64,000 nt of DNA from Candidatus Woesearchaeota archaeon (GTDB lineage: Archaea > Nanobdellota > Nanobdellia > Woesearchaeales > UBA12501), in contig JAUSFM010000015.1 in NCBI GenBank assembly GCA_030651375.1, forward strand, positions 124,001 to 188,000. The letters are read 5' to 3'. The notes below the pieces were generated by a model that saw nothing but the letters and a program-made list of their open reading frames with translations, made no database searches and had not been told where the DNA came from. A program made the translations under genes and the position numbers. Shown here in pieces: positions 1 to 64,000 of this stretch. Each line of letters opens with the position of its first letter. Position 1 is the stretch's first letter.

Positions 1-52
1 CCATTTGAAAACTCTTATTTTAAAAATGTACAACCCTCTTTACAAACATTCA

Positions 53-2347
53 TCACTCCTTCCCGCCCATGCTCAACTTTTTCATTTCTTTTTTCAGCCA
101 CGTTTCCCATTCAATAAAAATGCGCTTGGCTTCCATGTGGCCGGTTTCTTTCTTGACTTTTTCAGTGAAGAGGTGGAGCATGTCATTGCATTGAATCGTG
201 AATGGCGCCTCAAGCAAATCACCATTGTTGAGCTTGTCTGCCCAGCTCACCTGCGTTTGCTTGCACTTGGCTCGCAGCTCTATGTTTTCCCACAAGGAAT
301 CCCAGTTGCCGACGAAGTCAGGAATGTTTGCGGCGATGGTTTTCAGCACATCGCTCTCGCCGTTGATGAGGTCGTCGGTGGTATGAAGCGTGTCAGTCTT
401 GCTCTCATATTTCATCAGGTCAACAAATCCATTTTCGAGTAGCGGGTCTTCTTCCCAGTGCTTGCGCACTTCAGTAATCTGCGTCACACGGCGCACGCGG
501 TGAATGCCGTCAGCGCTTCTGATGGGATTGGCAACAATAATAATGTCAGTGGCTTTGAACGATGTTTTCGGTACGCCGATGTCATTGACCACACGGTCAA
601 ATACACCATAGGGGCTGTCGCCGTGGATAGTGCCGGCAACCACGTTTGCGGCTGCGCCGACTCGCATTGCTTCATAGAGTGCAACCGCTTCCTTGCTGCG
701 CACTTCTCCTACAATAAGCGACGAGTCTCCGAGGCGCAGGGTGCTGCGGATACCATCTTCAGCGCTCACTTCTGATGTTCCCTTGACCAGTGCGGATGCA
801 ACTTTCAGTGACTGAATATTAAATCCCAGTTCCCGCAGCCCGTCAACCGGCAGTTCCAGCGTGTCTTCAATGGTAATGACGCGGTACCGCCGCATGATTT
901 CAACCATGAGTGCTGCAAGAAAACTGGATTTGCCGCTGCTGCGCGTGCCGGCAATCAACATGGTGCGCGTGCCGTCAACGATAAAACTTAGGATGCCAGC
1001 GCCGAGGGGGTTAATCATTTTTTGCTTGATGAAGAGCGGCAGTGTCCATGGCTTGTTTCTATGGCGGCGGAACGAGTACGCAAGCCCAGTCGGATTCAGC
1101 GGGCGGGTGATGGCTGAAATTCTTGCCGTGGCAAAGTTGAGATGCAGTTCCGTGTCAAGAATCGGGTTTGCCTCGTCGAGCGGCCTGCCAGAAATCATGC
1201 GAAGCTTCGATGCCCAGCTTTCTCCCTCATTTCTTGTCGGCACAATATTGGTGTCACAGTCCGCATAATCAGCATGCACAATAAAAATCGGAATTCGCCC
1301 ATACGGGCTGTTGATGGTGATGTCTTGGATTTTCTCATCCATCAACAATACTTCGACAAGGCCGAATCCGACGGTGTATCGCACAAGAATATTGGTCAGC
1401 AGGTCGACCATTTTTGGCGAGAGCTTCAAGTTCTTGTAGTCAATGAGCTCTTCAATGAGGTCATGCCCAACGTGCGAAAATACTTCGCGCATGCGCCGAG
1501 GATTGACAAATTCTTCGCGCGTTGGCTTGTGCTCTGCCATGACGGTTCGCGCCATGTCAAGCAGGTCGTACTCCTCTTCACCCAGCTTGAATTCCGGCGG
1601 CAGCACATGGTACAAATATTTGACGCTGTCAGGAAACTGGAACACGGTAATTTCAACGTCTTCGTCCCCACCCACTTTGTAATTGTCAATCTCCTCGCCG
1701 CCTACAGGGTATTGCGACATGAGCTTGGTGAACATGAAGTCCGGCTTGATGACGGGCCGTAAAATTTCGCGGTACACGTCCCGCACCCCCAGGCGAAATC
1801 CGTGGAGGTGCGGAAGCGCGAGCGTGATGAGCTGGGTGTGCTCGAGCTTGGTCTGAATATACGTCAGGAGCGTGACATACTTTTTTAGCCCTTCTGCTTC
1901 CATGCTCTCCGCGGTTTTGTCGAGGTTAATGCGCTCGGTGCGAATCATGCGCTTGAGCTCAACATAACAGCCGACCGGATCTTCCTTTATCAGCCGGAAA
2001 ATTGTGCCGTGGATAATATTATACCTGAGCTCAATGTTGCGTTTGCACTTGCCGTCAAGGCTGAGCGCCGTGAGGCTGAAGAATTCTTTTTGCTTAGAGA
2101 GCGTGGTGAACAGCCGCGCGATTTCCATGAGCATCTGCGTCTGCTCATAATCATACTCAAAGTCGCGCTTCTGGAAGAACACAATTTTTGTCGCCTTGCC
2201 TGCTTCAGCAAGCACTTCGATTGTCTTATTCATATACAGCGGGTCGTCCTCGATGGACGGCGTGCGGAGCATGTGCTGGCAGTCAAAGCGAATAATTGCT
2301 TCGTCTCCTTCGCGGAGAATGTCGTATTTCCAGACCTCTTTTACCAT
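53..2347 (-). CDS. Type II/IV secretion-type ATPase (FlaI/TadA/CpaF-like)
   Basis: Hexameric secretion ATPase of the VirB11/TadA/FlaI superfamily, which powers assembly of pilus- or archaellum-like filaments from the cytoplasmic face of the membrane. The C-terminal half carries a Walker A loop (GTRSSGKSS, about residues 462-470), an acidic segment ITIEDTLELP just after it, and a Walker B region near residue 545 (LIVGEVRSKEA). The N-terminal ~300 residues have no motif I recognise. At 764 residues it is longer than typical FlaI (about 550), so it may be a distinct archaeal branch. It diverges from a gene for a FlaD/E-like coiled-coil protein, which supports an archaellum/pilus role. No membrane platform (FlaJ/TadB) or pilin gene is visible here. 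Family sure, exact system unknown. Confidence 0.9.
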   Translation of the reverse strand: MVKEVWKYDILREGDEAIIRFDCQHMLRTPSIEDDPLYMNKTIEVLAEAGKATKIVFFQKRDFEYDYEQTQMLMEIARLFTTLSKQKEFFSLTALSLDGKCKRNIELRYNIIHGTIFRLIKEDPVGCYVELKRMIRTERINLDKTAESMEAEGLKKYVTLLTYIQTKLEHTQLITLALPHLHGFRLGVRDVYREILRPVIKPDFMFTKLMSQYPVGGEEIDNYKVGGDEDVEITVFQFPDSVKYLYHVLPPEFKLGEEEYDLLDMARTVMAEHKPTREEFVNPRRMREVFSHVGHDLIEELIDYKNLKLSPKMVDLLTNILVRYTVGFGLVEVLLMDEKIQDITINSPYGRIPIFIVHADYADCDTNIVPTRNEGESWASKLRMISGRPLDEANPILDTELHLNFATARISAITRPLNPTGLAYSFRRHRNKPWTLPLFIKQKMINPLGAGILSFIVDGTRTMLIAGTRSSGKSSFLAALMVEIMRRYRVITIEDTLELPVDGLRELGFNIQSLKVASALVKGTSEVSAEDGIRSTLRLGDSSLIVGEVRSKEAVALYEAMRVGAAANVVAGTIHGDSPYGVFDRVVNDIGVPKTSFKATDIIIVANPIRSADGIHRVRRVTQITEVRKHWEEDPLLENGFVDLMKYESKTDTLHTTDDLINGESDVLKTIAANIPDFVGNWDSLWENIELRAKCKQTQVSWADKLNNGDLLEAPFTIQCNDMLHLFTEKVKKETGHMEAKRIFIEWETWLKKEMKKLSMGGKE

Positions 2348-2489
2348 GGGCGCACGTTTTTACCACATTTTAAATAAACTTTATATACAAAAGACGGTTA
2401 CAAGACTGTTACGAGTATTCAAGCGTATCCAGTTTATAAATATTTTCAGCAGAGAAATAAGAACCGAGAAATAAGAACAAAGAGGTATC

Positions 2490-3005
2490 ATGACTCCTGC
2501 TCCTCCCCAACCACCTCCGTCAGTTTCGCCGATGGCATTGACGGGTCAACGGCCGATGTTTGAGAAAAAAGAGCCGGTTGCCGTAGCCAAGGAAGGCCTA
2601 TCTGAACTTTCTCAAGATGTTTCCAACCTCAGCCGGCGCATCATGGTGCTTGAGGAACGGTACGCGAACGTACGCAAGAAGATGCAGCTCACGGAAAACA
2701 GCTTACTAAAGCTTTCCAAGGAAATCACCAAAGAAGTGCGCGCCGTCGGCTCGGAACTCACGGATTACCGCCGAGAATTCATGGACCTGCGCGACAAGGT
2801 GAGGCTGATTGTCAAGGAACTGCAGGACTGCGCAAAATCAGACGAGGTGCGCACCTTAACCACCTATATAGAACTATGGGAGCCGCTGCACTTTGTGACA
2901 CGGAACGAATTTGACAAGGCATTTGAGCAGCTTCGGGCGGACATGCTTGGGAAAACAACCGGGCTGCGTGAGAGCAATGAACCTATGAAACTAATTAACG
3001 ATTAA
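2490..3005 (+). CDS. Coiled-coil protein with FlaD/FlaE-like C-terminus
   Basis: A 171-residue soluble protein. A Pro-rich N-terminus (residues 1-25) is followed by a long heptad-rich helix (about 35-115) and a compact C-terminal part containing YIELWEPLHFVTRNEF, which resembles the FlaD/E domain of archaellum accessory proteins. Such proteins sit in the cytoplasmic ring around the filament motor. Divergent from the secretion ATPase gene, with a TATA box at 2433-2441 and an SD-like aaagaggta just ahead of the ATG. The FlaD/E link rests on a short stretch and the context, so it is moderate. Confidence 0.7.
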   Translation: MTPAPPQPPPSVSPMALTGQRPMFEKKEPVAVAKEGLSELSQDVSNLSRRIMVLEERYANVRKKMQLTENSLLKLSKEITKEVRAVGSELTDYRREFMDLRDKVRLIVKELQDCAKSDEVRTLTTYIELWEPLHFVTRNEFDKAFEQLRADMLGKTTGLRESNEPMKLIND

Positions 3006-3096
3006 CCAACTAACCCAACCAACACAATCAACAATAACGAACAAAAAACCAACCAAAATAACTAACTATAAAAACAAGAACAACCACGGTGATGAC

Positions 3097-3963
3097 ATGG
3101 CACTCTTCAACATCCTCAAACGGCCAACCTATCCGGCTGATGCCGACGGCCCAGCACCGCCTGCCGGCGCATTTGATGCGCTGGAAGAAATGAGTGACAA
3201 GAGTGGAAAGAGCGAACAAGGAGGTCGCAGCATGCCTAATCAACAAACTCAACCAACAGACATTCCCGTTCAGCACATCGTCAATATGCGCAATCAGGGC
3301 ATGAGCAACAACCAAATTATTCAAAATCTCCAGCGATTTGGCTATTCTCTTGACACCATCAACAATGCGCTGAATCAGGCAGACATCAAGGTGGGGATTT
3401 ATCCTGCCCAGTCAAACCAGCCCGGATTCGCTGGCCCTGCCGGCGGTATGTCAGGCATGCAGAGTCCTTCAACCAATTCTCAATCCCCCTCATCACCATC
3501 TGGTTTCGGCGCAGGCCAGGGAATGCAGCAGTCGTCATCTGCGTCTGCTTCGCGGCCCTCATTTATGTCCAACTCGCCCAGTTCGAGCTCCGGCGGTTCT
3601 TCCTCTTCATCGTCAGACCTTTCTGAAGAACTATCAGAGCGCGATGAGCGCATGCATGAGATTGCCGAAAGCATTATCGAGGAGAAATGGAACGAGTTCG
3701 TCGATAGCATCAACCGCATCATTGAATGGAAAGACTCCATGGAAACACGCGTGGTCAAAGTTGAGCAGCAGCTCGGCGACCTCCGCGGCAGCTTTGACAA
3801 GCTCCACGAAGGCGTGCTGGGAAAACTCGGCGATTACGACAAAGGCATTTCCACGGTCACGGTTGAAATCAAAGCGCTGGAAAAAGTGTTCCAAAAAATA
3901 CTGCCGGGCTTTGTTGAGAACGTGCACGAGCTGTCGAAGATAACTGAACGGATGAAAAAATAA
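3097..3963 (+). CDS. Ser/Gly-rich linker and coiled-coil protein, archaellum/pilus neighbourhood
   Basis: A 288-residue protein with three visible parts. Residues ~45-105 form a small helical module with the pattern MSNNQIIQNLQRFGYSLDTI, resembling UBA/CUE-like or 'I..L...G' repeats. Residues ~110-180 are low complexity (Ser, Gly, Pro, Gln). Residues ~180-288 are a strongly charged coiled coil. The start chosen is the ATG after ggtgat; an internal ATG at 3232 is an alternative. Lies 91 bp after the FlaD/E-like gene and is probably co-transcribed with it. No transmembrane segment is seen. Function unknown; a scaffold for the secretion ATPase is a guess from context. Confidence 0.75.
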   Translation: MALFNILKRPTYPADADGPAPPAGAFDALEEMSDKSGKSEQGGRSMPNQQTQPTDIPVQHIVNMRNQGMSNNQIIQNLQRFGYSLDTINNALNQADIKVGIYPAQSNQPGFAGPAGGMSGMQSPSTNSQSPSSPSGFGAGQGMQQSSSASASRPSFMSNSPSSSSGGSSSSSSDLSEELSERDERMHEIAESIIEEKWNEFVDSINRIIEWKDSMETRVVKVEQQLGDLRGSFDKLHEGVLGKLGDYDKGISTVTVEIKALEKVFQKILPGFVENVHELSKITERMKK

Positions 3964-3991
3964 CCTGTTTCAAATTTTTTTATCAGCAGTA

Positions 3992-4738
3992 TCATTTTTT
4001 CTTCCACAATCTCCGCATCATCCATCCTGACACAACAATAAATGGTATGCTCAACAACTGCCCGAGTGTCAGTCCAAATGAGAACAGCTCAAAGTCCTTG
4101 AAAAATTCTACGAAAAACCGGAGAATTCCATACATAAACAAAAATGACCAGAACAAAAAGCCGCGTGGGAGTTTCATGTTTCGCATGTTCCATAGTAGGC
4201 CAAACAAAAAAAAGTTTTTAACCGCCTCATACAATTGTGAGGGGTGCCTGAACCCTTCAGCGCCAGGAAATTTGATTGCCCATTGCACGCTGGTTATTCG
4301 ACCGACAATTTCTGCGTTGACAAAATTTCCCAGCCGCACAAACGCTGCGCCGAGGGCGATGGGAATGACCGCAACATCAGCGAGCTCGTAAAAGTGAATC
4401 TTGTTTTTTCTGCAAAAAAGCCAATGCGCAAGAATGCCGCCAAGCATGGCGCCGTGACTCGCGAGACCGCCTTCCCAAACGGCAAAGATTTTTAGTGGGT
4501 TGGCGAGATAATATAATGGCTCATAAAAAATAATTTCACCGAGCCGGGCGCCGCCAAGGATGCCGATAATCATGTACATAACGTAGGAATCAACATTAAC
4601 GCGAAGCTTTCGCTCGGTAACCAGTTTTTGGAGAATGAAATAGCCGCAGAGAAACGCCGCAGCCATGAGGATGCCATACCAGTGCACCGTGATAATACCC
4701 CATTTCACAGCAATCGGATTAATCGTGTGCTCAAACAT
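3992..4738 (-). CDS. lgt: Prolipoprotein diacylglyceryl transferase
   Basis: Integral membrane enzyme that transfers diacylglycerol from phospholipid to the lipobox cysteine of prolipoproteins. The 248-residue sequence has about seven hydrophobic segments and the family signature: HWYGILMA near the N-terminus, GARLGEIIFYEP, the WEGGLASHGAMLGG loop, and RLGNFVNAEIVGR containing the essential Arg/Asn region. Usual bacterial length is 260-290. Two proteins in this window carry lipoboxes (the cyclophilin and the MopE-motif protein), so substrates are present. The enzyme is bacterial-type; archaeal membrane lipids are ether-linked, so the actual lipid donor is an open question. A TATA-like ttataa lies about 28 bp upstream of the ATG. 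Confidence 0.93.
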   Translation of the reverse strand: MFEHTINPIAVKWGIITVHWYGILMAAAFLCGYFILQKLVTERKLRVNVDSYVMYMIIGILGGARLGEIIFYEPLYYLANPLKIFAVWEGGLASHGAMLGGILAHWLFCRKNKIHFYELADVAVIPIALGAAFVRLGNFVNAEIVGRITSVQWAIKFPGAEGFRHPSQLYEAVKNFFLFGLLWNMRNMKLPRGFLFWSFLFMYGILRFFVEFFKDFELFSFGLTLGQLLSIPFIVVSGWMMRRLWKKK

Positions 4739-4872
4739 ATCGAGTCATCATAAAACAAGGGTTATAAAGTTTTCGTGTTCAGGGACTCTCTTTAAATAGC
4801 AAGGTTTAAATAGCACCAGCAGAAGAGAAAGGTCGCTGAGATACATAAAAAAATAAAACATAGGTTTTGCTT

Positions 4873-5880
4873 ATGGCTGAAAGAGAACTAATTATACCAG
4901 GTACTAGTATTTCCCCGTTCAGAGGGAAAATTCCACCCGCATTAGAAGAGATGGTGTTGGAATATGGATTAGACGTTATTTATTCTGACCGCAAGTGCCT
5001 TATTCTTCAATCGCCTATTTCAGGCCGTTATCTCAAATATGTTGTTCACCCAGAAACTCACGAACCACTGAACAGCCGGCTTCAGAGTGTGGTACTGCGC
5101 GGCTTGCGAAACCAACAGGAAGTTTCTGACCTTCCCGGGGTTCAGAAAGTGTTTAGCAATGAATTTTATCAGAATATTCCAGGCCTGTTTGAACTCGAGT
5201 TTGTTGAAGGAACTCCTCTCAAAGTGTATACTGATTCTGATAGTATTCACCGGCTGAACCCAGAAGAAATAGAATGTGTTGCCCTCTCAATGTATAGCAC
5301 TATTTTAAACATTAACCAACGCGGCATCATGCACCGCGACGTGAAGCCGGGAAATATTATTGTGCTGACACCCAATCTCGAAACAAAATTTATTGATTGG
5401 TCATTATCGACAGACATCCGAGAGCACCAGATGGATAGTGCACAGGGAACGAGCTGGGGAACAGTCCCCTATTTCCGGATTGATAACGACGCGTTTCCTG
5501 TCCGGGACCGGTACGGCCTTGGGCTCACACTCCTGCAAGTCGCTGCCTCGACTGATGAACGGTATGCATTCGACCGGGTGCTTGAAGAACGTATGCCCAT
5601 AGAACGGCAAAGAAAAATAGATGCATGGACTGAACACACTCTTCACCAGGTTGCGAAGAAGGTACCTCGATTGGCACATGAACTTTTGGATGTGCTCCTG
5701 CACCCAAGGGAGTATGAAGAATCAGCGCGTATTGCGTATTACGCAATTGGAACCAGGGATACTACTGTTTTATCACGTCGAAACGAAGATACAACAGTTG
5801 CAGAATGCCCACACGCGCGGCAAATCGTTGAAGACGGTAGTGGGGTTAGTGGCTTATCAGACTCTTCAGTATCGAATTAA
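4873..5880 (+). CDS. Atypical protein kinase
   Basis: A protein-kinase-fold protein of 335 residues. The catalytic loop GIMHRDVKPGNIIV is intact, but the metal-binding DFG is replaced by DWS (KFIDWSLSTD), and no clear Gly-rich loop is visible near the N-terminus. It may be a phosphotransferase with unusual metal binding, or a weakly active kinase. ATG 4873 is preferred over the upstream TTG at 4867. Two TATA-like ttaaatag elements sit at about 4790 and 4806. Its 3' end overlaps the convergent gatB by 35 bp, so the two transcripts can form antisense pairs. Substrate unknown. Confidence 0.75.
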   Translation: MAERELIIPGTSISPFRGKIPPALEEMVLEYGLDVIYSDRKCLILQSPISGRYLKYVVHPETHEPLNSRLQSVVLRGLRNQQEVSDLPGVQKVFSNEFYQNIPGLFELEFVEGTPLKVYTDSDSIHRLNPEEIECVALSMYSTILNINQRGIMHRDVKPGNIIVLTPNLETKFIDWSLSTDIREHQMDSAQGTSWGTVPYFRIDNDAFPVRDRYGLGLTLLQVAASTDERYAFDRVLEERMPIERQRKIDAWTEHTLHQVAKKVPRLAHELLDVLLHPREYEESARIAYYAIGTRDTTVLSRRNEDTTVAECPHARQIVEDGSGVSGLSDSSVSN

Positions 5881-7306
5881 CTTCGTTGGGCACTGCCTTC
5901 CCCTTGCTTTTCTTCATCACCACACCAACCAGAAAGTGAAATGCTTTTTCATTGCCCGATTTGTAATCAGCAAGAACGCCGGGGTTTTCGGCAATCGCTT
6001 CTTTGCAGTACTGCTCAATAATTCCGGCATCAGACACGGCACCAAGCCCGTGTTCTTTCACATAAGCCTTGGGTGAAAATGGCTTGACGATAAGCTCTTC
6101 AAGCATTTTTTGCGCTGTGCGATCAGTTATCTGTTTTGTAGAAACAAGCTCAAGGAGCTCAATCAGGTGGTGTTCATCAATGAGCAAATCCTTAAAGGTT
6201 TGTTTGGTCATGTTCATCACACGCAGCAATTCTCGTCGCAGCCATTTCGCGGCAAGTATCGGATCAATTTTTTCAGCGACCTTTTCGAACATTTCCGCAA
6301 GAAGCTTTTCCTGCGCAAGCACCAGCGCATCTTCTTCGGGAATCTTGTGGGTGGTGACAAATTTGTGCACTTTTTCTGCGGGAAGTTCAGGAACTTGTTT
6401 TTTTATCTGCGCAATCCATTCAGGAGTCACGTCAATAACAGGAATATCAGTATCGAGAATGTAGCCGTAGTCCTCTTCAGTTTCCTTCTTGCGCAGGCGA
6501 ATAGTAATTCCTTTGGCAGCGTCCCAGCCGCGGGTGTCCTGTACCAGTTTTTCTCCGGCTGCAACTGCCGCGTTCTGGCGCTGGACCTCATAAAAAAGTG
6601 CGCGCTCAATTTCCTTGAAGCCGGTAATGTTTTTGACTTCACTGCGGATGTAGCCACTTTCCTTGATGGAGATATTGGCGTCAGCCTTGACAACGCAGGT
6701 GTCAGCATTGAAAATATCAAGGTACTCAAAAATGGCGTTGAGTTGTTTCATGAAATCACGCGCCTCTTCAGGACTGGCCAGTTCGGGGTTGGTAACGATT
6801 TCACACAGCGGAATACCGCTACGGTTGTAGTCGATGAGCACAAAGGCAGAGCGCTCAATTGAGTCTGGATGCACAAGCGATGCAGGGTCTTCCTCGAGGT
6901 GGACGCGGGTGAGGCCAATTTTTTTTCCGGTTGAGAGCATGACTGCACCGCTGGTTCCCAGCGGCAGTTCATATTGTGTGATTTGGTAATTTTTTGAAAG
7001 GTCGGGGTAGAAATAACTTTTGCGAGAGAAGACGAGGGTTTCTGAGATTGAACAGCCAAGCGCAAGGCACAGTTTCAGCGCATAGTCAATCGCTTTTTTG
7101 TTCGCCACCGGCTTGCTGCCGGGAAAGCCGAGACAAGTCGGGCAGCACCGAGTGTTCGGAACATCTTCGGCGTTCTGTTTTGTGGCGACTGGTTTTGTCG
7201 GACAGCTACAAAATAATTTTGTTTTGGTGTCGAGTTGGACGTGGATTTCCAATCCAATGACAACGTCAGTCGTGAACGAGGGGGTGGAGGGTTTCATGGC
7301 ACTCAT
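5846..7306 (-). CDS. gatB: Asp-tRNA(Asn)/Glu-tRNA(Gln) amidotransferase subunit B
   Basis: GatB binds mischarged Asp-tRNA(Asn) or Glu-tRNA(Gln) and activates the acyl group with ATP for amidation using ammonia produced by GatA. The N-terminal VIGLEIHVQL signature and the Cys-rich zinc segment CSCPT...CCPTCLGFPG are clear. The C-terminal YqeY-like tail (KEAIAENPGVLADYKSGNEK) is present. At 486 residues it has normal length. The ATG overlaps the gatA stop codon (ATGA), showing translational coupling. Last gene of the gatC-cyclophilin-gatA-gatB operon. Confidence 0.97.
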   Translation of the reverse strand: MSAMKPSTPSFTTDVVIGLEIHVQLDTKTKLFCSCPTKPVATKQNAEDVPNTRCCPTCLGFPGSKPVANKKAIDYALKLCLALGCSISETLVFSRKSYFYPDLSKNYQITQYELPLGTSGAVMLSTGKKIGLTRVHLEEDPASLVHPDSIERSAFVLIDYNRSGIPLCEIVTNPELASPEEARDFMKQLNAIFEYLDIFNADTCVVKADANISIKESGYIRSEVKNITGFKEIERALFYEVQRQNAAVAAGEKLVQDTRGWDAAKGITIRLRKKETEEDYGYILDTDIPVIDVTPEWIAQIKKQVPELPAEKVHKFVTTHKIPEEDALVLAQEKLLAEMFEKVAEKIDPILAAKWLRRELLRVMNMTKQTFKDLLIDEHHLIELLELVSTKQITDRTAQKMLEELIVKPFSPKAYVKEHGLGAVSDAGIIEQYCKEAIAENPGVLADYKSGNEKAFHFLVGVVMKKSKGKAVPNEVNSILKSLISH

Positions 7307-8745
7307 TTTTTTTCGTTTTTGCTATTTTTTTCAAGGCACGCACCGGCTTGGACAAGCGTTGACTCAGCGCAGTGCGTGCCCATGAGTAAGGCACCGACCG
7401 GCAGCCCATTGTGCATCCCGACGGGCACATTGAGGTGCGGAAGCCCTGCAAGATTCGGGCCGACGGTGAGTATGTCAAGCATATAATGCTGGAGCGGAGT
7501 CAATTTTTTCAGGTGGGCAAAGGAGGGGGGAAGAACCGGAGCAGTGGGAGTGATGAGCACATCGTATTTTTTGAAGAGTGAAAGGTATTCGTTAGTTATC
7601 AGCTGGCGCGCCTTCAATGCTTTGATGTAAAACGCGTCGCGAAATCCGACCATGCGCGCGAACGTGCCGAGCATGATGCGCCGTTTTGCTTCTGCGCCGA
7701 AATTGTTGGAGCGCACTGCAGTAAAATAATCATTGAAGGTGCCGGAAAGTTCTTCCTGCATGCCATAACGCAGGCCGCACAATTTTGCGAGGTTGGTGGA
7801 TGCTTCGCAGGTCGCGAGAATATAATAGGTTGGTACGCCGTACGCTCCGGTCAGCGGCAAGGAACATTCCTCGTACCGTGCGCCGGCTGCTTCGAGCACA
7901 TGAATACTGCGCCACACGGTTTCAGCAACGACGCTGTCGGTTGCCTCTCCAAATGCTTCTTTCACGACGCCAATGCGCAGGCCTTTAACTCCTTTGCCGG
8001 CTGCGTTTTGAACCGTGCACGGCTCACGGAGTGTCGTGCCGTCTTTTTCATCCGGCCCGGCAATCACGTCCATGAGAAGTGCTGCTTCATCAATTGTTTT
8101 TGCCATGGGCCCAATTTTGTCGAGGGTGTTTGCGTAATCAATCAGGCCGTAACGTGACACGCGGCCGTACGTCGGACACAAGCCGGCCACGCCGCAAAAT
8201 GATGCCGGCTCGACGATACTGCCGCCGGTTGACTCGGCAAGGGAAAGATGGGGAAAGGTTGTTTTCTGGGTGAAGCCGGCACAGCCGCCGCTGCTGCCGC
8301 CGGTGCTGACATCGGGGTCAAACGGATTTTTTGGAACCTGATAGCCGAGCCCGACATTGACTGAAAATCCGCCGAAGCCAAATTCGTCCTGGCTGGTTTT
8401 TCCGATGACAACGGCGCCGGCATCAATACATTTCTGAACTGCCGTTGCATTGAATGGTGGGCGATATCCTTTGAGAATTCTGCTGCCGGCAGTTGACTCA
8501 ATACCTTTGACACACAGAGCATCCTTGACCGTGAGCGGCACGCCGAGCAGCGAAAGTGATGCTTTTTCTTTTGCAGACAAACGTTCAAGAAACTGCGCAC
8601 GCGCCAATGCTTCTTTTTCGCAGAGAGCCGTGAAATAGTGGTAATGCTCGTTAATTTCCCGTGTTTCGGCAAGCACAGCGCGGGTGTGCTCTTCGATGCT
8701 CGCCCCCTGCTGGAATAATGCAACCTGTTGAACAATGGACGTCAT
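7303..8745 (-). CDS. gatA: Asp-tRNA(Asn)/Glu-tRNA(Gln) amidotransferase subunit A
   Basis: Amidase-family glutaminase that releases ammonia from glutamine and channels it to GatB. The amidase signature is present: Lys in [11 protein letters not shown], and the Gly/Ser-rich stretch [12 protein letters not shown], followed by [16 protein letters not shown] with the second Ser. Length 480, as usual. Its ATG overlaps the stop of the cyclophilin gene (ATGA), and its stop overlaps the gatB start, so the three are tightly coupled. Confidence 0.97.
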
Positions 8746-9314
8746 TGATCTGCTCCAAGCTTTGGACCTTGGTATGGTCGGTGAATAGTTATTGATTCGA
8801 TCTGAATATCTTCCTGCGGTCGATCCTGCGCATTGCGCGGCGCTGAAACAATTTTTCCAACAACATCCATCCCCCCAGTGACTTCGCCAAAAATGCTGTG
8901 CCGACCGTCAAGCCATGGTGTGGGTGCAAGGGTTATGAAAAACTGGCTGCCGCCGGTGTTCGGGCCAGCATTTGCCATCGATAAAATACCCGGGCGATCG
9001 TGCGTAAGACCCGTGCCAAACTCGTCAGGAATCATATAGCCAGGGCCTCCTGTGCCAGTGCCTGTTGGGTCACCACCTTGAATCATAAAATCAGGAATCA
9101 CGCGATGGAAAATCGTTTTGTCGTAGAATCCCTGCTGTGCAAGTTTGATGAAATTCGCTGTTGTTAGTGGTGCCTGCTGCTCAAAAAGAGTTATAGAAAT
9201 CGTGCCTTTCGATGTTTTCATGACTGCAACAGGGTCGGCTTTTTTGTCCTGTTTTGAGGCGCACGCCGAAAGAAGAGCCGCCAAAACCAAAAGTATAAAG
9301 AATAGTTTTATCAT
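8742..9314 (-). CDS. Cyclophilin-type peptidyl-prolyl isomerase lipoprotein
   Basis: Peptidyl-prolyl cis-trans isomerase that assists protein folding, here outside the membrane. The first 16 residues are a hydrophobic signal ending in the lipobox LSAC, so it should be lipidated at that cysteine. The mature part has the cyclophilin core [32 protein letters not shown] and [14 protein letters not shown] 9314 is chosen because taggtgatc, an almost perfect anti-16S match that overlaps the gatC stop, lies just upstream; GTG 9323 is the alternative. It is sandwiched between gatC and gatA in one operon. Placing a secreted isomerase in a translation operon is odd and probably only reflects shared expression. 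Confidence 0.93.
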
Positions 9315-9323
9315 AGTGATCAC

Positions 9324-9611
9324 CTATAAAATCCGCGGCCCTTTAAAGGAGCCGTCTTTTTTATGTATAGTTTGAGCGAGCGCTTCTTCGTTGGTAAGGC
9401 AGGGTTTTGGCACGTCATCACGCATTCGATTCCGAAGCTCAACCGCATGGAGGGAGACTTCAGTATCACCAACATCGAGCATGTCCAGTTTTGAAAACGC
9501 GGCGAGAATCTCATTGAATTCCGGCACGAATTTTTTCACTTCTGCCGGAGAGAGGTTCAGGCGCGCAATTTCTGCGACGCGGCGAATAACGGATTCGTCT
9601 ATAGTGACCAT
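9324..9611 (-). CDS. gatC: Asp-tRNA(Asn)/Glu-tRNA(Gln) amidotransferase subunit C
   Basis: GatC is the small belt-like subunit that stabilises the GatA-GatB interface. The 95-residue sequence shows the family pattern: IRRVAEIARLNLSPAEVKKF, FNEILAAFSKLDMLD, and the C-terminal MRDDVPKPCLTNEEAL. First gene of the operon. A TATA box centred 27 bp upstream of the ATG suggests a leaderless transcript. With bacterial-type AspRS nearby, the complex could make Asn-tRNA(Asn), Gln-tRNA(Gln) or both. Confidence 0.95.
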   Translation of the reverse strand: MVTIDESVIRRVAEIARLNLSPAEVKKFVPEFNEILAAFSKLDMLDVGDTEVSLHAVELRNRMRDDVPKPCLTNEEALAQTIHKKDGSFKGPRIL

Positions 9612-9633
9612 GAAAAAGAAGAAGCAAGGGCAT

Positions 9634-9642
9634 TTTTATAAA
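9634..9642 (-). promoter_or_regulatory. TATA box of the gatC-cyclophilin-gatAB operon
   Basis: TTTATAAAA on the minus strand, centred about 27 bp before the gatC ATG, the expected position for an archaeal promoter with the transcript starting at or next to the start codon. Confidence 0.6.
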
Positions 9643-9757
9643 GTTTGTTGTGAAGCGCAGCAAATCAGCACAGATGTATTGCTAAAAAGAAACAGTATAC
9701 AGTGAAAACGGGGATAGTACCATAAAAAATAAAAAGCCATACCTACACGCCTGGGCA

Positions 9758-10693
9758 ATGAAGATAGCACTATTATACTGCGGAAAGAGAAGGCCGGAAT
9801 CAATCAAGGATGTCTATTATGGGTTGTGTGCACTCGGCCATACACCCCAGTATGTTATGTACGACCAGCTGGAAAAAGATCTTTCTGTTCTTAAAAATTT
9901 TGAGCTGGTGTTTAACCGGTGCCAAAACAGGCGTGAACCAACAATTATTGCACGCCTTGAGCACAGGGGACTTGTGGTTACGGGAAATAGCGCAGAAACA
10001 GCCAGCATTTGTGGGGATAAGCAACTCGTTGCCGAAATTCTCAGAAAAGAAACGGTGCCGATTCCTGGGTTTGCCGCAGTCAATTCTCTTACGGATCTTC
10101 CTGAAGTGGCATATCCCTGCATCATAAAGCCTGCTGATGAACACGCAAGCAATTACCTTATCACTGAGAATGTGGTGCATGACTCCGCAGCACTGCGCCT
10201 GATGGTTCGTGAGATGCTGAAGATAAAAAAGACCGTGCTGGTGGAGCGTTTTATCGAAGGCAGAGAGTTTTTTGTTCCCTTGCTCTGGATGTCGAAAACA
10301 GGTACACTCGGCGTACCCGCATTCTTTGAGGTTGTGTTTTCCGAACGGTTTTTCAAAGGCCTACCGAGAATACTTTCACACGAGGTAAAATGGAACAGAA
10401 AAGATCCCCGATATTACGGGCTTTTCGAGCGATTTGACCACCACCTGCCGCCATCGCTTGAAAAGGCGGTCAAGGATACTGCAATCACCGCCGGGCGTGC
10501 GCTCGGTTGCCGCGGCTACGCATCAGTCAACATACGAATGGACGCGCAGAATAACCTGTTTGTCATTGATGTCAACCCGAACTGTGATATCTCACTCTAT
10601 TCTGATTTTTCAATTGCCTGTTATGGTGCGGGCATAGCATACCCGGAGATGCTAGAAAGAATCATAGAACATGCACAAAACCAGCCAAAATAG
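9758..10693 (+). CDS. ATP-grasp ligase, D-Ala-D-Ala ligase-like
   Basis: ATP-grasp enzyme forming an amide or peptide bond through an acyl-phosphate. Residues ~80-130 include the nucleotide-binding part (GNSAETASICGDKQLVAEIL, then YPCIIKPADEHAS), and the C-terminus has the metal-binding core YASVNIRMDAQNNLFVIDVNPNCDIS. The fold order is that of the D-Ala-D-Ala ligase branch. At 311 residues it matches that family. No other peptidoglycan synthesis gene is in the window, so the substrate may be something else (dipeptides, cofactors). Family sure, substrate unknown. It is monocistronic. Confidence 0.85.
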   Translation: MKIALLYCGKRRPESIKDVYYGLCALGHTPQYVMYDQLEKDLSVLKNFELVFNRCQNRREPTIIARLEHRGLVVTGNSAETASICGDKQLVAEILRKETVPIPGFAAVNSLTDLPEVAYPCIIKPADEHASNYLITENVVHDSAALRLMVREMLKIKKTVLVERFIEGREFFVPLLWMSKTGTLGVPAFFEVVFSERFFKGLPRILSHEVKWNRKDPRYYGLFERFDHHLPPSLEKAVKDTAITAGRALGCRGYASVNIRMDAQNNLFVIDVNPNCDISLYSDFSIACYGAGIAYPEMLERIIEHAQNQPK

Positions 10694-10717
10694 ATAAAAG
10701 AAAAATAAAAAACAAGA

Positions 10718-10846
10718 TTACATCAACATAACGTCTCCACCACGCGTTGCCTTCATCAATTTTTTCCCTGCATCCTTCTTTTTGATTTTTTTTCCTGCTT
10801 TCTTTCCTTCCTTTACCGCCATGCCGAAAATATTTGTTTCTGCCAT
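10718..10846 (-). CDS. Small basic protein, 42 residues
   Basis: A 42-residue ORF starting MAETNIFGMAVKEGKK and ending in a Met-rich tail. The middle is Lys-rich with alternating Gly/Ala (KKAGKKIKKKDAGKKL), which could form a positively charged helix binding nucleic acid. It is supported by a very strong Shine-Dalgarno (AAAAGGAGG, at 10851-10859) at good spacing and a TATA box about 55 bp upstream of the ATG, leaving a leader of about 27 nt. No family recognised. Its promoter core is shared with the 50-residue membrane protein gene at 59.5 kb. Confidence 0.75.
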   Translation of the reverse strand: MAETNIFGMAVKEGKKAGKKIKKKDAGKKLMKATRGGDVMLM

Positions 10847-10895
10847 AATCCATCCTCCTTTTGAAATGGTACTTGATTTTGAGAAGTTGGAAGTA

Positions 10896-10904
10896 TATAA
10901 AAAT
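10896..10904 (-). promoter_or_regulatory. TATA box of the 42-residue protein gene
   Basis: ATTTTTATA on the minus strand within the 14-mer ACAACATTTTTATA. The same 14-mer is found at the promoter of the small gene at 59.5 kb. Start of transcription would fall near 10873, giving a short leader with the SD. Confidence 0.5.
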
Positions 10905-11121
10905 GTTGTTTTATTGTGGGCCGTAAAGTTAGCGATACCGATGCGGGTGGCAAAATCTAATCGGGCACCAACACATTTAAGAACTTCGGGTTCCTATTTT
11001 GGAAGTATTGCCACTTCTGTAAACCCCATACGTTATCAGCAATAGCGATGAATTATATCCAACTCCCACCCGAAGGCACACAAACAATAATTTAATAAAC
11101 AATTCTTAAACATAGTTTAGT

Positions 11122-11631
11122 ATGAATGATTTACTTGAAATAAAAAAATCGAAAATTGCTGGTAATGGCGTTTTTGCCATTAAAAAAATTGCAAGGGGTC
11201 AAACTATTTGTTTTTTTACTGGAGAATTATGCACTTTAGATGAGGTCATAAAAAGATGTAATAAAGGTGTAGAAAAGCCGTCTGACCCTTTAGGAGTTGA
11301 AGATGATGAATATTTGGATTTAGATGAAATGTCAAGAACATTTAATCATTCTTGTAATCCAAATTCTTTTATTAGGGGCAAAACCGAACTTGTTGCTTTG
11401 AAAGATATAAAGATTGGGGAAGAAATTAATTACGATTATTCCACCACAATGAATGATAATAAAGAAAAAATAGAAAAAGCTGGAAGAATTTTATGGACTT
11501 GTAAATGTCATTGTGGTTCTAAGAATTGCAGGGGAATAATCGACCAATTTAAAACACTTCCCAAGAGAATTCAGAGGGAGTATATTAAAAACAAGTGTAT
11601 GCCCGACTTTATGCTAAAACAGTTCAAATAA
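11122..11631 (+). CDS. SET-domain protein, putative lysine methyltransferase
   Basis: A 169-residue SET-domain protein that would transfer a methyl group from S-adenosylmethionine to protein lysines. Motifs in order: IAGNGVFAIKKIARGQ at the N-terminus, the SAM-binding FNHSCNPNSF, GEEINYDYST with the catalytic Tyr region, and a post-SET zinc cluster CKCHCGSKNCRG. The gene is visibly much more AT-rich than its neighbours and uses A/T-ending codons, and it is flanked by unusual non-coding sequence on both sides, so it looks acquired. Two TATA-like elements lie upstream (11090-11110). Target unknown; small bacterial and archaeal SET proteins are known but sparsely distributed. Confidence 0.88.
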   Translation: MNDLLEIKKSKIAGNGVFAIKKIARGQTICFFTGELCTLDEVIKRCNKGVEKPSDPLGVEDDEYLDLDEMSRTFNHSCNPNSFIRGKTELVALKDIKIGEEINYDYSTTMNDNKEKIEKAGRILWTCKCHCGSKNCRGIIDQFKTLPKRIQREYIKNKCMPDFMLKQFK

Positions 11632-11839
11632 ATCTCGCGTGCCTTCCCCCACCCTTAAATTTGTGCCATCGCTACTTGCTCTTTTAAGTCGCACCTCGCC
11701 CTGCGGGCTCTCGGCGAACGCCTTGGGGCTGATAACCGCGATTAACAGGGAAATTCCTGCGAGATTTCCTCAAATTTGCCTACGGCGAACTTCTTTTAAT
11801 CGCATATGTTAGTAGGTGTCGCTAACGTTACAGCTCATT
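11632..11839 (+). other. Gene-free flank of the SET gene with imperfect repeats
   Basis: No ORF is supported. The stretch holds an imperfect direct repeat (tcttttaagtcgca at 11680-11693 and tcttttaatcgca at 11792-11804), each near a ggcgaac motif, plus an inverted pair gcgattaa/ttaatcgc. Composition changes abruptly from the AT-rich SET gene. It could be an insertion boundary or a decayed sequence. Confidence 0.4.
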
Positions 11840-13612
11840 TTATTGTTTCGCTTCTTTCTTCACAATATCTAACTTGATGTGCAGTTCCTTGAGCTGTTTT
11901 GCATCAACATCAGATGGGCTGCCGTCCATGGGGCACTGCGCTGCCTTGTTTTTTGGGAAGGCAATGACTTCGCGGATGTCAATAAGGTTGAGCATGCTTG
12001 CGACAACCCGGTCAAAGCCGATGCCCATACCACCATGGGGAGGCGCGCCGTATTTGAAGCTTTCGAGAAGGAATCCGAATTTGTTTTCGAGGTCTTTCTT
12101 GCTTAATCCAATCACTTTCATCACGCGTTCCTGAATGTCCGGCGTGTGGATGCGGATGCTGCCGGAAGCAAGCTCGGTGCCGTTCAGCACGAGGTCGTAT
12201 TGGGTGCACTTGACTTTTCCCGGATCAGTTTCGAGATATTTCAGGTCGTCTTCATACGGCATGCAGAACGGGTGGTGCGCGGGCTCCCATTTATCTTCTT
12301 CCTCGTTCCAGTCAAACAGCGGGAAATCAACAACCCAACAGAATTTGAATTCTTTTTCCTTTCCTTTCAACAGGCCGAGGTCATGGGCAAGCTTCTGGCG
12401 AAGCTTGTCGAGTACCTGATTGGTTGTCTTGAGGGTGTCGGCGATGAAGAGGAGCGTTGTGCCTTTTTTTGCGTTGGTTTTCGCGATGAGCTCTTTCTGT
12501 ATTTGCGGGCTCAAAAATTTTGCAATGCTGCTCTCAAGCCCCAGCTCGGTGACGCGCGCCCATGCCATACCTTTGGCGCCGTGCTGCTGGCAAAAGCTGA
12601 TGTAATTATCGAGCTCGTTCCGCGCAATGTCCGCGGGCGCGCAGATGCACTTGACAACGCCTCCCTTGCCAACCACATCAGAGAAGACTTTGAAGTCTGA
12701 TGTTTTCACGATGGCGCTGACATCGATGAGAAACAATTCATAACGCAGGTCGGGCTTATCTGTGCCATAGGTTTCCATTGCATGCGTGTGAGTGATTTTT
12801 GGAAACGGCCGTTTGAGTTCAGTGTTGATGCATTCTTTGTAGATTGCGCTAATGACGCCCTCGCCAACCGTGAAGAGGTCTTCAATTTCCGGGAAACTCA
12901 TTTCAATATCAATCTGTGTGTGCTCGGGTTGGCGGTCTGCTCGAAGGTCTTCGTCGCGCAATGCGCGCGCGAGCTGGAAGTACCGGTCGCATCCAGACAC
13001 CATAAGAATTTGTTTGTAGAGCTGGGGTGACTGCGGCAGTGCGTAGAATGTTCCCGGGTTGACCCTCGAAGGGACAATGTAATCACGCGCGCCTTCCGGC
13101 GTCGATCGAACCAACAGGGGAGTTTCCACTTCCATAAAATTCTGGCTCGACAGGAATTTTCGCGCTGCCTGCGCTGCGCGGTGGCGGATGAGTAGGTTGT
13201 GCTGCATTGTCGGCCGGCGCAGGTCAAGGTAACGGTATTTCAGACGGAGATCATCACTGGCAACAACACGGTCATCGACTTCAAACGGCGCAACCGCGGA
13301 CTTGTTGTGCACTTTCAGTTCTTTTACATCAACTTCAACTTCGCCGGTGAATAGGTTGGCGTTTGACATTCCTTTGGGCCGCGCGCGAACAGCACCGTGC
13401 ACTTCAATACAGTCTTCTCGGCGAAGGTGCTCTGCGTCGGAGAAGGGCTTGCATCCGGGCTCAAACACTGCCTGTGTCAGCCCGTAGCGGTCGCGCAGGT
13501 CGAGAAAAATAACGCCGCCGTGATCCCGCCGACTGTGCACCCATCCTTGGAGGCATGCTTTTTTGCCAATATCTTTTGTCGTGAGCTCATTGCACGTGTG
13601 GGTGCGTTTCAT
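11840..13612 (-). CDS. aspS: Aspartyl-tRNA synthetase, bacterial type
   Basis: Charges tRNA(Asp), and possibly tRNA(Asn), with aspartate. Order: N-terminal OB-fold anticodon domain (GWVHSRRDHGGVIFLDLRDR), class II motif 1 region, TPEGARDYIVPSR, ALPQSPQLYKQILM, motif 2 RALRDEDLRADRQPEHTQID, a large insert (about residues 290-420) in the place of the bacterial GAD domain, and motif 3 GMGIGFDRVVASM. Length 590 and these motifs are those of bacterial AspRS; archaeal AspRS is about 430-440 residues. Likely acquired from bacteria. TATA-like ttataaa at about 13638, 27 bp before the ATG. With GatCAB in the window it may be non-discriminating. Confidence 0.95.
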   Translation of the reverse strand: MKRTHTCNELTTKDIGKKACLQGWVHSRRDHGGVIFLDLRDRYGLTQAVFEPGCKPFSDAEHLRREDCIEVHGAVRARPKGMSNANLFTGEVEVDVKELKVHNKSAVAPFEVDDRVVASDDLRLKYRYLDLRRPTMQHNLLIRHRAAQAARKFLSSQNFMEVETPLLVRSTPEGARDYIVPSRVNPGTFYALPQSPQLYKQILMVSGCDRYFQLARALRDEDLRADRQPEHTQIDIEMSFPEIEDLFTVGEGVISAIYKECINTELKRPFPKITHTHAMETYGTDKPDLRYELFLIDVSAIVKTSDFKVFSDVVGKGGVVKCICAPADIARNELDNYISFCQQHGAKGMAWARVTELGLESSIAKFLSPQIQKELIAKTNAKKGTTLLFIADTLKTTNQVLDKLRQKLAHDLGLLKGKEKEFKFCWVVDFPLFDWNEEEDKWEPAHHPFCMPYEDDLKYLETDPGKVKCTQYDLVLNGTELASGSIRIHTPDIQERVMKVIGLSKKDLENKFGFLLESFKYGAPPHGGMGIGFDRVVASMLNLIDIREVIAFPKNKAAQCPMDGSPSDVDAKQLKELHIKLDIVKKEAKQ

Positions 13613-13678
13613 ATGCTTGAGAGTTTCGTTGGGATTTATAAAGATTGTTTCTTTGTTTATATCGGGGGTTATATCTGT

Positions 13679-14260
13679 CTATATCTTATCCTTCAGCTTG
13701 AGTTCCAGAATTAAATGCTCGACCTTCTTGAGTTCGTATTTGAGGCCGTCGAATTTCTTGCGGAGTTCCGAATTGCGGAATTCGAATTTCATCAGCTCAT
13801 CGTACACATCGGAAAGAAACGTGCGGATTGCAACAACTTCCTTGTAGTTTTCCTTGATGGCGCTGTTGGTCGCTCGGCGCATAAGCTCACCGAAAAGGTC
13901 GCAAATGCCGAGCAGGTAGTTTTCAGTATCAACACCGAGCTCTTTTGCTGTCGGCAAGGAGCCGTCAACTATGAATGAATAGTACGCAACCGCCTCAACA
14001 AATTCCTGCTCGGCAATGCGCAGGCTGCCGGAGTAGTACAGCGCGCCGTGCTTTTTGGTGAGCGCGACGAGGTTTTTGACACCTGCCTTGATGTCCCTGA
14101 CCAGTTTTTCCGCAGTGGTAAGTTCGTTCCGGTGGACTGCATAGATGATTTGTTTAGATAGTGAAATAATGTCCCTGCTTTTCTTGATGAGGGTATCGCG
14201 CTGCTCCTCGAACTGCTCTAGTTCCTTGTGCAGCCGCGCAAATTCTGATGGGTTGACCAT
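13679..14260 (-). CDS. Translin-family protein
   Basis: All-helical protein of 193 residues in the translin/TRAX family, which bind single-stranded RNA or DNA and, in some members, act as endoribonucleases. Visible signatures are the N-terminal FEEQRDTLIKKSRDIISLSKQ, the central IAEQEFVEAVAYYSF, the GICDLFGELMRRA segment and the C-terminal FLSDVYDELMKFEFRNSELRKKFD. Divergent from the three-gene membrane cluster. Archaeal translins are widespread; a role in RNA processing is inferred from the family. Confidence 0.88.
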   Translation of the reverse strand: MVNPSEFARLHKELEQFEEQRDTLIKKSRDIISLSKQIIYAVHRNELTTAEKLVRDIKAGVKNLVALTKKHGALYYSGSLRIAEQEFVEAVAYYSFIVDGSLPTAKELGVDTENYLLGICDLFGELMRRATNSAIKENYKEVVAIRTFLSDVYDELMKFEFRNSELRKKFDGLKYELKKVEHLILELKLKDKI

Positions 14261-14310
14261 GACGATAAAAAAGGAGGGGGAAGTATAAAAACGTTTGCAT
14301 GAAACGCAAT

Positions 14311-14319
14311 ATTTAAATA
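14311..14319 (+). promoter_or_regulatory. TATA box of the membrane-protein trio
   Basis: ATTTAAATA centred 28 bp before ATG 14343. The spacing decides the start of the first membrane gene: an upstream TTG at 14295 would lie before the predicted transcript start. Confidence 0.6.
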
Positions 14320-14342
14320 AGCAGATTCATAGAAATGAACAA

Positions 14343-14954
14343 ATGGTAGCACAGGAGTCCACGTTTCGAGGCATTATCAAGTTCTTTGGCGAGTTGGGCA
14401 TCTATGATGTCATCCTGCCGTTTCTGCTCGTGTTTACGATTGTATTTGCGGTGCTGGAAAAAACAAAGCTCTTCGGCACGGAAAAAGTAGGGGATAGGGA
14501 ATATCCGAAAAAAAATCTCAACTCAATGGTTGCGTTTGTTGCCGCGTTTTTGGTGGTTGCCTCGACCCGCTTGGTCGCAGCGATTAACGAATCGGTTGCC
14601 AACGTCGTGCTCCTCCTCTTGCTGTCGATTTGTTTCCTTCTCCTTATTGGTTCGTTCTACAAGGAAGGCGAGCCTATGAGCCTTGAGGGCAAGTGGCGCA
14701 GCTTGTTCATGATCATCATGTTCGTCGGCGTTGCGCTGATATTCCTCCAGTCTATCAAAATCGACAACCGTGGCATTGTGCAGTATGTGTATGATTATCT
14801 GCTGGTGAACTGGCAGTCCAACTTCACGGCATCGGTTATTTTCATCATCTTTATTGTTGGCTTTATTATCTGGGTCACTGCGTCGCAAGGGCCGCCTCCC
14901 ACAACAGGTTCAGGGGGAGGAAGCGGAAGCTCGAGCAGCAGCCATCATCATTAA
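14343..14954 (+). CDS. Multi-pass membrane protein, trio member 1
   Basis: A 203-residue membrane protein with about five hydrophobic segments and a Gly/Ser/His-rich C-terminal tail (residues ~190-203). The N-terminal part contains LPFLLVFTIVFAVLEKTKLFG, and very similar segments are in the two genes that follow, so the three are paralogues. A soluble loop (GTEKVGDREYPKK) follows the motif. ATG 14343 is chosen by TATA spacing. No known family recognised; it does not look like a transporter or pilin. The divergent neighbour is translin. Confidence 0.75.
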   Translation: MVAQESTFRGIIKFFGELGIYDVILPFLLVFTIVFAVLEKTKLFGTEKVGDREYPKKNLNSMVAFVAAFLVVASTRLVAAINESVANVVLLLLLSICFLLLIGSFYKEGEPMSLEGKWRSLFMIIMFVGVALIFLQSIKIDNRGIVQYVYDYLLVNWQSNFTASVIFIIFIVGFIIWVTASQGPPPTTGSGGGSGSSSSSHHH

Positions 14955-15014
14955 TCGAAAATTTTATATAGGGCACTCCCCTAAAAATCGTCAATAGAAA
15001 AAGAGTTGATACCT

Positions 15015-15608
15015 ATGCTGTATGGACCGAGCGGCGGAACATTCTTTGAGCGTGGCGTGCTCGCACTGGAACAATTAGGCATCAGCGATGTGCTTCTCCC
15101 TTTTATTCTGATTTTCACTATTGTTTTTGCGATTGCGCACCGGAGCAAGATGTTCGGCGAGAACCGAAAGAATATCGAAGTTATCATCTCATTGGTCATG
15201 GCGTTTTCAGTCATTATCCCGCATGTTACGGGCGATTACCCCGGCCAATGGGACGTGGTGAACATTATTAATTCGGCTCTGCCAAATGTGTCGCTGGTTA
15301 TTGTCTTGATCCTTATGGCATTGCTCCTTATTGGGCTCACCGGCCATCATGTAACACTGACCGGCAGCAGCACGAGCGGCCTGATTGTTCTTGTTGCATT
15401 CATTGTGGTCGGCTATATTTTCGGCGCTGCGGCGAATTTGTGGAGTATCAACGACAAACTCTCATTCCTCAACAATCCTGACACACAGGCACTGGTCGTT
15501 GTCGTTCTTGTCTTCGGCATGATTGTGTACTTTATCACGAAGGAAGACAAAGTGCAGGGCGAAAAATGGTTGGAACAGATTGGAAAGCATTTCACAAAAT
15601 CCCGCTAA
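15015..15608 (+). CDS. Multi-pass membrane protein, trio member 2
   Basis: A 197-residue membrane protein with the paralogue motif LPFILIFTIVFAIAHRSKMFG near residues 30-50, then five or so hydrophobic stretches and a charged C-terminal helix (KEDKVQGEKWLEQIGKHF) that should be cytoplasmic. A TATA-like tttatata at about 14964 gives it its own promoter. ATG 15015 is preferred over TTG 15006. Function unknown. Confidence 0.75.
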   Translation: MLYGPSGGTFFERGVLALEQLGISDVLLPFILIFTIVFAIAHRSKMFGENRKNIEVIISLVMAFSVIIPHVTGDYPGQWDVVNIINSALPNVSLVIVLILMALLLIGLTGHHVTLTGSSTSGLIVLVAFIVVGYIFGAAANLWSINDKLSFLNNPDTQALVVVVLVFGMIVYFITKEDKVQGEKWLEQIGKHFTKSR

Positions 15609-15618
15609 GAACTAAGCC

Positions 15619-16224
15619 ATGGTTACCCTCCTTGACGCCGGACTGTTAAGTACGCTTGCGCCAATTCTCTCTCTGTTGTTTGTCATGGCTGTTGTCTTTG
15701 GCGTGTTGAGCATGACCAAGCTCTTCGGCGACAACAAAGGAATTCATATTCTTATTGCAGTCATTCTCGGCTTGCTTGTGCTCCTCGTGCCGAATGTCAA
15801 TAACCTTATCATGACGATGATGCCGTGGTACACCTTTCTGTTCATTTTCATTGTGTTTATGCTGCTTATCTACAAAATTTTTGGCGCAACTGATGCAGAC
15901 ATTGTCGGTGTGCTGCGTGGGGATAGAACCATTGGTTGGCTTATCGTTATCATCTGCTTGATTATCGCCGGCGGTGCCATGGCTAGTGTGTATGGCCAGC
16001 AGTTGCTTCCATTGACAACGGGACCGGCGGTTGAAGGTGCACAAGGGACTGGAACAGGAACGGTGTATGCGGGAGGCACCACCAGTGGCGCAGCATCAAG
16101 CGCAACAGGAACGTACAGCAACAATCTTGCTGCGGCGTTTTTCCACCCAAAAATTCTCGGCTTTGGCCTGATTATGCTCATTGCAGTATTCGCCATGGCA
16201 GTTATGTCAATGGAACCACGATAA
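15619..16224 (+). CDS. Multi-pass membrane protein, trio member 3
   Basis: A 201-residue membrane protein 10 bp after member 2, so probably co-transcribed. It repeats the N-terminal pattern (LSLLFVMAVVFGVLSMTKLFG), has four or five hydrophobic segments, and a Thr/Gly/Ala-rich extracytoplasmic loop (about residues 135-170) before the final hydrophobic helix. The shared motif but divergent tails suggest hetero-oligomer subunits. Function unknown. Confidence 0.75.
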   Translation: MVTLLDAGLLSTLAPILSLLFVMAVVFGVLSMTKLFGDNKGIHILIAVILGLLVLLVPNVNNLIMTMMPWYTFLFIFIVFMLLIYKIFGATDADIVGVLRGDRTIGWLIVIICLIIAGGAMASVYGQQLLPLTTGPAVEGAQGTGTGTVYAGGTTSGAASSATGTYSNNLAAAFFHPKILGFGLIMLIAVFAMAVMSMEPR

Positions 16225-16245
16225 CGATTTTTAAAAAGAGTGTGT

Positions 16246-17259
16246 TTATACATTCGCCCGCTGTGCAATCGCGCGGTAGGTAAATTGGATAGCTTCGGCG
16301 TATCTGACTGATTCCTTAATCATTGGCATCCTCCCTTTTTTCTCGCGCACCCATCCCATGCCTGCGTTGTAGCCAATGAGCGCAGCAGCAACATAGCCGT
16401 TGCATTCCTTCAGATTTCCCGCCATGTACACTGCCATAGCAGGAATTGGTTTCCGGTAACCAAACCGTTCGTCGAATCCTTCTAAAAATCGGCGGTCTTT
16501 TTCATCGAAAATATCCCTTCCTTTTACATTTGCCGCGAGAAAACGGCGGTAATTATTTAATGCTGATTGCTGTTGCTCTGACATCTCCTTGAGGTCAAGA
16601 TAATTTTCTGGCACATCTTCAATATCCATAATGACACGCTGGGCGCGTGCTCGGGCTGCGCCGATTTTTAAAAATCGCTCATAGGCATCAGCGTGTTCAG
16701 GAAGTTTGCATCCCTCCCTATTTTGCTTTCCTGCGCACTGCATGCCATACTCTTTCGCCGACGGCTTGATGAACTGCGCAACGCCTGCAGCGGCAGCAGA
16801 AGAAATCGCAAATTCGTTGAACCGTGATTCCTCATACATCTGCGCAATAAGTACCAGTGGATCGACCGGAAAAATAGGTGCCGCTTCCTGTACTCCTTTC
16901 ATTGTCCAATGCAGAATCCAATGGATTCGTTTTTCAATATCAACATCGTTCACTTTTCTGCTTCCCCAAAATGGCTTGTCAGCGTAGCGGTCGTGCAGAA
17001 AGTCGAGTGTTGCTCGCTCAATTCGCTGTCGATATTCACTCGATGTCGGTGGATGATAATCAGCTGTAATAAAAACCGGCGGGCTTTCGGGAATGTGGAA
17101 TCGGGGAGCAGGCTTTGGCGCTGGAGGTTTTGGCTGGTGCAACTGTTTTTTCAGCGCTGCTTCTGCATCCGAAACAAGAACGGTTTCAATCATTGACAGG
17201 CCAAACGCCGTGGTGCCGACTATTCGACATGCATGGCTGAGGAAATCTCTGCGGTCCAT
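16246..17259 (-). CDS. Tat-exported lytic transglycosylase (SLT domain)
   Basis: Lytic transglycosylase-like enzyme that in bacteria cleaves peptidoglycan glycan strands. The N-terminus has a twin-arginine motif (DRRDFLSH), a hydrophobic stretch and an AEAA cleavage-like site, so export by the Tat pathway is likely. A Pro-rich linker (residues ~40-60) precedes the catalytic domain. The SLT core has YEESRFN with the catalytic Glu at about residue 140, followed by ISSAAAAGVAQFIKPSAKEYG, and near the end AALIGYNAGMGWV. Length 337. SD-like aaagggg precedes the ATG. Archaea have no murein, so the substrate would be bacterial wall or another polymer. Confidence 0.9.
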   Translation of the reverse strand: MDRRDFLSHACRIVGTTAFGLSMIETVLVSDAEAALKKQLHQPKPPAPKPAPRFHIPESPPVFITADYHPPTSSEYRQRIERATLDFLHDRYADKPFWGSRKVNDVDIEKRIHWILHWTMKGVQEAAPIFPVDPLVLIAQMYEESRFNEFAISSAAAAGVAQFIKPSAKEYGMQCAGKQNREGCKLPEHADAYERFLKIGAARARAQRVIMDIEDVPENYLDLKEMSEQQQSALNNYRRFLAANVKGRDIFDEKDRRFLEGFDERFGYRKPIPAMAVYMAGNLKECNGYVAAALIGYNAGMGWVREKKGRMPMIKESVRYAEAIQFTYRAIAQRANV

Positions 17260-17402
17260 CCCCTTTGGAATGCGTGTGCTGATTAAAATGCTCGTTGTAG
17301 CGGGATGAACAGCATTGTCTCGACTTTTAAACTTTTTTTATCGAAAATTAACGTATGATACAACAAATCAGTGAGATAAGGTGGGGCGTTTTTCTCTTTT
17401 TT

Positions 17403-17462
17403 CCCCCTTTTTCCACTCGAAACGGGCAATTTCCAGTCGAGCGATTTTATTTCTGGTGGAGA
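17403..17462. other. Origin-recognition-box-like repeats
   Basis: Between two genes. On the minus strand, 17403-17424 reads CGTTTCGAGTGGAAA followed by AAGGGGG, close to the archaeal ORB (TTCCAGTGGAAA plus a G-run). Two weaker copies on the plus strand are TTTCCAGTCGAG (17430-17441) and TTTCTGGTGGAGA (17450-17462). ORBs bind Orc1/Cdc6; the gene for that initiator is at 30.7 kb. A candidate origin or initiator-binding site, not proven. Confidence 0.4.
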
Positions 17463-17480
17463 ATGAAAAATTTTCGCGCC

Positions 17481-17498
17481 GCGCGCCTTACGGCGCGC
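17481..17498 (-). terminator. Hairpin terminator of the 543-residue gene
   Basis: GCGCGCC / ttac / GGCGCGC stem-loop with the stop codon in the loop. On the minus strand it is followed within about 10 nt by a T-run (AAAATTTTT), resembling an intrinsic terminator. Confidence 0.5.
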
Positions 17499-19119
17499 TG
17501 ATTGACGCTACCCCGCGCGCGGCACAACTATCGTACAGATAGCTATCGGCATCCAGGCTGAAGTCGTCATCGACGTCGTTGCAACCCAGCCACGCGGCAC
17601 GAGTTTCTTTTTCTGACGAAACCCAGACGCGTGCTGTTTTGCCGAAGTATTGGGCAATAGGAATGAGCTCTAGGGGGTTTTGCAGTCCGGTGAAGTCTTG
17701 CAGAAATCCAAGCATGTTCGGTTTTTTGCATGCTTCTTCCAGTGTGCAATGTTCAAATCCTTTTTTGTCGAATGGTTTTGAATTTCGTTGATATTCTTGA
17801 TTTATTTGTGCAGTGTCGCCGTGTTCGGGGAAGTCCTCATCTTTAGGATAATGAATAACTTGTTTTCCTTTCCAATCTACAACCGTGTTTTGCGCGTGCC
17901 AGCCGTATCCTGCGCCATGGTCTTTGTATTGGTCGAGGATTTGTTTTGCGTGCGCGTCGAGTGTTGTGTAGGTTCCATCTTCCTCTCTACGTACTGCAGC
18001 ATGATACAGTGCAACAAGAATGTTACAACTCAATGCCATGCTGGGCAAGAACTGGTCGCGCTCTGTTTTAAAATGCAGAATAGCCTGATACGGTGTAAAC
18101 TGTTGGTGAGCGTTATTTTGCCGCCGAACAACATCCGACTGAACACGAAGCTCCGCGTATTGTTCAAACACGAGGCCGTCACTGCCGACACACTGAACAT
18201 TTCGCAAAACATATGGTTGGGTGTAGCCGCGTGCCTGATTAGGTGTTTGCCGTACTGTTTCACCACGTTCGGCAGCGTCAACAGCGGCGCCGATGTCGTC
18301 TGCATTGACGCTTGTTTGTGTGCGTGCTGGTCGAGATGATTGTGTGGTTTGATGTACGACCGGTGTTGGTGCTGGCTGTGTTGTGCGTGTTTTTTCTTTT
18401 TCAAGATTGCGTCCGGTGAGATATTCAAATACGCCAATGTCCACACCATCAAGTTTCAGTTCTGTTTCGAGTGCTTCGCCGTGTTTTTTGTCCCAGCCGC
18501 GGCGCTTGCTTGCTGCAGTTGCAGCGAGTTGGACAAGGAGTTCAGGATCTTCGTGAATGGGCATTGCGGCATATAGTTCTCGCCAGATGCCACGGATGAC
18601 TTTGAAAAAAGGATCGTCAGAAGCAGTGGCCATTCTTTTTCTGAAGTGTGCGCGTTGGATGTCATTATAATCAGGGTTGCTGCCGAGGAAGTGAACCATA
18701 CCGGTGTATGCTTCGTCTATTTTACCGTCGAGCGCGAGTATTTGCCAGTCGGCCATGTGTTTTCTGGCATAGTACCATTCCCAACCATCTTTTCCCTGTT
18801 TTTCTCTGGTGCCTGAAATATGCTCTTGGCGGGTGCTCTTGTTCAATCCAACTGCCGGACTCGTAACTCCTGCGCGCAAGTCGGTTATATCTGTTCCGGT
18901 GAGCTGAAGATACCGTTCGACAACCCGTTCAATAACTCTGCCATCAGTTCCATTAATTTTATCACCAAGAACATCATCAAAGGTGGCAGAAACATCCCAC
19001 AACTTGCAGCGCAAATCACGAACAGACTGCTCTGCAGTCTGTGCCAAATACGTCACATCATTCCAAAACGGTGTTCTCGTCACATGCCGTGCCGCTTCCA
19101 CCATACGAAGGAGATCCAT
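17488..19119 (-). CDS. Unknown 543-residue protein
   Basis: No family recognised. There is no signal peptide or transmembrane helix. The N-terminal ~230 residues look alpha-helical and charged, residues ~245-300 are a Thr/Gln/Pro-rich linker, and the C-terminal ~240 residues form a mixed-charge domain with Trp and His (KDHGAGYGWHAQNTVVDWKG). A TATA box (about 19142-19150) centred 27 bp upstream favours ATG 19119 over the TTG at 19131. The stop is inside a hairpin terminator. Its layout of two globular parts joined by a linker is compatible with an enzyme or effector, but nothing more can be said. Confidence 0.65.
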   Translation of the reverse strand: MDLLRMVEAARHVTRTPFWNDVTYLAQTAEQSVRDLRCKLWDVSATFDDVLGDKINGTDGRVIERVVERYLQLTGTDITDLRAGVTSPAVGLNKSTRQEHISGTREKQGKDGWEWYYARKHMADWQILALDGKIDEAYTGMVHFLGSNPDYNDIQRAHFRKRMATASDDPFFKVIRGIWRELYAAMPIHEDPELLVQLAATAASKRRGWDKKHGEALETELKLDGVDIGVFEYLTGRNLEKEKTRTTQPAPTPVVHQTTQSSRPARTQTSVNADDIGAAVDAAERGETVRQTPNQARGYTQPYVLRNVQCVGSDGLVFEQYAELRVQSDVVRRQNNAHQQFTPYQAILHFKTERDQFLPSMALSCNILVALYHAAVRREEDGTYTTLDAHAKQILDQYKDHGAGYGWHAQNTVVDWKGKQVIHYPKDEDFPEHGDTAQINQEYQRNSKPFDKKGFEHCTLEEACKKPNMLGFLQDFTGLQNPLELIPIAQYFGKTARVWVSSEKETRAAWLGCNDVDDDFSLDADSYLYDSCAARGVASISAP

Positions 19120-19242
19120 CCTTCCACCCAAAAAATCATACTATATAAACCTTTCGGTAATAGTTACTTGGTGGTGGTAAACTAATTTAACTTGGTATCC
19201 AACCGAAAACTTTAAATATCAATTGAAATCTTAAGTTATCAA

Positions 19243-19776
19243 ATGAAAACAAAAGATATCAAAACGAGGGTGAAAGAATACTTTTTCCTCCACCCCACCA
19301 TAAAGTTGCGTGTGCGGCACATCGAACGGGAGCTCAAACTGCCGCTTCCTTCAGTTATCCGGTACACCAAAGAATTAGAACAAGAGCGTATTCTGAAGCG
19401 TACAGAAATAGCAAATATTACTCTCTATTCCGCAGACAGAACTTCTAAAAACTATCTTCTTGAAAAAAAGTTATTCAATATTCGCCAACTGCATACATCT
19501 GGGCTGCTTGATTTTCTCGTAGAAGAGCTTAGTAATCCACCGATTGCCGTATTTGGCTCCTATGCACGGGGAGAAGATACCGAACAGAGTGACATCGACC
19601 TCTATATTGAGACTCCTTCAAAAAAGAAAATCAACATAGAAAAATACGAAAAAATTCTCCAGCGAAAAATTCAGCTATTCATCTATAAAAATATCCACGA
19701 ATTGAAAAACAAAGACCTTGCAAACAACATACTCAATGGAATAAGAATAAACGGCTTTATGGATGTATTCACATGA
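19243..19776 (+). CDS. MNT-type nucleotidyltransferase antitoxin with winged helix
   Basis: Minimal nucleotidyltransferase with an N-terminal winged-helix domain (residues ~1-65, LRVRHIERELKLPLPSVIRYTKELEQ). The catalytic motif is AVFGSYARGEDTEQSDIDLY, with GS and the D-x-D metal ligands. In type VII toxin-antitoxin pairs such enzymes neutralise HEPN RNases by AMPylation. The ATG of the HEPN gene overlaps its stop, the classical arrangement. A TATA-like ctttaaata about 29 bp upstream suggests a leaderless transcript. The winged helix could serve autoregulation. Confidence 0.88.
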   Translation: MKTKDIKTRVKEYFFLHPTIKLRVRHIERELKLPLPSVIRYTKELEQERILKRTEIANITLYSADRTSKNYLLEKKLFNIRQLHTSGLLDFLVEELSNPPIAVFGSYARGEDTEQSDIDLYIETPSKKKINIEKYEKILQRKIQLFIYKNIHELKNKDLANNILNGIRINGFMDVFT

Positions 19777-20225
19777 ACGACGAAAGCACGTGGGAAGAAT
19801 GTATCGAATCAAATGCCTCATTACAAGGTACGCCTGACCGGCCTAAAGTAACATCACTCATTGATACTGCCGCTGGAAGAGTGCAGTTTCTCACTGAAAC
19901 GGGCATTAAAGAGAGCAATGCAAATTATGTTTTTGAAAATTATTATTCATCAGTGCTCGAACTGATGCACGCTCTTGTGCTTCTGTACGGCTATAAAGTG
20001 GGAAACCATATCTGTCTGGGCTACTATCTGCGGGATATTCTTCAAAGGCACGATCTTTTCAGGCTCTTTGATGGCTGCCGCTCGAAACGAAATTCATTGA
20101 TCTATCACGGGCGGAAAATGGATTATGAAACAGCAAAATATGCCATTGAAAAGGCGAAACAACTTATTGTTGAACTAAATAAAATCTTAGATGTAGCTCT
20201 TGAAAAAACAGACCGACCTTCTTGA
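19773..20225 (+). CDS. HEPN-domain RNase toxin
   Basis: Partner of the preceding MNT gene, overlapping it by 4 bp (ATGA). The 150-residue protein is helical and has the HEPN R-x5-H active-site pattern RNSLIYHG near residue 108. These proteins cleave RNA as dimers and are silenced by their MNT partner. Converges on mre11 with 12 bp between them. Confidence 0.85.
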   Translation: MNDESTWEECIESNASLQGTPDRPKVTSLIDTAAGRVQFLTETGIKESNANYVFENYYSSVLELMHALVLLYGYKVGNHICLGYYLRDILQRHDLFRLFDGCRSKRNSLIYHGRKMDYETAKYAIEKAKQLIVELNKILDVALEKTDRPS

Positions 20226-20237
20226 AATTTTAGAAAG

Positions 20238-21509
20238 CTACACATCAAAGAATTCCTTACACACCGCATCGGTCTGTTCCACCATGCGCTTCTCAAAGTC
20301 AGCCGTTGTTTCGCCTTCGTTTTTCTCTGCGGAAAATATGCCGAGCAGTTTTTTGGTCAGTTCCTTTTCCTCTTCCTTGCCTAACCCTTCAATAGGTATT
20401 TGACCGAGGTGCTCATTGATTGCTGATTCCTGAATCTGCTCAACGGTTTGTTCTGGCTTTCTTTTTATTTCCTCAAATTCCGGCGACGTGACTGCCGAGG
20501 TGTTTTTCATGACGAAAAAAGCACCGGTATGATACAGGTGTTCGATGATATCATTGAACCGGATGTCACTTAGTTTTCCTGCCCGTAGAGTGCCGGCAAT
20601 ACGAATGGTGATAATACAATTTCTGATGGTGCCGGCGTGTTCGCATGCAGCAATCTTTTTCCGCAGTTCCTCTTCGGTTGCTTCCGCACTTTGATGGTTG
20701 CACGAAATAGTTATGCTTTCTACCGGAACAACTTCAATTTGTTTCCACACAGCGCGTGTGGAGGTGCCGTCAAACGTGACAATATACATCCCTCCTCGCT
20801 TGAGTTCCTCGATCTCTTTGAAGTCACAGGGAAACGTCGGGCCAGGATAGGTAATAATTCCATAACCATTGGCTGTTTCATCGCGATGGAAAACCATATG
20901 CACATGGCCTCCGGCGTAATAGTTGAATCCACGCGGCAGCAAGGATACGGGCATTGATTCCTGCGCCTGATTGTTTTCTGGTTTGAATTCATTGAGCGCG
21001 CTGTGGAACATGAAAATGTGGTGACCTTGTTTTCCTTTTATTTCTTGTTCGAGAAATTCGCGGTCGAGTTGTTCATAAAAACTTTTTTCAAGCGTGCCGC
21101 GTTTTCCGAGCATACCTGTTATTCTTGTCCCTGTTTTTTGGTCAATAGTGAATGCAAGGCGTAATTTATTATCGACAATCGTACCTTTAACCACATTCAC
21201 AAATAGTCCGGCTTCTTCCAGCACGTCAAGCATTGTTTTGCCGCTCGGTGAATGGTCATGGCTGCCGGAAATCATGTACACAAGAATATTTTTTTCCTTG
21301 AGCCTCTTCAGCTGGATGACGGCGGATTTTATTTTGTCAATCGGCGGAATGCTGGTATCAAAAAAATCGCCGGAGATGAGCACAAAATCAACGTTTTCTT
21401 GGACGCAGATATCAACTGCTTTGGTGAACGCAGCAACGCTCAACTGGCGCATTTTTTCATCACGCCAACTGCCGATGTGCGTGTCAGCAAGGTGGGCGAA
21501 GGTGAGCAT
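20238..21509 (-). CDS. mre11: Mre11/SbcD-type nuclease
   Basis: Manganese-dependent DNA nuclease that works with Rad50 on double-strand breaks. Phosphoesterase motifs in order: FAHLADTHIG, LISGDFFDTS, ISGSHDH, then FMFHSALNE and AGGHVHMV with metal-binding His residues. ATG 21509 is chosen: it lies 4 bp after the herA stop, whereas the TTG at 21536 would overlap herA by 23 bp. Length 423. The C-terminal ~100 residues are a charged tail. No Rad50 gene is in the window, although archaea usually cluster herA, mre11, rad50 and nurA. Confidence 0.92.
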   Translation of the reverse strand: MLTFAHLADTHIGSWRDEKMRQLSVAAFTKAVDICVQENVDFVLISGDFFDTSIPPIDKIKSAVIQLKRLKEKNILVYMISGSHDHSPSGKTMLDVLEEAGLFVNVVKGTIVDNKLRLAFTIDQKTGTRITGMLGKRGTLEKSFYEQLDREFLEQEIKGKQGHHIFMFHSALNEFKPENNQAQESMPVSLLPRGFNYYAGGHVHMVFHRDETANGYGIITYPGPTFPCDFKEIEELKRGGMYIVTFDGTSTRAVWKQIEVVPVESITISCNHQSAEATEEELRKKIAACEHAGTIRNCIITIRIAGTLRAGKLSDIRFNDIIEHLYHTGAFFVMKNTSAVTSPEFEEIKRKPEQTVEQIQESAINEHLGQIPIEGLGKEEEKELTKKLLGIFSAEKNEGETTADFEKRMVEQTDAVCKEFFDV

Positions 21510-21513
21510 GGTC

Positions 21514-23064
21514 TCACCCAAACCGCACGCCTTCAAAACTTTGTTGCATCTGCTTTTTCTCCTTTACCATCTCTGAAAAGAGTGGTATCTTTATCGGTAT
21601 CGCAAACCGTGCGAACGTGCTGGTGATAATCGCTTCGCCTTTGTCGAGTGATGCAATCGTTCTATTATCTTCACTCAAGTCCTGCGCTGCGGATTCGATA
21701 ATCGCCTGCCGTTCCGGCGCCATTTCCAGCCCCAAAATAATTTTGGTGTTCATGTTCGCAAGTATCGACCGGGGAATCAACGATGGAAGCTGGGTTATCG
21801 CAATAAGCCCGACGTTGAATTTTCGTCCTTCGCGGGCGATGGTGGAAAAAATATTGCTGCTTTTTTCCAAAATCTCTTTGCCGAGCACGCGCGGCGCTTC
21901 TTCAAGAATTATTGAAATGACTGGCTTGTCCTGAAGTATCCCTTTTGTTTTGTAATGGCGATACCGATCAAGCACTTCGTGCGCAATAATACTCCCGATA
22001 AGTATCTCCACAGCGCCGGAAAATAATGATGTGTCAATAATGACTTTTCCTCCCCGTTCCAATGCGTCGCCAATATCTTTCACTGTTGTTGCGCCTGCAG
22101 TCAAATCAAACACGCCATTGCAGAACAGTTGGTTTTGCTGGAACTCAAGATTGAGCATGCCGAGCATCCTGCGCTTAATGACACCGATGGTGCCTTCAAA
22201 GAACATTGGATATTTTGTTTTTTCCTCAAGCGGCTTTTCGAGAATGATTGCTTCTATCCACTGCCTGCCGTATTTTCTGAAGTAGGCGTCCATAGCTTCT
22301 CGTTGCGGTTGGCTCCAATCAATAACACCGTTGAAATGTGTCGGCCGGAGGGTTTCAAGATTTATTTTCAGCGTTCTGCCGCCGGGCGGCGGATACGGGG
22401 CGTAATACACCACGCGCTCACTTCTTTCATGGTCTTTCAGCCCGGGTCCGGTTCTGCCATAATATTCGTCGTGGGGATCCAGCACGAGAATGCCGCAGTA
22501 GTCCTTGTCAATGCTGTCCCAGAGCATGCACGAGGTCAGGTTGCTTTTTCCTCTTCCTGTTGTCGCTGCGATGAGCACATGATGGCTTAACACTTTGTCG
22601 CCGGGCAGAAAAATGTCTGCGTCAACCGTTTTTGACCCTGAACGGAGCCGCCCCATAAACAAGGCATTTTTTGGCTTGGTCAGAAATGAGACATCGTCTT
22701 TCGTGAGCGTGCGTATTTTCGCGAGAAATGGTGGCAGTGTTTTGCTCAAGCACGGCTCATTGTTCGTAAGCGTGAGCACATTTTTCAGCAGTGCGAGTGT
22801 GTATGCGCGGACGTTTGCGTCCATAATATCTGCGGGCACGTTTTCTTCCAGCTCAAGGCCGGAAATCAGCTCGAGATTTTGCTGGCTTATCTGGCTGCCG
22901 TAAAATAAGCCGTAGGCCTGAAGAAGCATTTTTTCATTCGGCCACGCCGGATGCTCGGCAACCATCAGTTCACCGAGCTCAATCTGCTCCCCTGCTTTTT
23001 GGCGTGCAACAATTCGGCCGACTTCGCCGGAAATCACCTGTGCCTTGACGCTCTGTTCTCCCAT
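21514..23064 (-). CDS. herA: HerA-type DNA translocase/helicase
   Basis: FtsK/HerA-superfamily hexameric ATPase that moves DNA ends and works with NurA in resection. The N-terminal HAS-barrel (residues ~10-90) precedes the RecA core: Walker [24 protein letters not shown], and Walker B-like [13 protein letters not shown], then [23 protein letters not shown] 23064 is chosen because a TATA-like box lies about 27 bp upstream; TTG 23088 is an alternative. Coupled to mre11 by 4 bp. Length 516. Confidence 0.93.
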
Positions 23065-23237
23065 ACGGGTGCTGCTTGTTTGTCGCAATAAAAAGATTGT
23101 TGGTGAGTACTACCTATTATACATACACAGTAAATTATCTTCTTATGTATAACTAAACCTGAACATATACAGAAAAAAATAACTAAAAACAGTAAAAATG
23201 ATAATATTTATAAACAAATAAAGTAAACAAAAGGCCA

Positions 23238-23756
23238 TTGGCGCGGAATACAGGAAAAGCGGAGAGTAGCACTGCTTCTGATGTAAACACCCTGCTCCTC
23301 CATGACCTCTTTTCCCACTTTCTCAAGTTGATGAAGGATCAGGGTATGTCGTATGGCCAACTCTCCCAGTTGTACAATGCCGAAGAAACGTCCGTTCCTG
23401 TTGAAATTTTCGCGAAAAAGTTGAGCCCTTCAGAAGCCGTGTGCAAGTTCCTCAAGGAAAACCGCAACAAATCCTTCCATGAGATTGCTGTTCTTCTCCA
23501 GCGCGACGATCGCAGCGTCTGGACGAGCTATACTCGTGCGGTACACAAACAAAAATCCTTGTTTATTATTTCCCAGCCATCTCCCACGATTCCGCTTTCT
23601 GTTCTCGCGAACCGCCAATTTAGTTTCCTTGAATCTGTTATTCTTCATCTCGCTCAAACCATGAAACCAATGGCCATTGCCCGGCTGCTGCACCGTTCCG
23701 CGCCAATTATTTACACGGTGCTTAGCCGCGCACGCCAGAAAAAGGAGGATACATGA
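23238..23756 (+). CDS. Two-HTH DNA-binding protein preceding the beta-helix gene
   Basis: A 172-residue basic protein with two helix-turn-helix-like halves. Residues ~55-100 (FLKENRNKSFHEIAVLLQRD) and ~130-170 (AQTMKPMAIARLLHRSAPII) both resemble sigma-region-4 or Trp-repressor HTHs. No ligand domain is visible. The TTG start is supported by a TATA-like atttataa about 27 bp upstream. Its stop overlaps the ATG of the giant surface protein gene (ATGA), so it is translated together with it and may control its expression. Family not recognised. Confidence 0.75.
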   Translation: MARNTGKAESSTASDVNTLLLHDLFSHFLKLMKDQGMSYGQLSQLYNAEETSVPVEIFAKKLSPSEAVCKFLKENRNKSFHEIAVLLQRDDRSVWTSYTRAVHKQKSLFIISQPSPTIPLSVLANRQFSFLESVILHLAQTMKPMAIARLLHRSAPIIYTVLSRARQKKEDT

Positions 23757-26700
23757 ACATTACCGACGTAAGCTGGATGGAGAAACCACAGCGCAGTCGT
23801 GGTAGTTCGAACTATCTTGTGCTCGCGTGCATTCTGCTTGCGCTCCTCGCGGTTGGGTACATTAGTGAGCATCCCTCTTCGATTACGGGTTTCGCGGTGT
23901 TCGAGTATGGCGCCGTGAATATGAGCATTGACTTTGGCCAGCAAAAAATCCCCCTCGGCGCCAGCGTCGAGCTCACGCTCAACGGCCAGAAATATGAGAA
24001 AAATTTGATTAGCATTCTCGGGCCGCCGTATGAAATCACTTCGGGCAATGCAACCATCTACGGTTGGGACGCCGATGTGGTGGTGCCGCTGGAAACCTTT
24101 GATGCCGTTCGCACACTTCCCGCCGGCAGCTACACCGTTGATGTCGTGCTTGCGTACAACGATGAGATATATGGGCTTACTTCGGAGACGATTGAAATTA
24201 TCGGAGGAGAACAACAACCAGTGCCGTCTCCTGAGTTTACTTCAGTGGAGCCGGTTGTTCAACAGCCAACGACTGAAACGCCATCAGAACCAACCTTTGT
24301 GGCGCCTGAAGAATTGGCGAATAGTTCTCTTTCAGAGCCAACATTTGTAATGCCTGAAGAACTGATGAACGGTTCTACCAATGATTCTAACACCACTGCT
24401 GCATCATCGTCCGACAACTTCACGGTGAGTGATAGCCCACTTGATGAGGATGGTGATAGATTCCTGAGACAGGGAACCACTCCTAATTCCACTCACCCGA
24501 CTGATTGTGATGACAATGATAACCTCACGCGGCCGTTGAGGAATGGCAGCAACAACTCTATCCAGAAGAACTACCACATTTGTCCGGGTGGGTACAATTC
24601 GACGGTTACGATTGACAACAGCACCGTGAACTTTGACTGCAATAGTACAGTGATTTTCCGGCCGGAAGCCACCACAGGTAACTTCACCTACGTGATTCAA
24701 TCGTCTGGCTTTAGTAATATAAATGTGACTGGGTGTGTTGTCACCAACATCCTTGGCACCTCTGGTCATGGTATCCGTTTTTCAAACGCCGCAAACATTA
24801 AGATAAACCACACAACCGTCGTCAATGCGACGACCGGCATTGTCTTCAATAGAACCAATGACAGCGCCATTAATGGTGCTACCATTGACAACATTATCAC
24901 GAATGACGCTATTCAGCTTAAATGGTCCAATCAACGTACAAACGTTTCATCTAATCGAATTTCAAATATATTAACACCAACCGCTTTTGCCATCAATTTA
25001 AATGGTGCCACGACAAACTCAACCATCATCAATAATACCATCAACAATGTTGGCACCGGTATTCAGGCACTTGCCACGAACACCTTCCAGGTTGGTGTTC
25101 CATCCAATAATACCATTACTGGCAACACTATCTGGAATGCATCTGTTTCTGCGATACTCTCTACTGGAACTTCAGGTGATGGTGAGCCCAATGTTCCGAG
25201 TAATCTTAGTATCACGAAAAACTATATCCTCAATAGCACGATAGGAATTCAGTTGCGGCGTACCGGAAACAGCACGATCTCCGACAATGAGCTCTTCAAT
25301 AATACTATGCAACTCAATGCCACCAACGCCTCAGGAAGTACGATCATCAACACATCCTTTAATGGCAGTTTTAATTCGTTGATCGATGAAGGTAATCTTA
25401 CTGTTTCAGTGATTAATCACACCTTCAGGACATTTCATGGTATCGCACAATTTCCAAACTTTACCACGACCGACACCCAAAATTTCAGCAGCAACCGTAC
25501 TGACATCAACATGACCAACTCACTTTTATTCCTTGATCCAGCAACTCTTTTCCGTGTTCAGAATTCCAGCGTTCACTGGACTAGGTTCAATACTACTTAT
25601 CCAATACCTCCCGCAGTACTTAAAGATGATGTTTCATGCGACACTTCAATCTGTAGCCTTATTTCCTACAGTATTCCTGTCATGGTCGTTCAGGTGATTG
25701 GTATGGGGACGTATACAATCACTCCGCGCGAGATTGATAACGATTTCTTCGCGCGAGCAGGGTTGATAATGACTTCCCCGCGGTCGTTTAGTGAAGGATC
25801 ACCTCCATCAGGAATGCCACCTTCTTTTGAATTCTCTGGTGTCCGGCCGAGTGAACGTGTCGCCCGTGGAGCAGAGGCAGCGCCATCTTCTGCAAAATTC
25901 ACCGGCGGCCGAATGAAATCGTATATTCCAAAACGCTTGGCTTTTGGCCAAGGCCTCGGCCTCCTTGAGGCAAAACAAGATGGTAAGATCTTATTCGTGA
26001 ACAACAAATTTGGTACTGATATCACGGTCAAACCTGACCAAATATCAACTGTTGAATTCACCGTGGTAAATACGGGAACTGAAGTACTTAATTCAATTGT
26101 GCTTGATGTTGACGCTTCAAAAGTAAAAATACTTTCCCAATCTTCCCTACACACTCAAACATTGAGCAGAGGAGAGAAAGCTGTTTTCACCCTAACGCTG
26201 CAACCAACACCAGGTCAGGTCACTGAAAACAGCATCGCACTTAAGTGGCATGCAGGCGGTTCATATCTGGACAAAGAATTTAACGTGCGCGTCGAAGCAC
26301 GGCCTGAATCGCGCGTTACTGCAGCATTTATTTTCAAGCAGTGGGCAGCACCTTCAATAACAGTGTTGGTCATGTTCCTCACCGGAACATTGCTCCTCGT
26401 CGGTATTCAGACGTTTGCCGGTGGCCAAGTTGAAAAAATCACACAAGGAATTATTGGCCCGGTATTCCGAGACACGCTCGTTGATGAAGAAACACTTCGC
26501 CGCTTGGTGAGAAGCAAATTCATGTCACAGTACAGTACGCTCTGGACCACGCGCAGCGCCTATCTCAAATTCAAGCCGCAGTTCTCTCAACTTAAGCTCG
26601 TCAAACTTTCCATGAACGGTATGCATGCGGCAACCGAAATCAATGCACGCTTCCATCTCGGCATGGAGATGGCAACGCTGATTGCGTTTGCCACGCGGAA

Positions 26701-28672
26701 GAAATTGATTGCCCAGCTCGATCTTATGCCCGGACGAGTCTTGACCATGCATGACCTGCCAATTGCTGTTGCACATGAATATGAAGGTGTTGACTTTGTC
26801 AATCCCTTCGGCGCCGATGTCATGCCGGACAAGAAACTGGTCCTTGATTCCTGCATTGCTCTGCCGGACTACACTGCCGTGCTTATGGAACATCTGATAA
26901 CTGGGGTGGTTAATGGATTAACCTACCACTCCCTCATATCTGAGCTGCGCACTGCCGGCTGGCCGGCACAGAAAATTGCAGCGCATATCACGGCGCTGAA
27001 AGCAGAGCGTGGCTATCTGAAACGGTTCATCATGGACGCGTACTCGTACAATGGCTTTGACCGAATTGACGACGAAAAACTGCGGGCAAAAACCACTGCG
27101 AGCTTGCTCGTGCATGGCCACGATAAGCGCCTTGTTGCACTCGCATTCAGCATCGCTACCAAGAACTACGAGAAGCTTTACGCGATGTTGAAACTCAGTC
27201 ACAGCGAGCACACGCCGGTTGCAAAGGTCGTCAGCCGCTTAGTGAAACTGGGATGGAACCAGAAACTTATTGGCCATATCTTATTACGCATCGAATCGGA
27301 AGATGAAGAAAGAAAAACAACCAAGAAACAAACCAACAAAGAAAAGAAGGAAGAAGAAAAAACGGTCAGCACGTCCGTTGGTGCTGCGGCGCCAGTGGCG
27401 CGTGTGGTGTCTCCGCTGCCACCTCTGCCGCCCCTCCTCACGCTGGTGCCGCCCCGTATCCAGCCAGCGAACCCCGATGCTCCACTTCGCACTATTGCAG
27501 AACGGTATCCACTTCTTCATTCAGTGAAGACCTCAGTGGTTGCAAAAATTGCTGATCGCGAAGAGGCGTATATCCGAGTCGCCGTCGATCGGATTTTCAC
27601 AGCAGCGGCACGCCAGAAACCACTCTCTGCTCTTGAAAAGACGTTTATGCATGACGCGATGGCCGAGTTGGTGCGCAAAGGATTCGACGCGCGCCTCGTC
27701 GAAAAAATAGTCACGGAACAAGCGCCTCTTTTGCTTGCCCGTGCCCGTGTGAGCGAACCGCAGGCACAAAAGAAATCGCGTGAACAACTACTTCGCACAA
27801 CACTCCAACCGTCGAAACAAAAACCGCTCGCAGTTATACCTTCAGGCAGTATCATTACTCTACTAAAAGAAAAGCTTGCGGTGAAAGAAGAAGCATATCT
27901 CCGCAGGTACATCAATCAGCTCGTTGACGCAGAGGCGGCATCAAACCGAAGTGCAGCAATTTGTACAACCTTTGTTGCTGACACCATTGCACGACTTGTT
28001 CGCCTCGGCTACAACATTGGACTGGTTGAGCGGCTGGTCACTGAAATTGTTGCCGCACGTCTCCTGGATACTGCTCGTCAAGAATCACCGCGGCAAACTA
28101 TAGTCTCACGTTCATCGCTTTCTTCATTGCCTACCAAACAATCACCCATCCAACCGTCAGCTCCTCACCGGAAATCAGCGGATATTCTCGTTGCCGTCAA
28201 AAAAACCATCGAAGAAAAAGAAGACGACTATATCGCCCGTTTTGCTGAGCAATCATTTGCAGCAGCTTCACGATTCAGCACGCCCGAGATGCTGCGCGCA
28301 ACGTTTGTGAACGACGTGGTGCGCCAGTTGGCAGAAAAAGGCCACGATGCAACTCGAGCACGACGCATCATTAGCGGTGTTTTCGAGAGCCGCATTGGTG
28401 GCGTTCAATCTGAACAGAAAAAACAGGTTGTCGAGCAACGAACGCCTACTCGTGAGGAACCGATTAAAAAAACTAATTCAGGATTTGTACTGCGTCTTAA
28501 CCGGGCACTCCTCGATTTCATCCTTGCCCAGCGTGAAAAAGGCGTTCAGCCAGAAAAAATAAAGGAACAACTGAAAAACAAATATCCTCCCCTAGTTATT
28601 TCGTTTCACCTGACGACTGCGGAAAAGGAGCTGAAAGCGCGTGGCACTGCTCAACGGAAACGACAGCCATGA
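23753..28672 (+). CDS. Giant membrane-anchored beta-helix surface protein
   Basis: A 1639-residue protein. An N-terminal hydrophobic segment (about 21-37) is followed by ITGFAVFE (44-51). Residues ~270-620 form a right-handed beta-helix of NosD/parallel-beta type, full of N-x-S/T sites typical of glycosylated surface proteins. Another beta region follows, then a second hydrophobic segment near 865-890. The remaining ~740 residues should be cytoplasmic and include helical modules (about 895-1180), a Lys-rich linker and three copies of a ~75-residue repeat at ~1245-1325, ~1363-1440 and ~1476-1553. The repeats share a pattern like ADREEAYIRVAVDRIF...LVRKGFDARLVEKIV. Likely an adhesin or receptor linking outside to inside. 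Overlaps the HTH gene by 4 bp. Confidence 0.85.
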   Translation: MNITDVSWMEKPQRSRGSSNYLVLACILLALLAVGYISEHPSSITGFAVFEYGAVNMSIDFGQQKIPLGASVELTLNGQKYEKNLISILGPPYEITSGNATIYGWDADVVVPLETFDAVRTLPAGSYTVDVVLAYNDEIYGLTSETIEIIGGEQQPVPSPEFTSVEPVVQQPTTETPSEPTFVAPEELANSSLSEPTFVMPEELMNGSTNDSNTTAASSSDNFTVSDSPLDEDGDRFLRQGTTPNSTHPTDCDDNDNLTRPLRNGSNNSIQKNYHICPGGYNSTVTIDNSTVNFDCNSTVIFRPEATTGNFTYVIQSSGFSNINVTGCVVTNILGTSGHGIRFSNAANIKINHTTVVNATTGIVFNRTNDSAINGATIDNIITNDAIQLKWSNQRTNVSSNRISNILTPTAFAINLNGATTNSTIINNTINNVGTGIQALATNTFQVGVPSNNTITGNTIWNASVSAILSTGTSGDGEPNVPSNLSITKNYILNSTIGIQLRRTGNSTISDNELFNNTMQLNATNASGSTIINTSFNGSFNSLIDEGNLTVSVINHTFRTFHGIAQFPNFTTTDTQNFSSNRTDINMTNSLLFLDPATLFRVQNSSVHWTRFNTTYPIPPAVLKDDVSCDTSICSLISYSIPVMVVQVIGMGTYTITPREIDNDFFARAGLIMTSPRSFSEGSPPSGMPPSFEFSGVRPSERVARGAEAAPSSAKFTGGRMKSYIPKRLAFGQGLGLLEAKQDGKILFVNNKFGTDITVKPDQISTVEFTVVNTGTEVLNSIVLDVDASKVKILSQSSLHTQTLSRGEKAVFTLTLQPTPGQVTENSIALKWHAGGSYLDKEFNVRVEARPESRVTAAFIFKQWAAPSITVLVMFLTGTLLLVGIQTFAGGQVEKITQGIIGPVFRDTLVDEETLRRLVRSKFMSQYSTLWTTRSAYLKFKPQFSQLKLVKLSMNGMHAATEINARFHLGMEMATLIAFATRKKLIAQLDLMPGRVLTMHDLPIAVAHEYEGVDFVNPFGADVMPDKKLVLDSCIALPDYTAVLMEHLITGVVNGLTYHSLISELRTAGWPAQKIAAHITALKAERGYLKRFIMDAYSYNGFDRIDDEKLRAKTTASLLVHGHDKRLVALAFSIATKNYEKLYAMLKLSHSEHTPVAKVVSRLVKLGWNQKLIGHILLRIESEDEERKTTKKQTNKEKKEEEKTVSTSVGAAAPVARVVSPLPPLPPLLTLVPPRIQPANPDAPLRTIAERYPLLHSVKTSVVAKIADREEAYIRVAVDRIFTAAARQKPLSALEKTFMHDAMAELVRKGFDARLVEKIVTEQAPLLLARARVSEPQAQKKSREQLLRTTLQPSKQKPLAVIPSGSIITLLKEKLAVKEEAYLRRYINQLVDAEAASNRSAAICTTFVADTIARLVRLGYNIGLVERLVTEIVAARLLDTARQESPRQTIVSRSSLSSLPTKQSPIQPSAPHRKSADILVAVKKTIEEKEDDYIARFAEQSFAAASRFSTPEMLRATFVNDVVRQLAEKGHDATRARRIISGVFESRIGGVQSEQKKQVVEQRTPTREEPIKKTNSGFVLRLNRALLDFILAQREKGVQPEKIKEQLKNKYPPLVISFHLTTAEKELKARGTAQRKRQP
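27488..28400 (+). repeat. Three diverged intragenic repeats in the surface protein
   Basis: Three units of roughly 75 codons, separated by low-complexity linkers rich in Ser, Gln and Pro. Each has EE(A/D)YI(R)..., an Ala-rich helix, FV(N/H)D..., and G(F/Y/H)-(D/N) followed by VE(R/K). Diverged at DNA level, so old duplications. Confidence 0.65.
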
Positions 28673-28745
28673 GAAACTTTATAAACAAAAACTCCCTTGA
28701 TTATTCTCAGGAAAAACAAGAAAAACAAAAAAACAAAGAGGGCAC

Positions 28746-29414
28746 ATGGTGATTCACGGCACTATCCAAAAAAATCAGTCACTCTTTTTCATCACCTCCC
28801 TTGTTCTTGTGCTCCTTCTTGTGCCGTGCGCATCAGCAAACACAGCGCGCGATCCAACTCTTCGCAGTCAGTTGTATGAACAATTCCGTTGTGGGAACGG
28901 CATCTGTGACCTTGTTGAAAGCGCGTTAACCTGCCCGGAAGATTGTCCGGGCGAGCCTGAACCAACAAATGTAACTATAGTTGCTCCTCCTCAAAAACCA
29001 GTTGACGAACAACTGTCTCATTCATCGTCTGCAGGTTTTGAGAGCATATCAACACTTGTGCCTGCTGATGATATGTTTGAAGAGCCATCATCCACTCAAA
29101 CTGCTCAATCAACTTCATCCTCTTCAACATCAGTTATCCTCATTGTTCTTCTCGTCATCCTAATAGTGGGCGTTATTTTGTATGCGCTGAGAAATACATC
29201 TCTTCTGCAGCCATTGTTCCATCCGCTCGAAAAAAATCAGCGCGTTCAGACCGGTTCATCTTCGTACCAATCATCTACGCACGCATCGACAATTCTTGCC
29301 GGCCTCATTGACCGTTTCAAAAAAAGAGGGCTGACTCCTGGCGAAATGTACCAGCGCATCACACGCATGGGGCTCTGGGATGATGAGACCATTCGTCGGC
29401 AACTTGGAATGTAA
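28746..29414 (+). CDS. Exported Cys-motif membrane protein
   Basis: A 222-residue protein. Residues 1-32 are a signal peptide (FFITSLVLVLLLVPCASA), then a CGNGICDLVESALTCPEDC module (residues ~55-75) resembling Ca- or metal-binding loops found in secreted proteins of other microbes. A Ser/Thr/Pro-rich spacer and one hydrophobic helix (about 140-160) follow, and a cytoplasmic end with GLTPGEMYQRITRMGLWD, which resembles the helical 'G....I...L' modules of the neighbouring surface protein. A TATA-like ttataa near 28680 and SD aaagagg precede it. Probable partner of the surface protein; function unknown. Confidence 0.75.
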   Translation: MVIHGTIQKNQSLFFITSLVLVLLLVPCASANTARDPTLRSQLYEQFRCGNGICDLVESALTCPEDCPGEPEPTNVTIVAPPQKPVDEQLSHSSSAGFESISTLVPADDMFEEPSSTQTAQSTSSSSTSVILIVLLVILIVGVILYALRNTSLLQPLFHPLEKNQRVQTGSSSYQSSTHASTILAGLIDRFKKRGLTPGEMYQRITRMGLWDDETIRRQLGM

Positions 29415-29501
29415 TCTCAATTTCCGATTCTTTTTCTCCTCTTTTGGCGTATATTCCGCTTTTCCATAATCAATATAAACCACTGAAAACTGCCGCGTTG
29501 T

Positions 29502-30473
29502 ATGGCGCGCGGAGAATCACTGTTGAACGGTCGAGTGAAAACGATTACCCTTATTAGTCTTGATGAGCTCATGGCCACGGGTGATGCGGTGCTTGCCAAA
29601 GAGCTTTCCACAGCACTTCGCCATGGTGCGCTTCCCCATTATGTCGCCGGATCTGCCGACGGTGCGAGACGAGAAACTTTTGTTGTTGCGGTTGACGCTC
29701 GCTCTTTTTGTGCACGCAACAAACTAACCAGTGACGGCCATTTGGAGCGTGCTCTTGTTTCATTTCCTGATTATGAAGTCGCACGATGGACCTACCATCC
29801 GTCCAGCCAACAGTCCATTCCTACTGAAACAGCACCCTCATCTCCATTTATCCCCTCCCGGTTTGACGCTGATTTCTTATCAGTTATAACTCGAGGCGTT
29901 GGTGCCCTTGAGCGCATTGCAGGTGCACTTGAGCGTTTGGTGCCAGCTTCGCCATCTCCAACTCCAGTACCGTTGCGTGATTCGATGAATTCTCTCGTCA
30001 CTGCAGTCCGCCAGTATTGGGAACAAACAGGATATGTTGCCGATAAAAAAATTCGTGTTCGCGGTGCAGAAAGCGATACTTACCAAGACTTTCATGATCC
30101 CCTCAGCATTGATGATGCTGCGCGCAGTATTGACATGACCTCTCATTGGACCCTCGGCCGTCTGACTGCAGGGAACGCCGCTGAACAAGATCTTTTTGAA
30201 TGGCAACGCCGCGCGCACAAGGGCCGTACGTCAGTTGCTGCACAAACTATTCTCTATCTTGCGCTCACCAAGTCAATTATCAGTTCACGCATGCTGGTTG
30301 CCCACGTCGCAGCGTATGTTTTTCACGCGCCTCTTGTTGACGTGCGCACCGCAGGTGACCTTGTTGGCCTGCGCGGGACTAACCGAGGAGATTCTTACTC
30401 GACTGTTTTGCTTAGAGAACGGCTCGTGCTTCCTGTAGTACAGTGCACCATTGACCAGTATAAAAAAAGATAA
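29502..30473 (+). CDS. Unknown 323-residue protein
   Basis: No family recognised and no hydrophobic segment. The sequence splits into an N-terminal part (residues 1-100, starting with a basic VKTITLISLDELM), a Pro/Ser linker and a C-terminal part (about 170-323) with an Arg-rich, helical look. The final PVVQCTIDQYKKR is followed within 10 nt by the hairpin-rich element at 30482. A TATA-like caatataaac sits about 26 bp before the ATG. Convergent with orc1/cdc6. Confidence 0.6.
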   Translation: MARGESLLNGRVKTITLISLDELMATGDAVLAKELSTALRHGALPHYVAGSADGARRETFVVAVDARSFCARNKLTSDGHLERALVSFPDYEVARWTYHPSSQQSIPTETAPSSPFIPSRFDADFLSVITRGVGALERIAGALERLVPASPSPTPVPLRDSMNSLVTAVRQYWEQTGYVADKKIRVRGAESDTYQDFHDPLSIDDAARSIDMTSHWTLGRLTAGNAAEQDLFEWQRRAHKGRTSVAAQTILYLALTKSIISSRMLVAHVAAYVFHAPLVDVRTAGDLVGLRGTNRGDSYSTVLLRERLVLPVVQCTIDQYKKR

Positions 30474-30481
30474 AGAAAAAA

Positions 30482-30601
30482 CCAATAGGAGGGTCACTGA
30501 GGTGATGGAGATGCCCTCCCATTGGTTCAGCCTAAAAGGTTTGCATGGACTAACGATGTGATGGAGTATCAAGAGATGTAGAACCACTACACCTCTTTTT
30601 T
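30482..30601 (+). ncRNA. Candidate structured RNA with hairpin-embedded SD and T-run terminator
   Basis: A 12-bp stem with one mismatch (30482-30493 with 30514-30525) encloses a 20-nt loop containing GAGGTGAT, a perfect Shine-Dalgarno. An ATG at 30511 opens a 16-codon ORF ending in TGA at 30561. A second hairpin (30573-30581 with 30587-30595, 8 of 9 pairs) is followed directly by a T-run, like an intrinsic terminator. It lies between two convergent genes. It may be a small RNA, a leader peptide, or the 3' end of the 323-residue gene transcript. No known RNA family recognised. Confidence 0.4.
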
Positions 30602-30691
30602 CTGTTTTTATTTTTTGGATGGCCCAATCCACTTTTGGCGAAACGAAATCCCGTTGGGCAGGTTTTCGATGGGCTGTATGAACCTATTGGT

Positions 30692-32008
30692 CTAAATGGA
30701 ATCACGCAAGAGCTTGACTGCTTTTGTCCGTACGGCGGCGTCGAGCGTTACATCAATTTTGCGCGCTTTTTTTCTCAAGTCGGGCACCCAGCCAACATCT
30801 GACTGGATGAGTCCCAAATCTTTCAAATCGACGACAAATGAGCGGATTCTCCGCTCGGAGAGCGGCTTTAAATTGTATCCCTGGCAGGTTTCCTGATACT
30901 GAGTATATACATCAGTGCCTGCCATGCTTTTTTTCTGATCCTTGATGATTGAAAGATACACTAATTTTTGCTGTTTCGTGAGTGATGAAATGAGTTCGAA
31001 GGTTTGGTCTTTTTCAAGGTGTGCGTCTGCCTCGCTCACCAAGTCCAGCGTGAGCTGGTTTCTGCTTTTTGCAATCGCGCTTTTTGCGCAGCTGTCGAGC
31101 AGCTCCATTGCTTTTCGCGCGTCGCCGGAGCGTGATGCTTCAATATCTGCAATTTTTTTCAGCACCGCAGGGCTTACGACACCAGGCTTGAATGCTGCGG
31201 TGGCGCGTTCGCGAAGGATGTCATGGAGCTGTACATTGTTGTACGGTGGAAACACAATGCGCACGCGGCCGATGGTTGAGTTGGTGCGCGGCTTGATGTA
31301 GTCTCCGACGCGGACATCGTTGGAAATTATGATAGTTGATACAATTCCCTTTCCATTTTTATGCTTGCCATTGGCGTTGTGGAACCTGCTGAGCCGATAG
31401 AGGATGTCATCCCCTTCTTCGCGCAGCACATAGTCCACTTCGTCGAGCACGATGAGGATTTGCTCATGCTGTTCTGCTTCTTTGGTAAATTCAGCAACAA
31501 CCTTTGCGCGAGTCCATCCCATTTTCGGGTAGTCTCGTTCTGGGTTGAGTTGGCTGAGTATCTCGAGGAATATCACCGTTTCAGTGCGATTTTCCGAGCA
31601 GTTGACATACACCGTTTTGAGCGTGATGTTTTGTTTTTCTGCCTCCTCCTTCAGTTCGTTCAGCAGATTCGTTATCATCCCTGTTTTTCCGGTGCCCGGG
31701 TTGCCATACACAAATACACAGGGCACAACTGAACCCATAAGGATGGGTGCCAGTTCCATGACCAGCTCGTTTTTTTGTTCGGTGCGGTGCAGGAATCCGT
31801 TCGGCGGATGCAGGTCGTACAGCGCCTCCCGTCTTGTGTAAAGTGGGTTGCGCAATACCGATGCAAACGTCATGGGCGCTGCGATTGTTGGTGTGCTCTC
31901 ACCCCGTTCTGCTTGTGGTACTCGCTCTGCCGTTACTGCTGGTTTTGCGGTCGTTGCGTTGCGTTTTGGCAGGGCTGTTTTCGTTGTCTCTGTTTTTTTC
32001 CTTCTCAC
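30692..32008 (-). CDS. cdc6: Orc1/Cdc6 replication initiator
   Basis: AAA+ protein that binds origin boxes and recruits the MCM helicase. Walker A YGNPGTGKTG, Walker B ILIVLDEVDYVL, sensor 1 IIISNDV, sensor 2 SGDARKAMELL, then a C-terminal winged-helix domain (about residues 340-438). An N-terminal basic extension of ~50 residues is present. The GTG start has an AAGGAGG SD seven nucleotides upstream. The gene-proximal region (32009-32204) does not show clear origin boxes, but candidate boxes are at 17.4 and 54.9 kb. Confidence 0.95.
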   Translation of the reverse strand: MRRKKTETTKTALPKRNATTAKPAVTAERVPQAERGESTPTIAAPMTFASVLRNPLYTRREALYDLHPPNGFLHRTEQKNELVMELAPILMGSVVPCVFVYGNPGTGKTGMITNLLNELKEEAEKQNITLKTVYVNCSENRTETVIFLEILSQLNPERDYPKMGWTRAKVVAEFTKEAEQHEQILIVLDEVDYVLREEGDDILYRLSRFHNANGKHKNGKGIVSTIIISNDVRVGDYIKPRTNSTIGRVRIVFPPYNNVQLHDILRERATAAFKPGVVSPAVLKKIADIEASRSGDARKAMELLDSCAKSAIAKSRNQLTLDLVSEADAHLEKDQTFELISSLTKQQKLVYLSIIKDQKKSMAGTDVYTQYQETCQGYNLKPLSERRIRSFVVDLKDLGLIQSDVGWVPDLRKKARKIDVTLDAAVRTKAVKLLRDSI

Positions 32009-32204
32009 TCACAATCCTCCTTGATGATGCCGTTCTCAGATTCTTCTTTCGTATTCCTGATTTAAAAATATTCCGCTTTTTCCCCCCTTTCCGCTGTTTC
32101 CGATACTCATCCAGCAATCTTTTTTCTCTTAAGAGTAGGGAATCACAACAAACAATAAAAATAGGTGTTTGGTTATCAGTGGTGGGTAGTGGGTGGTGGA
32201 AACT

Positions 32205-32807
32205 ATGAAACCTTCATTTGCACAGGTACTTCTCAATCGAGTTGCCATCAATATCCTCAAAATCGTCTACGACCACGAGGTCACCAACAAAAATCAATAC
32301 TCGCTCAACCTTTCAGTCATCCAACGGCTTCTCCTGCTGGTAGATGCACCAACCAATGCGCTCATGGTGCTCGCCAACGCTGAACTCATCACCACTGACG
32401 CAGTTCACAGAGACATTGTCTTGAGCATCACGCACAAAGGTAAGGAATTCATTGAAGCGTTTGACCAGCTCAAAGAAATCTACGAAGGAGACGCCCGCTC
32501 CGTACCAACAGTGCCTGCTATCCGCTACAATCTTACGGTGCAGGAAAAAAAAATGCTTGCAGCGCTTTCAAAAATCAGCTCGCTGTCCGCTGCATCAACG
32601 GTTTCTTTCAAGACACTTGCGCGGGAACTTCGCCTTGAAAAAAAACCAAGTTCCGTTATGCGCACGCTCACCAAATTAGAACAACTCAACCTTATCAAAA
32701 AAGAATTGATAAAACCAAAAAAACAGAAAGGGAAGCGCCAGCTATTCGTTGCGCTGACCGACAAAGGCACCCGCACCGTGAAGGAACAGTATTTGGAGAC
32801 TGCTTAA
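32205..32807 (+). CDS. Winged-helix DNA-binding protein
   Basis: A 200-residue protein with two winged-helix-like domains. The first is residues ~1-85, where MKPSFAQVLLNRVAINILKIVYDHEVTNKNQYSLNLSVIQ fits a MarR/PadR-like helix set. The second is about residues 105-198 (FKTLARELRLEKKPSSVMRTLTKLEQLNLIKK) with a basic wing RQLFVALTDKGTR. Probably a transcriptional regulator. The ATG at 32205 is preferred to the GTG 12 bp before it. Divergent from orc1/cdc6, so it could regulate it. Confidence 0.75.
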   Translation: MKPSFAQVLLNRVAINILKIVYDHEVTNKNQYSLNLSVIQRLLLLVDAPTNALMVLANAELITTDAVHRDIVLSITHKGKEFIEAFDQLKEIYEGDARSVPTVPAIRYNLTVQEKKMLAALSKISSLSAASTVSFKTLARELRLEKKPSSVMRTLTKLEQLNLIKKELIKPKKQKGKRQLFVALTDKGTRTVKEQYLETA

Positions 32808-32813
32808 ATAATT

Positions 32814-33218
32814 TTAATTCACACACCCACACTTCTTATATCCCTTGTCAAGCGCGTCTCTCAGCGAACTAAAAACGAGCGTATTTTCATTTCTGATATT
32901 CTTTGCAAAGAAGCAGTTGCTGGCGTGCACCATGGCTCCTTGTTTGCTGGCGAGAAAATGAGTAATAATTTTTTTCTGCGGCTCATGCTCTTTTTTTATT
33001 TCCGGCAGTGTTTCAGCATGCACCACCGTTGTTGGCACTGAAAATTTCTCGTCAATTTCTTTTTTCTTCATCATGCGCTCAATTTTTGCCTTGGTCAATC
33101 CGAGATGTTCCGGCCGGAACAAGACGTTGCACGCTGCGCAAAATAATCCATACTCATAATTCCCTTTTACCGCTCGGTTACAGATTTGGCAGCCCTGTTC
33201 AAGCACGATGAGCTTCAT
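32814..33218 (-). CDS. Zinc-binding protein with Ada-like domain
   Basis: A 134-residue protein. The N-terminal C-x2-C pair (GCQICNR) and a second C-x2-C (FCAACN) form a zinc ribbon. The C-terminal ~45 residues (FLASKQGAMVHASNCFFAKNI...CGC) match the small metal-binding module of Ada and similar proteins, with one His/Cys pair and a closing CGC. Its role is unknown: DNA binding or metal sensing. Overlaps the upstream end of the aIF5B ORF, but that gene starts downstream at 33271. Confidence 0.7.
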   Translation of the reverse strand: MKLIVLEQGCQICNRAVKGNYEYGLFCAACNVLFRPEHLGLTKAKIERMMKKKEIDEKFSVPTTVVHAETLPEIKKEHEPQKKIITHFLASKQGAMVHASNCFFAKNIRNENTLVFSSLRDALDKGYKKCGCVN

Positions 33219-33241
33219 ATCCTGCTTAATAATGACAAGTT

Positions 33242-33250
33242 TTTTAAATA
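33242..33250 (+). promoter_or_regulatory. TATA box of aIF5B
   Basis: TTTTAAATA centred 25 bp before ATG 33271. This favours the start at MENKMRSP and rejects the in-frame upstream ATG at 33208. Confidence 0.6.
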
Positions 33251-33270
33251 TTCTCTTTTATGTTCGAATC

Positions 33271-35037
33271 ATGGAAAACAAAATGCGCAGCCCCGTCTGT
33301 TCTGTGCTTGGGCACGTGGATCATGGAAAATCATCCCTCCTTGACCGGATTAGGGGAACCGCCATAACCGCCAAGGAAGCCGGCGGCATCACCCAAGCCA
33401 TCGGCGCGTCCATTATCCCCATTGCAACAGTGAAGAAAATCTGCGGGCCGCTGCTTGAAAAATTACATCTGACCCTCACGATTCCCGGCCTGTTGTTCGT
33501 CGACACTCCCGGCCATGCCGCATTCACGAGCCTGCGCAAGCGCGGCGGCAGCTTGTCAGACATCGCCGTGCTCGTAGTTGACATCAACGAGGGCTTCAAG
33601 CCGCAAACCGTTGAGGCAATCCAGATTCTGAAAGCGTGCAAGACACCGTTTATCATCGCTGCCAACAAAATCGACGTCATTTCCGGCTGGCGCTCGGGAA
33701 ACGGCATGCTGCTCCCCTCTCTTGCCGCACAGCAGGAAACCGTCAAAGAATTGTTTGAAACAAAACTCTACGAGCTTGTTGGGCAATTGTTCGACCAGTC
33801 CCAGTTGCCGGGTGAGCGTTTCGACCGCGTCGATGATTTCACTAAAACCGTTGCCATCGTGCCCTGCAGTGCGAAAACCGGCGAAGGCATTCCTGAACTT
33901 CTCATGGTCATTTCTGGACTTGCCCAGCGGTTCTTGGAGCAGTCATTAAAAGTCGGCGGCAAAGAAGCAAAAGGTACGATTCTCGAAGTCAAAGAAGAAA
34001 AAGGGCTGGGAAAAACATTGGATGTCATCCTCTATGAGGGCTCACTGAAAGCCGGCGACACGATTGTTATCGGCGCGCTCGGCAAGCCCGTGGTCACGAA
34101 AGTGCGCGGCCTCTTTGAGCCGGCGCCGCTCGCCGAAATGCGCGACAAGAAAGCGAAATTCATGCCCGTGAAAGAAGTGCACGCGGCCACCGGTGTCAAG
34201 ATTGTCGCGCCGGACATCGACCTCGTCGTATCCGGCATGCCGCTTTGGAGCGCGACGAAAGAAACACTCGAGCACGTCACGCGCGAAATCCAAAAAGAAG
34301 TTGAAAGCGTCATCATCGAAACCGAAGAAGAAGGCATCATCCTCAAGGCAGACAGCCTCGGTTCCCTCGAAGCGCTCATGACACTGCTGAAAGGAAAAAC
34401 CATTTCCCTGCGCAAGGCAACCATCGGTGACGTCACCAAAAAAGACATTATTGACGCGGAAAGCAATGCTGACGAGCTGCAACGCGTCATCCTCTGCTTT
34501 AACTTGAGCCCGTCCGATGAAATCAAGGCACTTTCATCAAAAGTAAAAATCATTGCCCACAATGTTATTTACCAGCTGGTTGATGATTACACCGCATGGC
34601 TGAAGGAAAAAAGCCAGCAGATGGAAGAAGGCCAGCTTGACACAGTCATAAAGCCGTGCAAAATCCGGCTCATGCCCGGCTATGTGTTCCGCCAGAGCAA
34701 TCCTGCAGTTGTCGGCGGTGAAATTCTGCTTGGCACAGCAAAATCAAACACTCCCTTGATGCTCAAAGATGGTGTCACACTCACCAGCATCCGTGCCATG
34801 CAGAAAGAAAAAGAAAATGTTAGCGAGGCGCGCAAGGGGGCACAGCTCGCCTTTTCGCTCGATAATGTCACGGTTGGCCGGCAGATAAAAGAAGGAGATA
34901 TTCTTTACAGCGCGATTTCAGAAGCCGACTTCAGAAAAATGAAAGAACTCAAGAAATACCTCAAGCCCGACGAAGCAGAGGCGGCAAAGGAAATTGCGAA
35001 TCTCATGCGCGAGAAGAATCCGGTGTGGGGAATCTGA
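33271..35037 (+). CDS. infB: Translation initiation factor aIF5B (IF2-like)
   Basis: GTPase that promotes ribosomal subunit joining and placement of initiator tRNA. G-domain motifs are G1 [10 protein letters not shown]2 region [11 protein letters not shown]3 [11 protein letters not shown], and G4 ANKID near residue 125. Domains II, III and IV follow, with the long helix and C-terminal beta-barrel ([18 protein letters not shown]). Length 588, as in archaea. Start set by the TATA box and by homology at [16 protein letters not shown]. Confidence 0.96.
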
Positions 35038-35079
35038 CTGGTTTGAGGTTTATGGTTCGGGGTCTGGGGTTTTTAGAAA

Positions 35080-35445
35080 TTAATACAACTGTTTGTCGTA
35101 TGCTACTGTATTTAAATTCCAGCCAAACAATGCTTTTTTTCCTTCTTCTGTCCTTCCGATAAACTTTGCCGGAAGTTTTATCTTCCGTCCTACTTCTATT
35201 CTATTCGGATCTTGGATCCCATTATAACGTGCAAATATCTTATAATTTACCCCATTACCAGTCAAGTTGTCTACTAACCCAAAAAGAGTGTCGCCTTTTT
35301 CAACAGTTAATTCCGGAATATATCCTCCACTTTCAGGTGTCCAATTCTCCCAAAACTCCACTCCATCAGTCGTCAGCGCCTCTGTCCTCACCGGCGCAAC
35401 AAGCAATGCAAGTCCGGTCAGTGCTGCAGGAATAAGTCGTGACAT
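35080..35445 (-). CDS. Secreted LysM-domain protein
   Basis: A 121-residue protein with a cleavable signal (residues 1-23, PAALTGLALLVAPVRTEA) and one LysM domain (about 50-95: LTVEKGDTLFGLVDNLTG...YNGIQDPNRIEVGRKIKLP). LysM binds N-acetylglucosamine-containing glycans such as peptidoglycan or chitin. A TATA box lies 25 bp upstream of the ATG. Second potential peptidoglycan-related exported protein here, besides the transglycosylase. Confidence 0.85.
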   Translation of the reverse strand: MSRLIPAALTGLALLVAPVRTEALTTDGVEFWENWTPESGGYIPELTVEKGDTLFGLVDNLTGNGVNYKIFARYNGIQDPNRIEVGRKIKLPAKFIGRTEEGKKALFGWNLNTVAYDKQLY

Positions 35446-35540
35446 ACTTATTAGAAATAAGAATCTTATTTTAAATATTGCGGTTCTTGCTTATAAAGAC
35501 TATCGGAAACTATTTATACCTCCAACACCACCATTTATTC

Positions 35541-35678
35541 ATGCAAGAAACCATAACCATCCCAAAAGAAGAGTATGTACAACTCAAAAAATTAGAAAAA
35601 CTCGACTTTGACTTAATCAGGCAATTTGCCAACAGTTTAGAAGACCTCAAAGCCGGTCGTTTTAAGCGTCTTGCATAG
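35541..35678 (+). CDS. Small antitoxin-like protein
   Basis: A 45-residue protein, MQETITIPKEEYVQLKKLEK..., with the pattern of small archaeal antitoxins of RelB/VapB size (an I-P-K-E-E-Y stretch, then a helix and DLKAGRFKRL). TATA-like atttatac is 26 bp before the ATG. Ends inside the 3' end of the toxin gene on the other strand (17-bp overlap). The pairing with that toxin is inferred from adjacency and families. Confidence 0.65.
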   Translation: MQETITIPKEEYVQLKKLEKLDFDLIRQFANSLEDLKAGRFKRLA

Positions 35679-35979
35679 TCATTGTTTCTGCAACAAGCCG
35701 ATACTCATCTAACTGCATCTTAATATGATCAATCGTTGCTTGTTGATCCTTCTTGCCGCCAACGGCAACGACCAACACTAGTTTCAAGTCGTCATAAACA
35801 AGATAATACACTCTTTTTTCTCTGATGCGTCGCTCTCTCAAAAACGGATATCCCAACGGGTCTCCAAGAACCGGATTTTCAGCAAGCTTTTTCGCAATTT
35901 TTTCTGCTGCTGCCTGATACTCCTTCGGGAGTTTTTCCATTTCCTCTAAATACGTTTTTGTACCTATCACTCTAAACAT
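35662..35979 (-). CDS. RelE/ParE-like toxin
   Basis: A 105-residue protein with the RelE fold: KLPKEYQAAAEKIAKKL helix, a NPVLGDPLGYPFLRERRI loop and strands EKRVYYLVYDDLKLVLVVAVG, then a helical tail. Members cut mRNA on the ribosome or poison gyrase. ATG 35979 is selected by a TATA box at ~36006; an upstream ATG at 36000 is possible. It converges on a small antitoxin-like gene, unusual because toxin and antitoxin genes are normally in one operon. Confidence 0.75.
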   Translation of the reverse strand: MFRVIGTKTYLEEMEKLPKEYQAAAEKIAKKLAENPVLGDPLGYPFLRERRIREKRVYYLVYDDLKLVLVVAVGGKKDQQATIDHIKMQLDEYRLVAETMTMQDA

Positions 35980-36075
35980 GCTCTCTTTCAAACAAATCAA
36001 CTATAAAAACATACCTGTTCATTCTCTTCTACACTCTCTAAATATTTATAACCAATCCGTTAGCATTTTCTGATT

Positions 36076-37905
36076 ATGAAACGGCTCCTGATACTTATCG
36101 TTTTGACGCTGCTTGTACTCGGTTCGTTGCTCGCCTACAGTCGTACGCAGGTCGGTCACATGACGCTCCTTGCCGTCGCGGAAAAAGATGGTGGCGTCTT
36201 GGAGGGGAGCACTGCTGATCTAACCTTAACTCTCCAGCCCGGCACGGGCCGCGTTTTTTTGGACACCCAGCCCGCTTCAAAACTGGACACCCAAATGTCG
36301 ACACGGCTGGCAAAAAATATAGCGTGCAAATTTGTCGGAGCTGATTGTTCACACTATGATTTTTTCTACACTATCACTTCTGGTTCAGTCATCATTGGCG
36401 GGCCGAGCGCGAGCAGTTCCGTTGCGCTCCTCACTGCGGCGATGCTGAAAGGAATCCCGCTTCGCACTGATATCGCGTTTACCGGCACCATCAGCTCCGG
36501 CAATCTCGTCGGCAGTGTTGCCGGTATCCAGAAAAAAATCGATGCCGCAGCAGGAGCGCACCTACAAACCGTGCTGATTCCTGCGGGTTCGCGCTTTGTA
36601 CCGGAAAACGAATTGACTGCAAATGCCACAGATGCTTCGGCAGCAACCATCGACCTTGTTGCGTACGGGCATACCAAAGGCGTCATCATCATTGAGGTCA
36701 GCCGTCTTGACGAGGCGTTTGAACAGTTTACCGGGAAAAAAATAGCAACGCCCGCCGTTCCCCTCAAAATCAATAAACAATATCAAAAAACAATGCAGGT
36801 TCTCGGGCTTTCGCTGTGCGAACGGAGTGCCGGCCTCCAGAAAAATACGGCAAAACTTCTCATTGGCTTCAATGAACTGAATCAGACAAACCTCAAACAA
36901 ATTGCAGAAGCCCAGGAAATCGGATTCAACCTCACCCTGCGTGGTCAGGATGCGTACAATGCAGGCGCATATTATTCCGCTGCAAGTTTTTGCTTCGGCG
37001 CGAATGTTGCGTATAAAGGGATACTCTACCGGCTGCAGCATGGTACCAAAAAAGAATTGAAAGACCTCTTCTCAAAAATAGCTGCTGATATCATCAAGCT
37101 CAATGCAAAAGTGAATGCATACCCCATTACAACAATTACTGACTTGCAGGCATACATGATTGTCAAAGAGCGTTTGATTGAAGCAAATGATCGACTGGTT
37201 GAACTCAACAAACAACTTCCTGATCTTTCTGATGACGATGTTGCCGGCCAGCTCGGGCTCGTCGTGGAACGCACCTACAGCGCGCTGGCATGGTCGGCTT
37301 TTTTCAATGCTTCAGGAAGGACATTTGAAATGAATAATGAATCCTTGCGCGACTCCTGCGACAAAAAACTGTCTGAAACCCTTGAATTTTACCAGTACGC
37401 AAACCTCTTGTATCCCAATCTGCTTGCCGAGGCTAAGCGGCAAATGGAAAAAGCAACTGGCTTTCAGCACCACGGCAATTACGCCTTGTGTTTATTCAAA
37501 GCAGCAATTGCCAAGGCGCAGATTAATATCCTTCTTTCCACTGCAACACTGAAAGAAACTGAACTTGCGCCCTTTGTTGACAACAAAATCGCTGCTGCAG
37601 AAGAAGCAGTTGCGCGGCAGCAGCAAGAAGATATTTTTCCCGTGCTCGGCTACAGCTATGTTGAATACGCGAAAAGCCTGCGCGATGAAAATCCTGTGTC
37701 TGCACTGCTCTACACTGAATATGCGCTGGAGTTGAGCAACCTTGATGATTATTTACGCCCAACCCTTTCTTCACGCACCCTCATTCGTACCGAGGTTGTG
37801 CTGATTTTTGTTGCAGGCATTTTGATTGGCCTTCTGTGCGCGGAAGTGTACCATCAACTACGTACCATAGCGCACAACCGGAAAACACGGAAGAAACGAA
37901 CATAA
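36076..37905 (+). CDS. Membrane-anchored S16 (Lon-type) protease
   Basis: Serine-lysine peptidase domain of the Lon family without an AAA+ domain. An N-terminal hydrophobic helix (about 3-21) is followed by the S16 domain (~50-220) with the catalytic Ser in VIIGGPSASSSVALLTAA and the Lys in GIQKKIDAAA. A long helical region fills residues ~240-580, and a second hydrophobic helix lies near 573-595 (VVLIFVAGILIGLLCAEV), then a basic tail. Probably acts on membrane or extracytoplasmic proteins. Archaea also have a membrane LonB with an ATPase; this one lacks it. Confidence 0.85.
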   Translation: MKRLLILIVLTLLVLGSLLAYSRTQVGHMTLLAVAEKDGGVLEGSTADLTLTLQPGTGRVFLDTQPASKLDTQMSTRLAKNIACKFVGADCSHYDFFYTITSGSVIIGGPSASSSVALLTAAMLKGIPLRTDIAFTGTISSGNLVGSVAGIQKKIDAAAGAHLQTVLIPAGSRFVPENELTANATDASAATIDLVAYGHTKGVIIIEVSRLDEAFEQFTGKKIATPAVPLKINKQYQKTMQVLGLSLCERSAGLQKNTAKLLIGFNELNQTNLKQIAEAQEIGFNLTLRGQDAYNAGAYYSAASFCFGANVAYKGILYRLQHGTKKELKDLFSKIAADIIKLNAKVNAYPITTITDLQAYMIVKERLIEANDRLVELNKQLPDLSDDDVAGQLGLVVERTYSALAWSAFFNASGRTFEMNNESLRDSCDKKLSETLEFYQYANLLYPNLLAEAKRQMEKATGFQHHGNYALCLFKAAIAKAQINILLSTATLKETELAPFVDNKIAAAEEAVARQQQEDIFPVLGYSYVEYAKSLRDENPVSALLYTEYALELSNLDDYLRPTLSSRTLIRTEVVLIFVAGILIGLLCAEVYHQLRTIAHNRKTRKKRT

Positions 37906-38291
37906 ATAACTCTCTTTTTTTACAAAACCACCTTTCAGTAGTCTTCCGACTAATAGAGTTCAAACCCCCGCACTGCACCCGTGAGGGCACAGGGCAGGGG
38001 AAAAAGAGGTGATTATAAGATAATAAACCCTAGCAAGGCCCAATTGCTCAAGCCCTGCCGGGGAAAAAGAGGTGATAGATTATGATCAGTATCGTTCGTC
38101 CACCCCTATTGCCCACCACCTTATTTCTACTCTGGAGTAGTCCATGTTCTATTTAAGCCTTTCGGTTTGGATATTTAAACTGCTCTAATAAACTCTATAA
38201 CTACATTATAACTCATTTTTATGCTTTATGCCCCTCTCCAAAAACGCTCGTTCCACAGGCTATAAATAGGGGGTATGTTCTCCACCATAGT
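37906..38291 (+). other. 386-bp gene-free region
   Basis: Starts with a T-run (about 37914-37921) that could end the protease transcript, then the structured repeat element, an ORF of 24 codons (ATG 38081), several AT-rich TATA-like boxes (about 38148 and 38173) and, at 38259-38269, the likely promoter of the next gene. I see no protein gene of normal size. Confidence 0.5.
37936..38077 (+). ncRNA. Candidate structured RNA with paired 17-bp repeats
   Basis: Hairpin AGTC/GACT with a UUCC loop (37940-37951), then a GC-rich hairpin whose CCC/GGG closes a GUGA tetraloop (37978-37987). GGCAGGG at 37993-37999 can pair with CCCTGCC at 38053-38059. The 17-mer GGGGAAAAAGAGGTGAT occurs at 37997 and again at 38060; each contains a perfect Shine-Dalgarno. 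An ATG lies after the second copy only. The GGCAGGG arm can pair in more than one way, as in a regulatory RNA. Not matched to a known family. Confidence 0.35.
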
Positions 38292-38900
38292 ATGGCCACC
38301 TGCCACAAATGCCCCTTACCAATCTATTACAGCGACTTTTGCGAGCAGTGCTTTTGCGATCTGCTTGAGCGTCGCATCAAAAAATACATCGGCCAGCACG
38401 AGCTTCTCAAGAAAAATGATGTGCTGTATGTTGACAATGACCTTGTTGACTATTTTCTCAAAAAACTGTTCACTCTGCCGCTCACCCTTGTGCGCACCCC
38501 AACCGATGGTGCCTCTGCAAAGCGCGTGCTGGCATGGACCATGGACCATGAGCTTGAATTTTTTCTTGATGAACTCATGACACACGGCCTCATTGCTCCA
38601 GAAAAGCCCGGCTTGAAATTTTTTCTTGCCGTGACCAAAAGCGAACTTCAAGCATACACTGCTGCAAAAAACATTCCCTTGCCCGACGACCTCAAGCCCG
38701 CGCCAAAACATGACCTTATGAAGCCATCTGGCCTCGTGAGCATTCCCGGCAGCGGTGGCGATTTTCTGCCGCTTAACACCATTCAGACACCGGCTGACAT
38801 CCTCAATGAACTTGAAAAGCGTCACCATGAAACACGGGCGAGCCTGATGAAAAGCATTGAGCAATTGAAACTAATTTTGAAAGAAGATAAAACAATATAA
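38292..38900 (+). CDS. Zn-finger protein similar to the N-terminus of NcsA/Ctu-type tRNA thiolation proteins
   Basis: A 202-residue protein opening with C-x2-C...C-x2-C (MATCHKCPLPIYYSDFCEQC). A helix and a strand (KNDVLYVDNDLVDYFLKKL) follow, resembling the first turns of NcsA/Ctu1/Ctu2, which bind zinc and adenylate tRNA U34. No PP-loop (SGGxDS) is visible, so it would be a degenerate or non-catalytic partner. Residues ~100-150 have a helix-turn-like look and the C-terminus (~165-200) is a coiled coil. TATA 28 bp upstream gives a leaderless start. Low-certainty relation. Confidence 0.5.
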   Translation: MATCHKCPLPIYYSDFCEQCFCDLLERRIKKYIGQHELLKKNDVLYVDNDLVDYFLKKLFTLPLTLVRTPTDGASAKRVLAWTMDHELEFFLDELMTHGLIAPEKPGLKFFLAVTKSELQAYTAAKNIPLPDDLKPAPKHDLMKPSGLVSIPGSGGDFLPLNTIQTPADILNELEKRHHETRASLMKSIEQLKLILKEDKTI

Positions 38901-38922
38901 ATCCCAGTTCTTTCCTTTTTCC

Positions 38923-39906
38923 ATGAAGTACCTTCCGCACGTTGCCGCACTTTTTATTATCCTTATCGGCATTTTTTTCACCTATGGCAAGCCATCCTTC
39001 ACCGGCTTTGCAGTGTTCGAGCCAGCGCCGGTTGCTGAAACGACAGCGCATGCTCCTATTGTTCTTTTCTGCCCACATGATTCTTGCCGTGAAACATTCT
39101 TGTTCCTCATCAACGGCTCCACCACGGTTGACTGTGCAAATTTTGACGTTGATTTTCCTGCATTTGTCGAGCTGCTGAAAACAAAAGAACATCGGCTGGT
39201 GGTTGACGTGCACAACTTCAACAAAACTCTTGCACAATTGAACAGCAAGCCTGCAAACGGAAAAAAATATATGCACAACAAATTCTGCATCCTCGATCAT
39301 AGTGTTGTGATCACCGGCAGCATGAATCCGACCTACAACGATATGTTCCGGAACAACAACAATCTGATTATTATCCAATCACGCACGCTTGCGCAGAATT
39401 ACGAAGGCGAATTCGAAGAGCTCTGGAACGGTGTGGTGAATAAAGGAAGCGCAACAAAACATCCACTCATTATTCTCAACAACAAAACGATTGAAAACCG
39501 TTTTTGCCCGGATGATGACTGTGGCGGCGCCGTTGTTCACGCGCTTGAACAGGCGAACCACACTATCTATTTTATGGCATTTTCGTTCACCCACAAAACC
39601 ATTGCGGAAACACTTATCAAAAAATCCTCTGAAGGCGTTGTGGTGAAAGGCGTCATGGAAAAACAGCAGAACAGTACCAACAGTGTCTTTCCCCTGCTGC
39701 AAAAAAATAATGTTTCTGTGCAGTGGGATTCCAACAAATACAAAATGCACCACAAAGTCTTTATCATTGACAATGAAACCGTGGTGACCGGAAGCATGAA
39801 TCCGTCGGCAAGCGGTGCCAAAGGAAATGATGAAAATATTCTTATTATTCACGACCCCGCATTGGCAGAGAAGTTTGTTGAGGAATTTGAGCTTCTTGGG
39901 CAGTAA
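38923..39906 (+). CDS. Exported phospholipase D-like protein
   Basis: A 327-residue protein with a hydrophobic N-terminal anchor (about 5-21) and FTGFAVFE at 26-33, followed by two HKD domains: MHNKFCILD...GSMNP (about residue 116) and MHHKVFIID...GSMNP (about 275). PLD enzymes hydrolyse phosphodiesters in lipids or nucleic acids. Export suggests an external target: foreign membranes, host lipids or DNA uptake. It shares the TGFAVFE sequence with the giant surface protein, so both may be processed in the same way. Starts 22 bp after the preceding gene. Confidence 0.9.
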   Translation: MKYLPHVAALFIILIGIFFTYGKPSFTGFAVFEPAPVAETTAHAPIVLFCPHDSCRETFLFLINGSTTVDCANFDVDFPAFVELLKTKEHRLVVDVHNFNKTLAQLNSKPANGKKYMHNKFCILDHSVVITGSMNPTYNDMFRNNNNLIIIQSRTLAQNYEGEFEELWNGVVNKGSATKHPLIILNNKTIENRFCPDDDCGGAVVHALEQANHTIYFMAFSFTHKTIAETLIKKSSEGVVVKGVMEKQQNSTNSVFPLLQKNNVSVQWDSNKYKMHHKVFIIDNETVVTGSMNPSASGAKGNDENILIIHDPALAEKFVEEFELLGQ

Positions 39907-39907
39907 A

Positions 39908-39916
39908 TTATATAAA
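39908..39916 (+). promoter_or_regulatory. TATA box of the Ser/Thr kinase gene
   Basis: TTATATAAA, centred about 23 bp before ATG 39935, overlapping the end of the preceding gene; indicates a leaderless start and shows that the long in-frame N-terminal extension is not translated. Confidence 0.55.
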
Positions 39917-39934
39917 CAGACTATTTTTCTCGGC

Positions 39935-41170
39935 ATGAGGGGGAAGCTTATGTCCATACTGGGAGGAACAGACACGACTGAACGCTACCGGTTTATTGAC
40001 CGAGTTGGCGAAGGCGGCATGAGTACAGTCTACAGAGCAGAAGACCGTGAGACCCTCGGTTTAGTTGCCGTGAAACTTCTTCATGACGATCTTGCCCGTT
40101 ACGACCATTCGCTCTTTCGTTTTGAGCGAGAAGCAAGAATTCTTAGTGCTCTGAACCATCCTCTCATTGTAAAATGCCATGGCGCTATCACCGTTTCTGA
40201 GGATCCCAAATCCGATAAACTGCGTCCCGGTTTTGTCATGGATTATCTTGAAGGAAAAGACCTCTTTGACACGCTTCGTGATGAACGAGTACTCGATACT
40301 GAAGAAACCGCAATGATAATGCTTCAGCTTGCATTAGCATTTGATTACGTCCATCGCCGCGGAATTGTGCATCGGGATATGAAACCAGAGCAAGTTTCGC
40401 TCCAGCGAAATGGATGTCCTTCTTCTACGAGAATAACCATCTATGACTTTGGCATCTGCGGTTTTATAGGTGATAATCTCCCCTATGCAACTACTAGCTA
40501 TCGGAAACTACCTGTTCTTGCACCTGATGAGAGAAGGCTCACTGCTCACGGAACAGTTTTTGGTACGCCAGAATTTGTATCGCCTGAAGAAGCCGACGGA
40601 AGCAAACACGTCGATGGGCGCACGGATTTGTATGCTTTGGGAATCATGCTGTATCAGATGATTTCAGGCAAGTTGCCATTTCGTGGAGGAAATAAACACT
40701 CAATTATTTCTCGGCAAATCTATGAACCGCCGGCTCCATTTGCTTCAATAGCAACGTGTGATTACAGTTACGGGCGTCGGCAGTATCAGCCAAGTGGGCT
40801 TGATGCTGTTTGTTTCAAACTATTGGAAAAAGACCCCGACAAACGGCATCAAACCGGACGAGAACTTGCGTATGCCGTTCTCAATGCACTTCCCGATATC
40901 ATGGCAGAACGCTTGCTGTTAAGCATGAGCGTTGGCCTGTTGGGCATGAGTTGGAACCAAGAGCAAAAACCTGAAAAAACTCCCGAAAAAGAATTGGTGC
41001 CTGAAGTTGAGACTATGGCATCGGTGTCGGTGGCCGCTGTTGAAGAACCGGTAATACCTCTCGTTGCTCAACCAATAATCGTTCCCCTAAAAAGAGGTTT
41101 CATGGACGACATCGTCTCTTTTTTCCTCGCACCGGATGCGTGGATACGAAATAGAGACCGTCATCTTTAA
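39935..41170 (+). CDS. Ser/Thr protein kinase, PknB-like
   Basis: Eukaryotic-type kinase, 411 residues. Complete set of motifs: GEGGMSTVYRAE (Gly loop), VAVKLL (ATP lysine), FEREARIL (Glu of helix C), GIVHRDMKPEQV (catalytic loop), IYDFGICGF (metal-binding DFG), and GTPEFVSPEEADG (activation segment end). The kinase domain covers ~15-310. The C-terminal ~95 residues are low in complexity, ending MDDIVSFFLAPDAW, with no obvious transmembrane helix. Start at ATG 39935 by TATA position. Bacterial-like. Substrate unknown. Confidence 0.9.
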   Translation: MRGKLMSILGGTDTTERYRFIDRVGEGGMSTVYRAEDRETLGLVAVKLLHDDLARYDHSLFRFEREARILSALNHPLIVKCHGAITVSEDPKSDKLRPGFVMDYLEGKDLFDTLRDERVLDTEETAMIMLQLALAFDYVHRRGIVHRDMKPEQVSLQRNGCPSSTRITIYDFGICGFIGDNLPYATTSYRKLPVLAPDERRLTAHGTVFGTPEFVSPEEADGSKHVDGRTDLYALGIMLYQMISGKLPFRGGNKHSIISRQIYEPPAPFASIATCDYSYGRRQYQPSGLDAVCFKLLEKDPDKRHQTGRELAYAVLNALPDIMAERLLLSMSVGLLGMSWNQEQKPEKTPEKELVPEVETMASVSVAAVEEPVIPLVAQPIIVPLKRGFMDDIVSFFLAPDAWIRNRDRHL

Positions 41171-41195
41171 ATAACCCTATCAAATTCTCAATTGT

Positions 41196-42101
41196 ATGGT
41201 CAACCTCATCATCATCGGCTCGCTTGGGCTGGACGACATCGAAACTCCCTTTGGAAAAAAAGAAAACGTGTTGGGCGGCGCTGCCAGCTATGCATCCTAC
41301 GCTGCCTCTTTTTTCGCCCAGCCGGGCGTTATCAGCATTGTTGGCAGTGATTTTCCCGAAGAATATCTCGCTCTGCTGAAAAAAAGAAACATCGACACCA
41401 CCGGCATTGTCATGCACGGAAAAACATTTCGCTGGTCGGGCTTCTATGAATACGACATGAACGAGGCGAAAACAAAAAAGACCGAGCTGAACTGCATCAC
41501 TGCATTTAATCCCGTTGTTCCTGTTCATTACAAAGATGCGCGCTTTGTTTTCTTGGCGAATATTGACCCTGACCTTCAGGAAAAAGTGCTTGCCCAGACA
41601 AAAAATGCCTTTGTCGTGATGGACACGATGAACTTCTGGATTGCGCAAAAAAAAGAAAAATTGCTCGACATCATCAAAAAAGTCAACATCTTCGTCTGCA
41701 ACGAAGGCGAAGCGAGAATGTTGTTTGGCACGCCGAACCTCATCGAAGCAGGCAAAAAAATTCTCGCGCTGGGGCCGAAAGCAGCCGTGATAAAAAAAGG
41801 CGAGCACGGCGCCTTGTTGTTTACGAATGAAAACGGCCTGCACATCTTCAGCGCGCCGGCCTATCCGCTTGAAGTGGTGCGTGATCCGACCGGCTGCGGC
41901 GATTGTTTCGGCGGAGCGTTTACCGCGTACCTTGCGAAAACCAACGATACCAGCGAGAAAAATTTGAGAAAAGCAGTGGTGTATGGCATGGCCGTTGCGT
42001 CATTGAATGCTGAAGATTTCAGCTTGGAACGGCTCAAAACCGTGACGATGGATGAGATTGAAGAGCGGGTTGCGCTGTTGAGAAGGATGAGGGAATTCTA
42101 G
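41196..42101 (+). CDS. PfkB-family carbohydrate kinase
   Basis: Kinase of the ribokinase/PfkB superfamily, 301 residues. N-terminal VLGGAASYASYAASFF (substrate loop), central EGEARMLFG, and the C-terminal signature DPTGCGDCFGGAFTAYL with the catalytic Asp. The sugar or nucleoside substrate cannot be read from sequence. TATA-like tctttaaata 27 bp upstream. Nearest relatives in archaea are often annotated as ribokinase or adenosine kinase. Confidence 0.9.
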   Translation: MVNLIIIGSLGLDDIETPFGKKENVLGGAASYASYAASFFAQPGVISIVGSDFPEEYLALLKKRNIDTTGIVMHGKTFRWSGFYEYDMNEAKTKKTELNCITAFNPVVPVHYKDARFVFLANIDPDLQEKVLAQTKNAFVVMDTMNFWIAQKKEKLLDIIKKVNIFVCNEGEARMLFGTPNLIEAGKKILALGPKAAVIKKGEHGALLFTNENGLHIFSAPAYPLEVVRDPTGCGDCFGGAFTAYLAKTNDTSEKNLRKAVVYGMAVASLNAEDFSLERLKTVTMDEIEERVALLRRMREF

Positions 42102-42138
42102 TTTTAAATACTACTTTTAAGTAACAAAAATAGAAAGG

Positions 42139-42147
42139 TTTATAAAC
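42139..42147 (+). promoter_or_regulatory. TATA box ahead of the 28-residue ORF
   Basis: TTTATAAAC centred 27 bp before ATG 42170, indicating that this ORF is the first translated in its transcript. Confidence 0.55.
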
Positions 42148-42169
42148 CCTCTATCAGTATCTCTTGAGT

Positions 42170-42256
42170 ATGAAGCCAAAAGCCAACAAACTACCGTTTT
42201 CAGAATTTCTCGAGGATCAGCTCTACGCTGCGCTCAAAGAAGACGATGAGGAATAA
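42170..42256 (+). CDS. 28-residue acidic microprotein
   Basis: MKPKANKLPFSEFLEDQLYA then an acidic end EDDEE; 28 codons. The stop lies 8 bp before the ATG of the 1286-residue gene, and the promoter position puts the transcript start at this ATG, so it is either a leader peptide or a small partner of the large protein. The helix-like, amphipathic look supports a folded binder. No family known. Confidence 0.6.
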   Translation: MKPKANKLPFSEFLEDQLYAALKEDDEE

Positions 42257-42264
42257 TCTTCCCC

Positions 42265-45200
42265 ATGAACCAGTTTGCGCCGCTTGAGGATGTTGTAGCA
42301 TCGCTGGGCGTGCTGTTTGAGAAACGTGAAAAGCATGCGTCGTTGCCTGATGTTCCTGTTGAAACGCTTTCTGCTGATGCCCTTATAACTGAAGGCGAAC
42401 ACTATGCACGCCTGCGTGACGATGCTCTTGGCACACTAAATCATACGTTTGCTGAAGCGCGAGAATTATCAAAAAAAGTTCCTGATGTTTCTCTTGATGA
42501 ACTCGCTCCGCACATTGCCCAAACACGCGACACCATTCTTGCGTTTCAGGAAGCAGATCATGCACGGAATCAGTATCAGTCAGAATCCGTTCGTTTTGAA
42601 CAAGAGATGCTCGAGCGAATGCATAACCTTGACCGTGAAGAAAATCGCCTTTCTACACACTTTGAAGGCCTTGGTAGCCTGCTCCACTATCGTCGCCTCC
42701 GTCGCATTGCTGAAGAGCGAAAAAAACTTTCTGCTGCATATCGGCGTACCCAGCAAACATCCGCGGCGCCTGGCATTGATCTGCTGTATCACGGAAATCT
42801 TAAGGACGCACTTGCAGTCAGTTTATCGCATCGCATAAAAAATGAGTACGCTGAACAGTGGCGCGCAGCGGCGCCGAAAATTGAACTTTCTGAAGAGGTT
42901 CTTGACGAATTGTACACTGCCTATTCAACTTCCCTTCTTTTTGAAGGAATCAAACGAGTGCAAAATCATTGGGCCATGTCCACTTCTGATCTTCCTCTTC
43001 TTAATTCTGACGAACTTCGGGTCAAAGCGCACCAGATTATAAAATCAAAATTAAGGCATCCTCAACAAAAGATCGATGATGAGGCAGTACGCAAACTTCC
43101 AGCCATATTTGATCAGGTCATCAGTTATGCACGAGGTCCGGAACACCGTTACCATGGGCAGACTGATCATTTCACCGACCTCGTCAACACTATCAACCAA
43201 TCACCTACACAGACGCAGGAACGCCGCGCGCTGTCCGAATCACACGACCGAATTATTGAAACGCTCTCTGGTTTTACAGGACGCGCTGATCCATATACCT
43301 ACTCTTCTAATCCTGCTTCTGACGGGTGGCGAAGTTTCGAGTATACTGTTGAGCATCTCGATCTGCAGGCGTGGAATGTTCTCAAGGAACATCCAGCTAT
43401 GCGCCAACAGCACGGCGACACGCTTAACGCATTTCATCAGCTCTGTTCAGCAACGGCATGGAATACTCTCTTGCGCACCAGCTCACCGAATGAGCATCAA
43501 GAATTAAGGAAAGCTGCGCGTGTTTTTTCCACAACGAACAACATTCCATACTTAGTGTATGATTTCTGGAAAAGCGTATTGATTCACGGTAGTGCTCTTC
43601 AGGAATCTCCTGAACATCAGTTTGTTGCCGCACTGGGGGACGAACAGATGCATGAGCTGGAAGGGATGAACATTCCCGGACTCATGGATGTTATTCGTGT
43701 GATGCGCACGGCGACTGATGATTATCGCACTGAAACAATTCCGAACAATCCTCGTTTGAGAAATCCACGTAATGCCGCGATTAAACGTGGCCTTGTTGAC
43801 ATGACGGTTCATTATCTCACGCATGGCACAAAAGATGAAGCGCAATTTGCATTGTCGTATGCTCCTTTTTTACAAACGCCGCGCAAGGGCGGTTTTAATG
43901 AACCCCTTTTTGGAGCACTTGCGAATCGTTTTGGTCTCGATGATGTTGTTGTTCAGGCATTTAAACGGGAGCCGGATGCATTTAATCAGCGCTTGATACA
44001 TTCCATTGGGAAATCTCCCAGAAGATATGACCCTGACCCAACTGCAGATATTAAAGATGATTTTGCTGCACTCGCCCGCTACCGCACTGGTGTAGATGAA
44101 ATTCTTGCAACTGCGTTGCATCCGAAAGCAGTGTGGAATGAGCATCAAACTGTTTACTCGTATCTTGTTCAATCAAGTGAGACTCCTTCACACGAAGTTG
44201 ACCGCGCGCTCGCACACCTCAAACTGGTTGATCAAGACTTCATACACGACAAACTCCATGGCAGCTTTGGTGAATGTTATAACCGCGCTCTCAATAAATA
44301 TCGCACACTATTTGCGTACCAACCGCTCACCGATGCATTCGCCCGTCTCGAATCCTTCATCAACAAAACAACCGAAATTGTTGAAGCAGTAAAAGACAAA
44401 CCCGCATTACATGCCTTTCTAAAAACAGAACAACGTTCGCTTGTTTCTGCTGCATCATATTCTGTTTTAGAAGACTATTTTTTACGGGATGTGAAAGCGG
44501 GATGTGACTATCTCACTATTTTACAGGATGAAAAAATAGCAGACCTTGTGAAAACACAAGCAACTAATGCGTGCCATCGTATTGCAGTATGTCTCCATGC
44601 GATTCCTTCTGAAATTGCCGTTCCCTATATCCGGAACCTCGTTTCCCGAGACGGAGATGCGTCAACACTCGCGGACACCGCGCGTGGCGTCGCTGAAATG
44701 CTTTCTTTCTGGACACTGTCCCGTAATCAGGAGCCATTAGAAAAAAATGTGCTTCACGAGTATCTTCATGATCCTGCACACCTTGGTGTTCTCGATTTGC
44801 TCTGCGAGCTTAATCACACGTGTGGGCCGTACCGGACACCCGCGGTTTCAGCTAACGAATCGTTCTTTGACCACCTCGAGGCAAACCTCAGTCTTCTGAA
44901 ACAGGCGGGATTCCAGCCAACGTATTTCCTTGTCAAGGAACTCCACACTGCTGAAGATAAACAGCAAAAAATCACCGCATGGAAATCAGCCATGGAATCG
45001 TTTGGCGAAGGAACCTTCGACCCTGCCAACGAACTTCACCGAAATCTTGAATACTCGCGTTTCAGAAAAATTGTTGACCACGAAAAAGTCAAGCGCCACG
45101 TCAAGAACCACTTCACCTTTGATGAATACATCCAGATTTTCGACCGCAAGCCGGTTGACGAGCAATTTTCCGAGCGTGACCAGTTTGAAATTGGGTGTGT

Positions 45201-46125
45201 TGCGTATGAAGCAACGCTGCTTGCTGATTTTATCGGACGTGTCAATGAACAAGCACGTGCACAGCATCGTCCGGTTTGGGTTGTTCCCAATTTGAGCTAT
45301 GGTTATTTGCCGGTTGCGCCCTTGGTTGAAGAATGCGCAGCGCAGGGCATTGAATCCATTATCGGCGTCAAGGTCGGCTCGACTGAAAGCCACAGCACTC
45401 CCACAGTACTCAACAGCCGCCTTTTCAAAGGATACCGACAGCGAATGATGGACGAGCAGCCGATTATTATTGTTACTGACGGAACCCAGCATCTTGTTTC
45501 GCGTGACGATGAACATAAATCAGCACGCTATCCAGACGCGCATCAGGGATACCTTAATCAGGTCATTGCGCTGAATGACGCTGCCGGCTTTACTGATATT
45601 GATTACAGCACTGTTGGAAAAACAAATGATGATGTTGCCCGTTTGAGAAATACCGAAGAATTCAAACGGCTTGTTACTGTGTACCGAGGTGTTGCATCTG
45701 ACCATCCGCGAAGACCATACTCATTCAATCTCTGGAACACTGCTGGCTTGGAGCTTGCCGTGCGGGGTAACCGCGAAGAAACGGCAATAGTTCCAACAAC
45801 TGACCCAGCAACGATTGATGGCCCTGCTGTTATTTTCTGCAACATTGGTGTACTGGATGAGCAGATTCCTGAAGATATTGCGCGGCCATCTGAAACAAAA
45901 CACACTCCTGCTTATTTCGACGACAGTGGAAAAATCATCAACTTTGACTTTAGCTACGACCGTTTCGGCGTGCGCTACTTGAACCGATTGGAAACTGCAG
46001 TGCGGGAAGCATATGCACAACGAAAAAATCAGCCACCTTCTGTTTCAGTGCCTACAGAATCAATTCCTGCACTGATTCGGTTTTTGGAGCGGCCGAGAAC
46101 TGCTGTTGAAGAAGTTAATCGCTAA
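42265..46125 (+). CDS. Unknown 1286-residue protein
   Basis: A large soluble protein with no signal or membrane helix. Residues ~100-155 form a coiled coil. The central ~800 residues are helical with many Tyr/His and no motif I can name. The C-terminal ~330 residues look like an alpha/beta domain: VWVVPNLSYGYLPVAPLVEE, IIGVKVGSTESHS and IIIVTDGTQHLV resemble a Rossmann or phosphoribosyltransferase-like core, which is only a suggestion. Co-transcribed with the 28-residue ORF. Ends directly against the convergent ahcY. Confidence 0.65.
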   Translation: MNQFAPLEDVVASLGVLFEKREKHASLPDVPVETLSADALITEGEHYARLRDDALGTLNHTFAEARELSKKVPDVSLDELAPHIAQTRDTILAFQEADHARNQYQSESVRFEQEMLERMHNLDREENRLSTHFEGLGSLLHYRRLRRIAEERKKLSAAYRRTQQTSAAPGIDLLYHGNLKDALAVSLSHRIKNEYAEQWRAAAPKIELSEEVLDELYTAYSTSLLFEGIKRVQNHWAMSTSDLPLLNSDELRVKAHQIIKSKLRHPQQKIDDEAVRKLPAIFDQVISYARGPEHRYHGQTDHFTDLVNTINQSPTQTQERRALSESHDRIIETLSGFTGRADPYTYSSNPASDGWRSFEYTVEHLDLQAWNVLKEHPAMRQQHGDTLNAFHQLCSATAWNTLLRTSSPNEHQELRKAARVFSTTNNIPYLVYDFWKSVLIHGSALQESPEHQFVAALGDEQMHELEGMNIPGLMDVIRVMRTATDDYRTETIPNNPRLRNPRNAAIKRGLVDMTVHYLTHGTKDEAQFALSYAPFLQTPRKGGFNEPLFGALANRFGLDDVVVQAFKREPDAFNQRLIHSIGKSPRRYDPDPTADIKDDFAALARYRTGVDEILATALHPKAVWNEHQTVYSYLVQSSETPSHEVDRALAHLKLVDQDFIHDKLHGSFGECYNRALNKYRTLFAYQPLTDAFARLESFINKTTEIVEAVKDKPALHAFLKTEQRSLVSAASYSVLEDYFLRDVKAGCDYLTILQDEKIADLVKTQATNACHRIAVCLHAIPSEIAVPYIRNLVSRDGDASTLADTARGVAEMLSFWTLSRNQEPLEKNVLHEYLHDPAHLGVLDLLCELNHTCGPYRTPAVSANESFFDHLEANLSLLKQAGFQPTYFLVKELHTAEDKQQKITAWKSAMESFGEGTFDPANELHRNLEYSRFRKIVDHEKVKRHVKNHFTFDEYIQIFDRKPVDEQFSERDQFEIGCVAYEATLLADFIGRVNEQARAQHRPVWVVPNLSYGYLPVAPLVEECAAQGIESIIGVKVGSTESHSTPTVLNSRLFKGYRQRMMDEQPIIIVTDGTQHLVSRDDEHKSARYPDAHQGYLNQVIALNDAAGFTDIDYSTVGKTNDDVARLRNTEEFKRLVTVYRGVASDHPRRPYSFNLWNTAGLELAVRGNREETAIVPTTDPATIDGPAVIFCNIGVLDEQIPEDIARPSETKHTPAYFDDSGKIINFDFSYDRFGVRYLNRLETAVREAYAQRKNQPPSVSVPTESIPALIRFLERPRTAVEEVNR

Positions 46126-47391
46126 TTACGTCCCTTCCTGCCAGCTCGCGAGATACTTTTTCTGTTCCGGCGTCAAAGAATCAATTTTAATATTCAGCGC
46201 TTCAAGTTGGGTTTGCGCAATATAATCATCAATTTCTTCCGGCAGCACGATAACGTCTGCATTTAATTTGCCGCGATTTTTCACGAGGTATTCGCACGCC
46301 AATGCTTGTCCGCAGAATGAGGTAGACATAACTTCAGACGGATGCCCTTCTGCCGCTCCGAGATTCACGAGCCGACCTTCAGCAAGCAGCATAATTTTTT
46401 TGCCGCCAAGAACATACTCATCCATGAACGGCCGTATTTTTCGAGTGGAAGAAGCACTTTTTCGCAGTCCTTCAACATCAATTTCATTGTCGAAGTGGCC
46501 GGAGTTGCACACAATCGCGTTGTTTTTCATTGATTTCATGTGCGCAACCGTAATGACGTGCTTGTTGCCGGTGACCGTCACAAAAATGTCGCCCCATTTC
46601 GCCGCGTCATCCATTTTCATAATCGTGAAGCCATCGAGTGTTGCCTGCAAGGCGCGGAATGGATGCACTTCAGTCACAAGAACTTGTGCTCCTTGGCCGC
46701 GCGCGCTTTTCGCAATGCCCTTGCCGCAGCTGCCATAGCCGGCAACAACGAATACTTTTCCCGCGAGCAAGCTATTTGTCGCGCGGATGATGCCATCAAT
46801 CGTTGATTGCGCCGTGCCGTAATAATTGTCAAGAAGATGTTTCGTCTTGTTGTCATTGACTGCAATGATTGGGTACTTCAATGCCTTATCTTTCACCATC
46901 GCCTTCAGCCGAATGATGCCAGTAGTCGTTTCTTCACAGCCGCCGACAAGGTCTTTGATGAGTGCCGGATGCTTCGTGTGAATTTCGCTCACCAAATCGC
47001 AGCCGTCATCAATGGTGATGTGTGGTTTTGTTTCGATGACTTTAGTGAGATAGCGATAGTAATCTTCTTTGTTCTCTCCCTTGTATGCCCACACACTGAC
47101 GTCTTTTTCTTCTGCAAGCGCCGCGGCGACATCATCTTGTGTTGAGAGGGGATTGCAGCCGGTTATCGCCACGCTTGCGCCGCCAGCGATGAGGGTGCGG
47201 ACAAGAACTGCTGTTTCTTTGGTCACGTGCAGTGCCATACCAATGCGCAATCCTTTGAATGGCTTTTCTTTTGCAAAGCGCACCTTGATTTTCATGAGCG
47301 CTCCCATATTAGCTTCTGCCCATTCAATATTGAGCGTACCTTGGGCTGCGAGTGCCTTGTCTTTGATTTCAAAGGTTTTTCCGGTGTGCAT
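46126..47391 (-). CDS. ahcY: S-adenosylhomocysteine hydrolase
   Basis: NAD-dependent enzyme that splits S-adenosylhomocysteine into adenosine and homocysteine, keeping methylation going. Shows DDGCDLVSEIHTK, NDNKTKHLLDNYYGTAQS, the NAD loop VAGYGSCGKGIA and C-terminal LGAAEGHPSEVMSTSFC. Length 421. ATG 47391 is chosen since a TATA-like box lies 26 bp upstream; the longer ORF to 47517 is rejected. Confidence 0.96.
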   Translation of the reverse strand: MHTGKTFEIKDKALAAQGTLNIEWAEANMGALMKIKVRFAKEKPFKGLRIGMALHVTKETAVLVRTLIAGGASVAITGCNPLSTQDDVAAALAEEKDVSVWAYKGENKEDYYRYLTKVIETKPHITIDDGCDLVSEIHTKHPALIKDLVGGCEETTTGIIRLKAMVKDKALKYPIIAVNDNKTKHLLDNYYGTAQSTIDGIIRATNSLLAGKVFVVAGYGSCGKGIAKSARGQGAQVLVTEVHPFRALQATLDGFTIMKMDDAAKWGDIFVTVTGNKHVITVAHMKSMKNNAIVCNSGHFDNEIDVEGLRKSASSTRKIRPFMDEYVLGGKKIMLLAEGRLVNLGAAEGHPSEVMSTSFCGQALACEYLVKNRGKLNADVIVLPEEIDDYIAQTQLEALNIKIDSLTPEQKKYLASWQEGT

Positions 47392-47412
47392 ACCTATTTG
47401 GGAAGGTGGGGG

Positions 47413-47421
47413 ATTTATATG
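47413..47421 (-). promoter_or_regulatory. TATA box of ahcY
   Basis: CATATAAAT on the minus strand centred 26 bp before ATG 47391. Confidence 0.5.
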
Positions 47422-47485
47422 CTTTTTCGTTTTTCGGAGAAAACTTTTAAAAGACCACATGGTATATACAGAGAAAAAGAGGTGT

Positions 47486-48025
47486 ATGGTGAACAGATTC
47501 CTTAAACAGCTTCGCACGGTTGTTCATTCCAGAAAAATAATTGTGCAAAGCTTGATTATCGGACTTGCGGTTGCGCTCATCACCGGCATCCTTGCTTCAC
47601 GCACCAAAGAAGGCCTTATTCTTTTTGCAGGCATTGCAGCGTCCGCCGGCATGATTTGTCACGCACCAAAATTGAAAAGCAACAGCCTGCGCACGGTCAT
47701 GCTGAGTTATTCTGTTGCTGTTATCGTAAGCATAGTGATGTGGCATCTCATCACCCAGTCCCCTCTTTCATTGAGCCTTGCGCTGTTCATCGGCCTTTTT
47801 TTCACGTCACTCCTCTTACTCGTGTTTGATATATTCCACGCTCCAGCCCTCACCGCAGTCATGGGCTTCCTGCTCTACACGGGAAAACTTTCTGACCTGA
47901 TTTTCTTGCTTGTCAGCGTTTGGGTATTGTGTATCGGCATCAAATTTTTATGGTACTGCGCATCGGAAGAATTAAAAGTCGAGCACTTTGTCAAAGAGTT
48001 CACCAAGAAACATTACGGTAACTGA
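47486..48025 (+). CDS. Small multi-pass membrane protein (HPP-like)
   Basis: A 179-residue membrane protein with five hydrophobic segments and FHAPALTAVMGFLLYTG in the middle, reminiscent of HPP-family integral membrane proteins. An SD-like agaggtg and TATA-like tatata precede the ATG at 47486; upstream in-frame codons overlap ahcY on the other strand and are rejected. Function unknown. Confidence 0.7.
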   Translation: MVNRFLKQLRTVVHSRKIIVQSLIIGLAVALITGILASRTKEGLILFAGIAASAGMICHAPKLKSNSLRTVMLSYSVAVIVSIVMWHLITQSPLSLSLALFIGLFFTSLLLLVFDIFHAPALTAVMGFLLYTGKLSDLIFLLVSVWVLCIGIKFLWYCASEELKVEHFVKEFTKKHYGN

Positions 48026-48042
48026 TTTTTTAATTTTTTATT

Positions 48043-48969
48043 CTATCGATCTTTTACGACGACCAATATCAGAATTACAATTCCTGCGGAAAGAAGTACA
48101 GCAACGCCCAACAGAAGAAATAGAAACGAGTCATCAGTGGTCGGTTCGGGTAATTCCGGTGTCGGTATAAATGTCTCTTCTGATTGGTTCTTTTCTTCGC
48201 TCACCACCACTCCTTTTTTTAACAGCGTATCAGTTGAATTGAAGTCAGTTATCGCACAGGTTCGAACATTTTCCGGTGGGCAGCCAATAATTCCCAGCCC
48301 GATGCTTGTCGCTGTTTCATGCGCAAGCCGCGGCAATGTCATTACATAGGTGTTTTTACTCGTGTCCTTAATCTGTTTTCCCTTGATAAACGGCGTGGCA
48401 ATAGTGCGTGCATTGCTTGTTATATACACTGCAATCTGTGATACTGGGTCGCGCTTTTCATACTGGTCTTGGTTTAGCCCCTGAAACGTCAGGACGTACT
48501 GATCAGACATTGCTCTGCAATCGGTGATTGTAAAGGTCTTCGCTGCCAGCGCGCAGTCATACTGGAAACCAGGACAGTTATTGAGAAACAACTCTTTTGT
48601 GCAGGGGGGATTGGTGCATGCATCATGCGTAACGCTCAGTTTGTACCGCCCCGACTCGTTGAAAATTCCCCGTGCCGAGGTAAAATCAGCTTTTTTTGTC
48701 TGGGTACTTTGGCTGGAAATGACTGGTTGTGAGAAATTTCCTCGGAGGGTAATACTCTGGTTTCCGGGCAACCATATGCTACGAACTTCAACTGATGACA
48801 GCAGCAGTTTTTCCACGGATGGATTTTCGACGGTAAACGTGACTGATCCGTCTCCATGGCATTGCATATTTGAAATCCGAAGGTCGGCAGTGGTGCGTGC
48901 AAGCCCACTGGGAAGTAGGAGAATTGCCAGTATACTCAGTATAAACCAAATCAGTATTTTTTTTGCCAT
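48043..48969 (-). CDS. Exported single-pass membrane protein, Cys-containing
   Basis: A 308-residue protein. Signal peptide residues 1-24 (IWFILSILAILLLPSG), an extracytoplasmic beta-rich part with Ig-like character, several Cys (HDACTNPPCTKELFLNNCPG) and N-x-S/T sites, and a C-terminal transmembrane helix (about 280-305) with a short basic tail. Topology is outside with a C-terminal anchor. SD-like gaggggg precedes the ATG. No family recognised. Confidence 0.75.
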   Translation of the reverse strand: MAKKILIWFILSILAILLLPSGLARTTADLRISNMQCHGDGSVTFTVENPSVEKLLLSSVEVRSIWLPGNQSITLRGNFSQPVISSQSTQTKKADFTSARGIFNESGRYKLSVTHDACTNPPCTKELFLNNCPGFQYDCALAAKTFTITDCRAMSDQYVLTFQGLNQDQYEKRDPVSQIAVYITSNARTIATPFIKGKQIKDTSKNTYVMTLPRLAHETATSIGLGIIGCPPENVRTCAITDFNSTDTLLKKGVVVSEEKNQSEETFIPTPELPEPTTDDSFLFLLLGVAVLLSAGIVILILVVVKDR

Positions 48970-49039
48970 GCCCCCTCAAGAAGTGGGAGTCAGGACTAAT
49001 TTATAAGCTTTTATGTAGTCAAGTAAATGAAGAATACTC

Positions 49040-51361
49040 TTATGCTTTCTTCTGTTTCTTCTTTTTTTCTTTCTTCGCTGGAGGCACCGGCGGCGCCGTT
49101 GGAGCGGCAGCCTTTTTCTCTTTTTGTTCTCCATCAAGCCGTTCGCTGTGCCGGCATGCAGGGTATTTAGTACATCCCAAAAACCTGCCGTAAATGCTCG
49201 TGCGCACAATCAGCTTGCCATCACGTTTTGCTTCAGCGCAGGCAGGGCAGGGCTTTTCCATTTTTTCTTCTTCTTTGGTGAGTTTTTTTGAGGGACATTG
49301 GTGATTAACACACACTTTCTGCGGCCCTCGCTTCGGCGGTCGAATCTGAATCATTATGCCTTTACATGCTTCGCATTTGTCTTCAATGGCAGTAATTTTT
49401 CCCTTGGCAGGTAGGGAGACGGTTGTCTTGCACGCAGGATATTTGTCACAGGCGGCAAATCGCCCGAACCGCCCGCTCCGTATCATGAGCCGGCCTTCGC
49501 CGCATTTCGGGCAGGCGCCGAGGAAGTTTTGCTCGTCGCGCGTTTCAATGTTTGCTTCGAGCAGGCCTTTACCAATTTCTTTTTCGTGTTTTTTGAAGTT
49601 GACCAGTGTTGCGCGCAAGAGTTTTTCCGCGCGACTCAGTACTTGGTCTCCAGTTACTTTTTTTTCGCGTATGGATTCCATTTCCTCTTCAAAATCCCGC
49701 GTCAATTTTTCATCGAGAATTTCCGGAGCGTATTTTTCAAGTGTTTCACACGTCTTGATGCCGAGGAGTGTTGCTTGGAGTGAGCGTGATTCTGTTTCCA
49801 TGACATAGCCCCGTTTGAAAAGCGCCTCAACAATCGCGGCGCGGGTCGCCTTGGTGCCGAGTCCCCGTTGTTCAAGCTCTTTGATGATCGAAGCAGGCGT
49901 GTAGCGCTTGGGTGGCTGGGTTTCTTTTGCAAGGAATTCCATTTTTTGTATGCTGACCATGTCATTTTTTTCCACTTGCGGAAGCTCTTCCTCTTCAAGC
50001 TTCACGTGCGGCCCGTAAAATACGTGCCAGCCCTTTTCAATCGTGCGCGTGCCCTTGGCAACAAACGGCTCTTTTTCGACGATAAGTGTGAGAGTTACTG
50101 TTTCACGCACCGCCGGCTCTCCAAAAGTTGCAAAGAAACGGCGCACGATGATGTCATAGACGCGTTCCTCGCGCGGCGTAATGTCGTGAAATTGTCCGGT
50201 TGGAAAAATGGCTGGGTGTGCCGGGTCGGTTTTTTTGCCGTTGTTCGGCACCAGATTTTTCTTGGCAAGCAGTTCCTTGACCAGCAGTGTATAAGGCTCT
50301 TGCGCAGAAAGCTGTTTCATAATTTTGTGGTAGCCAATTGCAGGAGGAAGTTGCTGTGATGATGTTCTCGGGTAGGAAATCATACCTTTGAGATACAGTT
50401 GTTGGGCGATGTCAAGCGCGTCTTTCGGCTGGATGTGCATGCTTCGGTACGCTTCGGTTTGGAGTGTGGTGAGGTCAAAGGGTGCAGGTGGCGCCTGTTT
50501 GGTCTGGGCTTTTTGAAGGTCCTCAACAACTCCCTCTTTGCTCGCTTTTATTTTTTCATATATTTTTTTTGCCGGTTTTTCTTCCCAGAATTTGTCCTGC
50601 TTGTGGAGCGCGATGATTTCCTTATTTTTGTCTTTTTCCTGGCGCGGTTTTTTCGGCGTGCCAGTCAGCTGGATTTCCCAGTACGGCACCGGCTTGAATG
50701 CGATAATATCCTTCTCGTGGTCAACAATCAGTTTGAGCGACGGGCCTTGTACTCGTCCTGATGAAAGAATTTTGAATGAGCCGGCGGCTTGAACCGAGAG
50801 GCTCAATGCGCGGGAGAGATTAATACCGTAATAATAATCAAGCACGTGGCGTGTGGTGCCGGCGAGCGCTTGCCCCCAGTCAATTGTCGGGGACGCGTGC
50901 TCATAGCTCTCAACCAGCTCGTCTTTGGTGAGGGTTGAGAATTTCATGCGGTGCGCGTCTTTCTGGTTGCAGGTGAAACGGATAATATTGTACCCAATCG
51001 TTTCCCCCTCGATATCATAGTCGCATGCAACAGTGAATGATTTTGCGTTTTTTGAAAGTTTCTTGATCGCGGCAACGTACTTTGCGCTGTACTCCGCATG
51101 CTTGTCCGCTTCAGAGGTTGGCTTCCATTCCGTGTCAAAGACCGGATACGTCCATTTTTTTTTCTTTCCTTTTTCTATTTTTTCCGTGACTGTGTAGAGA
51201 TGGCCAACTGCCGGGACAACGACGATATCTTTCCCCTTGTGGGTGATTTCATAGTATGGAACAGAACCTTCGCTCTTCTTATGAGGCGTTGCGTCTGCCA
51301 GCGCTATCGCAATCTTCTGCGCTGCCGATGGTTTTTCCGTGATAATGAGTTCGTACGTCAT
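49040..51361 (-). CDS. topA: DNA topoisomerase I (type IA)
   Basis: Relaxes negative supercoils by cutting one strand. TOPRIM at the N-terminus (LIITEKPSAAQKIAIAL, CDYDIEGETIGYNI), the active-site Tyr in GMISYPRTSSQQLP, and HPAIFPTG. The C-terminal ~170 residues hold three zinc-finger modules: CPKCGEGRL...C, CEACKGIM...C, and CPACAEAKR...C, then a Lys/Ala/Pro-rich tail. Length 773. Start ATG 51361, with a TATA-like element about 49 bp upstream. Confidence 0.96.
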   Translation of the reverse strand: MTYELIITEKPSAAQKIAIALADATPHKKSEGSVPYYEITHKGKDIVVVPAVGHLYTVTEKIEKGKKKKWTYPVFDTEWKPTSEADKHAEYSAKYVAAIKKLSKNAKSFTVACDYDIEGETIGYNIIRFTCNQKDAHRMKFSTLTKDELVESYEHASPTIDWGQALAGTTRHVLDYYYGINLSRALSLSVQAAGSFKILSSGRVQGPSLKLIVDHEKDIIAFKPVPYWEIQLTGTPKKPRQEKDKNKEIIALHKQDKFWEEKPAKKIYEKIKASKEGVVEDLQKAQTKQAPPAPFDLTTLQTEAYRSMHIQPKDALDIAQQLYLKGMISYPRTSSQQLPPAIGYHKIMKQLSAQEPYTLLVKELLAKKNLVPNNGKKTDPAHPAIFPTGQFHDITPREERVYDIIVRRFFATFGEPAVRETVTLTLIVEKEPFVAKGTRTIEKGWHVFYGPHVKLEEEELPQVEKNDMVSIQKMEFLAKETQPPKRYTPASIIKELEQRGLGTKATRAAIVEALFKRGYVMETESRSLQATLLGIKTCETLEKYAPEILDEKLTRDFEEEMESIREKKVTGDQVLSRAEKLLRATLVNFKKHEKEIGKGLLEANIETRDEQNFLGACPKCGEGRLMIRSGRFGRFAACDKYPACKTTVSLPAKGKITAIEDKCEACKGIMIQIRPPKRGPQKVCVNHQCPSKKLTKEEEKMEKPCPACAEAKRDGKLIVRTSIYGRFLGCTKYPACRHSERLDGEQKEKKAAAPTAPPVPPAKKEKKKKQKKA

Positions 51362-51470
51362 GGTTTTTCGCTTTTTTGTGCTTTTGTTGGCTGTTAAGCT
51401 CTTTTCATTTATAAATTCCTTCTCTTGTTTGAGAAAAGTTTTTAAATCTTTGCATGTTGGCCGTCATGGG

Positions 51471-52448
51471 GTGGAACTGGTGATGGATGCACTTCTTGAA
51501 AAACTGCGCAGCAAACTCCTGTTTGATGGCCATGCTGACCAGTTTTTTGAACACCACGGCTCTCTTATAAAACTGGACCAATCACGTTTCGCGTATCTCA
51601 CCAACGAGCAGGGCGCAGCTACCACCGTGTTTGTTGACGGCGGCAGTGCCGAGCTTTTTTCTGCTGCTGACTTTTCGCTGTATTTTTTCCGCATCGCCAG
51701 CGTGCAGTATCAGGGAAAAAAACAGGTTCGCCACGGCGTGCGCGAACTGTACGCATTCATTGATGTTGACGATGAAAAATCCCTGCGCATCCAGCTGTTC
51801 GGCGTTGACGAACAATTTTCACGTGAGCTGCACCAGCGCGCTGCGCAATTCTTTACCCGCCATCCGATTGAACACGATCTTTCAGCCGTCGGCAGCGCAC
51901 TACTCCAACTTGGCGAATATATTGAAATTGCCCGACTCGCGCGGGAACTCAAGCCGAAAGATTTGATTGTGCGCGACGGCTCACTCGATGTTTTTTTTGA
52001 AGTGTTTTCTGACACGGTCGAGTTTCTCACCAAGCGCCAGATTTTTTTGTGCGGGCTTGCCAAGACAAATACCTTGCGCACCACCTCTGGCAGAAGTGTT
52101 TCGTTTGTGCTGGAAAAAAAGAGCAACATCGGGTCGTGGTATTACCCGATAACCAAACATCTCTTTTTTACAAAGCTTCATCCAAAAGCAAAGCATGTGT
52201 TCCGGTGTGATGTGGCGCTGCCGCATTATAGTATTTTTTCTGCGCTTTCTGCGCACGCCGCAGACCCAACTTTTTTAGGATATCCCTACGGATTAATTGA
52301 AGCAGACCGGATGGCGCGCGTGAGCATGGATGAATCTTCTTGTATGAGAAAAACAATGAAAATGAAACTCGGGAAAGACGCAGCGAATCTCGACGTGCTG
52401 CTCGGCACGTCTGCGGCGCATGGTATACTGGATAAGATGCGGTTTTAG
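51471..52448 (+). CDS. nurA: NurA-domain 5'-3' nuclease
   Basis: Single-strand endonuclease and 5'-3' exonuclease that partners HerA in DNA end resection. Visible motifs are FVDGGSAELF (metal Asp), LIVRDGSLD, LAKTNTLRTTSG, and the C-terminal GYPYGLIEADRMARVS. GTG 51471 fits a TATA box 28 bp upstream; ATG 51483 is the alternative. About 325 residues. It lies 28 kb from herA and mre11, unlike the usual archaeal clustering. Divergent from topA. Confidence 0.85.
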   Translation: MELVMDALLEKLRSKLLFDGHADQFFEHHGSLIKLDQSRFAYLTNEQGAATTVFVDGGSAELFSAADFSLYFFRIASVQYQGKKQVRHGVRELYAFIDVDDEKSLRIQLFGVDEQFSRELHQRAAQFFTRHPIEHDLSAVGSALLQLGEYIEIARLARELKPKDLIVRDGSLDVFFEVFSDTVEFLTKRQIFLCGLAKTNTLRTTSGRSVSFVLEKKSNIGSWYYPITKHLFFTKLHPKAKHVFRCDVALPHYSIFSALSAHAADPTFLGYPYGLIEADRMARVSMDESSCMRKTMKMKLGKDAANLDVLLGTSAAHGILDKMRF

Positions 52449-52478
52449 AAGGGCTTTTTCGGAGTATATCATCCTAAT

Positions 52479-52543
52479 GGGTGACTACCTATGTACCTGT
52501 TTTCATTTCAGGTGACTACATTTCGGTCGTTGTGTAGTCACCC
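52479..52543. terminator. Inverted-repeat intergenic element between convergent genes
   Basis: GGGTGACTAC (52479-52488) and GTAGTCACCC (52534-52543) form a perfect 10-bp stem. A third copy, GGTGACTAC (52511-52519), is a direct repeat of the first. Placed between the ends of nurA and the convergent lipoprotein gene, it could act as a bidirectional terminator, though no long T-run is attached. The three-copy arrangement also permits alternative stems. Confidence 0.5.
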
Positions 52544-52567
52544 AGCTAAGAACTCTTTTGAGCTTTT

Positions 52568-54796
52568 TTATCTCACGACTGGCGCAAACACGGGCGCTTC
52601 TTCATCGCCGGGGTCGTTGGTGAGGCGTATCTCTTGTCCTGTTTCTAAATCATGGCGGTATAAATCTTTGGTGCCGTTGCGGTCGGAGACGAAGACCATT
52701 GAGCGACCATCAGGAGAAATAGTTGGTTCACGGTCTTCGGATCCGAAAGTATTTGTAAGATTTATTTCTCTTTCACCATCTTTCAAAAAAATATCATAGT
52801 TAACATCCATTAATCGCATAAAAACATATCTTGTACTATCAGGTAACCAGCGTGGTACTATCTCATTTACTCCTGTGCCAACTTCTTGTCTTCTTTCTCC
52901 GGTCTGAAGATTCACTGAGTACACATTCCAGTTCCCATCAATAGCTGCACTTAACACTTTTGTCCCGTCAGGAGAAACTTCAATCTGCGCATTGTTGCCG
53001 TTTCCAGAAACTATTCTGGTTTCACTTCCATCTCTTTTGGTAACGCTCAGTCCGTTATTACCTTGATATACTAAGTATGAACTATCAGGTAACCATTTGA
53101 CATGTCCATGTACAAATGTGTCTATCTGCCGTGTTTCTCGTGTTTCAAGATTGATCACTTTTAGTGTGTTTATGTTCTGAGATACATACGCTATGTGAGT
53201 TCCATCAGGAGAATATTCAACATCATATACCTGAGGTTCTTGCGGTATTGGTATCTGTTCCCTGTCTCTTGATTGTACAATGATCCGATGTATTTCATTT
53301 TCTGGTGGTCCTCTTCCTGAATCTGATATGAACGCTATCCATTGAGCATCAGGTGACCAACTGACTGGGACGGTATATTCAGGATACTCGTTGTTCCATT
53401 CGGATATATTTGGTGAATTTGTGAGATTTTGTTTATGTTGGCCATCTACATCTATCACACAAACATCTTTAGTTCCATTTGGGGTGCATATATATGCAAT
53501 CAATAAGCCACACCATCCTGCATTATCACTTTCACCATCACAATCCTGATCAATACCATCTCCGCAGACTTCCATATGTGACGGAATAATCGGCGCATTG
53601 CAACGTGTCTCTAATCCACTCGGCGCACATTCTTTCACTCCGTTTGCTGTACATGCGCCAAGAAGTCCGTTGTTACACGCCGCTCCAACATCATACCCAT
53701 TATTCGCAACACCGTTACAATCAGCATCAGTCCCATCGCACCGTTCTTGCCCCGGCAGCCCCGCTTCAGCATTGCACATTGTTCCAATCCCTTCCGGTGC
53801 GCATAGAGTTACTCCTGTTCGTGCGCATGCACCAAGGCCTTCAGTGCATCGTGCGCCGACATTATAATTATCATCGACAATGCCATTGCAGTCGTCATCG
53901 TTGCCATTGCATGATTCCGGTGCTGGCCCGCGGTAGCCGATGCAGTCACTCCATTGTCCGGCAAGGTCGCAGATTTGTACGCCTGTTCGGCATTCTCCAA
54001 TGTTGCTGTCGCCGCATTCGCGGAGTGTCGCAATTATACATTCACATAATGGATCAATCGCGCCGTCGCAGTCGTCATCAATGACATTGCATTGTTCGGG
54101 CATTGCAGGGTTGATGTTCCGATTGTTATCGTTACAGTCTCCCGATTGGAGGGTATATCCATCGGGCATTTCACACGCTTGAAATGGTTGCGCAAGATCG
54201 CCAAATCCATCATGGTCAAAGTCGCGATAGAATGTTCTTAAAACGCCCTCGTCTATTTGGCGGCTGCAATTATCATCTTGCCCATTGCAAATTTCTGGTC
54301 GGGGAGTTATTTCGGGCTGGGTGAGAGCGTATTGTAATCTGCCTTCAAGATTCATGCAGGTTAACACGCCTTCACGGCAGTTGCCAACACCAGCAGTGCC
54401 TGCTGGACCGTTGTAAAACCTGCTGGTCATTCCTTCAGTGCACGGTGGCTGTACATCTGGTAATCGGCTACTATCCATTGCTTGATACGTTGCATCAACA
54501 TTATGCATTTGTTCTGCATCGTGCGCGTCAACTCGTTGCGCTCCATCATAAACGTCAGATTGTTTCGTTGCGTCGTATGCTATCATTGCATCAACACTTT
54601 GTTCATACGCATCGTGTTGATATCCAACATCATGCGCTGGATATCCTGCGTCTTTTTTGTTGTTGCCAGTATCAGTCGAGCCATGAACGGCAGCGTCTCG
54701 TTGAAAAGAAGATGGTATATTTTTTGAATCTTCACATCCCATTATTCCAGCAGCAGTCAATCCCATTGCAAACATAACGCTTCTAAATAATCCCAT
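52568..54796 (-). CDS. Putative lipoprotein with MopE-type motifs and TolB-like propeller
   Basis: A 742-residue exported protein. The signal ends at IMGC (Cys 21), an acceptable lipobox. Residues ~30-115 are Asp/His/Ala-rich and low complexity. Five Cys/Asp motifs of the kind CNGxDDxCxGxxDx (e.g. ESCNGNDDDCNGIVDD, EQCNVIDDDCDGAID) cover about 160-430 and would bind metal, as in MopE-like proteins. The C-terminal ~300 residues show repeated PDG blades (WSPDAQWIAFIS, YSPDGTHIAYVS, ISPDGRSMVFVS), a TolB-like beta-propeller. Domain style is that of bacterial surface lipoproteins; probable horizontal transfer. Confidence 0.85.
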   Translation of the reverse strand: MGLFRSVMFAMGLTAAGIMGCEDSKNIPSSFQRDAAVHGSTDTGNNKKDAGYPAHDVGYQHDAYEQSVDAMIAYDATKQSDVYDGAQRVDAHDAEQMHNVDATYQAMDSSRLPDVQPPCTEGMTSRFYNGPAGTAGVGNCREGVLTCMNLEGRLQYALTQPEITPRPEICNGQDDNCSRQIDEGVLRTFYRDFDHDGFGDLAQPFQACEMPDGYTLQSGDCNDNNRNINPAMPEQCNVIDDDCDGAIDPLCECIIATLRECGDSNIGECRTGVQICDLAGQWSDCIGYRGPAPESCNGNDDDCNGIVDDNYNVGARCTEGLGACARTGVTLCAPEGIGTMCNAEAGLPGQERCDGTDADCNGVANNGYDVGAACNNGLLGACTANGVKECAPSGLETRCNAPIIPSHMEVCGDGIDQDCDGESDNAGWCGLLIAYICTPNGTKDVCVIDVDGQHKQNLTNSPNISEWNNEYPEYTVPVSWSPDAQWIAFISDSGRGPPENEIHRIIVQSRDREQIPIPQEPQVYDVEYSPDGTHIAYVSQNINTLKVINLETRETRQIDTFVHGHVKWLPDSSYLVYQGNNGLSVTKRDGSETRIVSGNGNNAQIEVSPDGTKVLSAAIDGNWNVYSVNLQTGERRQEVGTGVNEIVPRWLPDSTRYVFMRLMDVNYDIFLKDGEREINLTNTFGSEDREPTISPDGRSMVFVSDRNGTKDLYRHDLETGQEIRLTNDPGDEEAPVFAPVVR

Positions 54797-54846
54797 GAGC
54801 GCTGGGGATGAGGAACATTATTTAAACCTTTGCGTGAGCAGCGCCA

Positions 54847-54980
54847 TTCCACTGGACAGGCCAATCAGGACGTTGGGCTTTGGGTATTGGGCAACTTCCA
54901 CTGGACAGGCCAAAAATGCCATAAACCTAATGCCTAAGGCCTAATGCCCAATCTCCCGGTACCACTGGACACTGGACAGG
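54847..54980. repeat. Iteron-like repeats
   Basis: Two 18-bp copies of TTCCACTGGACAGGCCAA (54847-54864 and 54896-54913) and a third variant, CCACTGGACACTGGACAGG (54962-54980). The reverse complement, TGTCCAGTGGAA, is 10 of 12 like the archaeal ORB core. Between copies 2 and 3 is the dyad GCCTAAGGC. The repeats sit 45-175 bp upstream of the BRO-N gene. May be an initiator- or regulator-binding site. Confidence 0.5.
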
Positions 54981-55022
54981 TGCGCGTGAGGTTTATATAG
55001 TACTTCGCCTCGAATCATAGAC

Positions 55023-55844
55023 GTGGAGCAAAAAGACGTATTGGTGGTGTTTCAGGACAAGAGCATTAGGCGAGTCTGGCATAATGACGAATGGTATTTC
55101 TCAGTGGTTGATGTTGTTGAAGCACTTACCGAGAGTCCGAGTCCACGGCAGTATTGGGGTGTCTTAAAAGGAAGAGAAAACCAGTTGTTAACATTTTGTT
55201 TACAACTGAAATTACCCTCATCAGATGGTAAATCTTACGAAACTGACTGCTCCAGCACTAAAAACATGTTCCGAATCATCCAATCCATCCCCTCACCAAA
55301 GGCTGAACCATTCAAACAATGGCTTGCCAAAGTCGGCTATGAGCGTGTTCAAGAAATACAAAACCCCGAATTGGCGCAACAGCGCATGAAAGAATTGTAC
55401 AAGGCAAAGGGATATTCTGATGAATGGATTGAGAAACGAGTGCGCGGCATCGCAGTTCGGCAGGAATTGACTGACGAATGGAAACAGCGGGGTGTTGATG
55501 AAGGAAAAGAATTTGCCATCTTGACCAACGAGATAAGCACGGCAACCTTTGGCAAGACTGTTGACGAATATAAAAACTTCAAGAATCTTAACAAAGAAAA
55601 CCTGCGTGACCACATGAACGACTTAGAGCTTATTTTCACCATGTTGGGTGAAGCATCAACCACAAAAATAGCCAGCGGCAAAAATGCGCAGGGATTTCCA
55701 GAAAATAAGGATGCTGCACACAAAGGCGGCGCCATTGCAGGCGACGCGCGAAAAAAACTTGAAATTGAATCAGGCACCGCAGTCAGCACCGGAGAAAACT
55801 ATCTTGCTGAACCTGAAAAACATACGAGAAAACGGTTACAGTAA
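55023..55844 (+). CDS. BRO-N domain protein (phage antirepressor-like)
   Basis: A 273-residue DNA-binding protein with an N-terminal BRO-N domain (residues ~10-100: VVFQDKSIRRVWHNDEWYFSVVDVVEALTES), seen in phage antirepressors and DinD-like proteins. The rest is charged and helical with no recognised domain, although LGVAS- and AHKGGAIAGDAR-type segments also occur in DinD-like relatives. The GTG start fits a TATA box (tttatata) about 27 bp upstream. The repeats upstream may be its regulatory or mobile-element context. Confidence 0.78.
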   Translation: MEQKDVLVVFQDKSIRRVWHNDEWYFSVVDVVEALTESPSPRQYWGVLKGRENQLLTFCLQLKLPSSDGKSYETDCSSTKNMFRIIQSIPSPKAEPFKQWLAKVGYERVQEIQNPELAQQRMKELYKAKGYSDEWIEKRVRGIAVRQELTDEWKQRGVDEGKEFAILTNEISTATFGKTVDEYKNFKNLNKENLRDHMNDLELIFTMLGEASTTKIASGKNAQGFPENKDAAHKGGAIAGDARKKLEIESGTAVSTGENYLAEPEKHTRKRLQ

Positions 55845-55852
55845 CCGTAGAA

Positions 55853-56554
55853 CTATTTCCCCAGTTCCATTCCCACGGCAGTATCAATTTCCTCGACGCG
55901 GATGGCGCAGCCGCGGAGTTTCATGCCCCAGAGCATTCCTTGGAGAAGATGCTTTCTGGCTTGGGGAAAGCTCGTCACAAGTGAATCAAGAATGCCATGT
56001 TCGTACGCAACCAGCGCGAGCTCGGTTGAGCGAATGAAACGCAGGCCGCGCGTCATTTTTTTGAGTTCAGCAATATTATTTTTGTCAAACGAAATTCTGC
56101 GCTCAAGCTTGCGCTCGAGCAGCACGCCGAGTTGTGCTGCATCTTCAAACAGCATGCGCGTGGTGCGCTCGTCAATCACTATAGCATCCGCATTTCTGCT
56201 CATCGCAGCAGCCACCACTTCAATTTCTGCTGGGTGGCAGAGCTTGAGCCATGAGCCGTTTGCCCGCAGAGAATGGTTGGTCATCTCCAACAGTTTTCTT
56301 GTCTGCTGGCGAAAGTGCTTTTCTCCCAGTACCGTGAGCACGCCATCATCAATACATTTGAGAATTTGCAGCGCCTCGAATTTAAATCTCTTGATTTCAA
56401 TCGGTTTATCAACAAGTTCAGCCTTCACTTTTTGGGTGATGAAAAACTCTCCGTGGAACTGTTTTTTTAATTCTCGGAGAATCCACAGGAGATTGTTAGT
56501 CGTCAAGCTGATGATGGGGCCGGTGTCGAATATAATCGCGCGTTCCATAGTCAT
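55853..56554 (-). CDS. PIN-domain nuclease
   Basis: A 233-residue protein with a PIN-like core: FDTGPIISL near the N-terminus (first Asp), a Glu in AEIEVVAAAMSR, and DAIVIDERTTRMLFE (later acidic residues). PIN domains are metal-dependent RNases; some act as VapC toxins. The ATG overlaps the stop of the upstream 187-residue gene (ATGA), so it is in one operon. Longer than VapC (about 130 residues), so it may be a housekeeping RNase instead. Confidence 0.75.
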   Translation of the reverse strand: MTMERAIIFDTGPIISLTTNNLLWILRELKKQFHGEFFITQKVKAELVDKPIEIKRFKFEALQILKCIDDGVLTVLGEKHFRQQTRKLLEMTNHSLRANGSWLKLCHPAEIEVVAAAMSRNADAIVIDERTTRMLFEDAAQLGVLLERKLERRISFDKNNIAELKKMTRGLRFIRSTELALVAYEHGILDSLVTSFPQARKHLLQGMLWGMKLRGCAIRVEEIDTAVGMELGK

Positions 56555-57114
56555 GCCCCAAACAGGCTGCGGGCGAATTTCAGCCGCTGTTTCATTTCTT
56601 CTCTTCCCGTGTTGGTGTCAGACGCTGCTTCCGGAATGCCCGTTTTTCCGACGTAACTCATCAGGTCCCAGTGCGACACGCCGAGTGTTTCAGCGGCGCT
56701 GGCAAGAGAAATTCCATGTTCATACAGCCGGCTGCCCTTGACCGTTTGTGCATGATAGACAATACTTTTCAGGTAGCGCTTAATTTTCGGGTCTTTCTGG
56801 CCGAGCACGCCGCCCAGCCGCTGAAAAATCTGGCGAAATCCGGACTGATTGCCCTTGTTCAGGCAGTCCTGCGCCCGAAGAAATTGAGAAACAATTTCAT
56901 CATCCAGTCCCTGGTCATAAAAATCGCGCGACACAATCTTGAACAGTGTGTACACCACCACGGCAACGGCTATGGCGTCCTCATCACCATAGATGCTGGC
57001 GCTGTGGGTTGTCTGGTTGCTGATGTCCCGCAGGTCAAAATACTTTTTGGCGCGGAACGCTTCGATGACTTTTTGGATGACTGCAAGAATGTCCTCTTTT
57101 ACTTTATCGTTCAT
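56551..57114 (-). CDS. Helical protein upstream of the PIN gene
   Basis: A 187-residue helical protein. The C-terminal half contains LASAAETLGVSHWDLMSYVGKTG, a helix-turn-helix-like stretch, so it may bind DNA or RNA. Overlaps the PIN gene start, TATA box 26 bp upstream. It could be an antitoxin-like or regulatory partner of the PIN protein; this is inference from the overlap. Confidence 0.65.
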   Translation of the reverse strand: MNDKVKEDILAVIQKVIEAFRAKKYFDLRDISNQTTHSASIYGDEDAIAVAVVVYTLFKIVSRDFYDQGLDDEIVSQFLRAQDCLNKGNQSGFRQIFQRLGGVLGQKDPKIKRYLKSIVYHAQTVKGSRLYEHGISLASAAETLGVSHWDLMSYVGKTGIPEAASDTNTGREEMKQRLKFARSLFGA

Positions 57115-57252
57115 ACACTCATTACTGTTTTTGATTTATAAATAGTTTGTGCTCAGGATACAACGGCTTCATACAACTCCAACCTATAAACTGCTGTTGC
57201 ACAACATTTATAAAACAAAGCGTATGAACGATTTCGGGACGAGTGATACTGG

Positions 57253-57984
57253 GTGGCACGAAAAAAGAAGGACAAAAAGGAAAAAGAGCAGGCAGTGCCC
57301 GAAACAACTGAAGCGCCGGCAGAGCCGCTTCTGGGCGCACAGCCGGGCATGTTTGGTTTTCTCAAAGGATTCTTCAACCGGTTCCTCAACGACCTCTTCG
57401 GCGGCCAGCGGCAGGTAAAACTCGGACTCTACGGCCCGCCAAACGGCGGCAAAACAACCATCGCCAACAGAATTTGCACTGACTGGCTGGGCGAAGAAAT
57501 GGGCAGTGTTTCTCCCATTCCCCACGAGACGCGGGAAATACAGTCCAAAGACAAAATTACCATCAAAAAAGGAAAAAAACAGCTCTCATTCAGCTTGGTT
57601 GACACGCCGGGCATTGCGACGAAAATCGATTATGAAGAATTTATCCGCAGCGGGCTCGCGCCGAGCGTCGCGAAAAAACGGGCAAAGGAAGCAACCAAAG
57701 GAGTTATCGATTCCATCAAGTGGCTCGACGACATGGACTGCGTTATCGTCGTGCTCGACGCCACCAAAGACCCGTATTCACAAGTGAACATCACCATCAT
57801 CGGCAATCTTGCTGCACGAGATATTCCCGTGCTGCTCGTAGCAAACAAGATTGATTTGCGCAAGGCAGACGAGAAAAAAATATCAGCAGCGTTTCCCCAA
57901 TACGACATTGTGCCCATGAGCGCGAAAAAGGGCACGAACATCGAAGGGCTGTATGAAGCGCTCTTCAAGCTCGCATCAAAGTAA
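57253..57984 (+). CDS. Era/Der-like small GTPase
   Basis: A 243-residue GTPase. Motifs: Walker A YGPPNGGKTTIANR, G3 VDTPG, and G4 NKID. An N-terminal basic and Ala-rich stretch (residues 1-30) precedes a helical segment. The GTG start is set by a TATA-like box at 57207-57215. First gene of an archaeal cluster with DUF2073-like and Zn-ribbon proteins; the partners suggest a ribosome- or RNA-related task. Confidence 0.88.
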   Translation: MARKKKDKKEKEQAVPETTEAPAEPLLGAQPGMFGFLKGFFNRFLNDLFGGQRQVKLGLYGPPNGGKTTIANRICTDWLGEEMGSVSPIPHETREIQSKDKITIKKGKKQLSFSLVDTPGIATKIDYEEFIRSGLAPSVAKKRAKEATKGVIDSIKWLDDMDCVIVVLDATKDPYSQVNITIIGNLAARDIPVLLVANKIDLRKADEKKISAAFPQYDIVPMSAKKGTNIEGLYEALFKLASK

Positions 57985-58088
57985 CACAACGTACCAACAA
58001 AACTAACAACGAAAAATCCATATTCAAAAAACTATTTAAAGAAATAGAGGTTAGACACACCAGAACAGAGTAAGAAAAGAGGTTTCAT

Positions 58089-58532
58089 ATGGCCTTAACG
58101 CTCCAATTCGTGCCACACAACCAGATTGAGAATCTGAGCTCGCTCGGCAGAATCAGGAAACTCCTTAACATTGCCAAGCAGGATCGTATTGTGCTCCTCG
58201 AAGGTCGGCTCACCAAGGAAGAGGAAGCCGAACTCATCAAGATAACCATGGAGGAAATCAATGCTGAATTCAAGGGCATTGAGCTGGCAATTATTTACCC
58301 CAACGAAAACCTTCCTGATGACCTGCTTCAGAAATTAAAGTACACATTCTTATGGGCGCTCATGGGCAATCGGCTCGGCCTTACGATCATCGGACCGGCA
58401 ACCATAGTCAAGGAAATCAAGCGCGACCCAAACAAGATACAGCTCTTCACTCAGCTCGGCAAGCGAAAAGTAAAGAAACTCAAACTGCGCAGCGACCGAC
58501 CAACTGCGCGAAAACAAAAGCGGAGAAGGTGA
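58089..58532 (+). CDS. DUF2073-like archaeal protein
   Basis: A 147-residue protein with a mixed fold followed by a highly basic tail (KVKKLKLRSDRPTARKQKRRR) likely to bind RNA. Resembles the archaeal DUF2073 family, usually next to an Era-like GTPase and a Zn-ribbon protein as here. SD-like gaggttt before ATG; TATA-like tatttaaa about 56 bp upstream. Function unknown. Confidence 0.75.
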   Translation: MALTLQFVPHNQIENLSSLGRIRKLLNIAKQDRIVLLEGRLTKEEEAELIKITMEEINAEFKGIELAIIYPNENLPDDLLQKLKYTFLWALMGNRLGLTIIGPATIVKEIKRDPNKIQLFTQLGKRKVKKLKLRSDRPTARKQKRRR

Positions 58533-58538
58533 TAAGCA

Positions 58539-58931
58539 ATGCCGCACCAATGCGTCCGCTGCAACCAGTTTTATGAAGACGGTTCGAATGAAATAATCAA
58601 GGGCTGCTCATGCGGCGCGAAACTCTTCTTTTTCATCAAAAAAGAAAAAATGGAAAAACTGCGCGCGGTGCAGGAACAGTTTGTTGCACTGCCTGAAGCG
58701 GAAAAGAAACAAATTGAAAAAGACGTTTTTTCCGTCATGGGCGTTGAGGAAGAGGAGCAGGACGAGCCGGTTATTCTTGACATTGAATCCATCCGCGTGG
58801 TCAAGCCCGGAAAATTCGAGCTCGATCTCGTCAACCTCTTCAACAAGGAAAATCCCATCATCTTCAAGCTTGGGGAGGGCAAGTACATGATTGACCTGCC
58901 GGAAACCTTCCGCCGGCGGCGGACGTTATGA
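58539..58931 (+). CDS. Zn-ribbon protein of the GTPase cluster
   Basis: A 130-residue protein with an N-terminal Zn ribbon (CVRCNQFY...GCSCG) and a mixed C-terminal region. It lies 6 bp after the DUF2073-like gene and overlaps the peroxiredoxin start by 4 bp (ATGA). Similar to DUF2072-type Zn-ribbon proteins found with the same archaeal GTPase. Function unknown. Confidence 0.78.
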   Translation: MPHQCVRCNQFYEDGSNEIIKGCSCGAKLFFFIKKEKMEKLRAVQEQFVALPEAEKKQIEKDVFSVMGVEEEEQDEPVILDIESIRVVKPGKFELDLVNLFNKENPIIFKLGEGKYMIDLPETFRRRRTL

Positions 58932-59389
58932 CACTCGGTGCAGGAGACCCCGCGCCTGATTTTTCGCTGCGGGACAAAGATGGCATAAAACATTCTCTTG
59001 ACAGCGCGCGCTATACTGTGCTGTACTTTTACCCCCACGACAACACACCTGGCTGCACCATTGAATCCCAGGAGTTTACCTCATTGCTCGAAGATTTCGG
59101 AATGTACGACACCCAAGTCATTGGCATTTCCGGCGGCGATGATGAGAGCAAAAAAACATTTTGCGACAAGCATCATTTAAGCGTGGTATTGTTGTCTGAC
59201 CCTGATTTTATTGTTGCGAAACAATACAGCGTGTACGGAACCCGCATGACGCAGCATGGACCCGTGACGGGGATAAAAAGAACGACATTCATTATTGACC
59301 ATAACCGAGAAATTCTTCGTGTGTATGAAGACGTCAAGCCCGAAGGGCACGCCGCAGAAGTGCTCGAGCTGATTGCGGGGATGGGATGA
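58928..59389 (+). CDS. bcp: Peroxiredoxin (BCP/AhpC-TSA family)
   Basis: Thiol peroxidase that reduces H2O2 and alkyl peroxides. The peroxidatic Cys is in DNTPGCTIESQEF (about residue 41); a second Cys (TFCDKH) follows and could resolve the disulfide. Length 153, with the PxxxTxxC-type active-site set and RTTFIID. Translationally coupled to the Zn-ribbon gene. Confidence 0.92.
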   Translation: MTLGAGDPAPDFSLRDKDGIKHSLDSARYTVLYFYPHDNTPGCTIESQEFTSLLEDFGMYDTQVIGISGGDDESKKTFCDKHHLSVVLLSDPDFIVAKQYSVYGTRMTQHGPVTGIKRTTFIIDHNREILRVYEDVKPEGHAAEVLELIAGMG

Positions 59390-59470
59390 TGAAACTGAAC
59401 ATCACAAATTGGCCGTGGTGGGTGAAAGGGGAGGAATAAAGAAAAATAAAAAAATAAATTAAAAATAATT

Positions 59471-59623
59471 TTAATGGTTTTTAAGCCAGATAAGGTGTAT
59501 GAACACTCCGAGTCCCAAAATCACCCAAGCACCCTGCATCCCAGCTAACACTCCTAGTGCGCCGATCAAGCAAAGTATACTCGCCGGATTCTTCGCAACA
59601 ATTAAAATTTTGTTTAGGTCCAT
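59471..59623 (-). CDS. 50-residue two-helix membrane protein
   Basis: MDLNKILIVAKNPASILCLIG... with two hydrophobic stretches (about 14-27 and 31-44) and a short basic tail ending WLKNH. The SD AAAGGAGG is ten nucleotides before the ATG. It sits behind a ~90-nt leader that begins with a predicted pseudoknot, starting at a TATA box at 59738-59746. Too small for family assignment; perhaps a stress or transport accessory protein. It shares promoter elements with the 42-residue gene at 10.7 kb. Confidence 0.78.
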   Translation of the reverse strand: MDLNKILIVAKNPASILCLIGALGVLAGMQGAWVILGLGVFIHLIWLKNH

Positions 59624-59662
59624 GCAAACATTTCCTCCTTTACATTTTTAATTTTTTGGAGA

Positions 59663-59712
59663 AATCAGAAAACGCGCCAAAAGAGGACTGCATTTCTGAT
59701 TCATCCTCTTTT
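59663..59712 (-). promoter_or_regulatory. Predicted H-type pseudoknot in the 5' leader
   Basis: Two interleaved perfect inverted repeats: AATCAGAAA (59663-59671) with TTTCTGATT (59693-59701), and AAAAGAGGA (59679-59687) with TCCTCTTTT (59704-59712). Their order (A, B, A', B') makes a pseudoknot of two 9-bp stems. The transcript from the TATA box should begin about 59715, so the structure forms at its 5' end. A CU-rich segment just after it can also pair with the SD region GGAGGAAA, so ligand- or temperature-controlled translation is possible. Not matched to a known riboswitch. Confidence 0.5.
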
Positions 59713-59737
59713 AACAAAGACACCATTCATAGACGTG

Positions 59738-59746
59738 TATAAAAAT
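59738..59746 (-). promoter_or_regulatory. TATA box of the 50-residue membrane protein gene
   Basis: ATTTTTATA on the minus strand within ACAACATTTTTATA, the same 14-mer as at 10.9 kb. Confidence 0.5.
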
Positions 59747-59900
59747 GTTGTGGTGGAAACTATAGTTTTGAGTAAACACGTTTTAGGATTCGCGAGTAAC
59801 AAAAACAAGAAAAAAATAATCAGTTCAACTGTCTTTTTATCATCTTGTTTTAACGAATTCACCAAAAAAAGTATAAAGAGTAATTAATTTTCTAACGCCC

Positions 59901-60236
59901 ATGACACCCCAATTCGCCTTCATCAAAACCTTCGGCGACTACCCCTTGATTCGCGTACTTGATTTCTTGATATATTCGCGCGACTTTGATTACCCGCTCA
60001 CGGAAATTGCGAAAAATGCTGGTGTCAATTTTCAAACCCTAAAAAAAATATGGCCGCAACTTGAGGAAAATAAGATAATCATTAAAACACGAACACTTGC
60101 CGGCGCAACCTTGTACAAAATAAACATGGCCAACCCGGTTGTTAAGAAAATAATTGAGCTGAACAATTTTCTCTGCTGGAAACAGGTTGAAGAACAGAAA
60201 GAAGATGAACCACTACTGGAACCGGCGATTGTGTGA
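59901..60236 (+). CDS. Winged-helix DNA-binding protein
   Basis: An 111-residue protein with a winged-helix core (TEIAKNAGVNFQTLKKIWPQLEENKIIIKT) and a basic/acidic tail. ArsR/MarR-like size. TATA-like aagtataaa 27 bp upstream. Convergent with ychF, with no gap. Probably a small transcription regulator; target unknown. Confidence 0.75.
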   Translation: MTPQFAFIKTFGDYPLIRVLDFLIYSRDFDYPLTEIAKNAGVNFQTLKKIWPQLEENKIIIKTRTLAGATLYKINMANPVVKKIIELNNFLCWKQVEEQKEDEPLLEPAIV

Positions 60237-61433
60237 TTATTTCCTCGTCACAATCTCGACCACATCGCGGTGTTTCAGCGGGTGGTCCTTGCCCACGGGC
60301 ATTTTCTTCTTCACGTCCATTGCCTTGACAAACTGATTGCCGAGATCGGTATGAATTTTGAAGGCAAAATCAAGGGCGGTTGATCCGGACTTGAGCAGAA
60401 AACAGTCCGGCAGTACGTTTCCTTTTGAGTCTTCCAATTTTGTTATCCCCCCAGGGAAAATCGCGATGTATTTTAGCAATTGGAATACTGAAAAATCAAC
60501 CACGTCCTGCACGCCGGTGCTTCCATACACTCCGAGAATTTTTTCTTGGATAAACACAAGGGCTTTTTTTTGTTTGTCTGACAGCTTTGATTCATCTTTG
60601 ACGGCAAACGTTGCAGCGCCGGGGAGATAGTCAATGAGCCCGACCCGCGCGGCTTCCCGCAGTGCCAGTTCGCTTTCTGCGCTGCATGGAATAATTTTGT
60701 AATTGGGAAATTCATTGACCGCACGGTCGAAGTTTTCCTTTGCACCCGGGACATCAATTTTGTTGGCAGCGATAATCATCGGCTTGGTTCGTTTGCGCAG
60801 CTCAGTTGCAATCTCTTTGAGCTGCGCTTCGGTCCATTCGATAATCAAATTCGGCAACTTCAATTTTTTAATGACGTCTTCGGCCATTTTTTCGTTCACG
60901 CCAAGGCCGGAGAGCTGGGTACCGATGGCACGATGCACTTCCTGCTTTTCCTGTTGGACAGTGCGTGCGAACCGTTCCCATCCTTTTTCAAGAATGCTGT
61001 AATACCACAAGTCAATCTCCAACTCAAGGAAGCGGATGTCATTCAGCGGATCGTAACTGCCTGCCTCGACAGGTTCGCCGTAGGCGTTCACGCTGCCAGA
61101 AATATCAACGACGTGGATGAGGACGTCTGCTTGCCGTAGGTCGTCAAGAAACTGATTTCCTTTTCCTTTTCCAAGGTGTGCATCCGGCACCAGCCCAGCA
61201 ACATCAATCACCTGCACCGGCACATAGCGCGTGCCTTTGGCGCAAAATCCCATTCTTGGGTTGCACTGCTTGCCAAACTCTTTATCGACGCATTCTACCC
61301 GCACATGGCCAATGCCTGAATTTGGCTTGATGGTGGTAAACGGATAATTCGCAATTTCTGCGGCGGCCAGCGTTGCCGCTCGGAAGAAGGTTGATTTTCC
61401 CGCGCTTGGTTTTCCGACGAGTCCGATGAGCAT
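60237..61433 (-). CDS. ychF: YchF/OLA1-type GTPase
   Basis: P-loop NTPase of the Obg/YchF family, 398 residues, archaeal variety. G1 GLVGKPSAGKST, G3-like DVAGLVPDAHLGKGKGNQFL, AANKID for G4, and a C-terminal TGS domain (DLGNQFVKAMDVKKKM...HRDVVEIVTRK). Binds ribosomes and can hydrolyse ATP or GTP. ATG 61433 fits a TATA box 28 bp upstream. Family known as translation-associated. Confidence 0.93.
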   Translation of the reverse strand: MLIGLVGKPSAGKSTFFRAATLAAAEIANYPFTTIKPNSGIGHVRVECVDKEFGKQCNPRMGFCAKGTRYVPVQVIDVAGLVPDAHLGKGKGNQFLDDLRQADVLIHVVDISGSVNAYGEPVEAGSYDPLNDIRFLELEIDLWYYSILEKGWERFARTVQQEKQEVHRAIGTQLSGLGVNEKMAEDVIKKLKLPNLIIEWTEAQLKEIATELRKRTKPMIIAANKIDVPGAKENFDRAVNEFPNYKIIPCSAESELALREAARVGLIDYLPGAATFAVKDESKLSDKQKKALVFIQEKILGVYGSTGVQDVVDFSVFQLLKYIAIFPGGITKLEDSKGNVLPDCFLLKSGSTALDFAFKIHTDLGNQFVKAMDVKKKMPVGKDHPLKHRDVVEIVTRK

Positions 61434-61476
61434 AGAAGAAACGGGCAAAGAAGAGGGTATTTAATGGTTGTGGTTT

Positions 61477-62154
61477 TTAAGGAGTTGAAGAATACCCCTG
61501 AATAGGAGCTGGCACTGGCTGAGTTTCTGGCGTAAGCCGTTCTTTAAGTTTGCCTATTGTTTCTCGTGCAGAATCATACGCACGTTTCCATGCAGGGGCT
61601 CGGCCAAGAATTTTTGGATCAGCGTCTTTTATATAAAATGAGGATGCAGGGCCGACGAAAAAGAGTGTCAATCCAAGATACATAAGCGAATCACCAAGAT
61701 TTATATCATGGTGAGAAATTCGAGTCATAAACTCATATACGCACTCTCCTGCAAAGGCCAATCCTGGAAGTCGAAAAAGACGATGTAATTGTCTCTCACC
61801 AAAGTCTCTGCGGGGTAGTGCGATTGCATCACTAATCTCTCTGGCTCGAATTTGTTTTTCTGAAAACATTTCCACAGCCGAATCCACAAGGTCATATCCC
61901 CCTGCGACACTATACAATAAAAAGAAGGTGCGCAAAGCTATATCACCTGTACTCGGCGTTGAATCTATGTTGTACAGTTCTCGCCACGGATTATCCACAA
62001 GACCATAGTTCAGGAATAATCCGCTCCCTGCCATCAGCGCCAGCGAATATCTGCTGTGCCCTTTTTCTTCCCACTTGAGTGTAAGTTTAGTGTACTGGCG
62101 AAGTACCTGTTCATCAGCCCATTTGAATGGTGCAAGGAGTGATTCGAGTGACAT
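61477..62154 (-). CDS. Unknown membrane protein
   Basis: A 225-residue protein with about four hydrophobic stretches (for example ALMAGSGLFLNYG, LMYLGLTLFFVGPASSFY) and a basic N-terminus. The C-terminal tail is Pro-rich. TATA-like ttatttaaa about 24 bp upstream. No family recognised. Confidence 0.65.
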   Translation of the reverse strand: MSLESLLAPFKWADEQVLRQYTKLTLKWEEKGHSRYSLALMAGSGLFLNYGLVDNPWRELYNIDSTPSTGDIALRTFFLLYSVAGGYDLVDSAVEMFSEKQIRAREISDAIALPRRDFGERQLHRLFRLPGLAFAGECVYEFMTRISHHDINLGDSLMYLGLTLFFVGPASSFYIKDADPKILGRAPAWKRAYDSARETIGKLKERLTPETQPVPAPIQGYSSTP

Positions 62155-62175
62155 ACCCTAAAAGAAAAAACAGCA

Positions 62176-62730
62176 TTATTTAAACTTTCTGGAGAATGAG
62201 AGTATTCCATTCTTCCACAGCCATGCCAGCCAGAGCGTGCCCAGGCCCATTTCAAAGACGGAGAGTTTCAGCTGTGCGAGAATTGTTTCTCTGCTACCGG
62301 CAAATAAGCCGCCGATGCTGAATGGCTTCATGCCAAAAAACCACACGCCAACTTGGCTGGGCCAGAACAGCGGAAGGCCTGGTGCGCCAAATGCCATGTC
62401 AAGCACGAGATGGGTAAATACTCCAGCAGAAAGCGCGAGCCCTGCGCCAATGAGTGTTTTCATGGTGAAAAATTGTTTCGAAAACAACGCCATGAGATTG
62501 CCGAAGGCAATGACTGCAACAAAACAGAAGGCAAGAAACAACAAGCTGTGGGTGAACTGGCGGTGGAGATTTGAGTGAAACAGCCAGCCAACCACCAAAT
62601 CAGCATCCGGCAGCAATGAGCCGAACAAGAGAATGGCCCACTCGGTGTGGCTGAAGGAACGTTTGGTGCTCCATTCAAGAAACCGCCCAAACACCCATCC
62701 ACCAACAAGATGGCCAAATGCAAAGCTCAT
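62176..62730 (-). CDS. YdjM/DUF457-type membrane metal-dependent hydrolase-like protein
   Basis: A 184-residue membrane protein with family motifs FGHLVGGW, FGSLLPDADLV, HRQFTHSL and HLVLDM, whose His/Asp residues could bind metal. Related to membrane-bound hydrolases of the YdjM type. ATG 62730 fits a TATA-like box 25 bp upstream; ATG 62736 is the alternative. Function not known in detail. Confidence 0.82.
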   Translation of the reverse strand: MSFAFGHLVGGWVFGRFLEWSTKRSFSHTEWAILLFGSLLPDADLVVGWLFHSNLHRQFTHSLLFLAFCFVAVIAFGNLMALFSKQFFTMKTLIGAGLALSAGVFTHLVLDMAFGAPGLPLFWPSQVGVWFFGMKPFSIGGLFAGSRETILAQLKLSVFEMGLGTLWLAWLWKNGILSFSRKFK

Positions 62731-62815
62731 ACGCATCGGTCACGCGCCCATATATTTAAGCATTTGTAAACTGAAGTCCATAAACTTTTTAAACCCAGTG
62801 ATATTTAAATAAACC

Positions 62816-63424
62816 ATGCCCGTGCGCGTTGATTGCCTCAAAACATCAGTAAAATACGTCGGTATCTTCGACCTCAAAGATTTCTACCGCGCGTTTATGG
62901 ACATCCTCCGCGACAAGGGCTACATGAAGCGTGACAATTTTTATTTCTGCGAAAAGCTCTACTTTGAAAAACACAGCCAAAACCCGCAGGAAGGCGATTC
63001 CGGCTGGATATGGTGGCGAACCTACAAGCTGCAGGAAGGCACGAAGTACATCATGCAATGCATGGACATTGACATCCACACTCGGTTCATCAAGCGCATT
63101 GAAATGATGGAAGCCGGACGAAAAATCAAGCCGTGGAAAGGCGAAGTTGAAATTAATTTCGACGCCTACCTCAACCTTGACCCGGAAGACAAGTGGAAAA
63201 ACCATCCTATCCTCTCGCACGTGCACAAGCTGTACTACAACCGTATCTTCGGCAAGCGCAAGGACGCGTGGAAAGTATCTACCCGCAATGACTGTTACTG
63301 GATTCAGCGATTCGTGAAAGACTTCTTCGAGCTGCACCAGTTCGCGCCCTCGCCGGAACTCTTCTACCGGCCGTACGGCTACAAGCTCACGGGCTACGCC
63401 GAGAAGCTGCCGGGCGAGACGTAA
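62816..63424 (+). CDS. Conserved-looking aromatic protein of unknown function
   Basis: A 202-residue protein rich in Tyr, Trp, Lys and acidic residues, with no membrane segment. Starts MPVRVDCLKTSVKYVGIFDLKDFYRAFMD. TATA-like tttaaac 27 bp upstream. No domain recognised. Its compact, non-repetitive sequence argues for a real gene. Confidence 0.75.
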   Translation: MPVRVDCLKTSVKYVGIFDLKDFYRAFMDILRDKGYMKRDNFYFCEKLYFEKHSQNPQEGDSGWIWWRTYKLQEGTKYIMQCMDIDIHTRFIKRIEMMEAGRKIKPWKGEVEINFDAYLNLDPEDKWKNHPILSHVHKLYYNRIFGKRKDAWKVSTRNDCYWIQRFVKDFFELHQFAPSPELFYRPYGYKLTGYAEKLPGET

Positions 63425-63529
63425 ACGCTATGCACCTGTTTTGCGAGTCTATTTATGCATCAACCAAAGACGGGAACAGCAAGGGACGAATTGTTAAGGA
63501 ACAGTTTCGATGCTGTGGCACGTTCATTC

Positions 63530-63599
63530 ATTCTGTCAGAGGCGAAAACGTGGCGCCACGTTTTCGCCGCGCGGGAAAATCAGAATGTGCGGACAGAAT
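63530..63599. repeat. Perfect 28-bp palindrome inside a nested inverted repeat
   Basis: 63541-63568 is a perfect palindrome with half-site GGCGAAAACGTGGC. It is flanked by ATTCTGTC (63530-63537) and its complement GACAGAAT (63592-63599). Such an arrangement can form a cruciform or a two-stage hairpin. May be a protein-binding site, terminator or remnant of a mobile element. Confidence 0.6.
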
Positions 63600-63715
63600 C
63601 CGTATCTTGCCAGTTTCTTGCCTGTTGCGCATAATCCGTTTCGTAATGGCTGAATCAGTACACTCCCTTTTAAACTACACTTCTCAAACTCCAAACCACC
63701 TAATCAACAAAAACC

Positions 63716-63724
63716 TTTATATAT
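63716..63724 (+). promoter_or_regulatory. TATA box of tRNA-Thr
   Basis: TTTATATAT centred about 29 bp before the tRNA 5' end, typical of an archaeal stable-RNA promoter. Confidence 0.6.
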
Positions 63725-63748
63725 CGTCTAAGAAAAACACATTCATGC

Positions 63749-63821
63749 GCCCCCGTAGCATAGTAGCCATTGCGCCTGACTTGTAATCAGGAGGTCGCGA
63801 GTGCAACTCTCACCGGGGGCT
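63749..63821 (+). tRNA. tRNA-Thr (TGT anticodon)
   Basis: Full cloverleaf of 73 nt. Acceptor GCCCCCG pairs with CGGGGGC; anticodon stem CCTGA/TCAGG with loop CTTGTAA, anticodon TGT at 63782-63784. D arm from GCAT; T arm GCGAG/CTCAC has one mismatch. The T loop reads TGCAACT, with G where T55 is normal, a deviation worth noting. No CCA encoded. Discriminator T. Confidence 0.9.
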
Positions 63822-63916
63822 TAATCAGTCAGAGGTCGGGGGGCTGGAGCACTTCGACACGTCGTCAGTTTGGTGAGCTCCGAGCAACGCGAGGAGCTTG
63901 CCCATCGTTGTGCAAG

Positions 63917-63974
63917 CTTTTTTTGCCGCAGCAAAAAAAGATTGTTGGGGTCAAGCTTTTTGCGAAGCAAAAAG
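63917..63974. repeat. Two A/T-rich hairpins after the tRNA
   Basis: CTTTTTTTGC / cgca / GCAAAAAAAG (63917-63940) and CTTTTTGC / gaa / GCAAAAAG (63956-63974). Both are preceded by caag and followed by a GTTG-like end, so they appear to be two copies of one palindromic element. Could be terminators or short mobile palindromes. Confidence 0.6.
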
Positions 63975-63981
63975 GTTGCGC

Positions 63982-64000
63982 GATTGCAACTCTCGCCGGG
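63982..64000 (+). other. Partial copy of the tRNA-Thr 3' region
   Basis: 19 nt matching 63799-63817 of the tRNA at 17 of 19 positions, running to the end of the window. No 5' half is nearby. Could be an att-like duplication or the 3' end of another tRNA cut by the window edge. Confidence 0.45.

Follow-up and report, generated by a model that had tools for sequence, protein, structure and literature searches.

A predicted pseudoknotted 5′ leader upstream of a 50-residue hydrophobic protein in a Woesearchaeota archaeon

On the minus strand of the window (the whole 64-kb stretch of DNA that was analysed), a promoter motif, two interleaved inverted repeats, a Shine-Dalgarno (SD) sequence and a short open reading frame (ORF) follow one another. 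The features, in order of coordinates, are:

59471..59623, minus: 50-aa hydrophobic two-helix protein with the motif AKNPxxIL...LGVxxHxxWL; homologues found by profile search
59633..59641, minus: SD region AAAGGAGGA
59658..59664, minus: second anti-SD, UUUCUCC; its UCC can instead pair upstream with GGA of S1 (extended S2 hairpin)
59663..59671, minus: S2 3′ arm (S2′), TTTCTGATT
59679..59687, minus: S1 3′ arm (S1′), TCCTCTTTT; doubles as anti-SD for 59641-59633
59693..59701, minus: S2 5′ arm, AATCAGAAA; sits inside the S1 loop
59704..59712, minus: S1 5′ arm, AAAAGAGGA; an SD-like sequence, with a helix that G-U pairs can extend
59736..59751, minus: archaeal BRE/TATA promoter, ACAACATTTTTATACA; predicted transcription start site (TSS) 59715

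Divergent from this gene, positions 59901-60236 of the window encode a winged-helix-like protein, whose family has as many as six copies in a single genome among related archaea; at loci L006 and L008, a gene of this family has as its neighbour a conserved small protein carrying the motif KPASYGL. At 57253-58931, also near the studied locus, a GTPase gene stands beside genes of the OapB and OapC families (origin-associated proteins).

The promoter motif ACAACATTTTTATACA (59751-59736) is the top site on both strands over the 480 nt around the start codon, as scanned with a matrix trained on 399 upstream regions without SD from the same genome; the TATA-to-start spacing was likewise calibrated on this genome. 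The predicted TSS, 59715, is identical to that proposed from the TATA box in an earlier sequence-only reading of this DNA. It lies three bases 5′ of the first arm of S1, which places the beginning of the knot at about +4. At intergenic start codons of the genome, the TATA signal peaks at -30, indicating that the majority of genes are leaderless, and an SD-like motif is found upstream of 144 of the 895 long genes (16%). Since most mRNAs of this genome have no leader, one with structure from the very first bases and a strong SD after it is unusual.

The encoded product is predicted by AlphaFold to form helices at residues 13-26 and 32-49 (mean pLDDT 79). Hydropathy agrees with this assignment (GRAVY +1.24), in line with the short ORF with two hydrophobic helices described earlier. 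Searches against Pfam and PHROGs gave nothing convincing, and the protein has no Pfam family. Profile searches detected homologues in eight other archaeal genomes, sporadically distributed among Woesearchaeota-like and other DPANN archaea, and these homologues show the ORF to be real. Those within the same order are L026 (the same locus as L051, labelled Woesearchaeota), L004/L025, L027, L028 and L029; L056 and L057 come from other orders of the class, and L052 from a genome labelled Aenigmatarchaeota. The family products are 48-64 aa long, with GRAVY values of 0.9-1.5 and two hydrophobic segments in most members. Within the order, the gene is present in 7 of 353 genomes (its own included), with one copy each and one of them marginal; its frequency is ~1-2% of genomes, and further searches of the order and class added no convincing copies. 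Among nine other genomes of the same family no convincing copy was found, the marginal match in G008 (same family, E 9e-4) looking like chance, and no homologue turned up when phage, plasmid and viral-contig proteins were searched.

The 5′ part of the predicted RNA reads GUU-AAAAGAGGA-UG-AAUCAGAAA-UGCAG-UCCUCUUUU-GGCGCGU-UUUCUGAUU-UCUCC..., and the leader ends with ...AAAGGAGGA-AAUGUUUGC-AUG. S1 and S2 are perfect 9-bp inverted repeats that interleave between 59712 and 59663 (minus), with loops of 2, 5 and 7 nt between the successive arms S1, S2, S1′ and S2′. In terms of pairing potential, two crossing helices are therefore available in the predicted transcript 5′ of the SD, and the arms of the H-type pseudoknot claimed by the sequence-only reading are confirmed. 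It is the sole crossing pair in the window with both stems of at least 8 bp inside 60 nt; the expectation from 60 simulated windows is 0.07 pairs for stems of 8 bp and zero for stems of 9 bp. Genome-wide (1.3 Mb), S1/S2 ranks fifth by a crossing-helix score in which stem probability is weighed against span. About one score like it is expected by chance per 1.3 Mb, as estimated here from the score formula, and for this reason the repeat taken alone is suggestive and of interest, not proof. None of the other high-scoring crossing repeats inspected in the genome precedes a similar small protein. The top-scoring ones, GGAAAAATAG / TTTTAATTCG (L096:16427-16505, G000:C3), are intergenic and lie ~180 nt 5′ of a 471-aa minus-strand ORF that is unrelated to the small protein.

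Two segments of the leader can pair with the SD. UUUCUCC (59664-59658) pairs with GGAGGAAA (59638-59631) with one bulge, forming a local hairpin of ~-6 kcal/mol (-6.1); this interaction had been noticed before, and the stronger partner, S1′, had been overlooked. S1′ (UCCUCUUUU) pairs with the SD AAAGGAGGA over 9 positions, including one G-U, at -7.4 kcal/mol, and has two alternative partners, the 5′ arm of S1 or the SD. Consequently, the 5′ arm of S1 is a mimic of the SD, and the SD-open and SD-closed states are mutually exclusive. Within the leader, G-U pairs lengthen S1 to 13 bp (-16.9 kcal/mol), and the extended S2 hairpin, GGA-GAAUCAGAAA with UUUCUGAUUUC-UCC, reaches -20 kcal/mol and would compete with S1 once S2′ has been transcribed. 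All these values refer to individual helices or hairpins, pseudoknot energies being outside the computation. The RBS-leader duplex energy in the window is among the strongest 5% when compared with 384 control genes. Against gating, a nested-only fold of the leader leaves the RBS as accessible as that of average genes. The earlier suggestions of a promoter-led, SD-containing transcript and of possible SD sequestration are both supported.

In L027, SD occlusion involves 13 perfect pairs that run across the SD and reach the start codon (top 0.5% of controls). Direct anti-SD pairing was not seen in the leaders of L004, L052 and L056, which are unremarkable against the 384 genes in the RBS-leader duplex test; masking of the RBS is thus not a family rule. 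It is plausible in the window and in L027, and the 5′ knot is the more general property of the family; it could also influence how stable the mRNA is or how ribosomes land.

The leader DNA is not conserved: a search of 353 genomes of the order gave short chance matches only, and the arms of different members have no sequence in common. The leaders were compared by structure alone. Because they cannot be aligned, neither column-wise covariation nor a covariance model can be computed, but the condition under which the sequence-only reading would be refuted, a lack of compensatory changes in homologues, did not refute it: crossing stems persist in some leaders of the family although their letters are entirely different. 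In L004, both AAAAGGGAGA/TCTCCCTTTT and TAATTTCTA/TAGAAATTA are crossed by TTTTCAGTAATGCAA/TTGCATTACTGAAAA (15 bp). In the L052 leader, ATGGAGACCCT/AGGGTCTCCAT is crossed by CGTCCTTCCCG/CGGGAAGGACG, the 5′ arm of which lies inside the loop of the CCTGGAAAGCGTTG hairpin. L027:1278-1492 contains four long inverted repeats that cross each other, since their 3′ arms succeed one another in the order of their 5′ arms; the last repeat (16 nt, 94%) overlies the ribosome-binding site as far as the start codon. The L057 leader contains ATGGCC/GGCCAT crossed by CGGAAAA/TTTTCCG, shortly 3′ of the predicted TSS. The first arm lies ~0-31 nt from predicted sense TSSs in L052, L057, L027 and L004. Across the homologous leaders, arms reach 15 bp and loops ~100 nt, and in L004 and L052 the long, perfectly paired crossing helices stop 20-80 nt 5′ of the start codon. 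L052:2240-2480 additionally has predicted sense TSSs at -206 and -41 and an antisense TSS at -94, relative to the start codon; the shorter of the two sense transcripts would bypass the knotted leader, and the antisense RNA would span its 5′ half.

The crossing helices were scored against 313 intergenic 220-nt upstream regions, taken from the window genome and from contigs belonging to seven of the genomes with homologues. The leaders of L004, L052 and L027 outscore all 313 controls, while controls score at least as high as the member in 4 of 313 cases for the window, 35 of 313 for L057 and 50 of 313 for L056; L026, L028 and L029 give no crossing-helix signal by the same score. The pseudoknot of L057 is visible and individually non-significant, and a plain, unscored crossing-repeat test that preceded the span-weighted score did not single it out. 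Four of the nine members (L026, L029, L028 and L056) are without a significant knot. L026 overlaps its upstream gene and L029 follows directly behind a short ORF; both are apparently in operons and hence seem to have no leader of their own. The top three of the 322 regions are family members, an outcome with a rank chance of ~1.5e-5 that is indicative only, since the span-weighted score was made after the pattern had been noticed in several members and the controls are not matched one-to-one. When all nine members are taken together, a plain rank test yields p = 0.01. Some control upstream regions, those of the L080 ORF at 10496 and the L090 ORFs at 14652-15686 and 17049-18794, match the family in the strength of their crossing repeats.

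The retention of crossing helices with different letters in other members would point to selection on the fold, and its recurrence in several distant homologues without common sequence suggests that the fold itself is conserved by evolution. Collectively, the leader is probably a functional RNA element, and its reading as a translational control element, which draws support from the homologous sequences, is a reasonable one. Positions 59471-59715 (minus) would then constitute a small monocistronic gene whose mRNA opens with a pseudoknotted 5′ leader, and this leader would gate the 50-residue two-helix membrane protein through competition between folds, with no small-molecule ligand. During transcription, the S1 hairpin would form first, and S2′ would then capture its loop. 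S1′ and UUUCUCC would serve as the anti-SD strands: held within the leader, they would leave the SD free, and once released they would cover it. Such logic would resemble that of a type I toxin mRNA, in which a tiny hydrophobic protein, a structured transcript and conditional translation are combined. The arms, the promoter motif, the SD, the ORF family and the over-representation of crossing helices in several leaders of the family can be read from the DNA; from these we infer folding in vivo, translation as the controlled step and harm caused by the protein in excess. A point against gating is that loop L1 has only 2 nt to span the 9-bp S2, which is sterically tight, and the specific mechanism, as the best explanation, is about evenly poised between right and wrong. 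The locus offers a testable RNA-control element that Rfam does not list, ahead of a gene whose protein family Pfam does not list either.

Accidental inverted repeats in AT-rich intergenic DNA, ahead of an ordinary small gene, would account for the chance expectation of about one equally good crossing pair per 1.3 Mb and for the four higher-scoring pairs elsewhere in the genome; however, the repeats stand exactly at the predicted TSS and still stronger crossing helices precede three homologous genes, which makes coincidence rather unlikely. The repeats might instead function at the DNA level, as operator sites bound by a regulator; the neighbouring, divergently encoded winged-helix protein, which is probably DNA-binding and belongs to a multi-copy family, is one candidate; one homologous locus, L091, also has a winged-helix gene upstream. 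Against this, the arms fall inside the predicted transcript, the arm and loop lengths in the homologues are far from operator geometry, and most loci have no divergent winged-helix gene. Other copies of the winged-helix family were checked for similar repeats and showed nothing consistent, and an operator function appears decidedly improbable. An RNA thermometer, the thermosensor also named in the sequence-only reading, in which the SD/anti-SD pairing melts with temperature and admits ribosomes, would suit the weak, AU-rich SD pairing (-6 to -7 kcal/mol). Thermometers require no conserved sequence, but they are usually simple hairpins at the RBS, and the long, perfectly paired helices in L004 and L052, distant from the start codon, would not melt at moderate temperature; this reading is improbable, if slightly less so than an operator.

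The main proposal of the sequence-only reading was a riboswitch, which would here be a new class responding to a metabolite or an ion. An H-type pseudoknot followed by an expression platform would fit it, and a sub-threshold alignment to the full preQ1-II model was obtained (20.1 bits, cut-off 47, E 0.24). This match is at chance level and the core is absent. A metabolite riboswitch requires a conserved ligand-binding core, whereas the homologues share neither core nor loop; retention of the fold while the sequence changes favours intrinsic control over sensing of a metabolite, and the proposal is very improbable, the least probable of those weighed here. The accompanying statement that no known RNA class is recognisable holds, as the leaders of the window and of five homologous loci gave no Rfam covariance-model match above the gathering score. 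A stronger version of fold-gated translation, by analogy, is a complete type I toxin-antitoxin locus, in which an antisense RNA against the leader would silence a toxic membrane peptide and the knot would keep the full-length mRNA inert. The small hydrophobic two-helix product, the structured leader with anti-SD pairing, the sporadic distribution (one copy adjoins a primase/helicase-like gene) and candidate antisense promoters in L052 (TSS -94) and L057 are consistent with it. However, the best antisense promoter-like sites of the window are weaker than the sense site and none starts a transcript within the leader, AT-rich DNA yields TATA-like sites by chance, and the promoter-matrix scan of the members did not reveal an antisense promoter as a consistent family feature. 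Type I loci have, moreover, been reported from bacterial phyla only (PMC12390103). A complete type I locus is unlikely, if less so than coincidence.

Among known systems, RNA thermometers share with the window the masking of an SD without sequence conservation and differ in using a simple RBS hairpin instead of long crossing helices from the 5′ end. The preQ1-II riboswitch (RF01054) likewise places an H-type pseudoknot just 5′ of the SD, and is set apart by the sub-threshold score, the lack of a conserved core in the window family and the different kind of gene. Type III ToxI is a pseudoknot RNA directly 5′ of a toxin-like gene on the same strand; unlike ToxI, the studied locus has no tandem repeats, its product is a membrane peptide rather than an RNase, and no terminator was found between leader and ORF. 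The closest working analogue is the type I toxin mRNA (hok, aapA), without membership being claimed. Type I toxin mRNAs encode short hydrophobic proteins, mask the SD with anti-SD sequences and pass through successive folds while being transcribed, and RBS occlusion of this kind is described as their hallmark (PMC6733600). The family matches a membrane protein of ~60 aa or less; an occluded RBS is strong in L027, possible in the window and absent in L004, L052 and L056, and for the antisense RNA there are TATA-like candidates in some members and none convincing in the window. If the protein is toxic, type I-like control would extend from bacteria to archaea. That the family is a patchy, broadly distributed archaeal group of tiny hydrophobic toxins under sequence-free, multiply crossing pseudoknot leaders is a doubtful proposition, a shade less likely than the complete type I locus; if true, it would give archaea their first type I-like toxin system under RNA control, and its order-preserving crossing helices would represent a new folding logic for mRNA silencing. 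A tiny hydrophobic membrane protein, a structured leader, competing folds and anti-SD pairing are common to hok/aapA and the window; the former rely on metastable hairpins and 5′-3′ pairing, whereas the window family is archaeal and would use an H-type or multiply crossing pseudoknot.
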